The translations under genes and the position numbers were made by a program. The notes below the pieces were generated by a model, which did no database searches, had not been told where the DNA came from, and was given only the letters and a program-made list of their open reading frames with translations. From Crossaster papposus (taxonomy: Eukaryota > Echinodermata > Asteroidea > Velatida > Solasteridae), in the NCBI GenBank assembly GCA_037893245.1, contig JBAIAA010000117.1:1736001-1800000 (forward strand): 64,000 bases of DNA. The letters run 5' to 3'. This document shows positions 1-64,000 of the stretch, one piece after another (position 1 is the first letter of the stretch; each line of letters begins with the position of its first letter).

Positions 1-364
1 TTTCAGTGTGAAGATGTTAAAAACAATGAAGTTTTGGAATTTTTTTTAACGTTAAAATCTGCATCTATTTCGTGATAAAAACTTTTACTAAGGTTTTAGC
101 AAACCGAACAGCTAGTGATGCTAACAAGTAAAAGTTTGTTTTATTTTACCTAATAGTAAAGTATCTGTTGATAACGAATTATTTAAAGTTTTAACTTTTA
201 ATCAGTGGGGGCCTGCATATAGGCCTAATATTTTGTTGTTGGTAGAGGGCCTAAGGGGCATAATTTTGTTTGGTACATTTGTGTAAAATACAAACTTCTT
301 TGAAATGATTTTTGGTTGACCAGTAGTGACATGGAAGTTTGTTTGTTGGTCTATTATTGTGTAG
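1..364. other. AT-rich noncoding stretch
   Basis: I see no gene, RNA gene or clear repeat here. If the exon at 365 is real, this is intron ending in TGTAG. Confidence 0.5.
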
Positions 365-471
365 CTTCATCGGATGTGATGGATCCTTCTGATACAGGCG
401 ATAGTCGGCAGTTCAGCCATCAATGGTCAACCAGTCATGGTCCTTTACGCCATGAATCAACTCCAAGCTGA
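365..471 (+). CDS. Possible 3'-terminal exon of an unrecognised gene
   Basis: A splice-acceptor-like TGTAG at 360-364 is followed by an open frame that reads SSDVMDPSDTGDSRQFSHQW and continues to a TGA at 469-471. An AATAAA lies 20 nt after the stop, at 491-496. Acceptor, short polar hydrophilic tail, stop and poly(A) signal in this order suit the last coding exon of a + strand gene whose other exons lie upstream of the window. No domain is recognisable and the exon is only about 34 codons long, so chance is a real alternative. Confidence 0.3.
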
Positions 472-490
472 GGTTATTACTTGAACTCAT

Positions 491-496
491 AATAAA
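491..496 (+). terminator. AATAAA poly(A) signal after the possible terminal exon
   Basis: Canonical AATAAA 20 nt downstream of the TGA at 469-471. It supports the terminal-exon reading but is weak on its own in AT-rich DNA. Confidence 0.3.
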
Positions 497-957
497 CATA
501 CATGATCCTATAATCATTCATTGCTTTTAGTTATTGGGGAAAACAATCAGAATTGTCTTTTTTTTTCTATTTTCCTAAGTTCAGAAACACTGTAATAAGT
601 GTAGCTTTACACAATTTTATTTCCATCCCACTTAAGAAATTGCTGTCTTAGTGTTAATTAATACATTTTTAATTATTACAATTTATTCATTCATTCATGT
701 CATCTGTTTCTATCACTGATCTCTATAACTGGATAGGTCGAGCGTACATTGATGGGATAGCGAGCCGTGAAGTAACCGGCGGCCATGATGGGATATTTAA
801 AACATTGCCTTCGTGCATGCAAAAGACGCGTAGACACGTCGAGAGTGAGACAGTGGCAGCAGCGATGGTGGGTAAAAATGCATTAAAATCATTTGTAAAT
901 AAGTAAATTTATTAAATAAACTCGCAGACTGTGCGATCAGTATCTATCTTTGTAAAA

Positions 958-1535
958 AATGTCAGGACTACGGTTTTAAGAGAAATTTAGGAGAACATTG
1001 TTGGTCGAAAACGATATTTTTGTTTCCACATGAATTCCAGCGGGATTTTTTCATATTGTGGTCCTATCCATCATTTTATATGAAAGAAAAACTGGGATAT
1101 TTCGAAAGAACAGTAGATTTATAGAATCAGTTGGTCTAGGATACCTTACAATATGATTGAATTCCACAATACAGGTATTTTCAGACCAATTTTGTACCCA
1201 TTCCATGAAGACTGTCCCGTTGACTTGCACGTCAAACAGTTCATGGTGGTAATTTGTGTACACGTTCGTACACAACATATTGTGTCATGAACTATTTGAC
1301 GTGCATACATTTAATGTTCTGTAGAATTATCCCAATATCGCAATGATCACAGTTTTTTCTCACAATTCTGGAAGTGTAGAGCCACCTATTAATAATATTA
1401 ATAGTATTATTAAATGCATGGTGCAGGCCAAGGCTATCATGGTGAAACTTTGATGTAGACACGTATTTCCAATACTTCAGAACAATTTCATTTTCGCCCA
1501 CAAATTTCTCTTAAAAAAGTAGTCCTGATGACATT
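958..1535. repeat. Foldback element with ~30-bp terminal inverted repeats
   Basis: The left end AATGTCAGGACTAC, followed by a TTTTAAGAGAAATTT block, is repeated in inverted form at 1503-1535 with a small indel. A second inverted pair near the middle (GCACGTCAAACAGTTCATG against CATGAACTATTTGACGTGC) shows a partly palindromic interior. The two short reading frames inside on the - strand are not convincing genes. This is a non-autonomous DNA element. Confidence 0.6.
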
Positions 1536-3770
1536 CCTTACAGTGCTCAAATGAAATTTCACTCTCTGAAGAAATGGGTATGCCAAATAAATTGAGAATT
1601 TTGTGTTTTTAAAATAGCGTCATGTTACAACATTCTTTCCCTGGCATTTAATTTATACCTGTATATTATTTTTCTTTGTACACTACAGCTAATTGGTTTA
1701 CCCAAGTCCACTTCTTGCTACTATAAGATGTCAGTCTGTACAGTTTATTACGGCTGGATAAGTCATAGGACGAACTGCTCCCATTATGACAGAGGGACAA
1801 CAGATGACAGCGAATGTCATAACTTTTTTTGTTTAACCATCAGTAAATACGGAAGCTTAATTGACCAACTACGTTTTCCAAGCTAAGCTATCTCGGTGTT
1901 CCACATCCCTATAGATGTGCTGCAAATATATTGCAGAACTCTGCATCTTGGCATTTTATGTTTCAACAATATAAGTACAGATAATAAAACAGTCGCAACA
2001 GTCACAAACCTATCTTTGTAACATGGAAATATATTGAACAATCAACATGACTTGTGTTTTATGAAAACTGACAAATCTTGTTAAAATTGTATTGTTAATA
2101 TTCAAAGTAAATTATACAGATGTTAAAATGACATGGATTTACCCAGTCAGTGTTCTCCACAATCACTGGGTAGCGGCCGCCCTGTGTACATGTTACGCTG
2201 TTCTGTCATATTTGTATGCTGTCAAATTTTGCTTTTCAATCATGGTTTTATTTTGCTTTCTTACAAAACAAATATTGTGTTCATATCACACAAATATCTA
2301 GAAACACTCACAATTCAAAGTTAAAGCCGTACAAGGGTGTCCTATTAAAATTTGGCCTGTGAAGAATGCTGTCAAATGTATCTTTGCATAGTATCAACAA
2401 TTATTATTCTAAAATGACATCGCAAGTTTTGTTTTGGTTTTTAATTCATAAACAGTCGGGGGTTAATTGTTTTTTATTTGGTTTTCTAACATCAGTAAAC
2501 AATACATAATAAGCATATTGTTACTATGGCAGTAGTTATTACATGTTATATGTAATGTATCAATGTAAAATAAAAGCATTAAGCAAAATTGAATCCATTG
2601 TGTGACTTATGTCATTATTTACACATGTGATTGATATTTTTAATTGTGATTTATTTCAAGTTTCTCAAGTTCATAGTTTAAGCCATAGAGCTGTATCTTT
2701 ATTATACAGCTCTAACAGTCTATGGTTTAAGCTCAAAACGACATAATTTTTTTTTTCTGTCCACTTGTCTAGCAAGAATTTTTGGGACCCTTTCTAAAAA
2801 ATTTACTAAACATTAGGTTGATTCTAAATCTGGACACTGCCTTAAAACCCCACGAACAAACCATGTTTTGCCAATTAAATTTTCCTGAAACACACTGACA
2901 TTTTTTCAATTTTTTCCACATTTTTTTATTGTATCATAAAACTGGCACTTTTTAGTGTCTGGATATAAAATTAAACCAAAAATTGCAAGAATTTCCATAA
3001 TCCCCCAAAACTCGTTTTGCCCTTTCCTATGGTTTGTGCATAAGGTTATGATGTGGAATTCTTCCCCCCCCCCCCCCCCCCCACAAAAAAAACAACAAAA
3101 CCCCCCCAAAAAAATTTAGAAGTTGGAAATTCTTGAAAATACTTGTCCGACATATCCCATAGACTTTGCACTGCATTGTATCGTCTCACACGAAGGTCTA
3201 GTATTTTTTCCCAAAAATAGGCCTATGTAACATTGAAACTTGGCGTATACATGTAATTCTTGGGTGTTATTATGTTTAACTTAATTTTCCTAATCAAACT
3301 GGATCGTTTTTGTAACGTTAACTTCGTTTCCTGTGATATTACATTCGTTTCCTCGGTCGTGCGCTATACAAACGTGTGTACGCCTGCAATGTCTTTAATA
3401 TCCCAATATGGCCGCTGATTTAAATGATAACAAATAAATAATTATTGATTTATGACAGAAAAATGCTCCGATGTTTGTATTTTCTTGGTGCCATTGCCTG
3501 TATAAAGAAAAACATAAGAATAGGTCAAAGGTCAACATAAAATTTTTTCTCCTAATTTGCTTTAATTAAATTGACGTATCTTGAGAACCGCTTTGCCAAT
3601 TTTGCAAAAAAATACATTTTTAGAATGCTGAAGACATGCTCTTTCGCTTCATCTATGTTTTGAAGCTCTGTGTAATATATTTCAAAATCACCTGAAATGC
3701 CTATTTCAGCAAGCAAAATTACCACCAAAAAGAAGGGGGAATCCCTCCATCTCATTTCTTGCTTCATATA
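1536..3770. other. Noncoding stretch, one small hairpin
   Basis: No convincing gene. It contains a poly-C/poly-A tract near 3064-3115 and the hairpin listed separately. Reading frames here are short and of low complexity. Confidence 0.5.
2678..2733. repeat. Small hairpin / micro-palindrome
   Basis: AGAGCTGTAT and ATACAGCTCT pair across a short TCTTTATT-type loop. A less perfect outer pair, AAGCCATAGA with TCTATGGTTT, extends it. It is probably the relic of a tiny foldback repeat. Confidence 0.45.
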
Positions 3771-3779
3771 TGGCAGGCA

Positions 3780-3985
3780 TATACCCGTGTACTACAGTAT
3801 GTACGTGTACATTGTATGTATATGCCGGCTATATGGCTATTACGGGTACGCGCGCCTGGCCTAGATACTTGCTGCATGATATGTGTACTGTACTTGACCT
3901 TGTTCCGGCTGGCCCCATAATACCCAGGGCAGCCATTAAATAGGTTTTATATACAAGGCGTGTTTTTACACGTGCACTGTCGTAC
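3780..3985 (+). repeat. Dispersed ~200-bp repeat, isolated copy
   Basis: Shares the word series GCGCGCCTGGCCTA, GGCTGGCCCCATAATA, CAGGGCAGCCATTA and ACAAGGCGTGT with the cluster at 10,840-12,140. The Harbinger element begins right after this copy, so it probably inserted in or beside one of these repeats. Confidence 0.6.
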
Positions 3986-3987
3986 AC

Positions 3988-3990
3988 AGT
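3988..3990. other. Left target-site duplication (AGT) of the Harbinger element
   Basis: AGT directly precedes the left terminal repeat and recurs directly after the right one at 10418-10420. PIF/Harbinger elements make 3-bp duplications, usually TWA; AGT has the right length with a less usual sequence. Confidence 0.6.
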
Positions 3991-4040
3991 AGAGAGGTTT
4001 AGATGCACGGTACGTGTAGAAATACGTGAACGCGAACGCG
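3991..4040 (+). repeat. Left terminal inverted repeat of the Harbinger element
   Basis: Pairs with 10378-10417: shared outer 19-mer with one mismatch, then ACGTGT and ACGCGAACGCG blocks. The left copy has about 12 extra bases between these blocks. Confidence 0.8.
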
Positions 4041-4130
4041 AAAAATGTGTGTAGTTTTGCTGACGTCATCATTTTCTGCGTATTATTTATTCACGTAGAG
4101 GGGATCGCACGGACGTCCAATACGTGAAAA

Positions 4131-7100
4131 ATGGTAAGTTCACGTCGTGTCAAAACGTGAGTTATTGCAACAGTTTTTAAACGTTTTTAGACGGTGCAAT
4201 GTAGCTTTGTTTCTTTAGAATGAAAGCTCAGTGATTATAGACTACTAAAGATGTATTTGTTGGTCAAACTTTAGTCCACTCGATGCATTTCTGACGTGCG
4301 AAAAAGACCCTTGCTTGCGAGGCTTTCTTGTTGGAAAACACTGCTTGTGCATACCATGAGCCTAGGCCTATGCAATTGCATGTGTGTACAAATATGCGTG
4401 TGTGTACACATGTAAATGTACATGTAGCTCAGGCCTAAAGTGTTAGTGTTGTTGTTTTTGCTGTTGTTGGCAACTATCATAAGGCAGCCTTTGTAAATGA
4501 TTGTTGACTTTACCGGCGGCATTTGCGTAGCTGTAGAGCTAGGCTATGGCCTGGGGAGTATATAAAGGAAGATAACTATACACCTAACGTCAGTATATTT
4601 CTAGTCTCTTGTATTAATTCCTGCTGGGGACCTCTAAAACATTTAACTTCAGTACAAATAACGAGGGGCATGGCAGAAATATTGCCGAATTACTTCATAA
4701 TGTACTGCAATGAGTAGGAAGGGGAAAGATACAGAGGGAGTCCAGCAGATTTTGTTTTAGCTTTAGTACCCTTAGCCCAAGTTTTTCTGTCTAGCAATGA
4801 TATTATTAATAACATTAGGAATATAATACAAAGATCATGAAAATGGTTTACAGATTTTGTTTCAAGAAAGCCAAGGATAACTTATTATATGATTCATCAA
4901 CAGTTGCTTACATAGGGCCTACTCATGTTTTCCCTCAGAAAGTGTTCTTTTTGGAACTGTGATGCAACACAATTGTCTTTTTTACCAAAAACAATACTTT
5001 GAAATGATACACATTAGTTGCGAGTCAAAAGATCTATCTGTACATTTAGTTTAAATAAACAAAAGGCGATAACAAAAGTCAATAGTTGTAATGGTTAAGT
5101 CAAAATTTAGCATGGCACTGCACATTTTGATCTAAACAGTCTAGTCCTGGCCTAGTCTAGGGCCAGGTTTAGTCTTGGCTAGGACAGGCCTGAATAATGC
5201 AGGCCTATTATGTTATTTAAATAAATAGTTTGTAATTTGTTTTGACAGGAAACTGTAAAGGAAAGCAGTGCTCTGCGATTCACACCTTCACTTGACATAA
5301 TACTCTTTAAGGAAGTTGTGGCACAGAATCCCTTCAACTGTGGTATGTAATAAGTGACATAAAACTCTACTAATTTTATTTGATAGTAACCATAACACAT
5401 TTACAAATTATATAGAGGTTTAATAAGAATTCATATATAGGCCTTTTCACACTATAAGAAAATAAAGCGGATTAGTGTGAAACACTCATGCCCAACTCCG
5501 GGGCGATCTCGTCCTGGGGTATGCTGAGGTAGGTTTGTGCAAAAACAAGTGTGAAACGACGCGGGGTTGAACGCGGGGTGAAATCCGGGGTTAAACAAAA
5601 CGGGGCGGCCCTGGGGCGAGTTTGCCCTGGGGTTTGGCTCTCTAGTGTGAAAAAGCCTTATGTGTATCTTGTTTTCATTTTAGATGACCCAAATGAAGCG
5701 TGGGATAAAGTTGCAGATGCATGCACAAGAGCATTCAACAAGAAAGTTATGCCGCGTTCTGCTAGAGAACGCTGTCTGCGACAACTTTCTTACTTTGTCA
5801 CGGAGGACAACAAAAACTTGAAAAGGTTTTTATGACAACCTACATTTTTATAATAAACAAATGATAAAAATAAAGACCAGATTTTAGATGACACGTGTAC
5901 ATGTACTTGCATAGCAGGATGAAAGATTTGAATCTTTAATTGATTTATATGTCAAATCAAAGTTTATGACCTTTATGCACTTTGAGAAGAATCTTGTAGA
6001 AATTTGGAAGAAGTATGAATGGTGTCAGAAAGTTTTGGAGCTGTCTATTTTTTTGTTTTTGTTAAATAATGACAAATACATTTGAAATTTCAAATTCAAT
6101 AAAAAGTCACTCACCTGAGCAGTAAATAAAAAATAAACTTATTTCAGATCAGGCACAGATGAAGAGTTTGGGGAGAAACAAGAACTTCTACAGGAAATCA
6201 AGAGTCTAAAGGAGACTGGTGAGGAGATGAAGAAGGATAAAATGAAGAAGGTAGAGAAAAGGAGGCTGCTAACAACACCAGGAGGCAGTGACATCAGATT
6301 GGCTGCCATGAGGGGGCTCAATGGTAAGATTTATTTAAATAAAATAAAAGTGCATCCGAGGCGGTCAGTGGCTCGAGTTCCTGCAAAGAGGGTTTCAGTT
6401 TTTTGTTTTTTAAGTTCCCTTCAAGAGGCTGTCAGTTTTGTTATTTTTAAAATTCCCTTCAAGAGGTGGTCAGTTTTGTTGTTTTAGCAACTAAATACAA
6501 GGGTATCAACAGCTGACCACCCTACCGATACTGCATGTAAGAAGCTTTTTGAACAATTAAATAAAGAGTTCACACCAAGATTAAGGTTCCATTTTTTGTT
6601 CTATTATTCTTCTTTTGCAAGACAAGCTGTACCCTGTCAAGTTTTGTGACAATACTAATAAATAAATACTAATTAATATTTGTACTTTATTTAAATTATT
6701 TGAAACAGCCACTGGCGATCATGGAGAGACAAGCGAGGGATTTAAGAGTAAGTTTTTTTTCACTGGAAAGCCTCAGCTTGATAACATGTACTTTTAAATT
6801 TATTGCCAAAGATGATAACCTTTTAACAAAATGTCAAGCACTCTCAGTAATTGACCATTGACCAATACATACCTATTTGCTTTACAAGATTTGTTACTAA
6901 TAATAAGCAGGGTTAAATGTCCCAGATGTGTGAAAATAACACCCAAATATAAATACTTAACATCACATGAATATCTGACATAAAGAGTACACTTCAAATT
7001 GTTGTCAATAAACTTTACATTGTATAAGTTAATAATTACAACTAAACATATGTACATGTACATACTTTAAAATATTTAGTGGCCCCGTAATATATTTCAT

Positions 7101-7586
7101 TATTTCACCATGGACTACCATTTGCAGAGGACAATATTGTACGGTTGCAATAAGAGCAAACATAGAAGATAACAGCAGTTTCACAGCACAGTGTCCTGAA
7201 GTAGAGTTGCAACCAAGTCAAGTCAAATCCCAAGTCATTTTCTTTTCAAGTCAAGTCAAGTCAAATTCCAAGTCATTTTTTTTCAAGTCATGTCGGAAGT
7301 CAACACAAATGTGACTTGAGTCACACAATATCCCATCAAATCATGAAGAAGAAGGATACATTATAGCGTGTTTTGTTACATTTCAGAGCAAAGGATCTCG
7401 AGCAGTCATAAACAGCTTGCGATTATAGAGATTCTCGAGAAAAAACAGCAGGCAGAAGAAAGATTCAAAGAAAAACAACTTCAACTGGAAGAAAGGAGGC
7501 TGGCTCTAGAGGAGCGGAAACTGGCACTTGAAGAACACAAGATGGAGCTAATGAGGCAAGGGAGAACAGGAATGCCAGAATTCTAA
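4131..7586 (+). CDS. Myb/SANT-like DNA-binding protein of the Harbinger element (six exons)
   Basis: Predicted exons are 4131-4133, 5249-5342, 5684-5825, 6148-6323, 6709-6747 and 7387-7586. Every intron is GT-AG and phases match (0,1,2,1,1). The sum is 654 nt, giving 217 residues plus stop. Residues about 10-80 form a Myb/SANT-like fold with the motif pattern RFTPSLDIILFKEVVAQNPF, a W in AWDKVADACTRAF, and RSARERCLRQL, followed by the usual SGTDEEFGEKQELLQEI signature. The last exon is a charged coiled coil (LEERRLALEERKLALEEHK). Such proteins accompany Harbinger transposases and are thought to help bind the ends and import the transposase. The first coding exon is only the ATG, immediately followed by GTAAGT; this start is inferred from phase and context. 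Confidence 0.75.
5440..5657. mobile_element. Small TIR element (MITE) in a Myb-gene intron
   Basis: Ends GCCTTTTCACACTA and TAGTGTGAAAAAGCC are inverted copies. The interior is GC-rich with GGGGCGA and CGGGGTT words, unlike the AT-rich intron around it. It stops 26 bp before the exon beginning at 5684, so the acceptor was left intact. Confidence 0.6.
7200..7325. repeat. TCAAGTCAAGTC short repeat tract
   Basis: Two near-copies of a unit built from TCAAGTCAAGTCAAATYCCAAGTCATTTT lie just upstream of the last Myb exon. A similar AAGTC/GAGTC-rich stretch occurs at 37,430-37,750. Confidence 0.5.
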
Positions 7587-7943
7587 AGTGGCATGACTCT
7601 TTTTAGTGTTTGTATTAATTTAGTATTGAAGAGCAACTAAAACGCCGATTACAATTTTGACTTTTTTAACTTATCTGATAATTTATGTCTCCCCAAAACC
7701 AATACGAGTTTCACGAGTCTAAAAAAAAAAGTTGTTAAGTCGCCTTCTTCTGAGCCACTTTAACTTAAAGTTGTTTGCCCAAATTACACAAAGTGAACAC
7801 TCTCTTTCTGGCGATCAAGAGGGTTGATCTAGTTGAAATTTAATGGCAGCCAATTTTCTATAATTATTTGGGCTGTTAATGTTAATATTATTATTATTAG
7901 AAACAATAGTTGAAATGGATATAACATCAACTGGATCATTGAG

Positions 7944-9529
7944 TTAGACAGGAATGAAGTACTCCTCAAGGCTTGGAGGATCAACCTTAAAGTACTTGGA
8001 CACCTGGGAACCATAAGCACATGTGTGAGCATTTGCTAGAAGAGTACTTACCGAGTAATATTTGGCTATTGGCTGTAGATATATTTTTTGATTCTTGTGG
8101 TAGTCCACAAAGGCAAACAGTGTACACACTTTACTGAAACCCCATTCCACACTTTCTCTTACTGATGACATCATGTAATTGAAATCATGCATCTCCTGAG
8201 TCATTGCAGCTCCCTTGAAACTAGTAATTAGGTATTCTCTGGATGCATATGCGGTATCCCCAAATATAGCCATGGTTGTGCCATTTTCAGCATGAACATA
8301 ACTGATTAGGTTATCTAAACCTGATTGGTGATACACTGCACTATCATGACGCCTGCCCTCAACAGGACCATAACAATGACCTACAATACCGTTTGGGTAG
8401 ATCAGACTCTGATATTTCAAGCCATGCCTGCGTTTATGCCCACTGAATACCTGTTCCTGATGAACTTTGGGACGGCAATTTGCTCTAAGAGTGCCATCTA
8501 TAAATGCCCAGATGTTGTGAAGGGGACAACATTTAGCTCTTATAGCATCAGCAAACACCTCTGGTCTCACAAAACCCTGGTTGATAGATTGCAGTAAATG
8601 GGCATGTTTATCATACATTTCAGCAATCATTTTATTGCTGATGATCGATATTTCTGTTGGATGCCTACCAAAAATGTGTACGCAGTCAACCAATCGGTTT
8701 GGATACGAGAGTCGTTTTAACATGACGCATAATCCTTCCAACGCTGTCCACGTGGTCCCATTGGAAGCCTTATACTCTGGTGCCAACCTCAAGACACCTA
8801 CAAGTTTTTGTAGAGTTGCCTTATCAAAGCGAAACTGCTAAATGCATTCGCTGTCAGTCATCGCCTAATATAAAACAAGAAAGACTAATGAAAATATTAG
8901 TTTTTGAATTTTTTTTTTTAAACAATGAATAATTGCAGATCTGTTTGGGCTATTCCAATGAGGGCATGTCTGATTTTATTTATAATGTTATACAGGGTGT
9001 ATCAATGATAAAGGGAATTCAAACAAGTGGGCCCATATATGTAACGTTTATCACTAGCAAAACATGTTCCCTCACTCACTTCTTTTTTTTTTTTTTTTTT
9101 TTTGGGGGGGGTGGGGGAAGGTGAGGGGGTGTTGTGGTGTTGTGGTGTTTTTTGTTTCTCATTAATTATTGTGAATGTTTCCCCATGTGCCTTTATCTTG
9201 AAACGTTAATGTTTTTAGAGTAATGTGTAGTAATATATATACAATTATGTATTTATTTTTAATTTATTTCATAGGATCCTGTAACATTGTTCTGTTTGGC
9301 CTAGCAATTAATATATAATATTCTTAATACTTTATCTTTTAGTTGATTGAAGAATGCGTGTGAAATGCGTCCAATGTGTTTTGAAATGTTTAATGTTTCC
9401 ACGTACATTAATATTGAAGCGACCATACTTCAAGTGTTGAGCCTTCTCCTGTGTGTCTTCATTGGCCAACAACAACAGAATAATATCCTCGTCGTCCAGC
9501 ACAGGATCTTCGTCATCTTGTACTAGCAT
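7944..9529 (-). CDS. PIF/Harbinger DDE transposase (HARBI1-like, two coding exons)
   Basis: Coding exons are 9529-9407 and 8837-7944 (with stop), joined in phase 0 by a GTACGT...TTTAG intron; together 338 residues. Residues 1-41 are acidic (MLVQDDEDPVLDDED). A helical segment follows (FRFDKATLQKLVGVLRL), then the DDE_Tnp_4-type nuclease core. Probable catalytic residues are D155 in AFIDGTLR, D235 in IFGDTAYA and E272 in VRESVEWGF, with the family's GRRHDSAVY motif between the first two. Length is close to HARBI1-type proteins. It would cut and join the 4.0-10.4 kb element together with the Myb-like partner. The first in-frame ATG lies inside an exon that begins at 9565, so an upstream exon near 10,190-10,330, ending CCAG|GTATGA, is probably untranslated leader. 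No in-frame stop is visible. Confidence 0.85.
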
Positions 9530-9775
9530 GATTGATACCAAATCATCAGGATCCGTCCTGAAACCTATAAACAAAACTTTGTTTAAATTTAGCATCAAAG
9601 CGATTTGTAGTAAAACAATTTGATTCTATTGGGGCTCGAGTGCATCATCATTAGAATGATGTTTTCTGAACATTGTTGTAAGCTATACATGTAGTCATTT
9701 TCATTATAAAATCGCCAGAATGAGATTCGTCAGATTTTTGTCTGAAATCGGACTTTTTGAATCTTATTTGTATAG

Positions 9776-9793
9776 AAAGATAGGCCTATCTTT
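9776..9793. repeat. Short perfect palindrome
   Basis: AAAGATAGGCCTATCTTT is self-complementary over 18 bases inside the transposase 5' intron. Function unknown; it may be chance. Confidence 0.4.
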
Positions 9794-10377
9794 CAGACAT
9801 TTCATAATTCTTTTTTTCATGACTTTTTTCTTAATTGACAATCTCTTCTCTAAAAGCAAAAAAGAATGGAAACCGATGCGGTAAATTAATTGTTCATCCA
9901 GCAAGGCCCTATCTAAACACATTAAAACTCACAATAGGCCTACATTATTAAAGATGGTTTCCGAGTCCTTTAAAATTTAACCTCGGAAAATATAATTTCC
10001 TAGCAATATAAATGTTCGCTTCTAAAAAGAGACTCTATAAACTAAGGCCATTTTAGAGAGTAGCTAAGGCAGATGCTAAAAAATAGAACAAAGTAGCTTT
10101 TGGTTGTTAAAAAAAAATATATAAATTGAACGTCCTTTACAAATCAATCCATTTTTGTAGAGCACAGGGTATACACTTTAATTTATTCATACCTGGTTTG
10201 ATGATGGTTGAAAAAGCCTCTTTTGAAAGGTTGAACTTGCCAATGCGTAATTGATTGATTCGTGGATAACAATGACGGACGTACGTCTGTGCGTGACGTG
10301 CATCTAAACGTTTAAACAAAGATTTGACGCCCGCGCAGTCGTGACGCAACGCCCGCGAATATTCTCTCTCACGCTCG

Positions 10378-10417
10378 CGCGTTCGCGTACACGTAATACG
10401 TGCATCTAAACCTCCCT
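10378..10417 (-). repeat. Right terminal inverted repeat of the Harbinger element
   Basis: Read from 10417 inward it matches the left end at 3991. A second partial copy of its TAGATGCACGT word lies further inside, near 10,292-10,306, as a subterminal repeat. Confidence 0.8.
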
Positions 10418-10571
10418 AGTATACGTGATGTGTGACGTGTATTATGAAACGCCCAATACCAAACAAAGCCTAAAAACATTCTTGGGCACTGGATTATATC
10501 GTATAACCTTTAGTTTGTCTGGAACAGTGGCAACACCATTTTGAATAATATTTTTTTATTTAATTTTTTTT

Positions 10572-10792
10572 ATTTTTTTTTGGGGGGTGGGGGGCATTTC
10601 TCCTGTAAATTCGGTACCCAGCTGTATAGGGCGGGAGCCCAGTCGGGTATAATCATAATTTTCAGTGTAAAGGGTTTGAAGCGTCGGATATGTGCAGGCG
10701 ACTGTAACAACTGCAAAATGGGTTTACTTAAGTTTGGCGAGTGGTGCGTTGGGAAGGGAAGCCCCGGACAGACCCCCAAAAATTCGATTTAA
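10572..10792. repeat. Diverged copy of the 11.6 kb TIR element
   Basis: About 220 bp align with 11,700-11,925 (CAGCTGTATAG, GGGAGCCCAG, GTTTGGCGAGTG, CAGACCCCCAAAA words). The left inverted end is replaced by a T/G homopolymer tract. Confidence 0.55.
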
Positions 10793-11146
10793 TCATAATC
10801 TAATTACACACATAATACGCGCGTGGGGGGGGGGGGGGGGTACATACATGTACATGTACATACATGTACGTACATGTACATCCACATGGATATGCCGGCT
10901 AAAGCGCGCGCCTGGCCTATATACGTATTTGGACCCCGGTTGCTACACTCTGTGTGTATAGTATAGGCCATGTTTCGGCTGGCCCCATAATATCCAGGTC
11001 AGCCATTAGGTTTTATACAAGGCGTGTCTTTATATATATAATGTACTGTACATGTACATGGGGGCCGGGGGATCCCTGTAGGCTGTACGTGTACGCGCCT
11101 GGCCTATATACGTATTTGGACCCTGGCCTGGTTGCTGCACTGTGTG

Positions 11147-11192
11147 TAACCATAGACATGGACAAAAAATAAAAAATCTCCATGTCTATGGT
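11147..11192. repeat. Hairpin inserted in one repeat copy
   Basis: ACCATAGACATGG and CCATGTCTATGGT form a perfect 13-bp stem around an A-rich loop. It interrupts the CACTGTGTGT...GTATAGGCC part of one ~200-bp repeat, where the other copies lack it. Confidence 0.6.
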
Positions 11193-11640
11193 GTAACAGT
11201 ATAGGCCTTGGCTGGCCCCATATATATCCAGGGCAGCCATTAAGGCACGTCTTTATATACGTACGTAGGTACATGTACTGTAATATGTGCATTAATGTAT
11301 CGTGTTACTGGCCGTTTCCTAGTTTATGCTCAATTTCGTGGGTATACGATTGTAAATCGTATTGTAAAAACAAACAAATAGAATTATCGAGAGGAACAAA
11401 AGAAACCCCTCGATTTACATAATAAACGTACATGCCGGCTAGGCCTAGCCTAGCGCGCGCCTTGCCTATTATATACACGTATTTGAACCCTGGTGGGTGC
11501 AGTACGTAAACGTATTTGGACCCTGGTTGCTGCATGCACTGTGTGTGTGTTCGGGCTGGCCCTTTATCCGATATCCAGGGCAGCCATTAGTTTTGTTTAT
11601 ACAAGGCGGTTTTTATACGTACATGTACATGCATGTACAT

Positions 11641-11925
11641 TTTAATCGAATTTTGGGGGTCTGTCAGGGGCTCCCCCTCCCAACGCTTCACTCGCCAAAC
11701 TTACACACAAAAAAACATTTCTTCTGTAAATTTGGTACCCAGCTGTATAGTCCGGGAGCCCAGCCGGGTTTAATCATAATTTTGAGTGCAAAAGTTTTGA
11801 AGCGTGGGATATGTGGGGGTGACTGGGACGACTGCAAAATGGTTTGTTTGTGTAAGTTTGGCGAGTGAAGCGTTGGGAGGGGGAGCCCCTGACTCGACAG
11901 ACCCCCAAAATTCGATTTAATTTTA
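11641..11925. mobile_element. Short TIR element (MITE)
   Basis: TTTAATCGAATTTTGGGGGT at the left end is inverted at the right end (ACCCCCAAAATTCGATTTAA). The inverted similarity runs inward for about 65 bp through GGGGCTCC and CACTCGCCAAACTTACAC. No coding capacity. Confidence 0.65.
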
Positions 11926-12497
11926 ATCATAATCTTAATACGTACATGTACATACAAATTGTACGGCCGCTAAGCCAAGCGCGCGCCTGGCCTATATATG
12001 TATACGTATTTGGACCCTTGTTGCTGCACTGTGTGTATAGGCCTTGTTCCCGCTGGCCCTATCCAGGGCAGCCATTAGGTTTTATACAATGCGTGTATTA
12101 TATTTACACATACGTACATGAACATGTACATTTACATGCAAATTCGGTACCGGACCCTGTATGTAAATTGTGTACTGTACGTTTACATTATGTACGGTAC
12201 ATGTGAGCGTGTTTGCGCTTTTACTGGCTACGCCTAGGCCATCGGTACGGTTCTTTCAAATACGTCTAGGCGCCTATATCCTAGACGTATTCGGACCGCG
12301 CCGATGGCCACATAATGGATGTCTTACGTTTAATTGCTCATGCACTAGTAATAGCGCGAAGGGGGACAATTTGAGGTTTTACGCAAGCGTGTGTACGTGC
12401 ACATGTTATTTTATGAACGGCTTGCAGCTTCGTGACGTCATGCCGACCGCGAGAATATAATATTAATGCAGAACATAAATCGACCAAACATAGATAG

Positions 12498-12508
12498 TGC
12501 GCATGCGC
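12498..12508. promoter_or_regulatory. NRF1-type palindromic site (TGCGCATGCGC)
   Basis: TGCGCATGCGC matches the NRF1 core exactly, in a locally CpG-containing stretch that also has TGACGTCA at 12,433-12,440. NRF1 sites commonly mark housekeeping promoters. It lies 1.7 kb upstream of the BEN gene start, so it could belong to a promoter for that gene, but no transcription start can be seen. Confidence 0.35.
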
Positions 12509-12619
12509 GCGTAATTAAGCCCGCATCTATGGTTTCCAAGTAAACAAACATCATCCTAGGAAAGTGGGGCCGCTCGAAAATTAAAAAAACGGGGATGGGA
12601 TAGCACAAATTGAGATTTA

Positions 12620-13250
12620 ATGACATTTAATGAGGTTCACAAAACATTTAACCAATAATATTAAAATGCAAAAACAATTCACAGAATTAAAAAAAACATG
12701 TGCGACATATTGCATTTTTATTTAGTTGCATCAATGACAGCATCAATAATTTCTCAAACAAAAACACCCCCTAACTTTTACTACATAAGATCACCAGTTT
12801 GCAGATTACAAGTTTCTTACAACTGATTGAATTGGTCAATTGTCTTTTCTATTTTGTTGGTTTATTTTATAAAAATAACAATAAATCAAGCATATTAAGC
12901 ATATACATTACATTAACAATTAATTATATTAAATTTACACAAAACGTACAATACGATACAGTTTTTAAAGGTTTGAAAAAAAGAAAAAGTTTAAAATAAT
13001 ACGTTTGAGGCAAATAAAGCTTCAAATAATTTATCCCCGCGGGACAGTTTGCAAGGCTTTGACGGAACTAGAGTTTGGTCAATTCAGGTCACTCCCCTTG
13101 TGGTCGGATTGATTTATGGATATGAACTAGTTCAGTCTTGGCTTGATACTATAACCTGAATTCGAGCACTCAGCCACCCACTTTCGTTTGAGCAGTCGAC
13201 CTGTTTGCATGGTTGTAGAAATTTCGTCTTGCAAAAAATTCATTTAATGT
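12620..13250. other. AT-rich noncoding stretch
   Basis: No gene or clear repeat seen between the CpG-containing patch near 12.5 kb and the GC-rich block that begins near 13.27 kb. Confidence 0.4.
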
Positions 13251-13269
13251 TTTCTTGCCGATAAGTTCG

Positions 13270-13650
13270 CCAAATATTGGCGTAAATATGCCCCGTGCCA
13301 GGTCGAAGCGACGGGTTGCCTCTGGGCCGGTGGATGGAGCCAAGCGGCCGCAAGGACGGCCTCGATCGTTCGTCCTCTCGGCAGGATGCTGTGGCCAGTC
13401 GACGCGATGCGAGTTCAGTCGAGCCATGGAATGCACCGACGGTAGCGGGTATTGCATACCCGGCCGTTGGATACGGCAGGCCCTGTCATCAGCAGCGACG
13501 GAGGCCCAATTGTTGCACCATCCACCATCGGTCGGTCCGGAGGTGACTCGTCCACGACTTTGGAGTCGGGTAAGTCTAGTGTGGCTATTAATGCTGAGGA
13601 ATCAACCCCTCAACCAATTATTACCACTAGTGTTCAGTCTATTTGGCCGT
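13270..13650 (+). other. GC-rich coding-like remnant, possibly the 5' end of a retroelement Gag
   Basis: A basic, Arg/Ser/Pro-rich reading (MPRARSKRRVASGPVDGAKR) and an overlapping frame with SSDGGPIVAPSTIGRSGGDS resemble N-terminal regions of repetitive retroelement polyproteins seen in invertebrates. Composition is sharply more GC-rich than its surroundings. No reverse transcriptase, integrase or terminal repeat is visible. I treat it as a short broken fossil piece of unknown family. Confidence 0.3.
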
Positions 13651-13654
13651 GCGT

Positions 13655-13812
13655 CACCAACTGTGACAAAATTGCTAAATATAATTGCTGTTTGCGTAAC
13701 CAACTGTGACAATATTGCTGAATATAATTGCTGTTTGCGTCACAAACTGTGACAATATTGCTAAATATAAATTGCTGTTTGCGTCACCAACTGTGACAAT
13801 ATTGCTGTTCCC
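13655..13812 (+). repeat. 43-46-bp tandem repeat, about 3.5 copies
   Basis: Unit built from CAACTGTGACAATATTGCT then AAATATAATTGCTGTTTGCGT. Looser GCTGTCCCGTGCTA / GCTTCGG copies continue to about 13,960. Confidence 0.7.
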
Positions 13813-14201
13813 CGACATCAGCTTCGGACGGGAACAAACTGTGATAATTGTGTAATATAATATTGCTGTCCTGTGCTACCAGCTTCGGGCACGGACAAAC
13901 TGTCTTTACATTGCTTGCATTGCTGTCCCGTGCTATCATAGCTTCAAGCTGGGACAGCGCTTACAACAATAAACGGCTGCTCAGACCTGAAACGCAACAA
14001 ATACGAGTGCTCGATCCTGTATGTCCAGTCTTGTCACATGTGGGGATAAAGTAAAGTTTAAGCAAGCAATCACATATAGGCTTCTATATTGTTTTAAGGA
14101 ATTATCCTTTCGGCGCCGAAAAAGCAGTATAAAATCCCCTCCCGCCAAATTCAAAGCACATTTTGTGATTTGTGAGCTTGTTGCATGCACAGGACACAAT
14201 C

Positions 14202-17200
14202 ATGACATCCAGGACACTAAGAGCATCGATGAAAGGTAGGCCCCGACTGCCTTTTTGTTAACAAATTTACACCTCAAACTAGAAATTAACTTCGTTATTA
14301 AACCTAAGCTTTATAATTTTTTTTAACAAGGCCTAGACCTACCGGTATGATGATGGCCTTAGGCCATGAATATGAACCCCCCCCCCCCCCTTCCTGTCCT
14401 TAGCTTAGACATATAACGTATTGTTAGGCCTATGTCTTGCCTTTATTTATTTAAACTAACATTAATGTTGGGGTTAGGCTTAAACTAAAGCAAAATAAGA
14501 AATCCCGGGTGCTCTTTCAGCATTGATCAAACTACTGAAAAGTGTTTTCAAGGTACTGTTTTCAAGTTTTGTTTTTTGTATTGGTTTTTAAATTTGTATG
14601 ACTAACATTATTTTTTTCTGCTTTCTTAAGTGTTTTATATGTGAAGTGTTCATAACAATTCTGCTGTTGGCGGCGAAAAAGACCAATATATTAATTAAAC
14701 CAATATATTATAGGCTAGGCTATGGAAAATATAATAGGCCAAGGCTAGGACATCATAAAGCTTTAGTTTTAATTTGTAAAATTTAATTATACGGCCTAGT
14801 TTAACAGTGATAAACGGCCTCTACTAGGCCTAGCCTACTATTACTAGGGCCTAGTCTAAGCATACTGTCATTAAAAAATGAAGCAATCCAGCTTTATATT
14901 TGTACAAAATCCAACAGGAAAACGATATATTTGTTTACTTTGAATTGGTTTCCTTTTTTGGTGGCAGTTGCCAAGGAGTCGCTTGTGCTGTTTGACAGCG
15001 ATGAAAAAACAACAATTGTGAAGACCAGTGCACTGCATTTTCATGGGCCTCCACAAAACATCAAGCCCGGTTCGGCTGTTAGCATACATTGGGGGGGATG
15101 AGCTGCTCAGTGCTAAAGTGCTTTGTTTGTCAGGTAAGCTAAATTAAATTGCATATGATCTGAAAACAGTTTTGAATGTGTATTACTGAAAGTATTAGGC
15201 CTTGGTCAATGTTACAGATTGCTACCGGTATGTTAAACAAATTACTTTTGGGATTTGGTCACTGGCTCTGTGTTCTTGTCGAGCAAGAATTAAATAAAAC
15301 ATTTAATTACGTAAGGCCCTATATAGAATTCAAATTTATTGGGGAAACAACATTGTTCCCAAAAAAATCTAAATTGGCATTTTGAGAATATTTTGAGAGT
15401 ACAAGATCTCTCTGAAAATTAAAAAACAAAACAAAAAGGGCCTCCGCCTTCATGACGCTAAACATGTTTGTTTTTTATACAAACTTATACAAACTGCTTT
15501 TAGTCTGTGGTGCCAAACAAAATTAATTGTGTGCACAAACCCATGCAACAAAGCTCCTCATTTTGTCCTTTCTTAAAGTATCATTTAAAAAAGAAATTTG
15601 TATGCAAATTAACACCAATTATTTAGTATATAGACTACAAAATCTTGCTGTCATAATTGTCTGCCATTACATGTTATGTTCTAGGGCTCTAAATTGTTTT
15701 AGCAATGTCAATTTAGATTATAGGTGTCAATATTATGAGCATTACCACAAAGTTTTTGTTTTTTATTATTATTTTAATAATGCGATATTGTATATCATTG
15801 CATGATATACAGCATACCGGCACATTCTCACAATACAGGTTAAGTGACTCAAAGTTAAACTGTATATTTTAATAGTCCAGTCAAAATACATAATTTTGTA
15901 TTGTTGACCTCAAACAAATTGCAACAGATTGTTTTTCACCACAGTGCACTTCTATAAGGTCCCTAGAATGACATACTAAAAATCTACAAAAATCCAAGTG
16001 GTGGAAATATGACTAATTTGCATAAATCGTTAATCCCTGCCGCGTAATATATGTATTCCCATATTTGGGTATATATATATATTTTTCATTTTTTGAAAAG
16101 TTTATTTTGGTGATTCTACTTACATATCCTTACTTTAATAACATTTGCTAAATCATATAAGTCACCAGTAAGCAACTTGGTGAATTTGAAGCTCACCAAT
16201 ACTGACTACTTGATGATATCTGGAGACAGTGTAATGTGCACACATTTATAGGGTCACGAAGTTGTAATTTTTGATAATTACTATGTTCTCATAATTATTC
16301 AGTCACTTATATGATTTAGCAAATGTTATTGAAGTAAGGATATAAGTAGAATCACCAAAATACACTTTTTTTTTAAATAAAAAAAATATATACCCAAATA
16401 TGGGAATAATAATATTACGCGGCAGGGATTAACGATTTATGCAAATTAGTATTATTTCCACCACTTGGATTTTTGTAGATTTTTAGTATGTCTTTCTAGG
16501 GACCTTATAGAAGTGCACTGTGGTGAAAAACAATATGTTGCAATTTGTTTGAGGTCAAAACGTATTTTTCCTAGACTATAAGTGATTAGACCCAATTAAA
16601 GGTAGTATACACCATTGGTAATTGCTCGATTTATCAGGAATGGGTGGATTTGGGGGGTTGTATTTTATAGTAAATATCATCTAACTAACCTGTCCGAAGT
16701 TTTACAATCATGATTGCCGAGAAAAACACAAAAAACAACGTTTGTTTTCAACCGGCGTTACCAGTTATTCTTATGTTATTTGTGTTTTTTCGAAAAAGTT
16801 TTTTTTTTTTAAATTATATTTTTCAGAATAACTAAAGTATATCTAGCGCAATCATTTTGCTGGATGCCTAGAATCATTATTTACTTTCAGATGAGTAAGA
16901 TATTTCTTAATAATTCGGTAGTAATTTTTTTTCTCGATATCTGCAAATGGTGTATCCTATCTTTAAGGCCCCAAAAAGTTCTGCTTCCGGTTACATGGCA
17001 TTTAAAAATAGGGTATGTATCGGTAGAAAAGAATTTTTGGGTGAATGCAGTCAAGGTGCAAGGTACCGGTAGTAGTAATTGATGGTTTTGGTAGTTCTCT
17101 TTTATATCATCTAACTAACCTGTCCGTTTTACAATCATGATTGCCGAGAAAAACAAAAAAAACAACGTTTGTTTTCAACCGGCGTTACCAGTTATTCTTA

Positions 17201-19871
17201 TGTTATTTGTGTTTTTTCGAAAAAGTTTCTTTTTTTTTAATTATATTTTTCAGAATAACTAAGCATTATGGGTGGATAATTACCCTCATCAAAAATGAAC
17301 CATTCCATAAAAAAGGAACATCCAATCATGTCCTTCCATGGCATTTAAAAATAGGGTATGTATCGGTAGAAAAGAATTTTTGGGTGAATGCAGTCAAGGT
17401 GCAAGGTACCGGTAGTAGTAATTGATGGTTTTGGTAGTTCTCTTTTTCTCCAAAAATATGTTAAGGTCGAGGCTGTCAAAGTAGGGTAGGTAGGATAACT
17501 GGAAACAGAACAAATTTGTTTGGCCTAATAAAATACATTTCAAATGATTGCCAGTTGGTAATCACTGGGAAATGATACAAAATTCCACTAATGGATTTAT
17601 TGTGGATTGTTTGTATGATTTCGTTCATTTATGATTTTGTATCAATCTCGCCTAGATATTGAAAATGTACAAACACTTACAATTAAAGTTCTTTTTGTTA
17701 AATCCAGATGACAGAACAATCCTCAATGAGGCGGACAGGAACCACGGCAGGGAGCTGAAAAAGAAACCCAAAAAAAGAACATCAAAAGAAAAGGTAGCTA
17801 TCAAATGAGTGCAAAGTTTTCTACTTTTTAATACACAGATGATATTAATGTTTTGAGGTTCAAATGATTTAATCAATAACCTGATCTCAAGTGGTTTTTT
17901 TTTTAGTAATGTTTTTGGGATATATATTGTGGCAGTATATGGTCATTCTTGTCAAATCACTTAAATTTATAAAAAGTTGTTAGGGGTCCGATTCAGGTTT
18001 AGGTAAACCCCGTTTTCTAAAAAATATCTGAGCTTATATCACGAACAAACATGCAATTTTAGTGCCCACTTCCAAAACCCTTAAGATGAGAAAATTACAT
18101 GTATTCTTTCTCTATTTTCTTCCCTTGTAGTAGGGCACAAAAAATGTATGTGTTTTAACCAGTTCGCGCCGTGATTATTTTAACATCACCGAGTTGAGGA
18201 AAGGGATTACTTTTAACGAAACTTGATCCGAGACGGGTTCAGGCCGATTGTACGAGGAAGCACACCCACGCATTTCCGGCCTTGCTCCCTGCCGATAGAC
18301 ATTTCCGGCCTTGCTCATGACGTGTTTATGCGTCATCCGTTTTGAATCTGGGGAAAACTTTGCGTGTATATACCGGCACGTCCTCCGGTGCGAACTGGTT
18401 AAACAAATCTGAACTTAGACCCTAACTCTAGTTGATTTTGCATAATTTTTTTTTAACAATCCGTTTTCATTTGGTATGTTTCAATATCCCTTTCTAGCCA
18501 AAGGAAGCTCCCAAAACGAAACACATAAAAAAGAATGTAGCTTCGGTGTTGGCCGTTTTTCCATCAGCGGGGATGGAATTAAGCCCGTTTGACCAAGAGG
18601 CTGAACCACAAGATTTTAACCCTACCCAGGAAGAAAGCAGCGACCCCACCCATGAAGAAAGCAGCGACCCCACCCATGAAGAAAGCATCAACCCCCCCAG
18701 TAAGGAAAACATACCGGTAGTGGTACAGTTTGGGGACGAGTTGGGGGATTTTCTTTTAAATATGTTTGGGGAAGATTTTCAGGGCGAAAGGGAGCAGGGT
18801 GAAGGGGAGCAGGGCGGAGGGGAGCAGGAAGGGGGGGGCAGCGAGAAGGACAGCTGGAGGGGGAGGGGCAGGAGGTGGGGCAGCGAGAAAGAGGGGAGCA
18901 AGAAGAAGAGGAGCCAGAAGGAGGGCAGCAGGAAGTAGGAGAGCAGGAAGAAGGGGAGGAGGGGCAGCAAGAAAGAGGACAGCGGGAGGGAGGGGAGCAG
19001 GAGGTGGGGGAGCCAGAAGGAGGGCAGCAGGAAGGAGGGCAGCAGAAAGAAGGGGAGGAGGGGCAGCGAGAAAGAGGACAGCGGGAGGGAGGGGATCAGG
19101 AGTGGGGGGAGCAAAAATGAGAGGAGCCAGAAGGAGGGCAGCAAGACGGAGAGGAGCACGAAGGAGGGGAGGAGGGGCAGCGACAAAGAAGACAGCGGGA
19201 GGGGGGGGGGGGGGGGGGCAGGAGGGGGGGCAGCGGGAAAGATGGGAGCCAGAAGGAGGGGAGCAAGAAGGAGGGCAGCGGGGGGGAGGGCAGCCGGAAG
19301 GAGTGGTGCAGGGAAGTTGGGAGGAAGATGATGAAGAAGAGTGGATGATGAAGAAGAGTGGATGGGGTGGCAAGAGGAAAGAGGGGGGGAGGAGGGGACA
19401 GGGATTAGGCAGTTGCTGAATAAAATAATCACAAACCAAAACTTGTTACTTCTCCGTCTTCGGGAGCATACGGGAGCATTGGCCCGTATATCGGCCCATC
19501 TCGTAGGCCAGCATAACCCTTTGAGGACCGATGCTCCCGGTGCTCCCAGGGCGGTGGAACCAGTTGGAGATCTTTCTGTAGAAGAGCTACGTGCTATTCA
19601 TGAGAAATCAGGCTCACCTGCCAATTTTGCAGTTATGCTTTCTCGAAGATTTTTCACGGCGCATGAACTGGCACATCAAAGAACTTTACTTGAAGGGCGG
19701 GGGGCTAAAGCTCTGGGTAACCACGTAGAGGGTCCACTTGGTGATTGCCTTGACTTTGTAAAGGAGAATTTTTTTCAGATCGAGCCTAGGAGTGCCGAAG
19801 CCTGGAAAAAGGCTTGTAAGGCTATTGATGCCTCAGGCAGAAGGCTGCTCATGAAGGAGCTCCTTCAATAA
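14202..19871 (+). CDS. BEN-domain protein gene (four exons)
   Basis: Predicted exons are 14202-14235 (MTSRTLRASMK), 14968-15133, 17708-17793 and 18498-19871, all GT-AG with phases 1, 1, 0. Exon 2 encodes a small barrel-like segment (AKESLVLFDSDEKTTIVKTS ... LLSAKVLCLSG) as found before some BEN proteins. Exon 3 is Lys-rich and NLS-like. Exon 4 begins with an acidic PTHEESSDPTHEESS linker, passes through a G/A-rich minisatellite, and ends with a BEN-like domain (ARRFF-type helix FTAHELAHQRTLLEGRGAKA, then LDFVKENFF and AWKKACKAIDASGRRLL). BEN proteins bind DNA and act in chromatin and repression. A run of seven G at 15091-15097 throws exon 2 out of frame; six G would keep VHWGDELL-type reading. 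The minisatellite also breaks the frame (TAG at 18936-18938). Either a decaying gene or homopolymer/repeat errors in the assembly. Confidence 0.65.
15420..15472. repeat. End fragment of the 19.9 kb TIR family
   Basis: AGGGCCTCCGCCTTCATGAC and GCTAAACATGTTTGTTTTTT match the right end of the element at 19,919-20,357. The rest of this copy is not recognisable. Confidence 0.45.
15872..16580. mobile_element. Foldback element with ~290-bp inverted arms
   Basis: Left arm 15872-16164 (starting ATAGTCCAGTCAAAATA) is inverted at about 16310-16580 (ending CTAGACTATA). About 150 bp of loop contain CACCAATACTGACTACTTG. Shared landmarks in both arms: CACTTCTATAAGGTCCCTAG, GTGGAAATA, GCATAAATCGTTAATCCCTG, CCCATATTTGGGTATATA. 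It carries no gene. It sits in intron 2 of the BEN gene. A larger, rearranged relative is at 20,692-22,604. Confidence 0.75.
16596..16966 (+). mobile_element. TTAA-flanked MITE, copy 1
   Basis: Begins TTAAAGGTAGTATACACCA and ends TGGTGTATCCTATCTTTAA, an inverted pair, with TTAA at both edges. Interior landmarks CAACCGGCG, TTCAGATGAGTAAGATATTT and CTGGATGCCTAG are shared with copies at 28,498 (inverted) and 56,438. TTAA targets point to the piggyBac or Kolobok group; AGG..CCT ends favour Kolobok by inference. Confidence 0.7.
17104..17446 (+). repeat. Tandem partial duplication of 16,674-17,103
   Basis: TATCATCTAACTAACCTGTC through TTTTTCAGAATAACTA repeats the MITE interior. GGCATTTAAAAATAGGGTAT to GGTTTTGGTAGTTCTCTTTT repeats 16,998-17,103. 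The middle part of the original is replaced by about 70 unrelated bases. Confidence 0.7.
18780..19330 (+). repeat. G/A-rich minisatellite inside BEN exon 4
   Basis: About 550 bp of degenerate GGAGCAGGA, GGAGGGCAGC and AGAAGGAGG units on the + strand, with runs of up to 21 G near 19,200-19,219. All three + frames are Glu/Gly/Gln/Arg-rich, so coding would survive only if unit changes came in threes. The - strand is pure C/T-rich and gives long Pro/Leu frames that are artefacts. Homopolymers make this region prone to sequencing error. Confidence 0.8.
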
Positions 19872-19872
19872 A
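19867..19872 (+). terminator. AATAAA poly(A) signal overlapping the BEN stop codon
   Basis: The stop TAA (19869-19871) lies inside AATAAA (19867-19872), giving a very short 3' UTR if used. Confidence 0.5.
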
Positions 19873-19918
19873 ATTTGAGCTGTAAAATATAAAGAAAAAG
19901 TGAAAACATCTTTGTTAT

Positions 19919-20357
19919 TGTTAGGCCAAATAAAAAAACAAACATGTTTAGCGTCACCGCCCGCTTCCTTTTTGGGGGCCGCCTCCTTTTTTTTTTCTAT
20001 TTTAAAAAAAAATCATAAATTTGATAATTTTGGCAATTTTTTTTTTTTTAAAGATAATAAAATTTTAAGATCGTATTTTAGACTTTACCATCACTGTGTA
20101 CATGTTCTGGAAATATTTTTTTTCCTTATAGGAAGGCTAGGGTGTAGTCGTGTACGGTGCATACTTGATCGACCCACATGAATTTGAATGTTTAATCGTG
20201 GGTGAACCATGTTTTAATTTTAAATTTGAAGATAGGGTGTGACATGTTTACTGCATGACTCGAATTAAAGATGTGTTGGGCGGCCATTTTGAAGAAAAAA
20301 AATAAGGGCCTCCTTCCTTGTTAAAAAAGGGCATGGCGCTAAACATGCTTTTCTTTT
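19919..20357. mobile_element. TIR element just downstream of the BEN gene
   Basis: TTAGGCCAAATAAAAAAACA and CATGTTTAGCG at the left end are inverted at 20,290-20,357 (CGCTAAACATG, TTTTATTTGGCCTTA). The inverted arms are about 60 bp. The left half was copied with the BEN 3' end into 21,556-22,153. Confidence 0.6.
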
Positions 20358-20691
20358 ATTTGGCCTTATAATATCGGAACCTTAAAATCAAAACATCTTT
20401 CTGAAGAAAAATTTGTCATGGTCAGAGCCCAATAAAAGTCGAAACACAAAATTAAATCCAAAAATTCAAAATACGAAAGTAAGAAAAACAAAATGACCAG
20501 TTTTATACTTCACCCAGAGAAAAAAATTGTCCATGGAAAAAATAATATAAATATTTCAGTAACTACGCCAACCAAAATACAAGCATTCCGTTATTAATTA
20601 AATTATATTAAATTTATTTATTATTCTGTGCCAATTCATGCGCGGTAAAATAATCTCCTGCAGGCCTGACTGCATACCTTGGTATATTGTT

Positions 20692-22604
20692 TATAGTCCA
20701 GTCAAAATATCAAATTTTGTATGGTTGACCTCAAACAAATTGTAACAAATCTTTTTTCATCACAGTGAACTTCTATAAGGTCCCTAGAATTACATACTAA
20801 AAAATATTTAAAAATCCAAGCGGTGGAAATATGTCTAATTTGCATAAATCGTTAATCCCTGCCGTGTAATATGTTTATTTCCATATTTGGGTAGCCTATA
20901 ATTTGCACGCATTTACCTTGTCTCCAGATATCATCAAGTAGTCAGTATGGACAAGCTTCTAATTCACCAAGTTGATTACTGGCACCGTTATTCTATTAAA
21001 ACCTTATGAAAAATCATTATGAACAATGATAACATTGTGATATTTAGCCCAGCAAACAACAACTGGGAAAAATCGTTTGTCCATACATTGGGCTAAAAAG
21101 AAGATGAAGGGTTACCTAAGGTGAGAGACTTGAACAAGTTCAAGGAAACCCCCCAAATTAAAGATGTTTGTTGCTTACAATAATCATATCTACATGTACG
21201 TTAGAATGTATTTTGAGAATTTTCCTGAACTTGTTCAAGTCTCCCATGTTAGGTAACCCTTTAACTTCTTTTTCGCCTAGTTTATAAACAAACCATTCCC
21301 CCCAGTTTTGGTTTGCTGGGCTAAATATCACAATGTTATCATTGTTCATATGATTTTCCATAAGGTTTTATTATGATAACTGTGCCAGTAAGCAACTTGG
21401 TGAATTTGAAGCTCACCAATACTGACTACTGGATGATATCTGGAGACAGTGTAATGTACGCACATTTATAGGGTCACGAAGTTGTCATTTTGGATAATTA
21501 CCATGCTCTCATAATTATTCAGTCACTTATACGCTTTAGAAAATGTTATCGAAGTAGAGCTACGTGTCATTCATGAGAAATCAGGCTCACCTGCCATTTT
21601 GCAGTTATTTTTCACGGCGCATGAACTGGCACATCGAAGAACTTTACTTGAAGGGCGGGGGGCTAAAGCTCTGGGTAACCACGTAGAGGGTCCACTTGGT
21701 GATCGCCTTGACTTTGTAAAGGATAATTTTTTCAGATCGAGCCTAGGAGTGCCGAAGCCTGGAAAAAGGCTTGTAAGGCTATTGATGCCTCAGGCAGAAG
21801 GCTGCTCATGAAGGAGCTCCTTCAATAAAATTTGAGCTGTAAAATATAAAGAAAAAGTGAAAACATCTTTGTTATTGTTAGGCCAAATATAAAAAAAAAC
21901 ATGTTTAGCGTCACCGCCCGCTTTCTTTTTGGAGGCCGCGTCCTTTTTTTTTCTTTTTGAAAAAAATCATAAATTTGATCATTTTGGTAAAAAAAATTTT
22001 TTTTTAAAGATAATAAAATTTTAAGATCGTATTTTAGACTTTAGCATCACTGTGTACATGTTCTGGAAATATTTTGTTTCCTTATAGGAAGGCTATAGGG
22101 TGTAGTCGTGTACGGTGCATACTTGATCGACCCACATGAATTTGAATGTTTAAATTCATTTTTGGTTTGCTGGGCTAAATATCACAATGTTATCATTGTT
22201 CATATGATTTTCCATTAGGTTTTATTATGATAACTGTGCCAGTAAGCAACTTGGTGAATTTGAAGCTCACCAATACTGACTACTGGATGATATCTGGAGA
22301 CAGTGTAATGTATGCACATTTATAGGGTCACGAAGTTGTCATTTTGGATAATTACCATGTTCTCATAATTATTCAGTCACTTATACGCTTTAATTTTTTT
22401 TAAATATATTACATACCCAAATATGAGAATAAATATATTACGCGGCAGGGATTAATGATTTATGCAAATTAGTCATATTTCCACCACTTGAATTTGTTAA
22501 GACTTTTGATATGTTATTGTAGGGACCTTTTTAGAAATGCATTGTGGTGAAATTTGTTTTGTTACAATTTGTTTGAGGTCAAAACTTATTTTGACTGGAC
22601 TATT
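20692..22604. mobile_element. Rearranged foldback element containing a BEN gene fragment
   Basis: Left end TATAGTCCAGTCAAAATA and right end TATTTTGACTGGACTAT are inverted copies of the family seen at 15,872. The centre is palindromic around 21,170 (GATAACATTGTGATATTTAG against CTAAATATCACAATGTTATC). The right arm is present twice (about 21,310-21,550 and 22,168-22,395). The duplicated 3' end of the BEN gene lies between these two copies. Confidence 0.7.
21556..22153 (+). pseudogene. Duplicated 3' end of the BEN gene
   Basis: Matches 19,583-20,195 at high identity, covering the last ~95 codons, stop, AATAAA and part of the downstream TIR element. Small deletions disturb the frame near the start (around GCCATTTTGCAG) and at DNFFRSSL, so it would not encode a full BEN domain. 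It has no splice acceptor or promoter. The left junction is at GAAGT|AGAGCTACG, which resembles the source's GTAGAAGAGCTACG, so microhomology may have guided the join. Confidence 0.8.
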
Positions 22605-23140
22605 ATATTGGCTTCAGTCAATGTTTTATTATGCCCTACATACAAAAAAACTGATACAGAGCCATTTAGAATAATTATAAAACAGTATATTGCAGTTTGT
22701 AAATTGTGATTCGAATTGAATTATGAAGCACTAATATTGTAAATCTTTATTTCTTGTCAAAGCTTTTTTGAATATAACTGAGAAAAAGCAAACTTCCCAA
22801 AATTGTATAAGACCAATGCATTATATTACAGAGTTGAGGCATATATCAAATAAAATCTTATTTCCTGCTTTTTCTGACCAACTGTAAAATTGAAAAAAAA
22901 AACATTTTTAACACATCAGACTCATTTTTGCAGAGTGGGTCACAAATGTGACCTGTCACTACAAAATGAGAGTAAAGTCGCACGATGTGATTTGGAAATA
23001 TGGCCATCAAAATTCAAAATATGAAGGGGTGGTCAATTTTGAGATTTTGCATATTCCCATTTTTTGGGCGAGATCAGATAATCGAAAACCTCTTAAATTA
23101 CGTGATTTTGAGTCAATTAGTGGTCTAATTAACACAGTAA
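22605..23140. other. AT-rich noncoding stretch
   Basis: No gene seen. A GTCACAAATGTGACCTGTCA word near 22,929 resembles the end of the MITE at 39,328 but no partner end is visible. Confidence 0.4.
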
Positions 23141-23148
23141 ATAAATAT

Positions 23149-23615
23149 TGGTGCTGGGCGAGTATCTCAAGTACTCGTGATCAGTTTTTTCTACTTGTAG
23201 CACTACTTGCATTTTAACTAGTCGATTACTCGTGCTAGCCCGAGTAGCAATAAATACTTGCGAGTAGTGATTGTTAGCAAGCGATGATTGTTGACAAGTA
23301 CCGATTAAGTGGTCAGTCTCTACTACTTTACTCATGACAATTGCGATGGTTTTAAGATATGATTTTTATTGATTTTCAATTCTAACTTGAGCGATAAAGG
23401 AAACAAAATTGCAGCAGAAGTCGCTGTGAAATTACTGTTATGCTTTGAATGAAAACACAAGGTGATAAACACATGTGTGACTGTCATACATGTATGTGTG
23501 ACTGTCATTTTACCCCTTGTGAAAAATGTTACAACTACTCGCGAGTACTCGATTACTCGCGAGTCATTTCATTGTGAGTACTTGAGTGGGAAAAATCACT
23601 TCTCGTCTAGCACTA
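23149..23615. mobile_element. hAT-type MITE with 8-bp target duplication
   Basis: Ends TGGTGCTGGGCGAG and (inverted) TAGTGCTAGACGAG. An exact 8-bp direct repeat ATAAATAT flanks it at 23141-23148 and 23616-23623, as expected of hAT elements. The interior is rich in ACTCGCGAGTA palindromes near both ends and has no transposase. Confidence 0.8.
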
Positions 23616-23623
23616 ATAAATAT

Positions 23624-24735
23624 GCCAATCAGGTGCTCGTAAGTTTCCGATGTTTTTGAAATTTTGAGATTGTGTTGTTTATACAATAGTTGGTATGTGT
23701 GGAATATTTCAAGAAGTAATAATGATTAGAACATGGCCAATGCTATGATCAACCGAACCTTACTTGTCCTGTTTTGTAATCTTTTGCGTGATTTGTTTAA
23801 GATGTTTAACCCTAACTCCCTCACCATTGTTATTGAACAATACAATTCCTTCAAAATCCTCCAACTTCCTTTGTTGTGTAAGGAGTTAGGGTTAAAGTAA
23901 ATTTTCACACAACACGTTATGTGAAACACATGTCTTTCTAGAGCGCTGTCAAAAGTATTTATCGAAAAAAGAAACAAAAAGTGTTTTGTACCATTGGAAA
24001 GCTCTCTTTCTCAAGAATTTGAAAATACAAATATCTTAATTTTCAATTTTCAATAGTAGTACATCATTAACGTTTATTTCCTGAGTTTCAGCACACTTTA
24101 TTTGATAACTAATTGGATGTTGGTGCAGTTGTAACATTTTATGTGGACAAACCTTATGTTTAGTAAAATAAGTGCTATCGTTTTATTTCTGTAAATTTGT
24201 GAATAAAGAATTGAGTTTTGTGGAAAATGAGTTTCAAAAACTGACAACTCCTTGCTTTTAATGTAAGAGTGCATGGGAAAACTTATAGTTACTAATTTAC
24301 TAAACTTACTCCTGTTTTGCGAACACTTGCAGCACGATTTGGACAAAAGAATTTGGGGGCAAGCAATGGGTCCACGATTGACAGAAGGTCCAAGATTCCA
24401 AATCGTGTACAAATCCTATGGAGGTCTTCAGAAAAAATACAAACAAACTAGAGGGATAATGGGAGGACAATGTGGGGTCCACGATGGAAGGTGTGTGTTC
24501 TAGCCTCCACCTAGTTTTGGGGACAGGTTCTTTTGTTTGAAAAAAACAGACCGAGTATAGTGGGGACATTTTCAAGTCCCCATAGCGCGTTGGGTCTTCA
24601 GATGAAGACAAATTAGGGTGTGGTTAAAAATTTCAGAATTTTTGAGCGTTTTGAGTTTGAGAATATTAGAGAGATTTCCCTCAGCTGCCCCGACATCGCA
24701 ATTTTCCAAAAGAATTAATGTGTGTGTACATGAGT
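23624..24735. other. Noncoding stretch
   Basis: Apart from the small TTAA element at 23,806, no supportable gene. Overlapping short frames between 24,100 and 24,780 on both strands have no recognisable domain. Confidence 0.45.
23806..23895. mobile_element. 90-bp TTAA-CCCTAAC mini-element
   Basis: TTAACCCTAACTCC and GGAGTTAGGGTTAA are perfect inverted ends with TTAA at both edges. The ends match the insertion at 57,666-58,136, a piggyBac-like signature (TTAA then CCCTA). Confidence 0.65.
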
Positions 24736-24738
24736 TAG

Positions 24739-25028
24739 TCTTGCATACGCACTGTGGACCTCCGAACAATATAGGTCCACACGATGCGGGAAGAGGTTAC
24801 GGTGTGTGGACTTGCACACGTCCACAATCCGTTTTTCAGTTTCCGAAAAAGAGCGCTAGAGGAAAAACGGGTTAGGGTTATATATAGAAAAGATAGAAGG
24901 GACAGCTGAGAGGCCCATAATCCTAATTTGAGGGTAAATTTGTTTTGGGGAAGCGAGAAAAATGAGTATTTAGTCAAAGTTTGTTAACTACACGAATACA
25001 AAGGAATGTCCACAGTGCGTATGTAAGG
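24739..25028. mobile_element. TIR element, ~290 bp
   Basis: TTGCATACGCACTGTGGAC and GTCCACAGTGCGTATGTAA are inverted ends with one mismatch. No coding capacity. Confidence 0.6.
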
Positions 25029-25610
25029 TAAAGCTAGTTGTGTGCACAGGCATGTGGGTGTACAAACAGTGCACATTGTACATGTACACGAAACCATGTA
25101 CGTACAATGTGTGTATACGTGTACATGTACACTGTACATTGTACAGTATGTATACCGTATGTCTCAATGTACGCCCGACTCGGTGAAGTCGGAGTACATA
25201 ATAGTGCCGCAGGCCGGCTTCTCACACCTAGCTGTACCTGACGGCGTGGCAAATATTTCTGTGTATGGACATATGTATGTCCTCGACAGAGTGTTAAAAG
25301 AAATTATGTACTTTGTTGTCCGATTTTAATATGAAAATGTTGCTGATAACATTTATTAATTCCAGAAGAAAAACAAATCTATTCCTTATTCCTGCGTGAT
25401 AGGCCCAAAAAGACAAATTGAAATAAAAACCCAGAGCCAAGTTCAATTTAACAATTCAAAATGCTGAAAGTATAGGCCTAAAAGAGTGGCAACAAAGTGC
25501 CGTTTAGTTTAGACAAATATAATGGACTAGAGCGTTTTTTCTTGATTTCGATAGTTGGCAAAGTAGGTCTAATAAAAACGCGAAACAAACGCGATTGAAT
25601 CATTAAATCG

Positions 25611-25679
25611 CGATGCAAACGCGATTTTACCGCGACAATTTGATATATAAATACCGATTTACACTCACCTTGCCATTCT
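25611..25679 (+). promoter_or_regulatory. TATA-type core promoter of the Tc1-like transposase
   Basis: TATATAAAT at 25644-25652 lies 29 nt before CCATTCT (25673-25679), which resembles the PyCATTCPu cap-site motif of invertebrate histone genes except in the last base. The ATG follows after only about 25 nt. ATGCAAAC at 25612-25619 is one base off the octamer, and GCGAAAC/CGCGATT words lie just upstream. The parts suggest a compact histone-like promoter; this is inference. Confidence 0.4.
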
Positions 25680-25699
25680 GCGCTAGTCCCCTGTTCGTC

Positions 25700-26716
25700 A
25701 TGGCACGTTACAGCGCGGCCACTCGTCGTCGCATCGTGCAGCTGAATGCCCGAGGCCTGTCTGCTAAGGCGATACAAGCTGACCTTCTTTGTAACGGTTT
25801 GAATGTTTCCAAGAGTGGCATATGTAAGTTCTTAAAGAAGGTGCGGGGGACTAGATGTCTTAGTGATCTGCCAATCGCTGGCCGCAAAAGCAAAATTACG
25901 CTTCAAATTCTTGACATCATCGATGGCGAGCTTGAGCGCGACAATGAACTTAGAGCGCAGGACCTGCAGGACAGTATTCACCGGGAAACCGGTGTCAATA
26001 TTGGGCAGTCCAGCATTCGGCGGGCTGTTGCAAAACTCGGATGGGTCTCGAGGGGTACACAGTACTGCCAGCTCATCCGAGAGGCCAACCAGCCCAAACA
26101 CCTTCAGTTTGCGCAGCGGTGTCTTGATAACCATGACACGTTCGATGATGTCATCTGGTCAGACGAGAGCTCAATTCAGCTCGAGCGGCATACCAAAAAG
26201 TGTTTTCGAAAATTGCACCAACCAGCTGTCCTCAAGGGGAAACCAAAACACCCGCTGAAAGTCCATGTTTGGGCAGGGATAAGTAAGCGAGGGGCAACAG
26301 CTATAGGGATTTTCGACGGCATTATGGACGGAAATTTCTATTCCAACACTATTCTCCGTCGTTGGCTGCACCCGTTTCTGACCAGAAATTTTCCTTTTGG
26401 CCACCGTTTTCAACAGGACAACTGTCCCACTCATTGTTGTGGGGAAGCGCGGCGCGTTATTGCAGAACTAGGTATAAATTGGTGGAACACTCCGGCAGAA
26501 AGTCCCGATTTAAATCCGATCGAGTCTGTATGGACAGAGCTTAAAGGCCACTTGAGAAGGCACGTCAAACCGTCTACCAAGGAGCAGCTCATTCAAGGCA
26601 TCCGTAATTTCTGGAACACCAAGATGACACCTGACAAATGCAGGCGCTACATCAACCACCTGCACAAAGTGATTCCAGCCGTAATCCAAAGGCGGGGAAA
26701 GGCGTCAGGGCACTAG
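25700..26716 (+). CDS. Tc1/mariner-type transposase, uninterrupted
   Basis: 338 residues, close to the ~340 of Tc1 transposases. The start at 25700 is chosen because MARYSAATRRRIVQLNARGL begins the paired-like helix-turn-helix and lies downstream of the TATA box; the frame is also open upstream. Residues 1-120 form two helix-turn-helix DNA-binding parts with a GRKSK linker. The nuclease core has D155 (VIWSDESS), D240 (FQQDNCPTH) and E275 (SPDLNPIESVW), with 34 residues between the last two, the DD34E spacing of Tc1. No introns or stops. I could not find terminal inverted repeats within about 350 bp on either side, so this may be a transposase gene without its ends, or one whose ends are diverged. 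The 3' end carries a histone stem-loop, listed separately. Confidence 0.92.
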   Translation: MARYSAATRRRIVQLNARGLSAKAIQADLLCNGLNVSKSGICKFLKKVRGTRCLSDLPIAGRKSKITLQILDIIDGELERDNELRAQDLQDSIHRETGVNIGQSSIRRAVAKLGWVSRGTQYCQLIREANQPKHLQFAQRCLDNHDTFDDVIWSDESSIQLERHTKKCFRKLHQPAVLKGKPKHPLKVHVWAGISKRGATAIGIFDGIMDGNFYSNTILRRWLHPFLTRNFPFGHRFQQDNCPTHCCGEARRVIAELGINWWNTPAESPDLNPIESVWTELKGHLRRHVKPSTKEQLIQGIRNFWNTKMTPDKCRRYINHLHKVIPAVIQRRGKASGH

Positions 26717-26734
26717 CCAACAAAAAACCAAAAC

Positions 26735-26750
26735 GGCTCTTTTCAGAGCC
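26735..26750 (+). terminator. Histone mRNA-type 3' stem-loop
   Basis: GGCTCTTTTCAGAGCC is an exact copy of the 16-nt stem-loop of replication-dependent histone mRNAs: 6-bp stem GGCTCT/AGAGCC and loop TTTC. It is preceded by CCAAAAC and followed by ACACC, close to the consensus flanks that SLBP reads. It lies 18 nt after the transposase stop codon, a normal histone-gene distance. No histone reading frame is nearby. Confidence 0.85.
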
Positions 26751-26757
26751 ACACCTG

Positions 26758-26766
26758 CAATAAAGA
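26758..26766 (+). promoter_or_regulatory. Histone downstream element-like sequence overlapping AATAAA
   Basis: CAATAAAGA differs from the sea-urchin histone downstream element CAAGAAAGA by one base. It begins 7 nt after the stem-loop, where U7 snRNA would pair. The same substitution creates a poly(A) signal AATAAA at 26759-26764. Confidence 0.6.
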
Positions 26767-26769
26767 GAT

Positions 26770-28490
26770 AAAAACTCATGTCTACATCACAATTTATCGT
26801 ATGAATTTATTTTGAACAGGTACACGATACTAACAATTATTGGGCCTAGTATCAATTCGTGATAAACGATTGACGGTCGAAATTTGTTTGTAGTGATAGG
26901 CCTAGGCCTATATCATTTACAACATATAAAAAAACTAAATGAAATACGGAACATAAACACCTACCGTCAACGATGGCATATGAAGAAAAACATCCTCTTG
27001 ATATTTGACAAGATATTTATCCACGATGAAATCATGAACTGTTTACGAAGACTGCCCTGTTTCGTATTGACCGGTGCTCTGATCTACATTAATACACGTA
27101 CACATGCCCAGGGGTGTATGTACATATATACAATGTATACACATACTTGAACACGCACATCCGGTCCCTGGACGCTGAAAAACAAAATACAATCTAGAAC
27201 GAAAAGTGCAAAGCCCCTGATATGATATGACCTTTTGTTTATGTCCTGATTTCTGATTTTGGGCATGTATTAGGTTTTTTTATTTATTTATTGTTTTTTG
27301 AACAAATTATACATACAAAGAGAAAAAATGCAAATAGTCAAATGTTTCGTCTACGCATACCCCATTAATTGTGACCTTGACGTGTACTGGGGTTTAAATA
27401 ATGCGCAGCCCCCACCCGCCCCCGCCCCCGCCCCCACCAGGATTTTACAATTTAATTTGCGGAATATATTAATTTGTTTTTTTTTGAGGTAGTATTAGTT
27501 CGGTAAAATATACCATATATTTCACCCAAATGTACCCTCTCTTAGAATGAATTCCTCAAGGGTTTTGAAAAAGGCTGATAATATTCTTGAATATTAAAAT
27601 AAAATAATACTATAGTTTACAGAATGGCAAAAAAACTAAACGTGTACCCCCCTAAAATAAAGTGCAGACCCCCAACCGGTTTGGGCTGCCCTGGACGCGT
27701 ATATTTTTTGATAATTATCATAAATAGGCGGCTCTATAGACCCCTCGCCTCATAATTATTCAGTAGTTTTAACAATGACGCTAATATATTGTTCTTGCTC
27801 GTTCAACTACGTACGTAGCCAAGAGGTAGCTGCGGTGCATGTAGACTTCATGACAAGTCTTTAGACTGTAGTGGTTGTAGTCCACCAGCGCCGCCAAATA
27901 TCGTCATGCATAGAAAATCCGCATGCCGCAATTCATGCAACGTTCGTATAGCTAGCGCGACATGTTCATGCAACAGTCGCGTAGCGCACGATGTCCCAGT
28001 TATAACGACTTGACTCAAACGTACGTGACCGAATATTCATATGTGCAGCTACTTTGCATATGCAACACGTTTTCATAGAGAGGACCAAAGATAGCGCATC
28101 TGACTTCTTAGAAATGAATTAAATAAAGGGCCTAATATTTCGATCTTAACAAGATCTTCTTCAGAGACATGACTGTGTACAAGAAACAAACATATATAGG
28201 GCAACATGCAGCATGATGCACATCATAGATAGCGAAAGAAACACAAAATAAAAAGCTTAGAAATGATTTATTATAAGTATATGGGTTATTTGCATTACGA
28301 TCAAGTTAAGCTTTGGTTTGATCTGGCAGTTTTGATTCTAATATTATTTTTTTTACAAATTATTACTTTGTGGACAATTTTAGTAGTTTTGTGACTGTCC
28401 TTTAAATACAAGAGATCAATACTTAGTTATCGAAATAAAACTTCTAGGAATACTGTTGAACCCCTTACAAAGAATGAAGTGTGGGCCAGT
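26770..28490. other. Noncoding stretch with a C-rich microsatellite
   Basis: No supportable gene. A CCCGCC-type tract at 27,410-27,438 is the only clear simple repeat. Confidence 0.5.
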
Positions 28491-28497
28491 TGTGAAC

Positions 28498-28874
28498 TTA
28501 AAGGTAGGATACACCATTTGCAGATATTAAAAATATTTACTACCGTTATTAAGAAATATCTTACTCGTTTAAAAGTAAATAATAATTCTAGGCATCCAGC
28601 AAAAAGATTGCGCTAGTTAGATATCCTGTAATTATTCCGAAAAATTGAATTTTATAAAGAAAAGTTTACGATCGCCGGACGGCGATCGCGAAAAAACAAA
28701 GATAACTGCTCGACGCCGGTTGAAAACAAACGCTGTTTTTCTTACTTTTCTTGGCATCCTTGATTGTCAAACTTCGGACAGGTCAGTTAAACGATATTTA
28801 CTATAAAATATCACCCCCAAATGTACCCTTTCATGATAATTCAAGCAATTACCAATGGTGTATCTTACCTTTAA
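28498..28874 (-). mobile_element. TTAA-flanked MITE, copy 2 (inverted)
   Basis: TTAAAGGTAGGATACACCA to TGGTGTATCTTACCTTTAA with TTAA at both edges. Read on the - strand its interior (CAACCGGCG, CTGGATGCCTAG, TTACTTTTAAACGAGTAAGA) follows the order of copy 1 at 16,596. Confidence 0.75.
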
Positions 28875-29508
28875 ACTCCTTTTGCTCAATGTGATTTATC
28901 GCAGTTTTACATGTACCCCGGAAAATAAACTCGTTCACAGTGATTTTGTCATAAAATGTATGTCAACAAATATAACCTCTAAGTTACTGCGATCAGAGGT
29001 CGACAGAAGCCGTTTTTCAAAGTGCTTTAGTTGTACATGTTAGTACTTCGACACAAGCAGTGCATTCATTTTAAAAAATGAGGACGGGTGACACGACATT
29101 ACAGCTATTTTGCTGTAGTAAAAAAATAGAAAACACAATTCACTTGTTTTATTAGAAAACATTTATTTCTCATATTTCATCATAATAATCGTACTTCAAA
29201 GTCACTTACCAAGCAACTTACCCGTTTTGAAAACTTACCGCTGGAAAAAATCAACTTACTGCCGGTAAGTGGGTATAACGTTAGCCATGGTCACACTGAT
29301 GGCCTAGGCGAGGCAACAATTCTAATGCTAACGTTAGGCTACCGTTTTTAGGACGATAGCTCCAATGCAAACTTCCAGACGTTACTCCCAGTGGCTATTG
29401 TTACGGCAGTCGGCCTTTTTTTGACCCGACACTATATTTTAATTGACAATAAATGTTCAATTTAGATTGATTAGTCGGCAGCCATAAGACCATATCGCAA
29501 ATAACGCT

Positions 29509-29618
29509 GCCATTGTGACGTCGAAGTGGTCACAAGGGAATTGTGAAAAGGAAAAAGCAGCAAACATTCGCCTTTTCATTCCCACAATCCCTTGTTACCA
29601 CTGTGACGTCACAATGGC
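29509..29618. repeat. Inverted repeat carrying CRE-like sites
   Basis: GCCATTGTGACGTCGAAGTG and CACTGTGACGTCACAATGGC pair over about 48 bp per arm, including AACAAGGGA blocks, with a short A/G-rich loop. The right arm holds TGACGTCA, the full CRE palindrome. Confidence 0.6.
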
Positions 29619-29825
29619 GGGGTTGTTTGTGATATTTACCCAACTGTAACTGTTGGAATACGAACATTTGTGTTGGGCGGAAGTCACTAAAACTAACCAG
29701 TGTAGCGGTTCTTCTTGTTGTATTTTTCAAGAAACTTATGTACCCAACCCGGTATTCCCTTCAGCCTTGTTCTACGATTAAAATAACCCATAAGAACATT
29801 TGTAGAAGAAAACGACAAACGTTAA

Positions 29826-29892
29826 CGACAGTCGGATTCGAACCACAGACCATTCGATCTATAGCTCTTCTCTTTACCAACTCTATTGGCGA
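29826..29892 (-). repeat. tRNA-like head of a SINE or tRNA pseudogene
   Basis: On the - strand, TAGAGTTGGTAAAGAG (A-box-like) is followed 36 nt later by GGTTCGAATCC (a perfect B box). The remainder does not fold into a clean cloverleaf with an acceptor stem, so a tRNA-derived SINE is more likely than a functional tRNA. Confidence 0.45.
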
Positions 29893-29899
29893 GTTGGTT

Positions 29900-32800
29900 G
29901 AGGAAGCCGTTTTTTACACATGTAATTCTTTATAGTTCTTTACGTTATGAGTTGCCTCTTTCTCATGAATATACGTCACGCACCACCCAGCTCCTATAAA
30001 AAGAACCGAACGGCTACACCGGTTAGTATTAAGTGTCTTCTGTGTTGGGCGGTTTATGTGCCCCCCAAAAAGCGTATTAACTTTGTTTGTTTATTTACAG
30101 TGCAGAGGACACTGTTGGGGTCAGGTTCGCGCAGGGGTTCTTTCCTCGATATGTGGATAGGTTTTCAGTCCCTGCCTCTACCTGATTCTTTTGGTTTCCC
30201 CCCAGAATTCATGTCCCCGAAGGTGTTAACATATCATATACATGTATAATCACAGCAGTCGACATCCGTTGTTATATCGTGCAAATAAGTCGAAAAGCCT
30301 AAGAGCAGTATCATTGTTACTTACTTAAGAAACAATTATAACAAATAATATGTTTCGAACAAATAACGCGGTCAAACACCTGGTCGACTGTTATTTCACT
30401 GCTACCATTATAGTTAATTAGATCGTAACAGCTAGGTGACAATTGCGTGGGTACCAATGATACAGCTACTATCATCATCATAGAAAGTAGCGCACATGTA
30501 ATAACACATTAGGAGTGGGCTATGCGTTTTTATAAATCAGATATTGTAATAGTTCTAGGAAAACTAAATTACAGTATCCAAGCACACGATATAGCAGTAC
30601 TTATTCCTTATGATATGAAGAGTAGACCCAAACTAATTAGTTTCCCCACCAAATTGTTCGAGGCCATTAGTGTTCAATGCTTGTGTTTAAGTTGATCTGA
30701 GCAGTTGTTAATTGAGTGTGGCAGGAAGATCATAGTTTCGTCAACAGATTCTTCACATTCGACCCTGCTGGTCTGTACGTGGGATGTTGACGGTCCTTCA
30801 GTGACAAAAGCAGATGTGAAAAAATGAAGCGGTCATGACTAGTTGAACTTATAGGATACTTCCGGGGAGGGAATGTGTTCTTGGATATTGCGTCTTCAAT
30901 CGGTTTGTATCCGTTGTGTTGTATGCTCTAGTGATGTTAGGAAACTCTCCAGTGTTCGTCCTTGTTACAGTTCTTGTACGTCATGCGGGCAAGCGGTCGG
31001 TCGATATAAGCCTTGATCCTGGGGCGAAGAAATGTTGATGCCCGGCACACACATACGTGAAATGTTCCCTGCGGAATGAGATGCTTTTTCAAACCTCCGT
31101 TGTGGTGTTCCAATAAATAGCACCATCTACTGGATGAAGCCACAGTTGTTAGGCAGTCGTTGCCGGGGTGCTCATCACCGGAGTAGGTGTTAGGTGGAAC
31201 TCAAATGTTAAATTTAAGTAATGATTCAGAAAACGGCGATTATGATTCTCGACGAAGTCTGCATGGTGAACATGTTAGTTATAACGACAAACAAAAAATA
31301 GCAATGGTGACTTGATCAACAGTGATCATTGAAACTGTGAACAAATCAGCGAAAATGATATTAACCATTAAAAACGAAACCATGAATTAAGATACTTACT
31401 TACGAACTCGATCAATGAGGAAAACAATGACTGTATGTGACGACTCGGGATTTTCTGTGGCCATCCTAAAGCCGTTGTTAGAAGGATCATACAGTCCATG
31501 CAGTAAATACGCGACACGTACGGACCACGTACGACACTGAGCGCGAAACCAGAATGTGCCACACGCGCGCACCAATAACATTTCATAGATTGTAACGATC
31601 CACATGAGACGCAAACGCGCAGCTTCAAATTGGTAATGGTTTGTGCAGCAATTTTGTTTGATGTGGGACGTGCAACACAGTGTCATATCATACTGGTTGT
31701 TGCCATGGATCGACCAATTAGAATCGATGATTCAAGTTTGCTTGAAGATAATATTATATTTCATTTTATTTATTTTATTTTATTAGGATACGAGGCAAAC
31801 GATCGTTGCTTGCGTGCCCATAATCCGAGCAGGATGTATCGGTCTCAACAAGACCAATGTGAACAATGTTAGTATAAAATGTGAAGTCAATAAACTCAGA
31901 ATTTAATTAAATTAAAGCAACGGTTACAAAAAGAGAAAAGTACGAGTCCTTGAAAAAGCAGACTCTCTGAACATGTTAGAGAAATTAGATGAACTTAGAA
32001 ACGGCTTCAAATTGAAGCAACCATACAAAGGGAAAAAAGACAACGATAAAGACCAATACATGTAAAACCATTTTAGTAAAACAATAAACTCAAAATCGGC
32101 GGGAAAGTGAAATTAAAAATAAAGAACAACGATGACCCGTGTATCGTGACCATTTAAGTAAACGATCGCAAAAACATGCGGTGGCTACGATGACTACGTA
32201 TATGTGTGGTGAAAGTCATTGGGAAGTAAAACTCAACTAAAAATTAAATCATGATTAAATTTAATTAAAATAAAGCCGTTAAAGGGACAGCTCAACGTTC
32301 GCATTGTAAACTGTAAATGCACATTAAATGAAATAAATGACACACTTACTTTTCACGAAGGCACCTTACGAATGAAAAACGAAAAATAGAAAATAACGTT
32401 ACACACTCAGGGTTCGACCTTAAAGGTGGTCTGCTAGCCAAATTCTAGTCAAAACAGCGGCGGTCTAGTGAAAAAATGCCAAGATAAGCCTAAGCGCACG
32501 CATCTTGAAAAGACCAACATCAAAGCATCAGCACCGCTACACCACTTCCCCAGTGACAGATTGTTATCCAATCCTGAAGTCCAGTTAAAAATATCTTCAT
32601 TGCTATTTGGTGTTGACTTTCTTCTTTAACCGCAGACTTTCTCTAACCACAAAGCGCTACTCAAAGAGTTACTTTACACCAACCCTTGCCAGGCAGATAC
32701 AGAATTTATTTAAAAGGCCCTGGTCGGTGTATTTCTGGAGCGAATTTATTTATCTCTAGACCCAACCGATGGTCATTAAATTGGCTGTAAGTAATTTTGC

Positions 32801-34180
32801 AAAAGTTTGCCGTACTTATTTACAAAATGTATTAAGATGTACAAATAAAAAGGTTATATTCCTAAGGTTAATTATGTTATTGTCCTTGTTTTTAAAGAAA
32901 GAAAAAAAAAGAGAAAGGATACTTAAAGACTTGTTTGAATGAACTTCTAAAATTTCCCCAACCGGTTCGGTGAATGTTTTTAAAAGCTAGCTTTGTAATT
33001 TACGGGCCACGAAATAGATCGTTTTTGTTAAATACAAGAAAAACGGAAAATAAATCGTATTAAATTTCCCCCTTAAATCCGTCTGAAAAATGTTTAGGAA
33101 CTCAACATTGTAGGTGTTAAGGTCCCATTTCTTCTTTTTTCTTTTTTTAACAATGAAACCAGAAATAAATATTATTAAATAAACCTCTGCTGGGAGAACT
33201 CCCCGATCCTTTTGGAGCCTGTCAATAAAAACCTATTCTTCACAGTCATCAAAGCTAAACGCCGGCTCCATATCGCCTGGGCCGGTTTCCTTTGATTTAT
33301 TTAGCCATTCAAGAACGAGTCATCGGGGCTATGATTGGTTATTCAATAATAGAAGTTGTCTTTGAAAGGGGTCAGAATTACTAGCCGCGGACAAAATCAA
33401 AGGGTGGGACGTTGATAAAATTAGTACATGTATAGCGGGCAAAAGCAAAGGGTGTGGCGCTTGGGAAAGAAGAAGATTGTGTTTGCACGTGGTGTCTGAA
33501 AATTGCGTAGCTGACAAAAGCAAAGTCAGACGATGAATAGTTTAATGTGGGATGCGCTCGTTGATCGCGTAGCTATCTCGGTCAGATTTTTCAAACAAAC
33601 AAAAGTATCCCAATAACTGGGTGTATGCCTAAATAACACAACAATTACACATTAGGCATTCCATTTTAGGAAAGTAAACTAGAAAAAGATTGCAATGAGA
33701 ACTCGTATAGATCTGAACACTAGATTGATTTAATTAATGCATTGATAACGCTGCGGTAAGGCCACGTTTTGCATCGCGGCAACAATCGCGTTTCAATCGC
33801 GATTACACAAATCGCGTTTCAATCGCGCTTTAATCGCCATCAATTGAGAACCCCCAGACACCTGAAAAAATATCATGGTTGCGCAAATCGCGATCCGTCC
33901 ACTTCGTTTTGATTTTAACGGTAGGTCCACATAATGTACCAGGCTATATCAACATACTTCTTCAACAAATCTTTGTGAAACTTCTCTGTAAAACTGACTT
34001 TGGAGTCTTCACTATCAACTTCACTGTGTGCTCCTAAAAGCTTCCAAACACTTTGAGATAACAATGTTATTTCAGGATTACACAAACTCAGTCAACATAT
34101 TTGATCAAATTGTGAGTTCTTGTTATTTGTTTGCATAACAATTTGTTAAGTTGAGAATGCTGATGACATGTTGATTTTAG
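29900..34180. other. Long stretch without a supportable gene
   Basis: No domain-bearing frame seen on either strand. I looked for the missing 5' exons of the SAMD3-like gene here and found none. Near 33,755-33,850 there are repeated ATCGCGTTTCAATCGCG words resembling, in inverted form, the CGCGATT words upstream of the Tc1 gene. Confidence 0.4.
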
Positions 34181-36389
34181 GACACTAAGAATGTTCTCAG
34201 TGGGTCAGCAGATGGAAGGAGTGTTATTGACAACATTAAGAAGACTGGACTCCTCACGAAACGTGACAAGCACCACATGGTGAGGATTTTGGTGGGATAC
34301 ATGATTTCCCGTCATGGCAAAAATAAGTATAAATCTAAGACATGTACGGTAGTACATGTATTAAAATTTGGCTTTGTATAGACCTATGCATTACAGGTAC
34401 CGGTACCTCAAAGAATTTTTTTTCATAATAAACAAAACAATTACCCTAACTCCTAATTTGATGTTGGAGGAGTGCATAATAGAACCCTTGTTGTTGCTAT
34501 TACTGTGTTTCCCTCTCTTTTGTTGAAAGTTACATGTTCCACAAAAAGTGGAACGTATAAAGATATTTGACAAATACAATCCTGTATCCATGGAATAACA
34601 AAATGACAGGTTAAAACTTTCCTGACAGCTCTGCTATGGTGTCATTTTTTGTCACGCTGCATCATTAACAAAAATGAATTGTACAAGCCAAAACTGAATA
34701 TTTCCATTTTTGTTTTATACAGTCCAGGTGCATTTGAAAACAATGCATTGGCTGAAAGTGTAGTTACTGCTTTCCCGTGCTTGAAGGATCCAGAGGGAAC
34801 TACAGGATATGTAAGTGCGTTTTCTTAATTTCAATGAGTAAAATAAATGAGGGGTACTGCTTTTCAAAAAAGAAAGTGCATGTAGTTGTCCTTTACGGAT
34901 TTTTCATAATGATCATAATCTGATTGGTAACTTAGTAAACTACGTCAAAGTGCAAACATTAATAGTGCGGCCATGCAAGAAAAGTTACATACAATTCACA
35001 GTGGAAAAGCATTTATATTTTTGCGATGCAGCCACACCGTGCACGAATAATTCAATGACACATTATCAACAACCCACCAATAAGAAGATAATTTAATTTA
35101 ATTTAACTGTAAATGAACCAATACTTGTGAATGCACCAAGACTTGAAAAATACAATATTAATATTGGTACCTGCTTTTTCGGTTATGAATTATTTTTAGT
35201 AAGCCTTTTACACCAAAGGAGCAAAAGGATGCCCAGCAACTGGATATTTGGAGGAGCATCTTCGCTATGTGCGTAAGCACATGCTAGAGTCAAAGACAGA
35301 CCCACAAGAATGTACATCAAGTACCGGTAAGCAAACAACTTTAACAACATAATTCAGTATATACTTTCACATTGTCTGTCTATGTGACCAAACACTTAGT
35401 GGCAACACTAACAAAGAGGGACTGGAATCTGCCCTCCGCTGATTCTTGACATTTTCTTCTGAACTGCAATTCAGTTTTCTCTCACACTGATATCATTGAG
35501 CATTTTTAAGGTGATGTTCAATGTCTTACAATGGTTAACATCAGTTTATTATGAGAAGCTTAAAAACTAAGGGTTTGAAATGTGTTAAAAGAAATCTTTC
35601 TCATTTGAGGAGATACTTGTAAGATCTCATAAAACACAGTAACAACACCACTATTTCAATTGTGATTTTCTCCGATGCCACAAAAATGAAAAAAAATAAA
35701 AAATAAAAAGTGTTGATTGTTTTGCTTGTCCCCATTATAATTATAGCAACAGTGGCAGCAACTGGTTAACAACAACCAGCTGAGGCAGCACAGGATCACC
35801 AGTCAAAGTTTGATTGGCTCAAGGATAATTTAGAGCCTGCTGACAAGGTGCAGGAGTACATGGAAGTGACAGCTAACTACCGAAGAGAGTGGATCAAGAA
35901 TAAAGAGAAAACTGTGGCCGAAATTCTTCAGGAATTCCCAAGACTATTGGACAGTAACGTGGTAAGATTAACTCCTTTTACCGTTACACGGTAAAAGGTT
36001 TTATACACAGCGAAAGCTCATGCGGCCTCCTTACCCTCTCATGGCATTTCTTTGACATTTACACCCTCATCGAATTTAGCACTAAGTGCAAGGTCAACAA
36101 ACTCTTGCCTGGGCCGGCGGTAGAAATTGAATTTTAGTTCATGTCATGCTATCCCCATATAAGGGTTAATTATGCAAAAGGTAAAAAGGTCAGCAGTATG
36201 CAAATTTGTACAGTTAACTTTTGGCCAATGAGAATCATGGGTTCCGCGTGGGTAAGCTGGGCTTTTGGCGGGTTAGAGTTTTATAGCCACTCTGTCACAG
36301 CCGATTCCAGAGTCAACATCTCAATTTTTGTTCAGCAAATTTTATCCCACCACCACCCCAATGTCTCCACCAATTTTTGAGTTGGTTCC

Positions 36390-37020
36390 CATTATAGCAT
36401 TCGCATAGGTGTCATGCGGTCATGTTGATGTTGCATTATGATGTACATATTCATAATTAGATTCTAGCAATTTTATCTTTTGTTCACAATATAGCGCTCG
36501 CATGTGTCATGAGGCTATGTTCAGGGTACTCACAGATTTCATCAATTCTGGGGTTTATGGTGACATTCCAATATACACTGTAGCGCTCGAAAGTTTCCCG
36601 AGGCTAATATATGATTTATACTGTACTCATAGATGTCCTTGGTTGGCTTTTTATAGTTTATAATCCTAAATAGCGCTCGAACGTATCATGAGGCTATAAT
36701 ATGTTCCCAATATTGCTGTACTCAGCATAAACATCTCTGCTTCTAATATAGCACTTACAAATGTAAAGGTCCCCTTTTTACTCATGGAATTCACTACAGT
36801 GTTTGCAGGTATCATGAAACTATTTTCATAGGCTGTAATAATGAATTTATCTTTGGCATTAAATTTTATGTTTTCCCCTGCCTGGCAATTTATTACGGAT
36901 TCAGACAGCCAGTAACGCAAGTCCTCACATTTAGCGGCCTAATAATCAAATCCGGCAGTAAATTATATTTTATGCAAATTGCTCTGTTGTCATAGCGCTC
37001 GCGAATTTCCCGAGGCTAGA
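36390..37020 (+). repeat. Diverged tandem array with a TAGCGCTCG core
   Basis: About seven copies of TAGCGCTCGNANGTNTCATG then AGGCTA start near 36,393, 36,489, 36,581, 36,669, 36,747, 36,795 and 36,992. Spacing is mostly 80-95 bp. The cores are better conserved than the DNA between them. Located in an intron of the SAMD3-like copy. Confidence 0.55.
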
Positions 37021-37114
37021 TTTTCCTGACCGAAGTTAACATCGGTAGATGGAAGCAACTTTGTGGTTGCATGACGGTTGCCTCTTTGGCAATGGGCATT
37101 TGGTTGCCCTGTGT

Positions 37115-37215
37115 TGGTGGGCCTGGTGTTGCCCATAGGGGATTGGTGTTCCCCTTGACCGGTCGGGCCTGGTGTTGCCCATTTTAATGGTCGGGCCTGG
37201 TGTTGCCCGGGGGCC
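37115..37215 (+). repeat. GGGCCTGGTGTTGCCC short tandem repeat
   Basis: Three copies of GGTCGGGCCTGGTGTTGCCC-type units, with related GGTGTTCCCC pieces between. Confidence 0.6.
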
Positions 37216-39327
37216 TGGGTGGCCCAAATTGTTTATTTGTTGAATTGTTTCCTTTTGCTACCGGTATGCCCTTTAACTGGTATCCGGAATAAAACATACT
37301 GCCATTTTCGAGGCTGTGGCATCACTCAATAACTTGTCTCCTTTGTGGTTTATTTGAGTCGAAGTATAATTCCTCGTTAGCCACACTTTCAAGTCGCCAA
37401 ACAGTATTCCAGTCACCAAACATCTAGTAAGAGTCACCTCCAGAGTCCGAGTTCGAATCAAAAGGCATAAAGGTGGGGTCCGAGTCTAAGTCACAAGTTA
37501 GCTTTAATATATATCTATTGGAAATAAGGGGTAGTGTTTTGATAAATGGATTTCCCAATAATCAATATCAGAAACAAGCCAGTGTTTATCGCTTTCTTAG
37601 AAAAGAATAGTCTTCACAAAAATTTGCCATTATATTGTTGGAAAAATAAGTGATTTGTGATCATGGTAATTTTTGTTGAGTCAAAAGTCACGCGGGTCGA
37701 GTCCAATTCCGAGTCATCAAGGTCATGTGTCCAAGTTCAATTCACGAGTCATAGGCCTACAAGTCTTCCAAATAAAACACAACTAATCCAATAAAAAATT
37801 AAATTCGTCAACATAGCAAATTAGTGCATACTTGGACTTTAGATAAAGAACAAAACATGGAAAGCAACATATAAATATATATAATTATATATTTATATAA
37901 ATTTACATAAAATTTGCTTAATTCATATTTTTTATTTTATTTTCAACGAAGATTGAACAGGATTATCGTTTGGTGTATCCCTCATCAGCTGACAATCTTT
38001 ACAACCGATGGAATGCCATGATTGACCCTATCATCGAGTATGGTACCAGAATGTGCCCTTTGTGGAAAGAAACCTTGGAGCTACCACAAGATATAGACAT
38101 GGACAAATTGACAAAAGGTAAGGTTTACTAGTTTTAACTAATCCGTGTATGATATAAGAGGACTGGAAATCCATGGTTGCAGATTTGCATCTCTTTTCTT
38201 TAACTCTATTGACCAGTGATCTATATTTTATGTCCTTTATTTTTCATAGATCAGAAGTCAGTTTTGGCTTTATTCATACTACCTGTCATCTTTGAGGGGA
38301 ATACCAAGAAGGCAGCTGCTGGGAAAGGCACTAACAAGACTGGAGTAGGAGTTTTCATTGACAGACAACGGGTAAGAGATGTCACATTTCTCTGAAAACA
38401 AGCAGCACTTGCTCCGGTCTTCTTCATAATTACTTGGGTATTCTTTGTTAAAGACTTCAGGGTGTTTCAAGTGTCTGGCTTCACCTCTTGTCTTAAAAAA
38501 AGAACCCCTCTTCAAAGCGATTCAATGTGAGGCATGCTTGGTTTTTCAGTTTTGAAATGTATGTTCCCAGCTTGAATTTGACATGCCTTCTGTAAGTGCT
38601 AAAAACTAAAGATGCACGTATATTTTACTATCTTTTCACGATGCAGGATATCATAAACATGCCGCAGTACCTGAAAGAAGTTGATGCGAAGACACATCCC
38701 CAGCCGTTTGTTCTGTCATTGAGTAGTACGACTCATTTTGAATCAAACAATGCATTTGTTATTATAGAAAAGCAAGCGATACCACAGCCATCTATCATGA
38801 AAGCAGTTGATGTGTGCTACAAGGCTCACTATGTTCTTGATTGTGAGTACCAACAGCAGTGCCAAGGGGTTTGGACCTTCTTTGAGAAGTGCGTATACCA
38901 ACAAAAAGGTGTGAAAACAGGAGACGGTGCTTCCCTGAGAGGCTTACGGGCTTACCTTGCCCACAGAAATGTTCTTTAGATACTGCAGCAGTTGTGCAGT
39001 GTGTCTGTATTCTCTTGCTAAACTATACTGCATAAGAATACATGTATATCTAAACTGAGGATACCATTGCGGTTGCAATTTTGTAACACATGCTATTTTC
39101 TGGTGTGTTTTTTTTCTATTAAAAAAACCTTCAAAGGTCTCGACAAGAAGTATATTTTTCAATTTTGTTAGGAAAAGTGATACTTCTGAAGAATTTTTAA
39201 ATTTCCTACAAATATAACAAAACACAGAAAACAGCGTATTTGTTTCAAAGCAAAGTTCTGTTCTGTTTAAGAAGTTATTAAGGTTTTTTACGAGATGGAG
39301 ATTTTGCTATTTTGGGGGGAAAACAAA

Positions 39328-39750
39328 TGTGACCTGTTCCAACGAAACCCGGACAAAGTCGCACAATGTGTTTTGTCACAATGTACTCCTGAAGTCATTT
39401 CGGGATAGATTTTACCATTTTGAGGTTTTAGGTTTTCCTAAGTCACTCACTATTAATCTACAATCTCCTCAAATTTGAACAAAATCCGTCTACCACAAGT
39501 GTGTTTTTTGTCAATTTTGTGAAACATTTGTGTATAGAAATAATACGCTTTTCTGAACTTCAAAGCTGTTAATATCATAATTAGGTTGTCAGGGTTTTAT
39601 CACTAAATCCATACCCCAGGGAAGATAGGGTGGGGGTACATATGTAAATGATACATCATTTTAAAGCTGAGAACCTAGAGAATTTAAAAAAAGCTCAATC
39701 TGAAAAACTAAAAAGTCGACTTTGTCCGGGTTTCGTTGGAACAGGTCACA
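39328..39750. mobile_element. TIR element, 423 bp
   Basis: TGTGACCTGTTCCAACGAAA continues through CCCGGACAAAGTCG. It is exactly inverted at 39,716-39,750 (CGACTTTGTCCGGG to AACAGGTCACA). Perfect 34-bp ends with no gene inside indicate a young MITE. Confidence 0.75.
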
Positions 39751-40059
39751 AATATGCTTTTCCTGTTGGTTTTTTTCACTTTGTAAGAAACTTTGCAAGT
39801 CGAGGAGAAATATATGTTACAGCTTTGTTTCAAAGCAACCGTGTTTGTTTGAAAACATGCTATCTTCTGAGTTCTTTTCACTTTTCTCTTTGTTTTCTCT
39901 TTATTTGCAAGAACCTGTAAATGTTTTGATGACAAGTAGAAAAAGCAATATAGAAGAACAAAAATGTGCCATTTGTAAATTTTAGTTTATTTTTGTTAAC
40001 TGGAAGTGCAACATTATTTGTTTTATGTTAATAAAAAAGAGGGAGAAACAAAACTTTTT

Positions 40060-40535
40060 TTCTGAAGACATTTATTACTCAACCGTTGGGGAAAAAAATC
40101 CCATTTTATGGTTAGATCCAGTCCCAACAATTGAGCTTTTGCCATGGATTTGTGCCCAACAAATCATAGAAATGAACGAGATTTACCAACAAGTGGTCAT
40201 AATTAGCCCAATTATTGTATAGCCAGATCTCAACTCGAGTAGCCGTTCCGAACTTTGGCTCAACAAATGAGAACAAAATTAGTCAACAATTGGGTAACTG
40301 TTACTGTCAAATAAATGGGAAACCTATAATTACCAACCCTTGGACATACTATCCTAACCAATGGTTGGTCAGAAGTAAATAACCAACTTTTGAGTAAGTC
40401 GTTTGCCTAATTATTTAGTAAAGACGTTGCTCAACGACCATTGGGTAATAATTGCCCAATAGATGTACATGTTGACTATTGTACCAACGTTGGGCAATAA
40501 GTTGGGCAATTTTTTGCCCAACGTTCTAACAGTGT
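40060..40535. repeat. CCAAC/GTTGG-rich repeat, left piece
   Basis: Many GTTGGGCAA and CCAACNNTTGGG words. It ends TTGCCCAACGTTCTAACAGT, whose inverse resembles the start of the piece at 41,015. Non-autonomous repeat of unknown class. Confidence 0.5.
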
Positions 40536-40544
40536 AGAGCACCG

Positions 40545-41005
40545 GGTTTAGGCCAAAGCGACCACGACTCCATTCACTTTGAAATCCCCACTGCATCCCC
40601 TCATCAACTTCTAAACCGGACATTTCATCAGTTCCACAAGGCAGATGCACAGGACTTTCAGACCACACTGCGGTGCATTCCGTGGGAGTTGTACTACAAT
40701 GAGACCGACATTGATGAAACCTGGGACAACTTCACGTCACTAGTACATGCTGCGGTAAAGGATGTGATTCCTGTTGCCACATCAAAGGGTCGTCGTCGAT
40801 CACCTTGGATAACCAGTGACATTATCAAAACATCTAGGAAAAAGAACAGAGCCTATCGCAGAGCTATCAAGAACAAGAACAATGTGAACTTATGGAATAA
40901 GTATGTAGAATTAAGAACACTGGTAAAACACATGACTAGAACTGCTTACAATGATTATGTACAGAGTCTTGCCATTGACTGTGAGTTGAATCCTAAGCGT
41001 TTTTG
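40545..41005 (+). mobile_element. LINE fragment (end of endonuclease to start of reverse transcriptase)
   Basis: One frame reads GLGQSDHDSIHFEI, the typical end of an APE endonuclease, through SPWITSDIIKTSRKKNRAYR and YNDYVQSLAIDCELNPKRF. This is the linker found between endonuclease and reverse transcriptase in CR1/L2/Jockey-like LINEs. The conserved tryptophan after NPKRF is TGA here, followed by SFVHSK. The rest of the element is missing, so this is a dead fragment of about 460 bp. Confidence 0.75.
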
Positions 41006-41014
41006 ATCTTTTGT

Positions 41015-41830
41015 ACACTCAAAAAATGTTGGGTAAAAAAAATTGGTTAATACTTACTCAATATTGAGTGATTGTTTGCATAATTTACCCAACTGTCCAT
41101 TTCTGAAGTTGGGGAAGTGTAACGACCAATTGTTGGGAAAATGAACCACAACGATTGGGTAAACTATCTAACCCAACTTAATTGGTTAATATTTTTCTCG
41201 AAGTTGGTATTCTAACTGTTGTCCTATTGCCAACGTTGGTTAAAGTTTCAGGACATGCTGTTTGACCATTAGTTGATCTCTGAGTCACAATAAGTGACCA
41301 GGAATTGGTTACATTTACTCAATATTGCGTGACAATACCCAACTGTCGATTTCTGAAATTGGGGAAGTGTGACGACCAATTGTTGGGAAAATGAACCACA
41401 ACGATTGGGTAAACTATATCTAAACCAACTTAATTGGTTAATATTTTACTCGAAGTTGGTATTGCCAACGTTGGTTACAGTTTCAGGACATGCTGTTTGA
41501 CCATTAGTTGATCTCTGAGTCACAATAAGTGACCAGGAATTGGTTACATTTACTCAATATTGCTTGACAATTTACCCAACTTCCCATTTCTGAAATTGGG
41601 GAAGTGTGACGACCAATTGTTGGGAAAATGAACCACAACGATTGGGTAAACTATCTAACCCAACTTAATTGGTTTAATTGGTTAATATTTTACTCGAAGT
41701 TGGTATTCTAACTGTTGTCCTATTGCCAACGTTGGTTAAAGTTTCAGGACATGCTGTTTGACCATTAGTTGATCTCTGAGTCACAATAAGTGACCAGGAA
41801 TTGGTTACATTTACTCAATAAAATGCAGCT
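41015..41830 (+). repeat. ~234-264-bp tandem repeat, about 3.3 copies
   Basis: GACCAGGAATTGGTTACATT recurs near 41,296, 41,530 and 41,791. Units share AATTGTTGGGAAAATGAACC and GGACATGCTGTTTGACCATT, and differ by a ~17-30-bp indel around ATTCTAACTGTTGTCCT. The repeat resumes in degenerate form to about 42,060. Confidence 0.75.
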
Positions 41831-42060
41831 GTCTATTCCTGGAGTTGGAAATGTGCAACAACCACTTGTTGGGAAAATTTACTGCAAGGATTGGGCAAGT
41901 TACCCAAGTTACATAGTTTGCCCAGCTTAAGAGATTGAAGTTCCTCCTAAGTTGGTATAACTGTTGTCAAGCTATACGGTGGTTTAAGTTTTAGTAGGCC
42001 TATGTGCTGTTTGACCAAAGTTGACCATTTAGGCCTATCGGAAAATTGTGTCCAACATAT

Positions 42061-42347
42061 TGTAACGAAGATTCGCCTAGGGTCGACTACACACACAAGA
42101 AGGACTCTTGACACAAGTATTCTTGTTCTTCCGGTGATTCTCAGCCGTTTAATCTCGACTCTCGTCTAACAAAACAAGGCATTCGGTTTACACCATCACG
42201 CGGCACCAGAACTGGTTAGAACCAGTTCGGCGCTTGCGCAATCCAAAGGCGGGTTTCCGGGGCGCACCAGCAGGAGCCACCAGGGCGATCCCACCACCGT
42301 GGAATCGCTCCAGCGCCCTCTACCGCCCAACCGGCACGGGCGTTACA
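42061..42347 (-). repeat. LTR (left on the + strand; 3' LTR of the element)
   Basis: 287 bp, TG...CA bounded, nearly identical to 44079-44365. Contains the short palindrome GAACTGGTTAGAACCAGTTC. Confidence 0.85.
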
Positions 42348-42458
42348 CAGCCCCCCACGAAGACCTTGTTTGCCCCCAAACAAAACCATGGGCGCTGCTG
42401 CCGCACCCCGGCCAACCGCCCCGGAAAACGCATAACGCCAACAATTACACAACAATTT

Positions 42459-42537
42459 ACATTACAACAATTTACATTACAACAATTTTCATTACAACAA
42501 TTTTCATTACAACAATTTACATTACAACAATTTGGGG
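42459..42537 (+). repeat. ACAACAATTTACATT 15-bp tandem repeat, ~5 copies
   Basis: Units alternate TTTACATTACAACAA and TTTTCATTACAACAA. Lies directly before the 17-bp array inside the LTR element. Confidence 0.8.
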
Positions 42538-42542
42538 TAAGC

Positions 42543-43192
42543 CCCTGGCCCCGGCACACCCCTGGCCCCGGCACACCCCTGGCCCCGGCACACCCCTGGC
42601 CCCGGCACACCCCTGGCCCCGGCACACCCCTGGCCCCGGCACACCCCTGGCCCCGGCACACCCCTGGCCCCGGCACACCCCTGGCCCCGGCACACCCCTG
42701 GCCCCGGCACACCCCTGGCCCCGGCACACCCCTGGCCCCGGCACACCCCTGGCCCCGGCACACCCCTGGCCCCGGCACACCCCTGGCCCCGGCACACCCC
42801 TGGCCCCGGCACACCCCTGGCCCCGGCACACCCCTGGCCCCGGCACACCCCTGGCCCCGGCACACCCCTGGCCCCGGCACACCCCTGGCCCCGGCACACC
42901 CCTGGCCCCGGCACACCCCTGGCCCCGGCACACCCCTGGCCCCGGCACACCCCTGGCCCCGGCACACCCCTGGCCCCGGCACACCCCTGGCCCCGGCACA
43001 CCCCTGGCCCCGGCACACCCCTGGCCCCGGCACACCCCTGGCCCCGGCACACCCCTGGCCCCGGCACACCCCTGGCCCCGGCACACCCCTGGCCCCGGCA
43101 CACCCCTGGCCCCGGCACACCCCTGGCCCCGGCACACCCCTGGCCCCGGCACACCCCTGGCCCCGGCACACCCCTGGCCCCGGCACACCCCT
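42543..43192 (+). repeat. 17-bp GC-rich minisatellite, ~38 copies
   Basis: Unit CCCCTGGCCCCGGCACA repeats about 38 times with essentially no divergence. Because 17 is not a multiple of 3, all frames stay open and yield long Ala/Pro/His or Gly/Pro/Cys artefact frames on both strands. Near-perfect identity indicates very recent expansion. Confidence 0.95.
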
Positions 43193-43204
43193 CTAATGTT
43201 AAGA

Positions 43205-43520
43205 CTTGACTGCGACTGTGACTGCGACTGGCTCCTCTGACTGCGACTGGTGCCTTCGACTGCGGCTGGTGCCTTCGACTGCGGCTGGCTCTTGCGACTG
43301 CGACTGTGGTTCCTGCGACTGCGACTGCGGCTGGCTCCCGCGACAGCGACTGGCTCCTGCGACTGCGACTGGCTCCTGTATCTGGTGCCTGCGACTGCGA
43401 CTGGCTCTTGCGACTGCGGTTCCTGCGACTGCGACTGCGCCTGGCTCCTGCGACTGCGACTTGCTCCTGTGGCCGCCACTGTGACTGCCTCTTGCGACTG
43501 CGACTGATTCTTGCGACTGG
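43205..43520 (+). repeat. GCGACTGCGACTGGCTCCT imperfect repeat tract
   Basis: Irregular 6-bp (GCGACT) and ~20-bp units, part of the LTR element interior. Reading frames here are artefacts. Confidence 0.75.
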
Positions 43521-43724
43521 CTTAGAGAGCGTGGGCGTCCCGGCGAGGCCCCGCCCCCGCTGCGCCGACGGGCACGGCTCGGGCTCGCTCCGAGTGTTGC
43601 GAGCCGTCTGCCGCGCCGCCGTCTACAGCATGGGCCGGGCCCCTCCGACTCCTCTTGCGACTGTCCCTTGTGACTGTCCCTGCGGCTCCGACTGGCTTAG
43701 AGAGCGTGGGCAACGTTGACGGAT

Positions 43725-43850
43725 CCGCTCCATTGCACTGTGTGCGGAGCAGCTCCGCTCCATTGACTCCCATGCGGAGCAGTGCCGACGGCTCCGCTCC
43801 ATTGGTTTGTGTGCGGAGCAGTTCTGCCCCGTTGCTCCCCGAGAGAGCGC
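43725..43850 (+). repeat. CTCCGCTCCATTG / GCGGAGCAG inverted-unit repeats
   Basis: Three to four copies of GGCTCCGCTCCATTG followed by TGCGGAGCAG, each able to form a small hairpin. Part of the LTR element interior. Confidence 0.6.
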
Positions 43851-44078
43851 TGTTCTGGTGACCTGTCTCCAGACGATTCCTCGTCCCCGCTGCGTCGACG
43901 AACACAACCCGCGGACGCTCCGAGTGAAACGACCCGCCGGCTGCGCCGTCGTCCACGGCCCTGGGCGGCCCTCCCGCCGTGGGGCGAGTTGGCTGCCGTG
44001 CTATCGTGTTTTTCTGAAAACATGAACACTTCACCTGGTCTTTTCTTAGTCCTCCTGCATGCCGACCGTTGCCACCAA

Positions 44079-44365
44079 TGTAACGAAGATTCGCCTGGGG
44101 TCGACTACACACACAAGAAGGACTCTTGACACAAGTATTCTTGTTCTTCCGGTGATTCTCAGCCGTTTAATCTCGACTCTCGTCTAACAAAACAAGGCAT
44201 TCGGTTTACACCATCACGCGGCACCAGAACTGGTTAGAACCAGTTCGGCGCTTGCGCAATCCAAAGGCGGGTTTCCGGGGCGCACCAGCAGGAGCCACCA
44301 GGGCGATCCCACCACCGTGGAATCGCTCCAGCGCCCTCTACCGCCCAACCGGCACGGGCGTTACA
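44079..44365 (-). repeat. LTR (right on the + strand; 5' LTR of the element)
   Basis: Second 287-bp LTR. Adjacent + strand GCCGACCGTTGCCACCA (44,062-44,078) is what a tRNA 3' end would look like, so its complement can serve as primer-binding site. Confidence 0.85.
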
Positions 44366-44684
44366 ATATTAAGAGTATGTTCAATGGATATAGGCTTACG
44401 AGAACATTTAAAAATAGAAGTAGGCCTAATTTGTTTCCAATTGAAGTTTTTAGTTAATTTGTTGGGTTATATTTGGGGGGGGGGTGCAGATACGCACTTT
44501 AAAAATGTTGGGCAAATTTTGACCAACTTCTTGCCCTACATTGGTGTAAATATTAACTTCCCAACTTCTTGTCACAATATGTCCAACTACCATTGGCATA
44601 TCATTTTGACATTTTCGCTTGCGGCTTTAATACTGCTTGCATGTGCGATCCGGCTTGCATACATGTACATGTAGTTCCTTTATC

Positions 44685-44906
44685 ATGGAGGTAGACCTGA
44701 GTGGATTTTGCGTAAACCAAAGAAAAATCAATGTCATCCAGGAATATACCAGATGCATAATCATTATAATATTTGTTTTGTTACTTTGGATTTCATTTTT
44801 GACAATTTGTGTTGTTTGGATTGTTGTCGTGGTAATCTCGGATTACCAAGCACCGCACGTGGTTGTTCCTAATATAACACAGTCCTACCTCCAGGGCGGT
44901 TCGTAA
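44685..44906 (+). CDS. Possible small single-pass membrane protein
   Basis: 73 residues from ATG 44685. A strongly hydrophobic run (IIIIIFVLLLWISFLTICVV and on to VVVVIS) spans residues about 25-52, with Arg/Lys before it (QRKINVIQEYTR) and a polar tail with an NIT glycosylation-type site after it. This is the layout of a type III/Ib membrane segment. I recognise no family and there is no supporting splice or poly(A) context. AT-rich DNA can produce such frames by chance. Confidence 0.2.
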   Translation: MEVDLSGFCVNQRKINVIQEYTRCIIIIIFVLLLWISFLTICVVWIVVVVISDYQAPHVVVPNITQSYLQGGS

Positions 44907-44909
44907 CTG

Positions 44910-45780
44910 ATCGAAGGCCGACCAGCCGACTCTAATGTTTTCCCGTCACGGTAAGTAGCTATACGTTTTCCAGTATTCTTTACCAAGGGTAAGCTGGCAA
45001 GCCTATGCCCAAACAGTTACATTATAAAAATAACATGATCGATTTATACGCGAAACAATCAAAAATCCGGGGAAAAAAATTAAAACTCCCTAAAATGTGT
45101 AAACAGACATGTACGAAAACAATTAAACGGACAAGCAATCAAATTCAGGACAAGCCTGTATTTTGGGCAGGACATCTGACAGACAAAAGTATAACACCTA
45201 TCGTCAAGCTATAGGCTATGGCTACATGCAGCTAGCCCCGAGGTTGGACGCCATACATTACGGCTCCATCCGTACGTATAGAGTCCACAGCACGGCTAAT
45301 GCCTAAGCATGCTAAGCCTACATGTTTCTCTTTTGCTCGAATTTCTAACGTCATGCACGTTCACAATGATTATTATGTACAAGCACATTATTTTGACAGG
45401 CTTGACATAGAGTTCAATTCAGTGTGATCTATGCACCGCGTGACACATTGTACATGTACATGTAATAGTTTCCATAACCTGGCAGTCTTCCAACATGCTT
45501 CATAAATGCACGATATTGGTCTACATTTGTGCAGTTTTGGTCTAAAAGTTAACCAACCTCGGGTTTCGTGTTCGTGCGCGCGAATAAGTAAGACATTTAC
45601 ATAAAAGTATTACAATGGGCGCCGACATACCGCGCCGCCGTACTGTATGCACTGCTACATGCTGATCGATATTCGCGCTCAATATGCATGCATTGCAGTC
45701 TAGTCACAAACGTGTGTATTGTACATGTACATAGGGGGCTGTACATACTGACTGAGCTAGGCCTACACGTCACCTGGGTG
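44910..45780. other. Noncoding stretch upstream of the SAM gene
   Basis: No gene seen. Contains CpG-bearing sequence near 45,560-45,680 (GTGCGCGCGAATAAG, GGCGCCGACATACCGCGCC) that could be part of the SAM-gene promoter; no TATA or start site can be fixed. Confidence 0.3.
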
Positions 45781-45783
45781 AAA

Positions 45784-48700
45784 ATGGCGGTTAATCCTGT
45801 TATTGATGTTAATGATCTACTGGACTCTTGGGGGCTCTCAGAGCTTGCTGGTGTGTTTGAAGGTAGGTACATGTATAAGACTTTGCTCGTATAGTTCAGT
45901 TAACCAGAAGAGCACACCGTGACCAGTTGATTTAGTCGATGTCCGTGTTTGTTGTAGTGTACCAAGGAATTCGGAAACGTCGTTGGTTAGCATGGTAACT
46001 TAGGCTGACAATACCACATTTTATCATTACACGATCAAATGCTTTATACTCATGATCTCTGCACTTGTTAAGAAGGGGGGAAAAAATCCCAAATATAATT
46101 TACATGGTACATGTACATATAAATATGGCTCATGAATTTTGCCGTTTACATGTAGAGCGAGCTGGAGCTGTCAATAGGATTTTGATGAACCAAAACATGA
46201 CCATATAAGGTAATGAGAGCAGTATGCAGATTTTATGCAAATGCATGTCACACTGACCAGTGGGAGTGAGAGTGCAAAAAACTTGGACCAATCACAGTCT
46301 TTATTATATTTGGGAACTTGCATGTCAAGATAATTTGTATCACTTTGTCACAGCCCTTCAACAGTACATGTTATATTAAACTTTATTGAAAAGAATTTTC
46401 ACTCCACCACCACAGCTTGCCTCCAGATTGTGATAGTTTGAGTATTGAGGCTATTATTTTTCGGGATGGACACAGCCAATTGTTTTCGCAATTACACTGC
46501 GACAAATTTAAAGTTAGTTTAAAAATGTTGCGGACTACAAACTTTAAATCTTTTCGATTTACAGGCTTATCATTGTAACAAGCAGTTGTAATAGTACCCT
46601 GATCTTCCACAGGGGCTATTTCCAACCGTATGTGCCAACGGTGGAACTTCACAACTTGCTTGATTTAACACAGTTTCAGTATTGTATAAACTTGGATTGT
46701 TGATTCTTTGTATACAAGCAGTTGTAGTACCCTGATGTACCACAGGGACTATTTCCAACCGTATGTGCCAACGGTGGAGCTTTGCAACTTTGCTTGATTG
46801 AATGGAGTATACTTATTGTATTAAATTCAAATTATTGATCGTTGGTTTACAATGTCCCCGAGTTTATCAAAGGGCTTCAGCATATGTAATCCACTTTCAA
46901 ACTGTTTGTCAGTCAAGGTGGACTACCTTTTGAATTATGAAAATTGGTCGTTTGGGTCAAGGTACCCTCAAGGAAGGCAATTTGTGCCTATTGGTGGGGG
47001 GTCTAGGTACCCCAGGATGTTTGTTCAGCCTTTTTGTGGGGGGCATGGTGCCCCAGGTGTTATGACTGGCTTGCCCAAGATTTATCGGTATCCGGCAAAA
47101 CAAAGAAAAGAAAATTAACGAATAAACCAGTTGACAAAGGCTGTGGCTGAAATTCAAGCTAATGCTCTCCTTTGTGAATTATTTGATTCTGAGTATAAAA
47201 TAGACTAGAGGCCAATACTAGAATTAGAAAGCTCACGACACAAGGAATTCGCCAAGTTTGTCTAAATCGGAGGCAGCTACTTACTGTATGCAGGCCAGGG
47301 TCTACATCCAATTTTGCTATTTTGATATTTCAGGAATGCATACATACGAAATAATTTTCGGATAACTGAAGACTCGGCCTAGCTACGGTACACGAAAATT
47401 ATTGAAAAGTAGGCCCTCTATAACTTAAAGGCTAACCCCCAAGTCCTACATGAGATCAACATTTTTGTTGTGAACATGTTTTTGGTCTAACGTTTACATA
47501 AATACAAAGGCCTATTGAATGGACAAAAAGTGTAACCAATATTGGTCGGTTCACATGTGAATTACCTACTTACTAGGGTAAACAAAAAGGGAATTGGGCA
47601 AATGCAAGGATCCCAAAATTGGTAGGCCTAGCCTAGTACTATATAGTACTAAGTTGAGCCTCCTGTTTAGGTTATATGCTCGCTTTAGATTTATTTACTG
47701 CCAAAATTAAGGCCTTTTAAAGTTATTTTACACTGAACATTTCTATGCAATTTAAATGAGTTTACATTAGCCTGGCCAAACCATACAATTCCTTTGTTTC
47801 TGGGTAATCTACACAACCTAGAAAATCACAATGAACCTAATTTGTCTTATTGGAAAATAACATATACGTAAATAAAACAACAGACAATACCATGAATGTT
47901 ATCCCCAACAAAATGACTGCTCAATTCAAATACAGTAAAGTTTGTCTGCAGTGTGTCCTTATAATATTACCCATAACAATGTGGCCCGGAAAAATAACTT
48001 GGGACAACTCTGATATATATTTTTATTGTATTTTAATCTGTTTCTATTTGCAGAACAAGGTATTGACAAACTGGCTTTGCAGCTGCTGGATGAAAAGACA
48101 ATAGAAGAATTGATTCCGAAGATCGGCCTTCGTCTAAAATTCCTAAAATCTTGGAGAGCAGAAGTGAGTCCTATGCACTTTGTCTAAAACTTTGTCGTAG
48201 AAAACAATGGTCTTCATGTGCTTTAGGTGTCTTAGGAATATAGAAGGAGATGTTGGACATTTTTTCAACCATCTGAAATTCATTCACAATATATGCACTA
48301 ACTCCCGTACCAAAATCCTTTGCATGCAAGATGAGTGTAGAGAGGTATTTTGGTATTGTTCATCTTTTAAAAGACACTTGAGGTCAAAGCACATGAAAAA
48401 TACACGAGGTACGAAAAGACAGCATGAACATGACGAGCCTGAGGAAAGCTTCAATAGCATCTTTGTCCAAGCAAATGACAGTGCGAATTCTAGTTGCATG
48501 CTTGATGAATCTACGAGCCTGTCGGATTTCGATGAGGAACGTTTTGATCTAAGGGAAGAGTGCGAACTGTTTATCTCAAAATTGACTGCTTCCTCTGTTC
48601 CATTATCAGTAACACAAAGTCTAGTCGGGGAAGTTGAGGAACTACTGCTGGGTACACTTAATTATGTACAAAAGGAGGTAAACAGCTTTGTTGAGAAACA

Positions 48701-51700
48701 TATGCAAACTATTCCTGTTGCCTTCAATGAGCTCCAGCAAACATTTCTAAGCTTAAAAGCCTCATTTAGTGGGCTAAGAACTCAGAGTCAACAAGATGCT
48801 TGTATGAGAAATGAAGGTCTTTTCATACCACCAGAAGAAAAACTTGTTGGGAAAGCATTTACATCTAAGACTGATCAGACAGGACAGATAAAGCAAGTTG
48901 AACACAAGGAAACATAGGCCTACCAGTATGTACCAATTAAAAAAACACTTCAATTGTTTCTTGAGCAACCTGGGGTCCTCAATGCAGTTGTAGAACACAC
49001 AAAATCAAAAGATGAAGAAGTCCTGGAATCATATTGTGATGCTAGTTTCTTCAGGGAGAAAGTAAAGGCTGTAGAACTAAAAACAGATGGTGTGATGGTA
49101 CCACTCCTTTTGTACAGTGACTCGTTTGAAACAGCCAACCCACTAGGATCCCGCAAGGGAGTACACAAATTAACAGGTTTTTACATGAGTGTGATCAGTT
49201 CACCTAAAAAACATCAAGCCGCACTATGCAATATTTTTTGGGTAGCATGTGCAAAGACCACACCTTTGTCAATGTATGGGATTGACTGTGTGCAATCAGC
49301 GATAGTTAGAGAATTAAATGAGATTCAGAAAGAGGGCTTTCAAGTTGAAATTCTGCAGTGAAGCTTGTTAGACCAGTCCTGTTTCAAGTGATAGGGGACA
49401 ATTTAGGAATTTATGAGATGCTTTTCCTTGCCGCTTCTGCAAGGCCCCGAAGGAAATAGTTCGTTCTCAGTTGGTGGAAGACAACAGTTTGTTAAGGAAC
49501 AAAGATAACTACGAAGCTGATGTATCACTTGGGAACTTAAGCCTAACAGGTATCAAACGGGTCTCTGTGTTGAATGAACTTCATGGTTACCATGTTACTG
49601 ACAACCATGCTCCTGACATAATGCATGATTTTTTGGAGGGCAATTTGCCACTGGAGATAAAACTCACTTTGGGTGCATTGATCAAACAAGACAGATTCAC
49701 TCTTGGAAAATTAAATAGCAGAATAAGCTCTTTCAGCTATGGGCTTGTTGACAAGAAGAACAAGCCAAGTCCGATAAGCCCATCGGGTATCGACAACCCT
49801 GGAGGTCCAAGTGGCCAGAAGGCTGCACAGATGATGTGCCTGGCAAAGTATTTGCCAATCATCATTGGAGATCAGGTTGGAGTGGATTGTCATTTGAACA
49901 AGAACGATGGTTTGCACTACATTGCAGTGCCATTCAATTTGATATAGCACACTAACATGGAGGTGAGTCATGTTTATTGCAAACTGATTCACTATGAAAC
50001 AACTTATGCTTTGCTGTCTTCAAGTTGTCTGAAGGTTTTGTTTGTCTGGTTATTTTTGTTTTACTTGTAGATGATCACAGTTTTACTTGCAATTAACTCA
50101 CACTCATATTCTGTACAGGATTTCAGGCAATTTGTTAGTAAATAATAGCCGGAGAAATCATGCACTATTGTCAAACTATTATTGTAAATAAAAATCACAT
50201 AGTACACTTTTGTACTTCTTCTATTTTGTAAGTTTAAGATGGAGAAACATGAGGAACAGAGTCTACGAAATGCAGATTCTTTCACAACTGTTGATGCTGA
50301 TGACCTTAGCCTGGATCAGCCTCCATCTACAAGCTACTTTTACATCAGTTCTTCAAAGGACTCCTTGTCATCATCTTCAACCTCTATTCCACCATCTCAA
50401 AAGAGACGAAGATTGACATCATTAGTGAGTAACTATTTTCTTTAACTTATTAAATCTTTACCGTACATTATCAAATTGATGTTTATGCAAGTGTTACTGA
50501 TTTTCCACAATTGCTGCTGAGATTTAAGTAATGGATGATTGAATAAGAATGTGATGAAGGGCTGTAGGTGGTCGTTATTCGCTTTCAAATTTCACTTGAC
50601 TAATAATGGGTGAAAAAAATCAAAGCTCACGAGCAAAACTCACTATTGAAATAAATTTAAGTTGAGAATTTTGTAATCAATTTTGACCTATCGCCATATG
50701 CGAGTTAACCACGTAAAATTGTGTTCGTCTCAGATTTTGCGCGTTCCACGTCCATTCCTATAATGCAATTGGACAATATTTTAGAAGCTGGGTTGATGCG
50801 ATTTTACTTTAATAGGTTAACTGCCTTTACACTATGATTATTTTATTCATTTTATTGCAATGTACTTTTGTTTAGTTTGCCCCTCATATCCCATCATCCT
50901 AGCGAAAAAAAACAACGCAAAACGAATTAGCTTATATAATTCAATACAAAATTGTTCTCCTTTTAATACTTCAGGATGCCAAGAGCATTCTCGAAGGATC
51001 TACCGAGGGAAAAGCAATCATTGGACGCTTAGAGAAACATCAAGCTCTTAACAAGCAAGATAGATTGAAGATGACTGCACTTTTAGTGGTTCATCTGATG
51101 GACAACCTTGGCTTAAAGTGAGTAGGTCATAGGTCATACAGTTAATTGTAAACATTCTGGAGGTTGTATGTGGCATATGTGCTCAAGATTCTTAGGCTAT
51201 TGGAATTTGCAAATCATTAAATTAGTACACTTAGAACTGTATAATTGTATATTAAAAAAATACTCACCATAACATATTGAGAGCAGCAGTCTCTCTAGAA
51301 TTTTCATTCAGTGCAAGGTAATTTAAAATGGTGATTTAAGACACAGTTTAAGTTTTGCAACGGTTTCCCTTATTAGCTTTGGGAGATTCTCAATTTGTCC
51401 AGTGAAAGTAGGGGCAGTCATCCTGGGCATGCATGATGAGCCTACATGGACACTATTTGCACTGCGGCGCGTGAGGGCGCAAGATTAGATACTGTCAGTG
51501 TTAAGTCTGGTTTCGTCATGGCCGGACGTTCACGTCCTCCCGGCCGGACCGATAGCCAGCCTCGGGCCGTGTTTTACACCGCGGCATTGCAGCAACCTAG
51601 GATTTAAGAGGGGTCATTTCTGGGAAGGTTTTGCCATCCCAGTAAAAGTCAATCGCGCTTGTGTTTGTGAGTTTGGACATTTGTGCTAGTGTGAAGACCC

Positions 51701-54700
51701 TTTCTTGAATTGTATGGAGAAATGAGGTAGGATCAAACCACTTTTTAATTTATTTTGTTGGTGCAGCTCAAAACTGAAGGAGCCCCCCTTGAAAAAGGGC
51801 GTGTCGATTTGGTTTATGGAGCCGTGCTCTGAGACAATTGTATTCTTATAGAAGTGCAGGTATTCTTGTTTTACCTCACGTTTTGCGTTTGCTTCGGCAG
51901 ACGGTTTAGAAAATGTCTCCAGGGTGCGCCAGCATATAGGTTTGAATGCTTGCTATGCTTAGCGGTATAGAGTCTTCGTACTGAAGACAACATTTTGCAC
52001 GGTTGGGAGTGGCTCCACTGATGCGTGGCAATGGAATGTGAGAGCGCCACAATGGTCTATACAAAGGACTGGCCTATTTGTTTAACAATTAGGGCCAGGA
52101 ATGCAGGTTTTAATATCGTGTCCAAATGAAGTTATGTTATTCAGGCTACTTAATGTTTGCATATACGTTTTCAGCAATGAATTTTCAACAACAAAAAGAT
52201 GAAGACATTGATCACCAGTAGAGGTATATCTCTTATCGCATTTAAAAATTCACTTTTGTATTGAATTCATATAATGCATATTTACGTAGAATTCGCCGTG
52301 CGATTGAATCAGGTGTATAGTATATCGCAGTTAGTTACATAACATGCACAATGGTGTAGGGGCAGCCCTATATAGCACGCACACGTGTTTGGGCAGCCGT
52401 CTTTAGTTGGCTTTTGTTCCCAAAATGAGTGTTTCCGATCATTTCGCTTTAGTTTCTGGTTTTCGGTTGAACGGGTCTGTTTCTCCGCATTCAAATGTCG
52501 TATAGTACTCTTAGTGTAATCAGTGGTCTTCGTTGATTGCTCTATTTCGGGGGTGTTTTTTCTACAGATCTGATTTGCTGGTTTAATTGAGACCTTTATA
52601 TAAACCTTTACTCGGCTAATTTTAGGTTGAGTTGGAAGTCTGTGTTGAAATAATATATTTCCGCTGCATATCTGTAGGAAAGCCCGTATAATCTAAATGT
52701 TGGGACTTCGGTGCTAATTCACACCATGGGAATGAAATATCGTAGAGCCTGGTGGGTGCTCTTGCATCGTATATGGCCAGTCAGAATTCAGCGTTGTCTT
52801 TATAATGAGGTACGCAGCGAAGTCTTAAGCGGGTTGACGGCTCACAGCCGCAAAATGCGAGGTTTTGTGTGCACGAAGGAGTGACCCGCAGTATAGTAAT
52901 ATTCATTTTGGCAGTGGTGTTGGGCCAACATGGTGACTCCGACTGTTTCGGGATATTAAAAAAAAAAAAAAAATAGATTCATAAAGTGTCTATTTTACAA
53001 TGACAAAATTCAAGTGAATTATAACGCATACTTGTACCTGTTTTTATATTACTTTGCTTTATGCTCACGTTTTGCATGTGATGTTTGTTTTCGTTAGTCA
53101 GAGTGCCACATGTTCTGGTTGGGCGCCTTTGCTTTGCTCTGGTATGGGGCAGGGGTTCTGACATGTGATTTGCCTTTGAGTTTAGTATAGCAACGCAGGT
53201 TTGGTCGGGGTGTTAGACCGTTTTAACCTTTTAGGTCAGTACACTTTTAATGAGGCATTTATGTGTTTTTTGCGCGGCCTTATTTTTGTTAGCCTGCTTC
53301 CGGAATAGACGACATTTCGAGTGTTCCTAATTATTTTAAGGTAACTAACAAAAAAGAACCACACATTTTGAAGATAGGTAACTAAATCACATATCTTGTC
53401 ACCAAACCGGCACAGTATTCAGCACAACTTTGTTTAGTAAGAAAAAAGGGTATTTCTTACCGACCATAAAATCAGACAAGTCGTAGTTCTGTCCCTGTTT
53501 TAAAAAAATAAAACAATTGTTGATGAAAACTTGAAAAGTCTCTCTAAACAATAAGACGATATTAGTATTTTGTAGCCCTTTTGTTGCAAACAATCCTCGT
53601 TAAAAAAATAAATAAAAAATAAATAAATAAATAAACCAAACAAACCAACAAACAACCGTATTGAAATTGAAGCTTTTGGTATTATTAATATTAGAGTCCA
53701 AGAACACTGCCGGTTATGTCAGCATGTCTTTACTTGCTATAAGTGCCTCCTTCGACGGTGGCAGTTGCATTTCATTATAAATGTAAAACTAAACCCATGT
53801 GTAAAATGTGTTTGTATATAATAATGCGATGCAACCGTTTGCAATATTTTGGGAGAAAGCCAATTATAAATGTAAAATCAAACCCATGTGTACAATATGA
53901 TTGTATATAATAATGCCATGCAACTGTTTTCAATTTTTTGGGAGAAAGCCAATGTAAGCGCTATTTAAGCAGAAACTTATTCAAGCCTTGCTCATAGAGG
54001 TTTAACCCGGGAGAAACAACCAAGGGGCTTGGCTTGTTTCAGGTCATTCCGCACAATACTATTGTGACCTAAGACACGGAAAAGCCGGCTTGCGTAATCG
54101 CCATGGTTCGTCCCAGGACAGTGCTAAGATCCCGTATTTTGCATAAGTATAGGGGATCAGGCCCGCTCTGGGCAAACCTTATACGTTCCAATTACAAAGA
54201 AGTTCTCTATTGAAGTCAACTACATGTATTATTATTGTGGGCAATTAACTTCTTTGAGGACCAAGGCTGTTTTGATTATTTGATCGATCGAGATTTTGGC
54301 CACTGTCGTTTTGGTCACCGCTTTTATATATAATACAACCCCTTTTATATATAATACAACCCCGATAATGTATGGCTGTCATTGCCTTGCTTTTCATTTC
54401 CAATCTTGTTTCGGTCGGAGATGAAATCTCACTATACGAGAGTGGTTTTTCAAGTTCAACTTCTGAGGTCAAAGGCCATCTGTGGTCAAGTTTTTAATTG
54501 GGCCGGAGTTTAAAAACTTTTTTCATTTGAAAACTTGGAGTCCAGATTTCAATGAAGTGGCCGATGTTTGTCTGATTGTGGAACGTTGACTAGCTTCCTT
54601 GTCGATTGTAAATTTGTGGATGTCAACGGCTGCTAGATCATGGTTAGCTGCTTTGTAGACATGTTATTGCTGCTTTATAGACAAGATGTCTTCCTGCAGG

Positions 54701-57700
54701 ATGTTGTTATCTGCAGGTATGCTGATCATCCTGTACATGATACAGTCACGTAGAATGAACATCACGGTAGAATGAACTTGCTTAGGCAGATCATTAAGGT
54801 AGACGACGAACAGGGCCGGACCCAAGACGGTTCAGAACTATAATGCATTCTTGTTGGCAGCATTCGTGTTTTAGGACGGGCCTAAACAAACAAAAGGGGC
54901 CTTGTTATTCAAACAAAACGGAGAGTGGACCCTCAAATGAATTGTAGCGCCTTGAGCAGCGTGTGAACTTAGGCGGTCGGCAGCCTCGCGGCACGTTTCT
55001 TTAATAGTGCTCGCCGGCTTCGAGTGCAGTCTTTTGAACGCCTTACGCGTGGAAATGACGCGCATTGTTGTTTAGCATCAGGTATGATGAAATGGTACAG
55101 CTATGATGAAATGGTACAGCTAGTACCCTTTTTATCACAATAGAACAGCCCCAAAGACAAGCCCTCATGCTGGACGGCTCGTTGAGTCTGTTTTTGTAGG
55201 GGGACAATGATCTCATGAATATTCTTATAATGCACAAAACCAAAACAATCTGTGATTGGACAGCGCCCTCTTGTGTTTTAAATTGGACAATAGATTTCCG
55301 GTTTTAGGCATATACTGAACAGCCATGTTTGGTGGCACGTATAATGCAAGAAGGCGCGACCGACTGTCAGTCGAGTTGTACTAAAATGCACAATTTTACG
55401 CTAGACTAGCGTGGTTAAGATCCGTCGGAGGACGGGCCTCCGCATAAGAGAGAAACAGTGCATGGATGGGCCCTGTGTGTTCAATTGTAATCTAACATGG
55501 TTAAGATAATAGGTTTTGCAGCGGACGGGCCCTGCGTTTTGGATTTTAATCTAGTGTAGTTAAGATCAAAGGATGAGAGATACTAGTTATAAGTTACGCA
55601 GCAGACGCGCCCTGTGTGCTGAATTTAAATCTTACATATTGTTAAGATCAGACGATCAGACGATAAGAGAGAATATAAGTTATGCAGTGGTCAGGTTCTG
55701 TGGGTTTGAACTTAAATCTAGCAATGGTTAAGATCTAAGCATAGGGGAGAATAGAAGTAACGCAGTGAATGGGCCATGCGTGTCGGAACGTAATTCTAAC
55801 ATTGTTAAGATTACAGAATAAGAGGTAACAAATGTTGCGCAGTGGATGGGCCCTGTGTGTTAAATTTAAATCTAACAATGTTAAGATCTTAGGTTAAGAT
55901 AGAATATAAGTTCCGCAGTGCACGGGCCCGGTGGGTTGAATTTAAATATAACAATGTTAAGATCATAAGTGAGAATATAAATTCTGCAGTGGGTAGGCCC
56001 TGCATCTTGAATTTAAAACCAACATTGTTAGGATCAGAGGATATGAGAGAACAAAAGTTACGCAGGGGACGGGCCCTGCGTGATGAATGTTTATCTTACA
56101 TGGATATCATCAGAGGATAAGAGTACATAAAAGTGACGCAGTGGACAGGCCCTGTGTGCTGAATTTTTAATGTACATGTAACATGTTTATTTTTAGATCA
56201 GAGGTGGGGCCTCCGCGTGAGAGGCAATAGAAATTCCGCGTGGACGGGCCCTGCGTGTTAAATTTAAATGTATCTGATTAATTTCAGAGGACGGGCTTCT
56301 GCATTTGAGTCATAAGGAGTTCCGCCGTGAAAGGGCCCTGCGTTTTCAATTTTGAATTTAACTGATTAAGATCAGAGGTCGGGCCTCTGCATTTGAGACC
56401 AAACAAAAAAGTTCCGCAGTGGATTAGGCCCTGCGTCTTAAAGGTGGTATACACTATTGGTAAATGCTTGAATTATCATGAATGGGCGAATTTGGAAGGT
56501 TGTATTTTATAGTAAATATCTTTAAACTGGCCTGTCCGAAGTTTACAGTCATTAATGCCGCGAAAAGCACGAAAAACAGCGTTTGTTTTCAACCGGCGTC
56601 GAGCTGTTATTCTTATGTTAGTTGTGTTTTTTCGCGATCAATTTGCTGGACGCCTAGATCTTTATTTACTTTCAGATGAGTAAGATATTTCTTAACAATT
56701 CGGTAGTAAATGTTGTGTTTTTCTCTCTCCATATCTGCAAATGGTGTATCCTACATTTACATTTTAATGTAGCTGATTAATTCAGAGGACGGGCCTCTGC
56801 ATGAGAGACAAAAGTAGTTCCGCAGTGGATAGGCCTTGTGTGTTAAATTCGACCGTGTATCGGGTTAAGATCAGAGGACGGGCCTATACATGAGAGACAA
56901 AAGTAGTTCTGCAGTGAATAGGCCCTGCGTGTTAAATTCGTATGTATCGGATTAAGATCAGAGGACGGGCCTCTGCACGAGAGACAAAAGTAGTTCCGCA
57001 GTGGATAGGCCTTGTGTGTTAAATTCGACCGTGTATCGGATTAAGATCAGAGGACGGGCCTATACATGAGAGACAAAAGAAGTTCCGCAATAGATAGGCC
57101 ACGCGTGTTAAATTTGAATGTAACTAATTAATTATTCTGAAATTATTCTCATGTAGGGACATGAGACAAAATAAGTCTCACAGTGGATATGCCCTGCGTG
57201 TTAAATTTTGAATTTAACTGATTAAGATCAGAGGACGGGCCTCCGCATGAGAGACAAAAGTGTTCCGCAGTGGATAGGCCTTGTGTGTTAAATTCGACCG
57301 TGTATCGGATTAAGATCAGAGGACGGGCCTCTACATGAGAGACAAAAGAAGTTCCGCAATAGATAGGCCACGCGTGTTAAATTTGAATGTAACTAATTAA
57401 TTATTCTGAAATTATTCTCATGTCGACACGAGAGACAAAATTTGTCTCGCAGTGGATATGCCTTGCGTGTTAAATTTTGAATTTAACTGATTAAGATCAG
57501 AGGACGGGCCTCTGCATTTGAGACAAATAGAAGTACCTCAGTGGATAGGCACTGCGTGTTAAATTTTGAATTTAACTGATATGATCAGAGGACGGGCCTC
57601 TGTATTTGAGACAAATGGAAGTTCCGCAGTGGATAGGCCCTGCGTGTTAAATTTGAATTTAACTGATTAACCCTAACCCCCTAGGCTTTACTCTGGGCCG

Positions 57701-60363
57701 GCTAAAGAACTGAGTACTACAGAATATTACTTAAAATTTTGTAGCTCGGTTCCTTTCTCTACAGTCTCTCCGTGACTGATGATTGGGTGTGTACTGTCAA
57801 ATTACAGATACTGCCAACCACAAAATACTAATAGTGGTTATACAGGTCAGTAATTCTTACCTGGCAAAAAATGCAGTAGTTCAGCCTTGACCCATTGCCG
57901 TGTCCCATGTGACAATCTTTGCTGTAGAGGTTAGAACACTCCACGCAGTACATGGGCCATGAACACTCAGCAAGCAGAGGGCAAGGGACCCAATGCTTAG
58001 TACTACGAGTGCAATTAGGGGTGTACATGTACCAAATACTAAAAATTACTATAGGCATTGTACACAGGTAGGTGAGAGTTCTGCATACTACTTTTTTCTG
58101 CTAGTCAAAAGCAGCATTAGGTAGGGTTAGCGTTAAGATCGGAGGACTGGCCTCTGCATTTGAGGCAAATAGAAGTTCCGCAGTGGATAGGCCCTGCGTG
58201 TTAAATTTGAATGTATCTGATTAAGATCACAGTATGGGCAGTTCCGCTGTGGACGGGCCCCGCGTGTTAAATTTTAAATTTAACCGATTAAGATCAGAGG
58301 ATGGGCCTCTGCGTGAGAGGCAATAGAAGTTCCGCAGTGGATAGGCCCTGCGTGTTACATTTGAATGTAACTAATTAAGTGCAGAGGACGGGCCTCTGCT
58401 GCATGAGTGACATAAACAAGTTTCGGCCAATCCTTGTCTATTTTTTATTTTTGTGGTCATCTTTACTCCACTTCTTAAAAGTCTTATTTTGGGATCGGAA
58501 CTTTTGCCTAAAGACCTCAAAAGAATTATAAAAAAGGAATAGCGGCACGTGAAGTAGTTGCCATAATAACCAGATTGGCCTAAATTGTTTTTAATCGAAA
58601 TGTTCTTTTGTTTTTCCTTTCCGTTTCCTAAATGACGTTTAATGATTGATCGAAGTCATATTTTTCTTCACAGACCCTAAGAACCATTTCGATGGTGAAA
58701 AGCTATGTTGTTGTTTCCACGGTCGCCGCTGAACTTGGCGAAAATTGCGTGTCGACTGGTCTGCAACGGTCCATCGGTGCAGCCGTTCTGCAACACTGCC
58801 CGTTTCCAACGCATAGATGAATCCAATCGAACATGCTTGTACATTCAGGGGCCAGTAGCCCTGTATCCCTGTAGTAAATTAACGTCTCATGGTCTTCAGT
58901 CCTCAGAATGAAACAACCTTTTCTTTGTATTGTTATCTGTTTGTGTGTGAAAAAGTGCCTGAGTAAAGTGGTAATGGCAATAATTACAATAAAATAGATA
59001 TTAACTGTACACAGTTGCGGTAGGCTTTGACCCACAAGGGGAAATTTGAGAAAACGGGGCGCTTTATGCATGCAATTCGGCGTCGAGAAAAGTCCCACAC
59101 GCAGCACTTCTGTTTGTTGTTGTCCTGCGCATATTTGCGGACTTGTGAAGCTCATCTGCAAAATTAATTTATTAACTAAATGAACAGCGTTAAAGGTAGG
59201 GGGCGGTCTTGTAGGTTCATTCAGGACGCATTTCCCAGTTCCGCGCTATTTTTCTTCCCGTGCTCGTTTGGCGTCTGCAAGTCTATCGAGATGTTCCCGA
59301 AAGCGAGGACGGAGTTCTAAGCGAGGAGTGACGACACGAGACCCCATAATAATATAACCGTCATTGACGCTCCTTGGCACCGCGCGCGGAGCATGGAAAA
59401 TGTACATGTACGTTTAAGATATCTTGAACGTCGCAATTGCGCCGGATGGTTCGATCTGTCGCTCATTAGGTAGTATTCCGCGCCCTAATAACTCTCGGCT
59501 TTTGATGCCCTGGTATGTAGGGCTATCCGCCCTCTGCCCACCTACAGTGTCAAACTGCAACGCGCTACTCGCAAACTGAATGGAGGATATTCTAACTCTG
59601 GTGCTGGTCCTTCAGAACCTGCCTCCGCCGATCTGGTTAGCATCGATAGTCTGAATGGCTACGCGCGCCCCCGTCTACAAGGGGCGACTTTCAAATACAA
59701 GTTGGTTTTCATTGCACGCATTTCCACCGCGTCTGTCGAATAATACGCTATAGCATTTACGGCAAACGCCATCAGATAGGCGTATATTTCCCGGCTTTAC
59801 CGGTTGGATGGCGGCGTCGCGTTGTGCGTGTGGCGTCGTGCGGGTGGCGTCGTGCGAGTGGTGTTGTGCGGACGGCGTCATGTAGGCGGCGTCGTGCGTG
59901 TGACGCGTTGCGACGCGTTGCGACGCGGTACGGGCGACGCGGTACCGGCGACGCGGTATGGGCGACGCGGTACGGGTGAGGTACGGGTGAGGTACGGGTG
60001 AGGTATGGGTGAGGTATGGGTGGTATTTGGGGCGAGATATATTGGGAATGGGTGAGGCTTCGTGGTCCCGGTTCGGAGCGAAGAATCTCCCCATATCTAA
60101 AACTCAAGTATAGATTCTGGGGCCCGAACAAAGCAGCAGTGCAAATATAGTACTATTTGCACTGCGGCGCGTGAGGGCGCAAGATTAGATACTGTCAGTG
60201 TTAAGTCCGGTTGAGGCAAGGATGAACGGTGAGGTGAAGCCGGTACGGTAGGTGCAAGTAAAACATTATGTGTACTTCTATACATCTGGGCCTAGACTCG
60301 AGTGGACAGCAGCTGTTACTTACACTTTTTTTTTTTTTTTTCCCCTCTTTCACCACCCTACAC

Positions 60364-60405
<42 letters not shown>

Positions 60406-62742
60406 TATATATCTGTTAATTAACGGTACATTCTATTGTCAATTGGCATTACAGAAGTTACTGTTTTTTAACAGTACATTCTACTGTTGTTTTTATCTCT
60501 GTTTATTAACAGAGATTCTACTGTATTGGGTACTGTACACCTACAGTGATTCCCCTGTTTTGCAACAGTGATTAACCCGTTGTTGTTTTGTTAATATAAC
60601 AGCAAGTTTTATCCAAAAACAAACGCTCCTGTTGAAGTACAGTTTTCTGTTACGCGTATTGCGGCAATTTACATCGATGAATGAAGTGGGAATGGGAACC
60701 ACACCTATTATAAGTAACTAGTTATTACACATTACACAATACTACATGTATTACGTATACAGATATATAGTACAAATGCTACGATAACCTACTAAACACT
60801 TTAACCACGGTCGTGAGTTACTTTTATATTCAGCTTTTCCCGCAATGATGAAGTCACGCTTTCAAATGAATAATTTTAATATTTCAATGCGGAAGGAGAT
60901 GGGATGCGATTCTTCAGCTTTGTTTGCTAAAAATCAAAGTTGTATCGGTGAATTGCTTTAATGGTTGCACAAAGTGGTCAAAGAGGTGTGTTTTGTGGTA
61001 TAACAACACGGTTTAGCATGACTTTTGTGAACACTAGTTTCCTCACTTCTGGTTGGTCAGTTCCTGCGTGGTGAGATTCGTGCAGGAGAACAGTAGATTC
61101 TCTGTAAATAAATACTTCGTTGTCGTTGCTGTATATTTACAGCAAATTGTGTTGTTATAACACAGTAATGTTGATGTGTCTTAACATAACGGAAGAAAAT
61201 GCTTGTTCAAAAGATGATGTTTCTTGTTCCAGTACAAAACTTTAATTTAACAGCGAACATTCTGTAACCAAACAGAGAAATTCAGTAAAATGTGCATAGA
61301 CAGTACTAGTTTTGTTTATACGCATAGAATTCCCAACAGTAATATCTACTGTTATATATTGACATTTTCAACAGAAAAACAACTGTGAAGTTATACAATT
61401 GTTTTTACTGTGTACCGCCTTGCCTCCCCACGTTGGTTTGTTCGGGCTCCGGTTTCTTCTCTTGAATCTCCCCATATCTAAAACTCAAGTATAGATTCTG
61501 GGGCCCGAACAAAGCAGCAGTGCAAATATAGTACAATTTGGTCAAGGATTTAGAAAATATGTTTTGTGTAGTGACCATATATTAATACAATGCATGGCCA
61601 TTGAAAGCTTCTTTGATATTTTTTTTTATTTTTTTTTATATTTATTTATTTATTGTTAATTTTTTTTTACATTGCCCTCACCCAAAAACTCTGATTGGGA
61701 ATGTACTCTTCCTGCCATTTTCTCACAGTTGTTGATTGATGTGGGTCTCACTGTGATGTGGTCCACGACTCCACGTCCAGTGTTATTCATTTATGCTATG
61801 TATGCAAGCAACTTATTAAAATTAAAGGATCATCAAGGTTTAACTTTAATTAATAAAGTTTAACTGTAATAATTAGCTCTTGGGTGTATCAGCTGTATGC
61901 ATTAATTAAACTATATAAGACTACTCCCATTTCCATTTACAAACCCTTTCCTTTTTACCTCAGCGTAATTGAAGCTTTTCCATACTTAAAGGACTCAGAA
62001 GGCAACGGTTATGTAAGTTAACTTTAACACTTAGAGGCGGATCCAGGACCGTAAAGAGGGGGGGGGGGTGTCAGAGGTACTTCCCCATCCCCAACCCCCT
62101 TTTTCTGGAATTTTTACAATGGCTGCCGCCAATTTTATTTTTGTTTCTATTTTATTTTTTGAAAAACAAAAATTAAAATTGGCATGTCCGGACCCCCTTG
62201 ACCTCCCTCCCCTTCTCCCCCGCCCTCCCGGATCCGCCTCTGAAACTATACATATTTGTCACCTAAATTTGTTAATTATAGCACTGAAATGTCTCAATGT
62301 GCAGATGTTTTTAGTCTACAACTTTATCAACCGAACACTAACAATTTAGTGGTTTAAGCAGGGCTATGAAATATATGGATTTTCCAGCTGAGTACAAGAT
62401 GAACATGATTTGATCAATGTGAACTGTAAAGGTGCCAGTCAAAGGTGAAGACTGGTGGAGACCCACATAATGTTGAAACAATAAAAAATGATAAGCACAA
62501 TATTCGGTGGGGTTCCACTTGCCACTGTGCGTGAGTTAGACAACATGTGACATACGGACCCTGATGCTGTACATGTCGTGATTATATTTTGTAATTATTT
62601 ATTTTGTTGTAGGAAGCGTGGTATACACATGGTGCTAAGAAGCGTCCTGCAACAGGATACCTTGAGGAGAGATTAAGATATGTCAGAAAAACACTGTTGA
62701 AGCACCAGAAGGCTGATGACTCTCCGACAGCATCCAACAAAG
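45784..62742 (+). CDS. SAM-domain, SAMD3-like gene (six exons, 3' part outside the window or lost)
   Basis: Exons 45784-45862, 48054-48163, 50239-50424, 50975-51117, 61964-62012 and 62613-62742 join with phases 1,0,0,2,0 and no stop. Exons 1-2 encode a sterile alpha motif: DVNDLLDSWGLSELAGVFEE then LDEKTIEELIPKIGLRLKFL, residues about 8-62. Exon 3 is Ser/Thr-rich with a KRRR nuclear-localisation-like end. Exon 4 is a helical block (EGSTEGKAIIGRLEKHQALN) homologous to 34,181. Exons 5-6 (VIEAFPYLKDSEGNGY; EAWYTHGAKKRPATGYLEER) match the paralogue's exons 2-3, but exon 5 lacks the ~13 residues that begin the paralogue's exon. SAM domains mediate protein-protein binding; the rest is uncharacterised. 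Introns of 2-11 kb are filled with transposons, yet the frame is intact. The C-terminal exons are not seen before the window ends. Confidence 0.65.
46578..46806 (+). repeat. Tandem duplication, period ~137 bp
   Basis: AAGCAGTTGTA(ATA)GTACCCTGAT to CCGTATGTGCCAACGGTGGA to AACTTTGCTTGATT occurs at 46,580 and again at 46,717. In SAM-gene intron 1. Confidence 0.65.
48207..49947 (+). pseudogene. Broken copy of a repetitive zinc-finger 'HDFLEG' transposon-like protein
   Basis: Three reading-frame blocks (48207-48914, 48954-49358, 49471-49944) carry, in order: two N-terminal C2H2-type fingers (CFRCLRNIEGDVGHFFNHLK; CMQDECREVFWYCSSFKRHL), an acidic helical middle, YSDSFETANPLGSRKGVHKL, a CRFCKAPKEI zinc motif, APDIMHDFLEGNLPLEIKL and MMCLAKYLPIIIGDQ. 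This order is typical of a high-copy uncharacterised protein family in fish and invertebrate genomes that behaves like a DNA-transposon protein; its exact class I cannot name. The blocks are not in one frame and the C-terminal third is missing. It sits in the intron right behind SAM exon 2 (43 bp after the donor), same strand. Confidence 0.6.
51118..55380. other. Intron sequence without supportable genes
   Basis: Part of the 10.8 kb intron 4 of the SAM gene. Contains a ~66-bp block at 51,445-51,510 that recurs at 60,152-60,217, a two-copy ~87-bp tandem at 53,774-53,952, and a 20-bp tandem CTTTTATATATAATACAACC at 54,322-54,362. Confidence 0.45.
53774..53952 (+). repeat. Two-copy ~87-bp tandem repeat
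   Basis: ATTATAAATGTAAAACTAAA to TTTTGGGAGAAAGCCAAT occurs twice in a row with about 10 per cent divergence. Confidence 0.7.
56438..56759 (+). mobile_element. TTAA-flanked MITE, copy 3, inside the satellite
   Basis: TTAAAGGTGGTATACACTA to GGTGTATCCTACATTTA. Same family as 16,596 and 28,498. The insertion splits a satellite monomer at its GTGTTAAATTT word; the right TTAA has become TTAC. Confidence 0.75.
57666..58136. mobile_element. piggyBac-like non-autonomous insertion in the satellite
   Basis: Starts TTAACCCTAACCCCCTA and ends TAGGTAGGGTTAGCGTTAA. Removing it and one TTAA restores the satellite word ACTGATTAAGATC, so the TTAA duplication is exact. Its - strand has a short Cys/His-rich frame (58058-57828: CVECSNLYSKDCHMGHGNGS) that could be a relic of a zinc-binding domain; no transposase core is present. 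Confidence 0.75.
58411..59800. other. Intron sequence, no supportable gene
   Basis: The 152-residue frame on the - strand at 58,703-59,161 has no recognisable domain and overlaps a + strand frame; I do not call it. Confidence 0.4.
59810..60030 (+). repeat. GC-rich tandem repeats of 15 and 10-11 bp
   Basis: GGCGTCGTGCGGGTG-type units (about five), then GCGACGCGGTACGGG-type units (about five), then GAGGTACGGGT units (about five), grading into each other. All three strands/frames are open through repetition only. Confidence 0.8.
60088..60160 (+). repeat. 72-bp direct repeat, first copy
   Basis: GAATCTCCCCATATCTAAAA through AGCAGTGCAAATATAGTAC is repeated exactly or nearly so at 61,465-61,534. 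The two flank about 1.3 kb that contains the TIR element at 60,358. Confidence 0.75.
60358..61420. mobile_element. TIR element rich in AACAGT/ACTGTT motifs
   Basis: Left end TACACTGTTAAAAAAA, right end TTGTTTTTACTGTGTA. Inside, TTAACAGTACATTCTACTGT-type words recur many times on both strands near the ends. No transposase. A 30-base A tract follows the left end. Confidence 0.5.
61465..61534 (+). repeat. 72-bp direct repeat, second copy
   Basis: See the copy at 60,088. Followed by unrelated sequence, whereas the first copy is followed by TATTTGCACTGCGGCGCG, a block that also occurs at 51,448. Confidence 0.75.
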
Positions 62743-63265
62743 GTATATACATACCGGTACACTGTCATACACTGTCGACGGCTATCAAAAAATATAAAGC
62801 CATTTGCTGCGTACCTTATGCATCTTTTCATTAACTTCATTAACTTACTCTAGTAGCTCATGGTGGTTGAGTATGCACTTTATTGTACAGACCTAAACTC
62901 TTCAGGAATCCACTAATTGAAGGTCCAGGAACAATATTTGGTTGGTAACACATTTGCCACTGACGGCGAAATAGCTGAAATGGCCACACCCCTTTTTGGG
63001 CCACGCCCCTTTTTTTGCTGTGACTGTATCTACAGAACCGTTGGACCTAGGAGGTTGCCCGACCACTCGAAATTTGCGCAATGGCCACATTATGGGGGGT
63101 CAGTAATACATTTTCATATCCAAAAGTCAATGGTTTTTAAGATAATTGCCAAAAACCGATTTCAACATGTTACGAACTACAATTGTATGATACCACCAAG
63201 GCCACAACATTATATGACACTTTATCATAACCTGTTATACCTTTTGCATCTTCCTATTTTAGAAT

Positions 63266-64000
63266 TTACTTATTTGGATTTCTACACTTTTCGCCTTTAC
63301 TACAGCCACAAAACGTGACACATTTAATGTTCCTGTCTCTGCAAGTGCATGTTTTGGTACTCATACATGCTCTTGGGCATTTGCATGGAGGAGGCAGGTC
63401 ATCGGGCCTGCACGATACTGGCAGTATCACTGGTGTTATGCCAACGTCCGTTGCTTCATACCCATACTGGAGTGGATCTGGTTTGGTGACGGCAGGAGTT
63501 GGGGCTTGCAACCACATCTTACACTGAAGAAATGCTCGCTTTATGTGTTCTCGTAGCGTTGATGAACAGCACACAAGCTGGTTGAAGTCCAGTTCTTTCT
63601 TGGAGTTGTGGTACTGCTCCCATCGATATTCATCGAAAGTGGAACAGTCGGTCTTCTTTAATCCAGACACAAGGAACTTTTCAGCATTGCTTGTTATCTG
63701 TGGTGACAGTTCTTCTACACCAAACCCTTCCAGTAGGGAGAGATCGATGGATGCTTTCAGGCCAGACAGCTTTGGACCCACCTTGCTGGTACTGTCGCAA
63801 CCGCTGAGAGCATGAATGGCTGGGAGACACGACACCAAACCGTTGTCCAGTTGATCAACCAACATGTGGACTGGTACAGTTTTCTTTGTTTTCCGGTTAC
63901 CGAGCTTCACGTACAGCTTTTGTAGTTGCCAGGTTGTGTTGAAGTGGAAGATGAGGTTGACAAAGACATCTGTGTCAGGCGAGTCGACCAAGACTGATTG
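63266..64000 (-). CDS. Partial CXC-motif protein with a DTD (PIN/XPG-like) core
   Basis: The frame is open to the window edge; the displayed start at 63991 is TTG, so the protein continues beyond the window. It reads SVLVDSPDTDVFVNLIFHF, then LPAIHALSGCDSTSKVG, an LREHIKRAFLQCKMWLQ helix, and ends with a cysteine cluster CKCPRACMSTKTCTC...CVTFCGCSKGEKC like tesmin/TSO1 CXC repeats. These motifs mark a high-copy uncharacterised family in invertebrate genomes; the DSPDTDVF motif recalls PIN/XPG nuclease folds by inference. It may be a transposon-associated or host gene. It lies opposite the expected downstream exons of the SAM gene. Nothing in the visible part is broken. Confidence 0.55.
   Translation of the reverse strand, partial: QSVLVDSPDTDVFVNLIFHFNTTWQLQKLYVKLGNRKTKKTVPVHMLVDQLDNGLVSCLPAIHALSGCDSTSKVGPKLSGLKASIDLSLLEGFGVEELSPQITSNAEKFLVSGLKKTDCSTFDEYRWEQYHNSKKELDFNQLVCCSSTLREHIKRAFLQCKMWLQAPTPAVTKPDPLQYGYEATDVGITPVILPVSCRPDDLPPPCKCPRACMSTKTCTCRDRNIKCVTFCGCSKGEKCRNPNK

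Follow-up and report, generated by a model that had tools for sequence, protein, structure and literature searches.

The window analysed here is a stretch of 64,000 nucleotides of the Crossaster papposus genome (contig JBAIAA010000117.1), with a G+C content of 39.7% and many repeats. On its forward strand, an intact open reading frame (ORF) of 338 amino acids plus a stop codon was found at positions 25700-26716. An in-frame ATG at 25613, upstream of the main start ATG at 25700, would extend the frame to 367 amino acids. Pfam detected a DDE_3 domain in this ORF (E = 2.8e-15), and a search of the PDB with E-values up to 0.1 gave Sleeping Beauty SB100X as the sole match (E = 6.7e-17, residues 125-336). 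The NCBIfam IS630 model matched residues 9-307 (E = 9.4e-26), its score of 90.9 bits being below the cut-off of 100. Pfam matches to helix-turn-helix motifs in the N-terminal region were weak and below the cut-offs. The catalytic residues D155, D240 and E275 show the DD34E spacing, and a DDE/D domain with this spacing places the protein in the Tc1/IS630/mariner group. All the domain matches, which span residues 9 to 336, lie in one open frame with no intron. The ORF reads as a complete Tc1/IS630-type transposase, in agreement with an earlier note on this DNA that had described an uninterrupted DD34E transposase. No second copy of the transposase was found within the window. The single-sequence AlphaFold2 model of the protein was unusable (mean pLDDT 44.7), with values of 72-87 by block in the first 50 residues. 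Since the ORF encodes a transposase, it was not filed as a histone gene. A tblastn search of the window with five histone queries showed no histone coding remnant, the best E-value being 1.1; the same note had stated that no histone frame is near.

Downstream of the stop codon TAG (26714-26716), a spacer of 18 nt (26717-26734), which includes the A-rich 5' flank, leads to a histone-type 3' stem-loop, GGCTCTTTTCAGAGCC, at 26735-26750 on the same strand. The stem-loop has the exact sequence of the histone element, with a 6-bp stem and a 4-nt loop, and is followed by ACACC and then by TGCAATAAAGAGATAAAAAC. The flanks, AAAAC on the 5' side and ACACC on the 3' side, are close to the consensus but inexact in the alignment to RF00032. 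In an Rfam search of the window, RF00032 (Histone3) matched at 26730-26774 with 34.5 bits and an E-value of 3.2e-6 over 4227 families. This was the sole match in the window that reached a gathering score, and the margin was small, 0.5 bit above the gathering score of 34. The locus shows one mark of the replication-dependent mRNA class, a stem-loop of at least the RF00032 gathering score, on the same strand and soon after the stop codon.

The significance of the stem-loop was evaluated in several ways. The strict histone consensus occurs once over both strands of the window, at 26735-26750, where 0.013 occurrences are expected from the base composition of both strands; for the 100 nt around a particular stop codon the expectation is 1e-5. 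When up to 3 mismatches were allowed on both strands, 26735-26750 was again the single site, with 0 mismatches; the same setting gave at least one site in 33 of 100 shuffles. Against a 22-position consensus including the flanks, the letters of which agree with the Rfam consensus line, the site scored 19, compared with 15 for the runner-up places elsewhere. Among 200 shuffled windows the top score was 17, so that none of them reached the score of the site. The predicted fold of 26714-26800 contains the hairpin (z = -2.53, equalled by 3 of 200 shuffles).

A putative histone downstream element (HDE), CAATAAAGAGA, lies at 26758-26768, with the purine core AAAGAG at 26762-26767, starting 12 nt 3' of the stem. 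The HDE of histone pre-mRNA pairs with U7 snRNA, and AAAGAG is the purine core of the mouse H2a HDE, according to PMC7026596; the match is to this mouse core, which may not be the complement of the U7 of the host. At 8-20 nt from a random point, AAAGAG is found with a frequency of 0.0045 on the forward strand and 0.0040 on the reverse strand of the window, and of 0.0056 in the local stretch 26750-30000. A poly(A) signal, AATAAA, overlaps the putative HDE at 26759-26764, 43 nt past the transposase stop. The earlier note had mentioned neither the AAAGAG element nor the overlap with AATAAA. As regards the HDE and cap site of sea urchins, a literature search for CAAGAAAGA together with histone gave no relevant paper. 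By analogy with histone pre-mRNA (PMC6303110), the cleavage region would be located at 26751-26757, about 5-7 nt past the stem. Taken together, the stem-loop and the AAAGAG core have the appearance of a complete 3' end of a replication-dependent histone gene rather than of a lone hairpin.

On the upstream side, the word TATAAATA at 25646-25653 is a weak candidate for a TATA box, and CCATTC at 25673-25678 may represent the transcription start, which would give a leader of 25 nt. A leader as short as those of histone genes is suggestive only, and the histone-like promoter reading of TATAAATA and CATTC is weak, because a TATA-like word with CATTC at such a distance occurs six times in the window (four on the forward strand as two overlapping pairs, and two on the reverse strand). 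CGCG words, together with AATCGCG/AACGCG repeats, are clustered at 25577-25632 and at 33774-33845, and the two clusters are 74% alike in one blastn match. The former adjoins the possible TATA box on its upstream side. E2F sites were considered for this upstream cluster and rejected, TTTSSCGC and GCGSSAAA being absent there.

The arrangement of stem-loop, spacer and U7-type purine element, in this order, behind the single transposase copy suggests histone-like processing of the transcript. We consider it somewhat probable that the transposase gene is built with a replication-dependent histone 3' end, and that its mRNA would be processed by SLBP and U7 snRNP with polyadenylation as a possible fallback. 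The locus resembles replication-dependent histone genes in the sequence of the stem-loop, in its closeness to the stop codon, in the downstream AAAGAG core and in the lack of introns. It differs from them in that it encodes a transposase, that no histone cluster was seen around it in the window and that the flanks of the stem-loop are inexact.

In the proposed mechanism, SLBP, the presence of which in this species is assumed, would bind the stem-loop in dividing cells, and U7 snRNP, assumed likewise, would pair with CAAUAAAGAGA. CPSF73 would then cut a few nucleotides past the stem, to give an mRNA of about 1.08 kb that ends near 26755 and has no poly(A). Histone mRNAs of the stem-loop type occur in S phase and are degraded once replication ceases. 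The transposase mRNA would similarly be present in S phase and decay once replication stops. Where the SLBP/U7 machinery is scarce, the overlapping AATAAA may yield a polyadenylated form. Jumps from replicated to unreplicated DNA, together with repair from the sister, are a known route of copy gain for a transposase that acts during replication. If the gene belongs to a cut-and-paste element, a transposase made while the chromatids are copied would favour a gain in copy number; if the gene is domesticated, the product may be a DNA-binding or DNA-cutting protein of S phase.

If a family of DNA transposons uses this mechanism, it would add to the replication-dependent mRNA class the first protein-coding member that is not a histone. 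Its message would be largely unseen in poly(A)-selected RNA-seq, in which such genes can be missed. With such a locus it could also be tested directly if the 3' end of the mRNA sets the S-phase timing of a transposase, be it selfish or domesticated. Pogo-type transposases that bind PCNA are similar in linking a DNA transposase with replication, but the link there is between proteins, whereas here it would run through the mRNA 3' end. We know of no described Tc1 element with a histone-type 3' end. A literature search for SLBP or the histone stem-loop together with transposon or transposase gave no transposon with such an end among the matches listed, as judged from titles and the beginnings of abstracts in a collection with few subscription papers. 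One of these matches, PMC8857922, deals with H2B variants.

The nature of the gene, mobile element or host gene, was considered separately, and the RNA mechanism proposed above would be the same in both cases. With the Tc1/mariner element Sleeping Beauty, the protein shares the DD34E domain, aligned to SB100X over residues 125-336, and weakly a helix-turn-helix-like N-terminus. The locus differs in its histone-type 3' end and in that we found no convincing terminal inverted repeats around the ORF. When the near flanks were aligned with gaps, a TACATGTA-rich match was the sole outcome, and 11 of 200 shuffles equalled it; with wider flanks, 54 of 200 did so. TA-flanked ungapped inverted pairs at 20, 26 or 30 nt in 22700-29700 were matched by 35 to 59 of 60 shuffles. 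TA-flanked terminal inverted repeats, the mark of a mobile Tc1/mariner element, were therefore not recognised in 22700-29700, nor were they among the gapped pairs.

We also estimated how long such repeats would remain detectable, with a model of neutral substitutions and no indels. Perfect 30-bp repeats passed beyond detection at about 0.2-0.3 substitutions per site, where the probability of an ORF without stop codons from substitutions is 5e-4 to 1e-5. At 0.15 substitutions per site, the repeats would escape detection with a probability of 31%, and the probability of a stop-free ORF is 3e-3. The readings that remain are selection on the ORF, the loss of one end by deletion, and short or unusual repeats. 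The transposase ORF has a ratio of observed to expected CpG of 0.89; the values are 0.33, 0.41 and 0.53 for three further long ORFs, and 0.88-1.26 in the surroundings (25-29 kb). The high value of the ORF as a sign of a host gene was dropped, because the DNA around it is just as rich in CpG.

The stretch 12000-40000 contains 37 longer inverted pairs, and some among the 25 longest listed flank the ORF on both sides. One of them is formed by two copies of a repeat, 80% identical, at 16596-16967 and in reverse orientation at 28497-28874. A larger element bounded by this pair is possible. A further copy at 56438-56759 on the forward strand suggests that the repeat, of about 380 bp, is a dispersed one; it starts near TTAAAGGTAG.ATACACCATT, and its copies, the other two being 16596-16967 on the forward strand and 28497-28874 on the reverse strand, are 73-80% identical to one another. 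The repeat resembles one of echinoderms, and some oligonucleotides in the window are also similar to echinoderm ones.

The absence of convincing terminal inverted repeats makes a domesticated gene about as likely as a mobile transposon. We give close to an even chance to the possibility that the ORF is a domesticated single-copy host gene rather than part of a mobile element. It would account for an ORF that has stayed intact where neither a TA-flanked inverted pair beyond the shuffles nor a significant gapped pair is found, a combination that neutral decay of the repeats would rarely leave. On the other hand, short or imperfect terminal repeats are conceivable, as is their loss together with one end, the model still gives a 31% chance of missing them at 0.15 substitutions per site, with 3e-3 for the stop-free ORF, and the oppositely oriented repeats at 16596-16967 and 28497-28874 may bound a larger element. 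The earlier description of the locus as a Tc1 transposon with a histone 3' end thus holds for the Tc1/IS630-type transposase and for the histone-type end, and lacks support as to mobility. That a DNA transposon family took over the histone mRNA 3' end, and would express its transposase during replication from a poly(A)-less message processed by SLBP and U7, is a possibility that we put forward tentatively.

Another explanation is that the locus is an ordinary polyadenylated transposase gene, the mRNA of which ends by means of the AATAAA at 26759-26764, the histone-like signal being a relic or unused. Tc1 elements normally make polyadenylated mRNA, and this AATAAA, 43 nt past the stop codon, may act as a poly(A) signal of the ordinary kind. 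An exact stem-loop and an HDE core in the right order would, however, be hard to explain if they were unused. In human H2AC18 and H1C there is a similar overlap between AATAAA and the 5' portion of the HDE, and in H2AC18 the two processing complexes are mutually exclusive, according to PMC9756948; these are histone genes with tested processing, whereas processing of the present transcript is a prediction. The histone mRNAs of C. elegans have their ends 3-6 nt beyond the hairpin despite a nearby poly(A) signal, as stated in PMC1924863. Because the overlap is known from working histone genes and because of the C. elegans case, the AATAAA is no argument against histone-type processing. We therefore regard the ordinary polyadenylated gene as unlikely. 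The overlap does make a polyadenylated transposase mRNA possible, as for H2AC18, and the earlier prediction that the mRNA would lack poly(A) is weakened to this extent.

It might also be supposed that the transposase was inserted beside a histone gene, or replaced it, and that the histone gene owns the 3' end, which would explain a complete histone 3' signal without any selection in the element. We judge this to be very improbable, since none of the five histone queries gave a coding match that would indicate a truncated histone gene at an insertion site, the 18 nt between stop codon and stem leave no room for a terminal repeat, and the ORF ends at the natural end of Sleeping Beauty, the alignment reaching residue 336 of 338. 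A chance hairpin, which the earlier note had considered unlikely, is very improbable, for although each strand of the window contains 75 perfect hairpins of a 6-bp stem and a 4-nt loop and many features were scanned before the stem-loop was chosen, the RF00032 E-value over all Rfam families and the shuffled windows oppose it, the HDE core is present in addition, and position and strand both fit.

Relatives of the transposase were searched for in other collections. In IMG/VR, the search with the protein gave 20 pattern matches and that with the transposase-Sleeping Beauty alignment 58 matches, with no relatives among either; the same alignment gave 39 matches and no relatives in the GTDB genomes. 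Plasmid matches were found in 30 records, all with less than 60% identity. Ten listed of these 30 show 23.7-27.2% identity, and the annotated ones are named transposase or IS630.

As a control, the stem-loop itself was searched for in the viral and prokaryotic collections. In IMG/VR, one stem pattern gave no stretches and the other 6, and in the GTDB genomes the pattern of the stem with its 5' flank gave 5. None of these 11 loci (6 from IMG/VR and 5 from GTDB) passed RF00032. Three of the five GTDB loci (L008, L010 and L011) have T tracts soon 3' of the stem, like bacterial terminators.

Other features were observed in the rest of the window. The ORF at 7944-8723 on the reverse strand (259 amino acids) matches DDE_Tnp_4 (E = 1.4e-20) and probably encodes a Harbinger-type transposase. 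A long hairpin at 11659-11897 is similar, on either strand, to the mir-395 model, with 36.9 bits against a gathering score of 56, and is likely to be a palindromic element. A long inverted-repeat element at 15904-16558 has arms of 183 nt that are 94% complementary, and several partial copies of it lie in 20682-22605. At 42542-43192, a perfect minisatellite repeats the 17-bp unit CCCCTGGCCCCGGCACA in 38.3 copies with 100% match.
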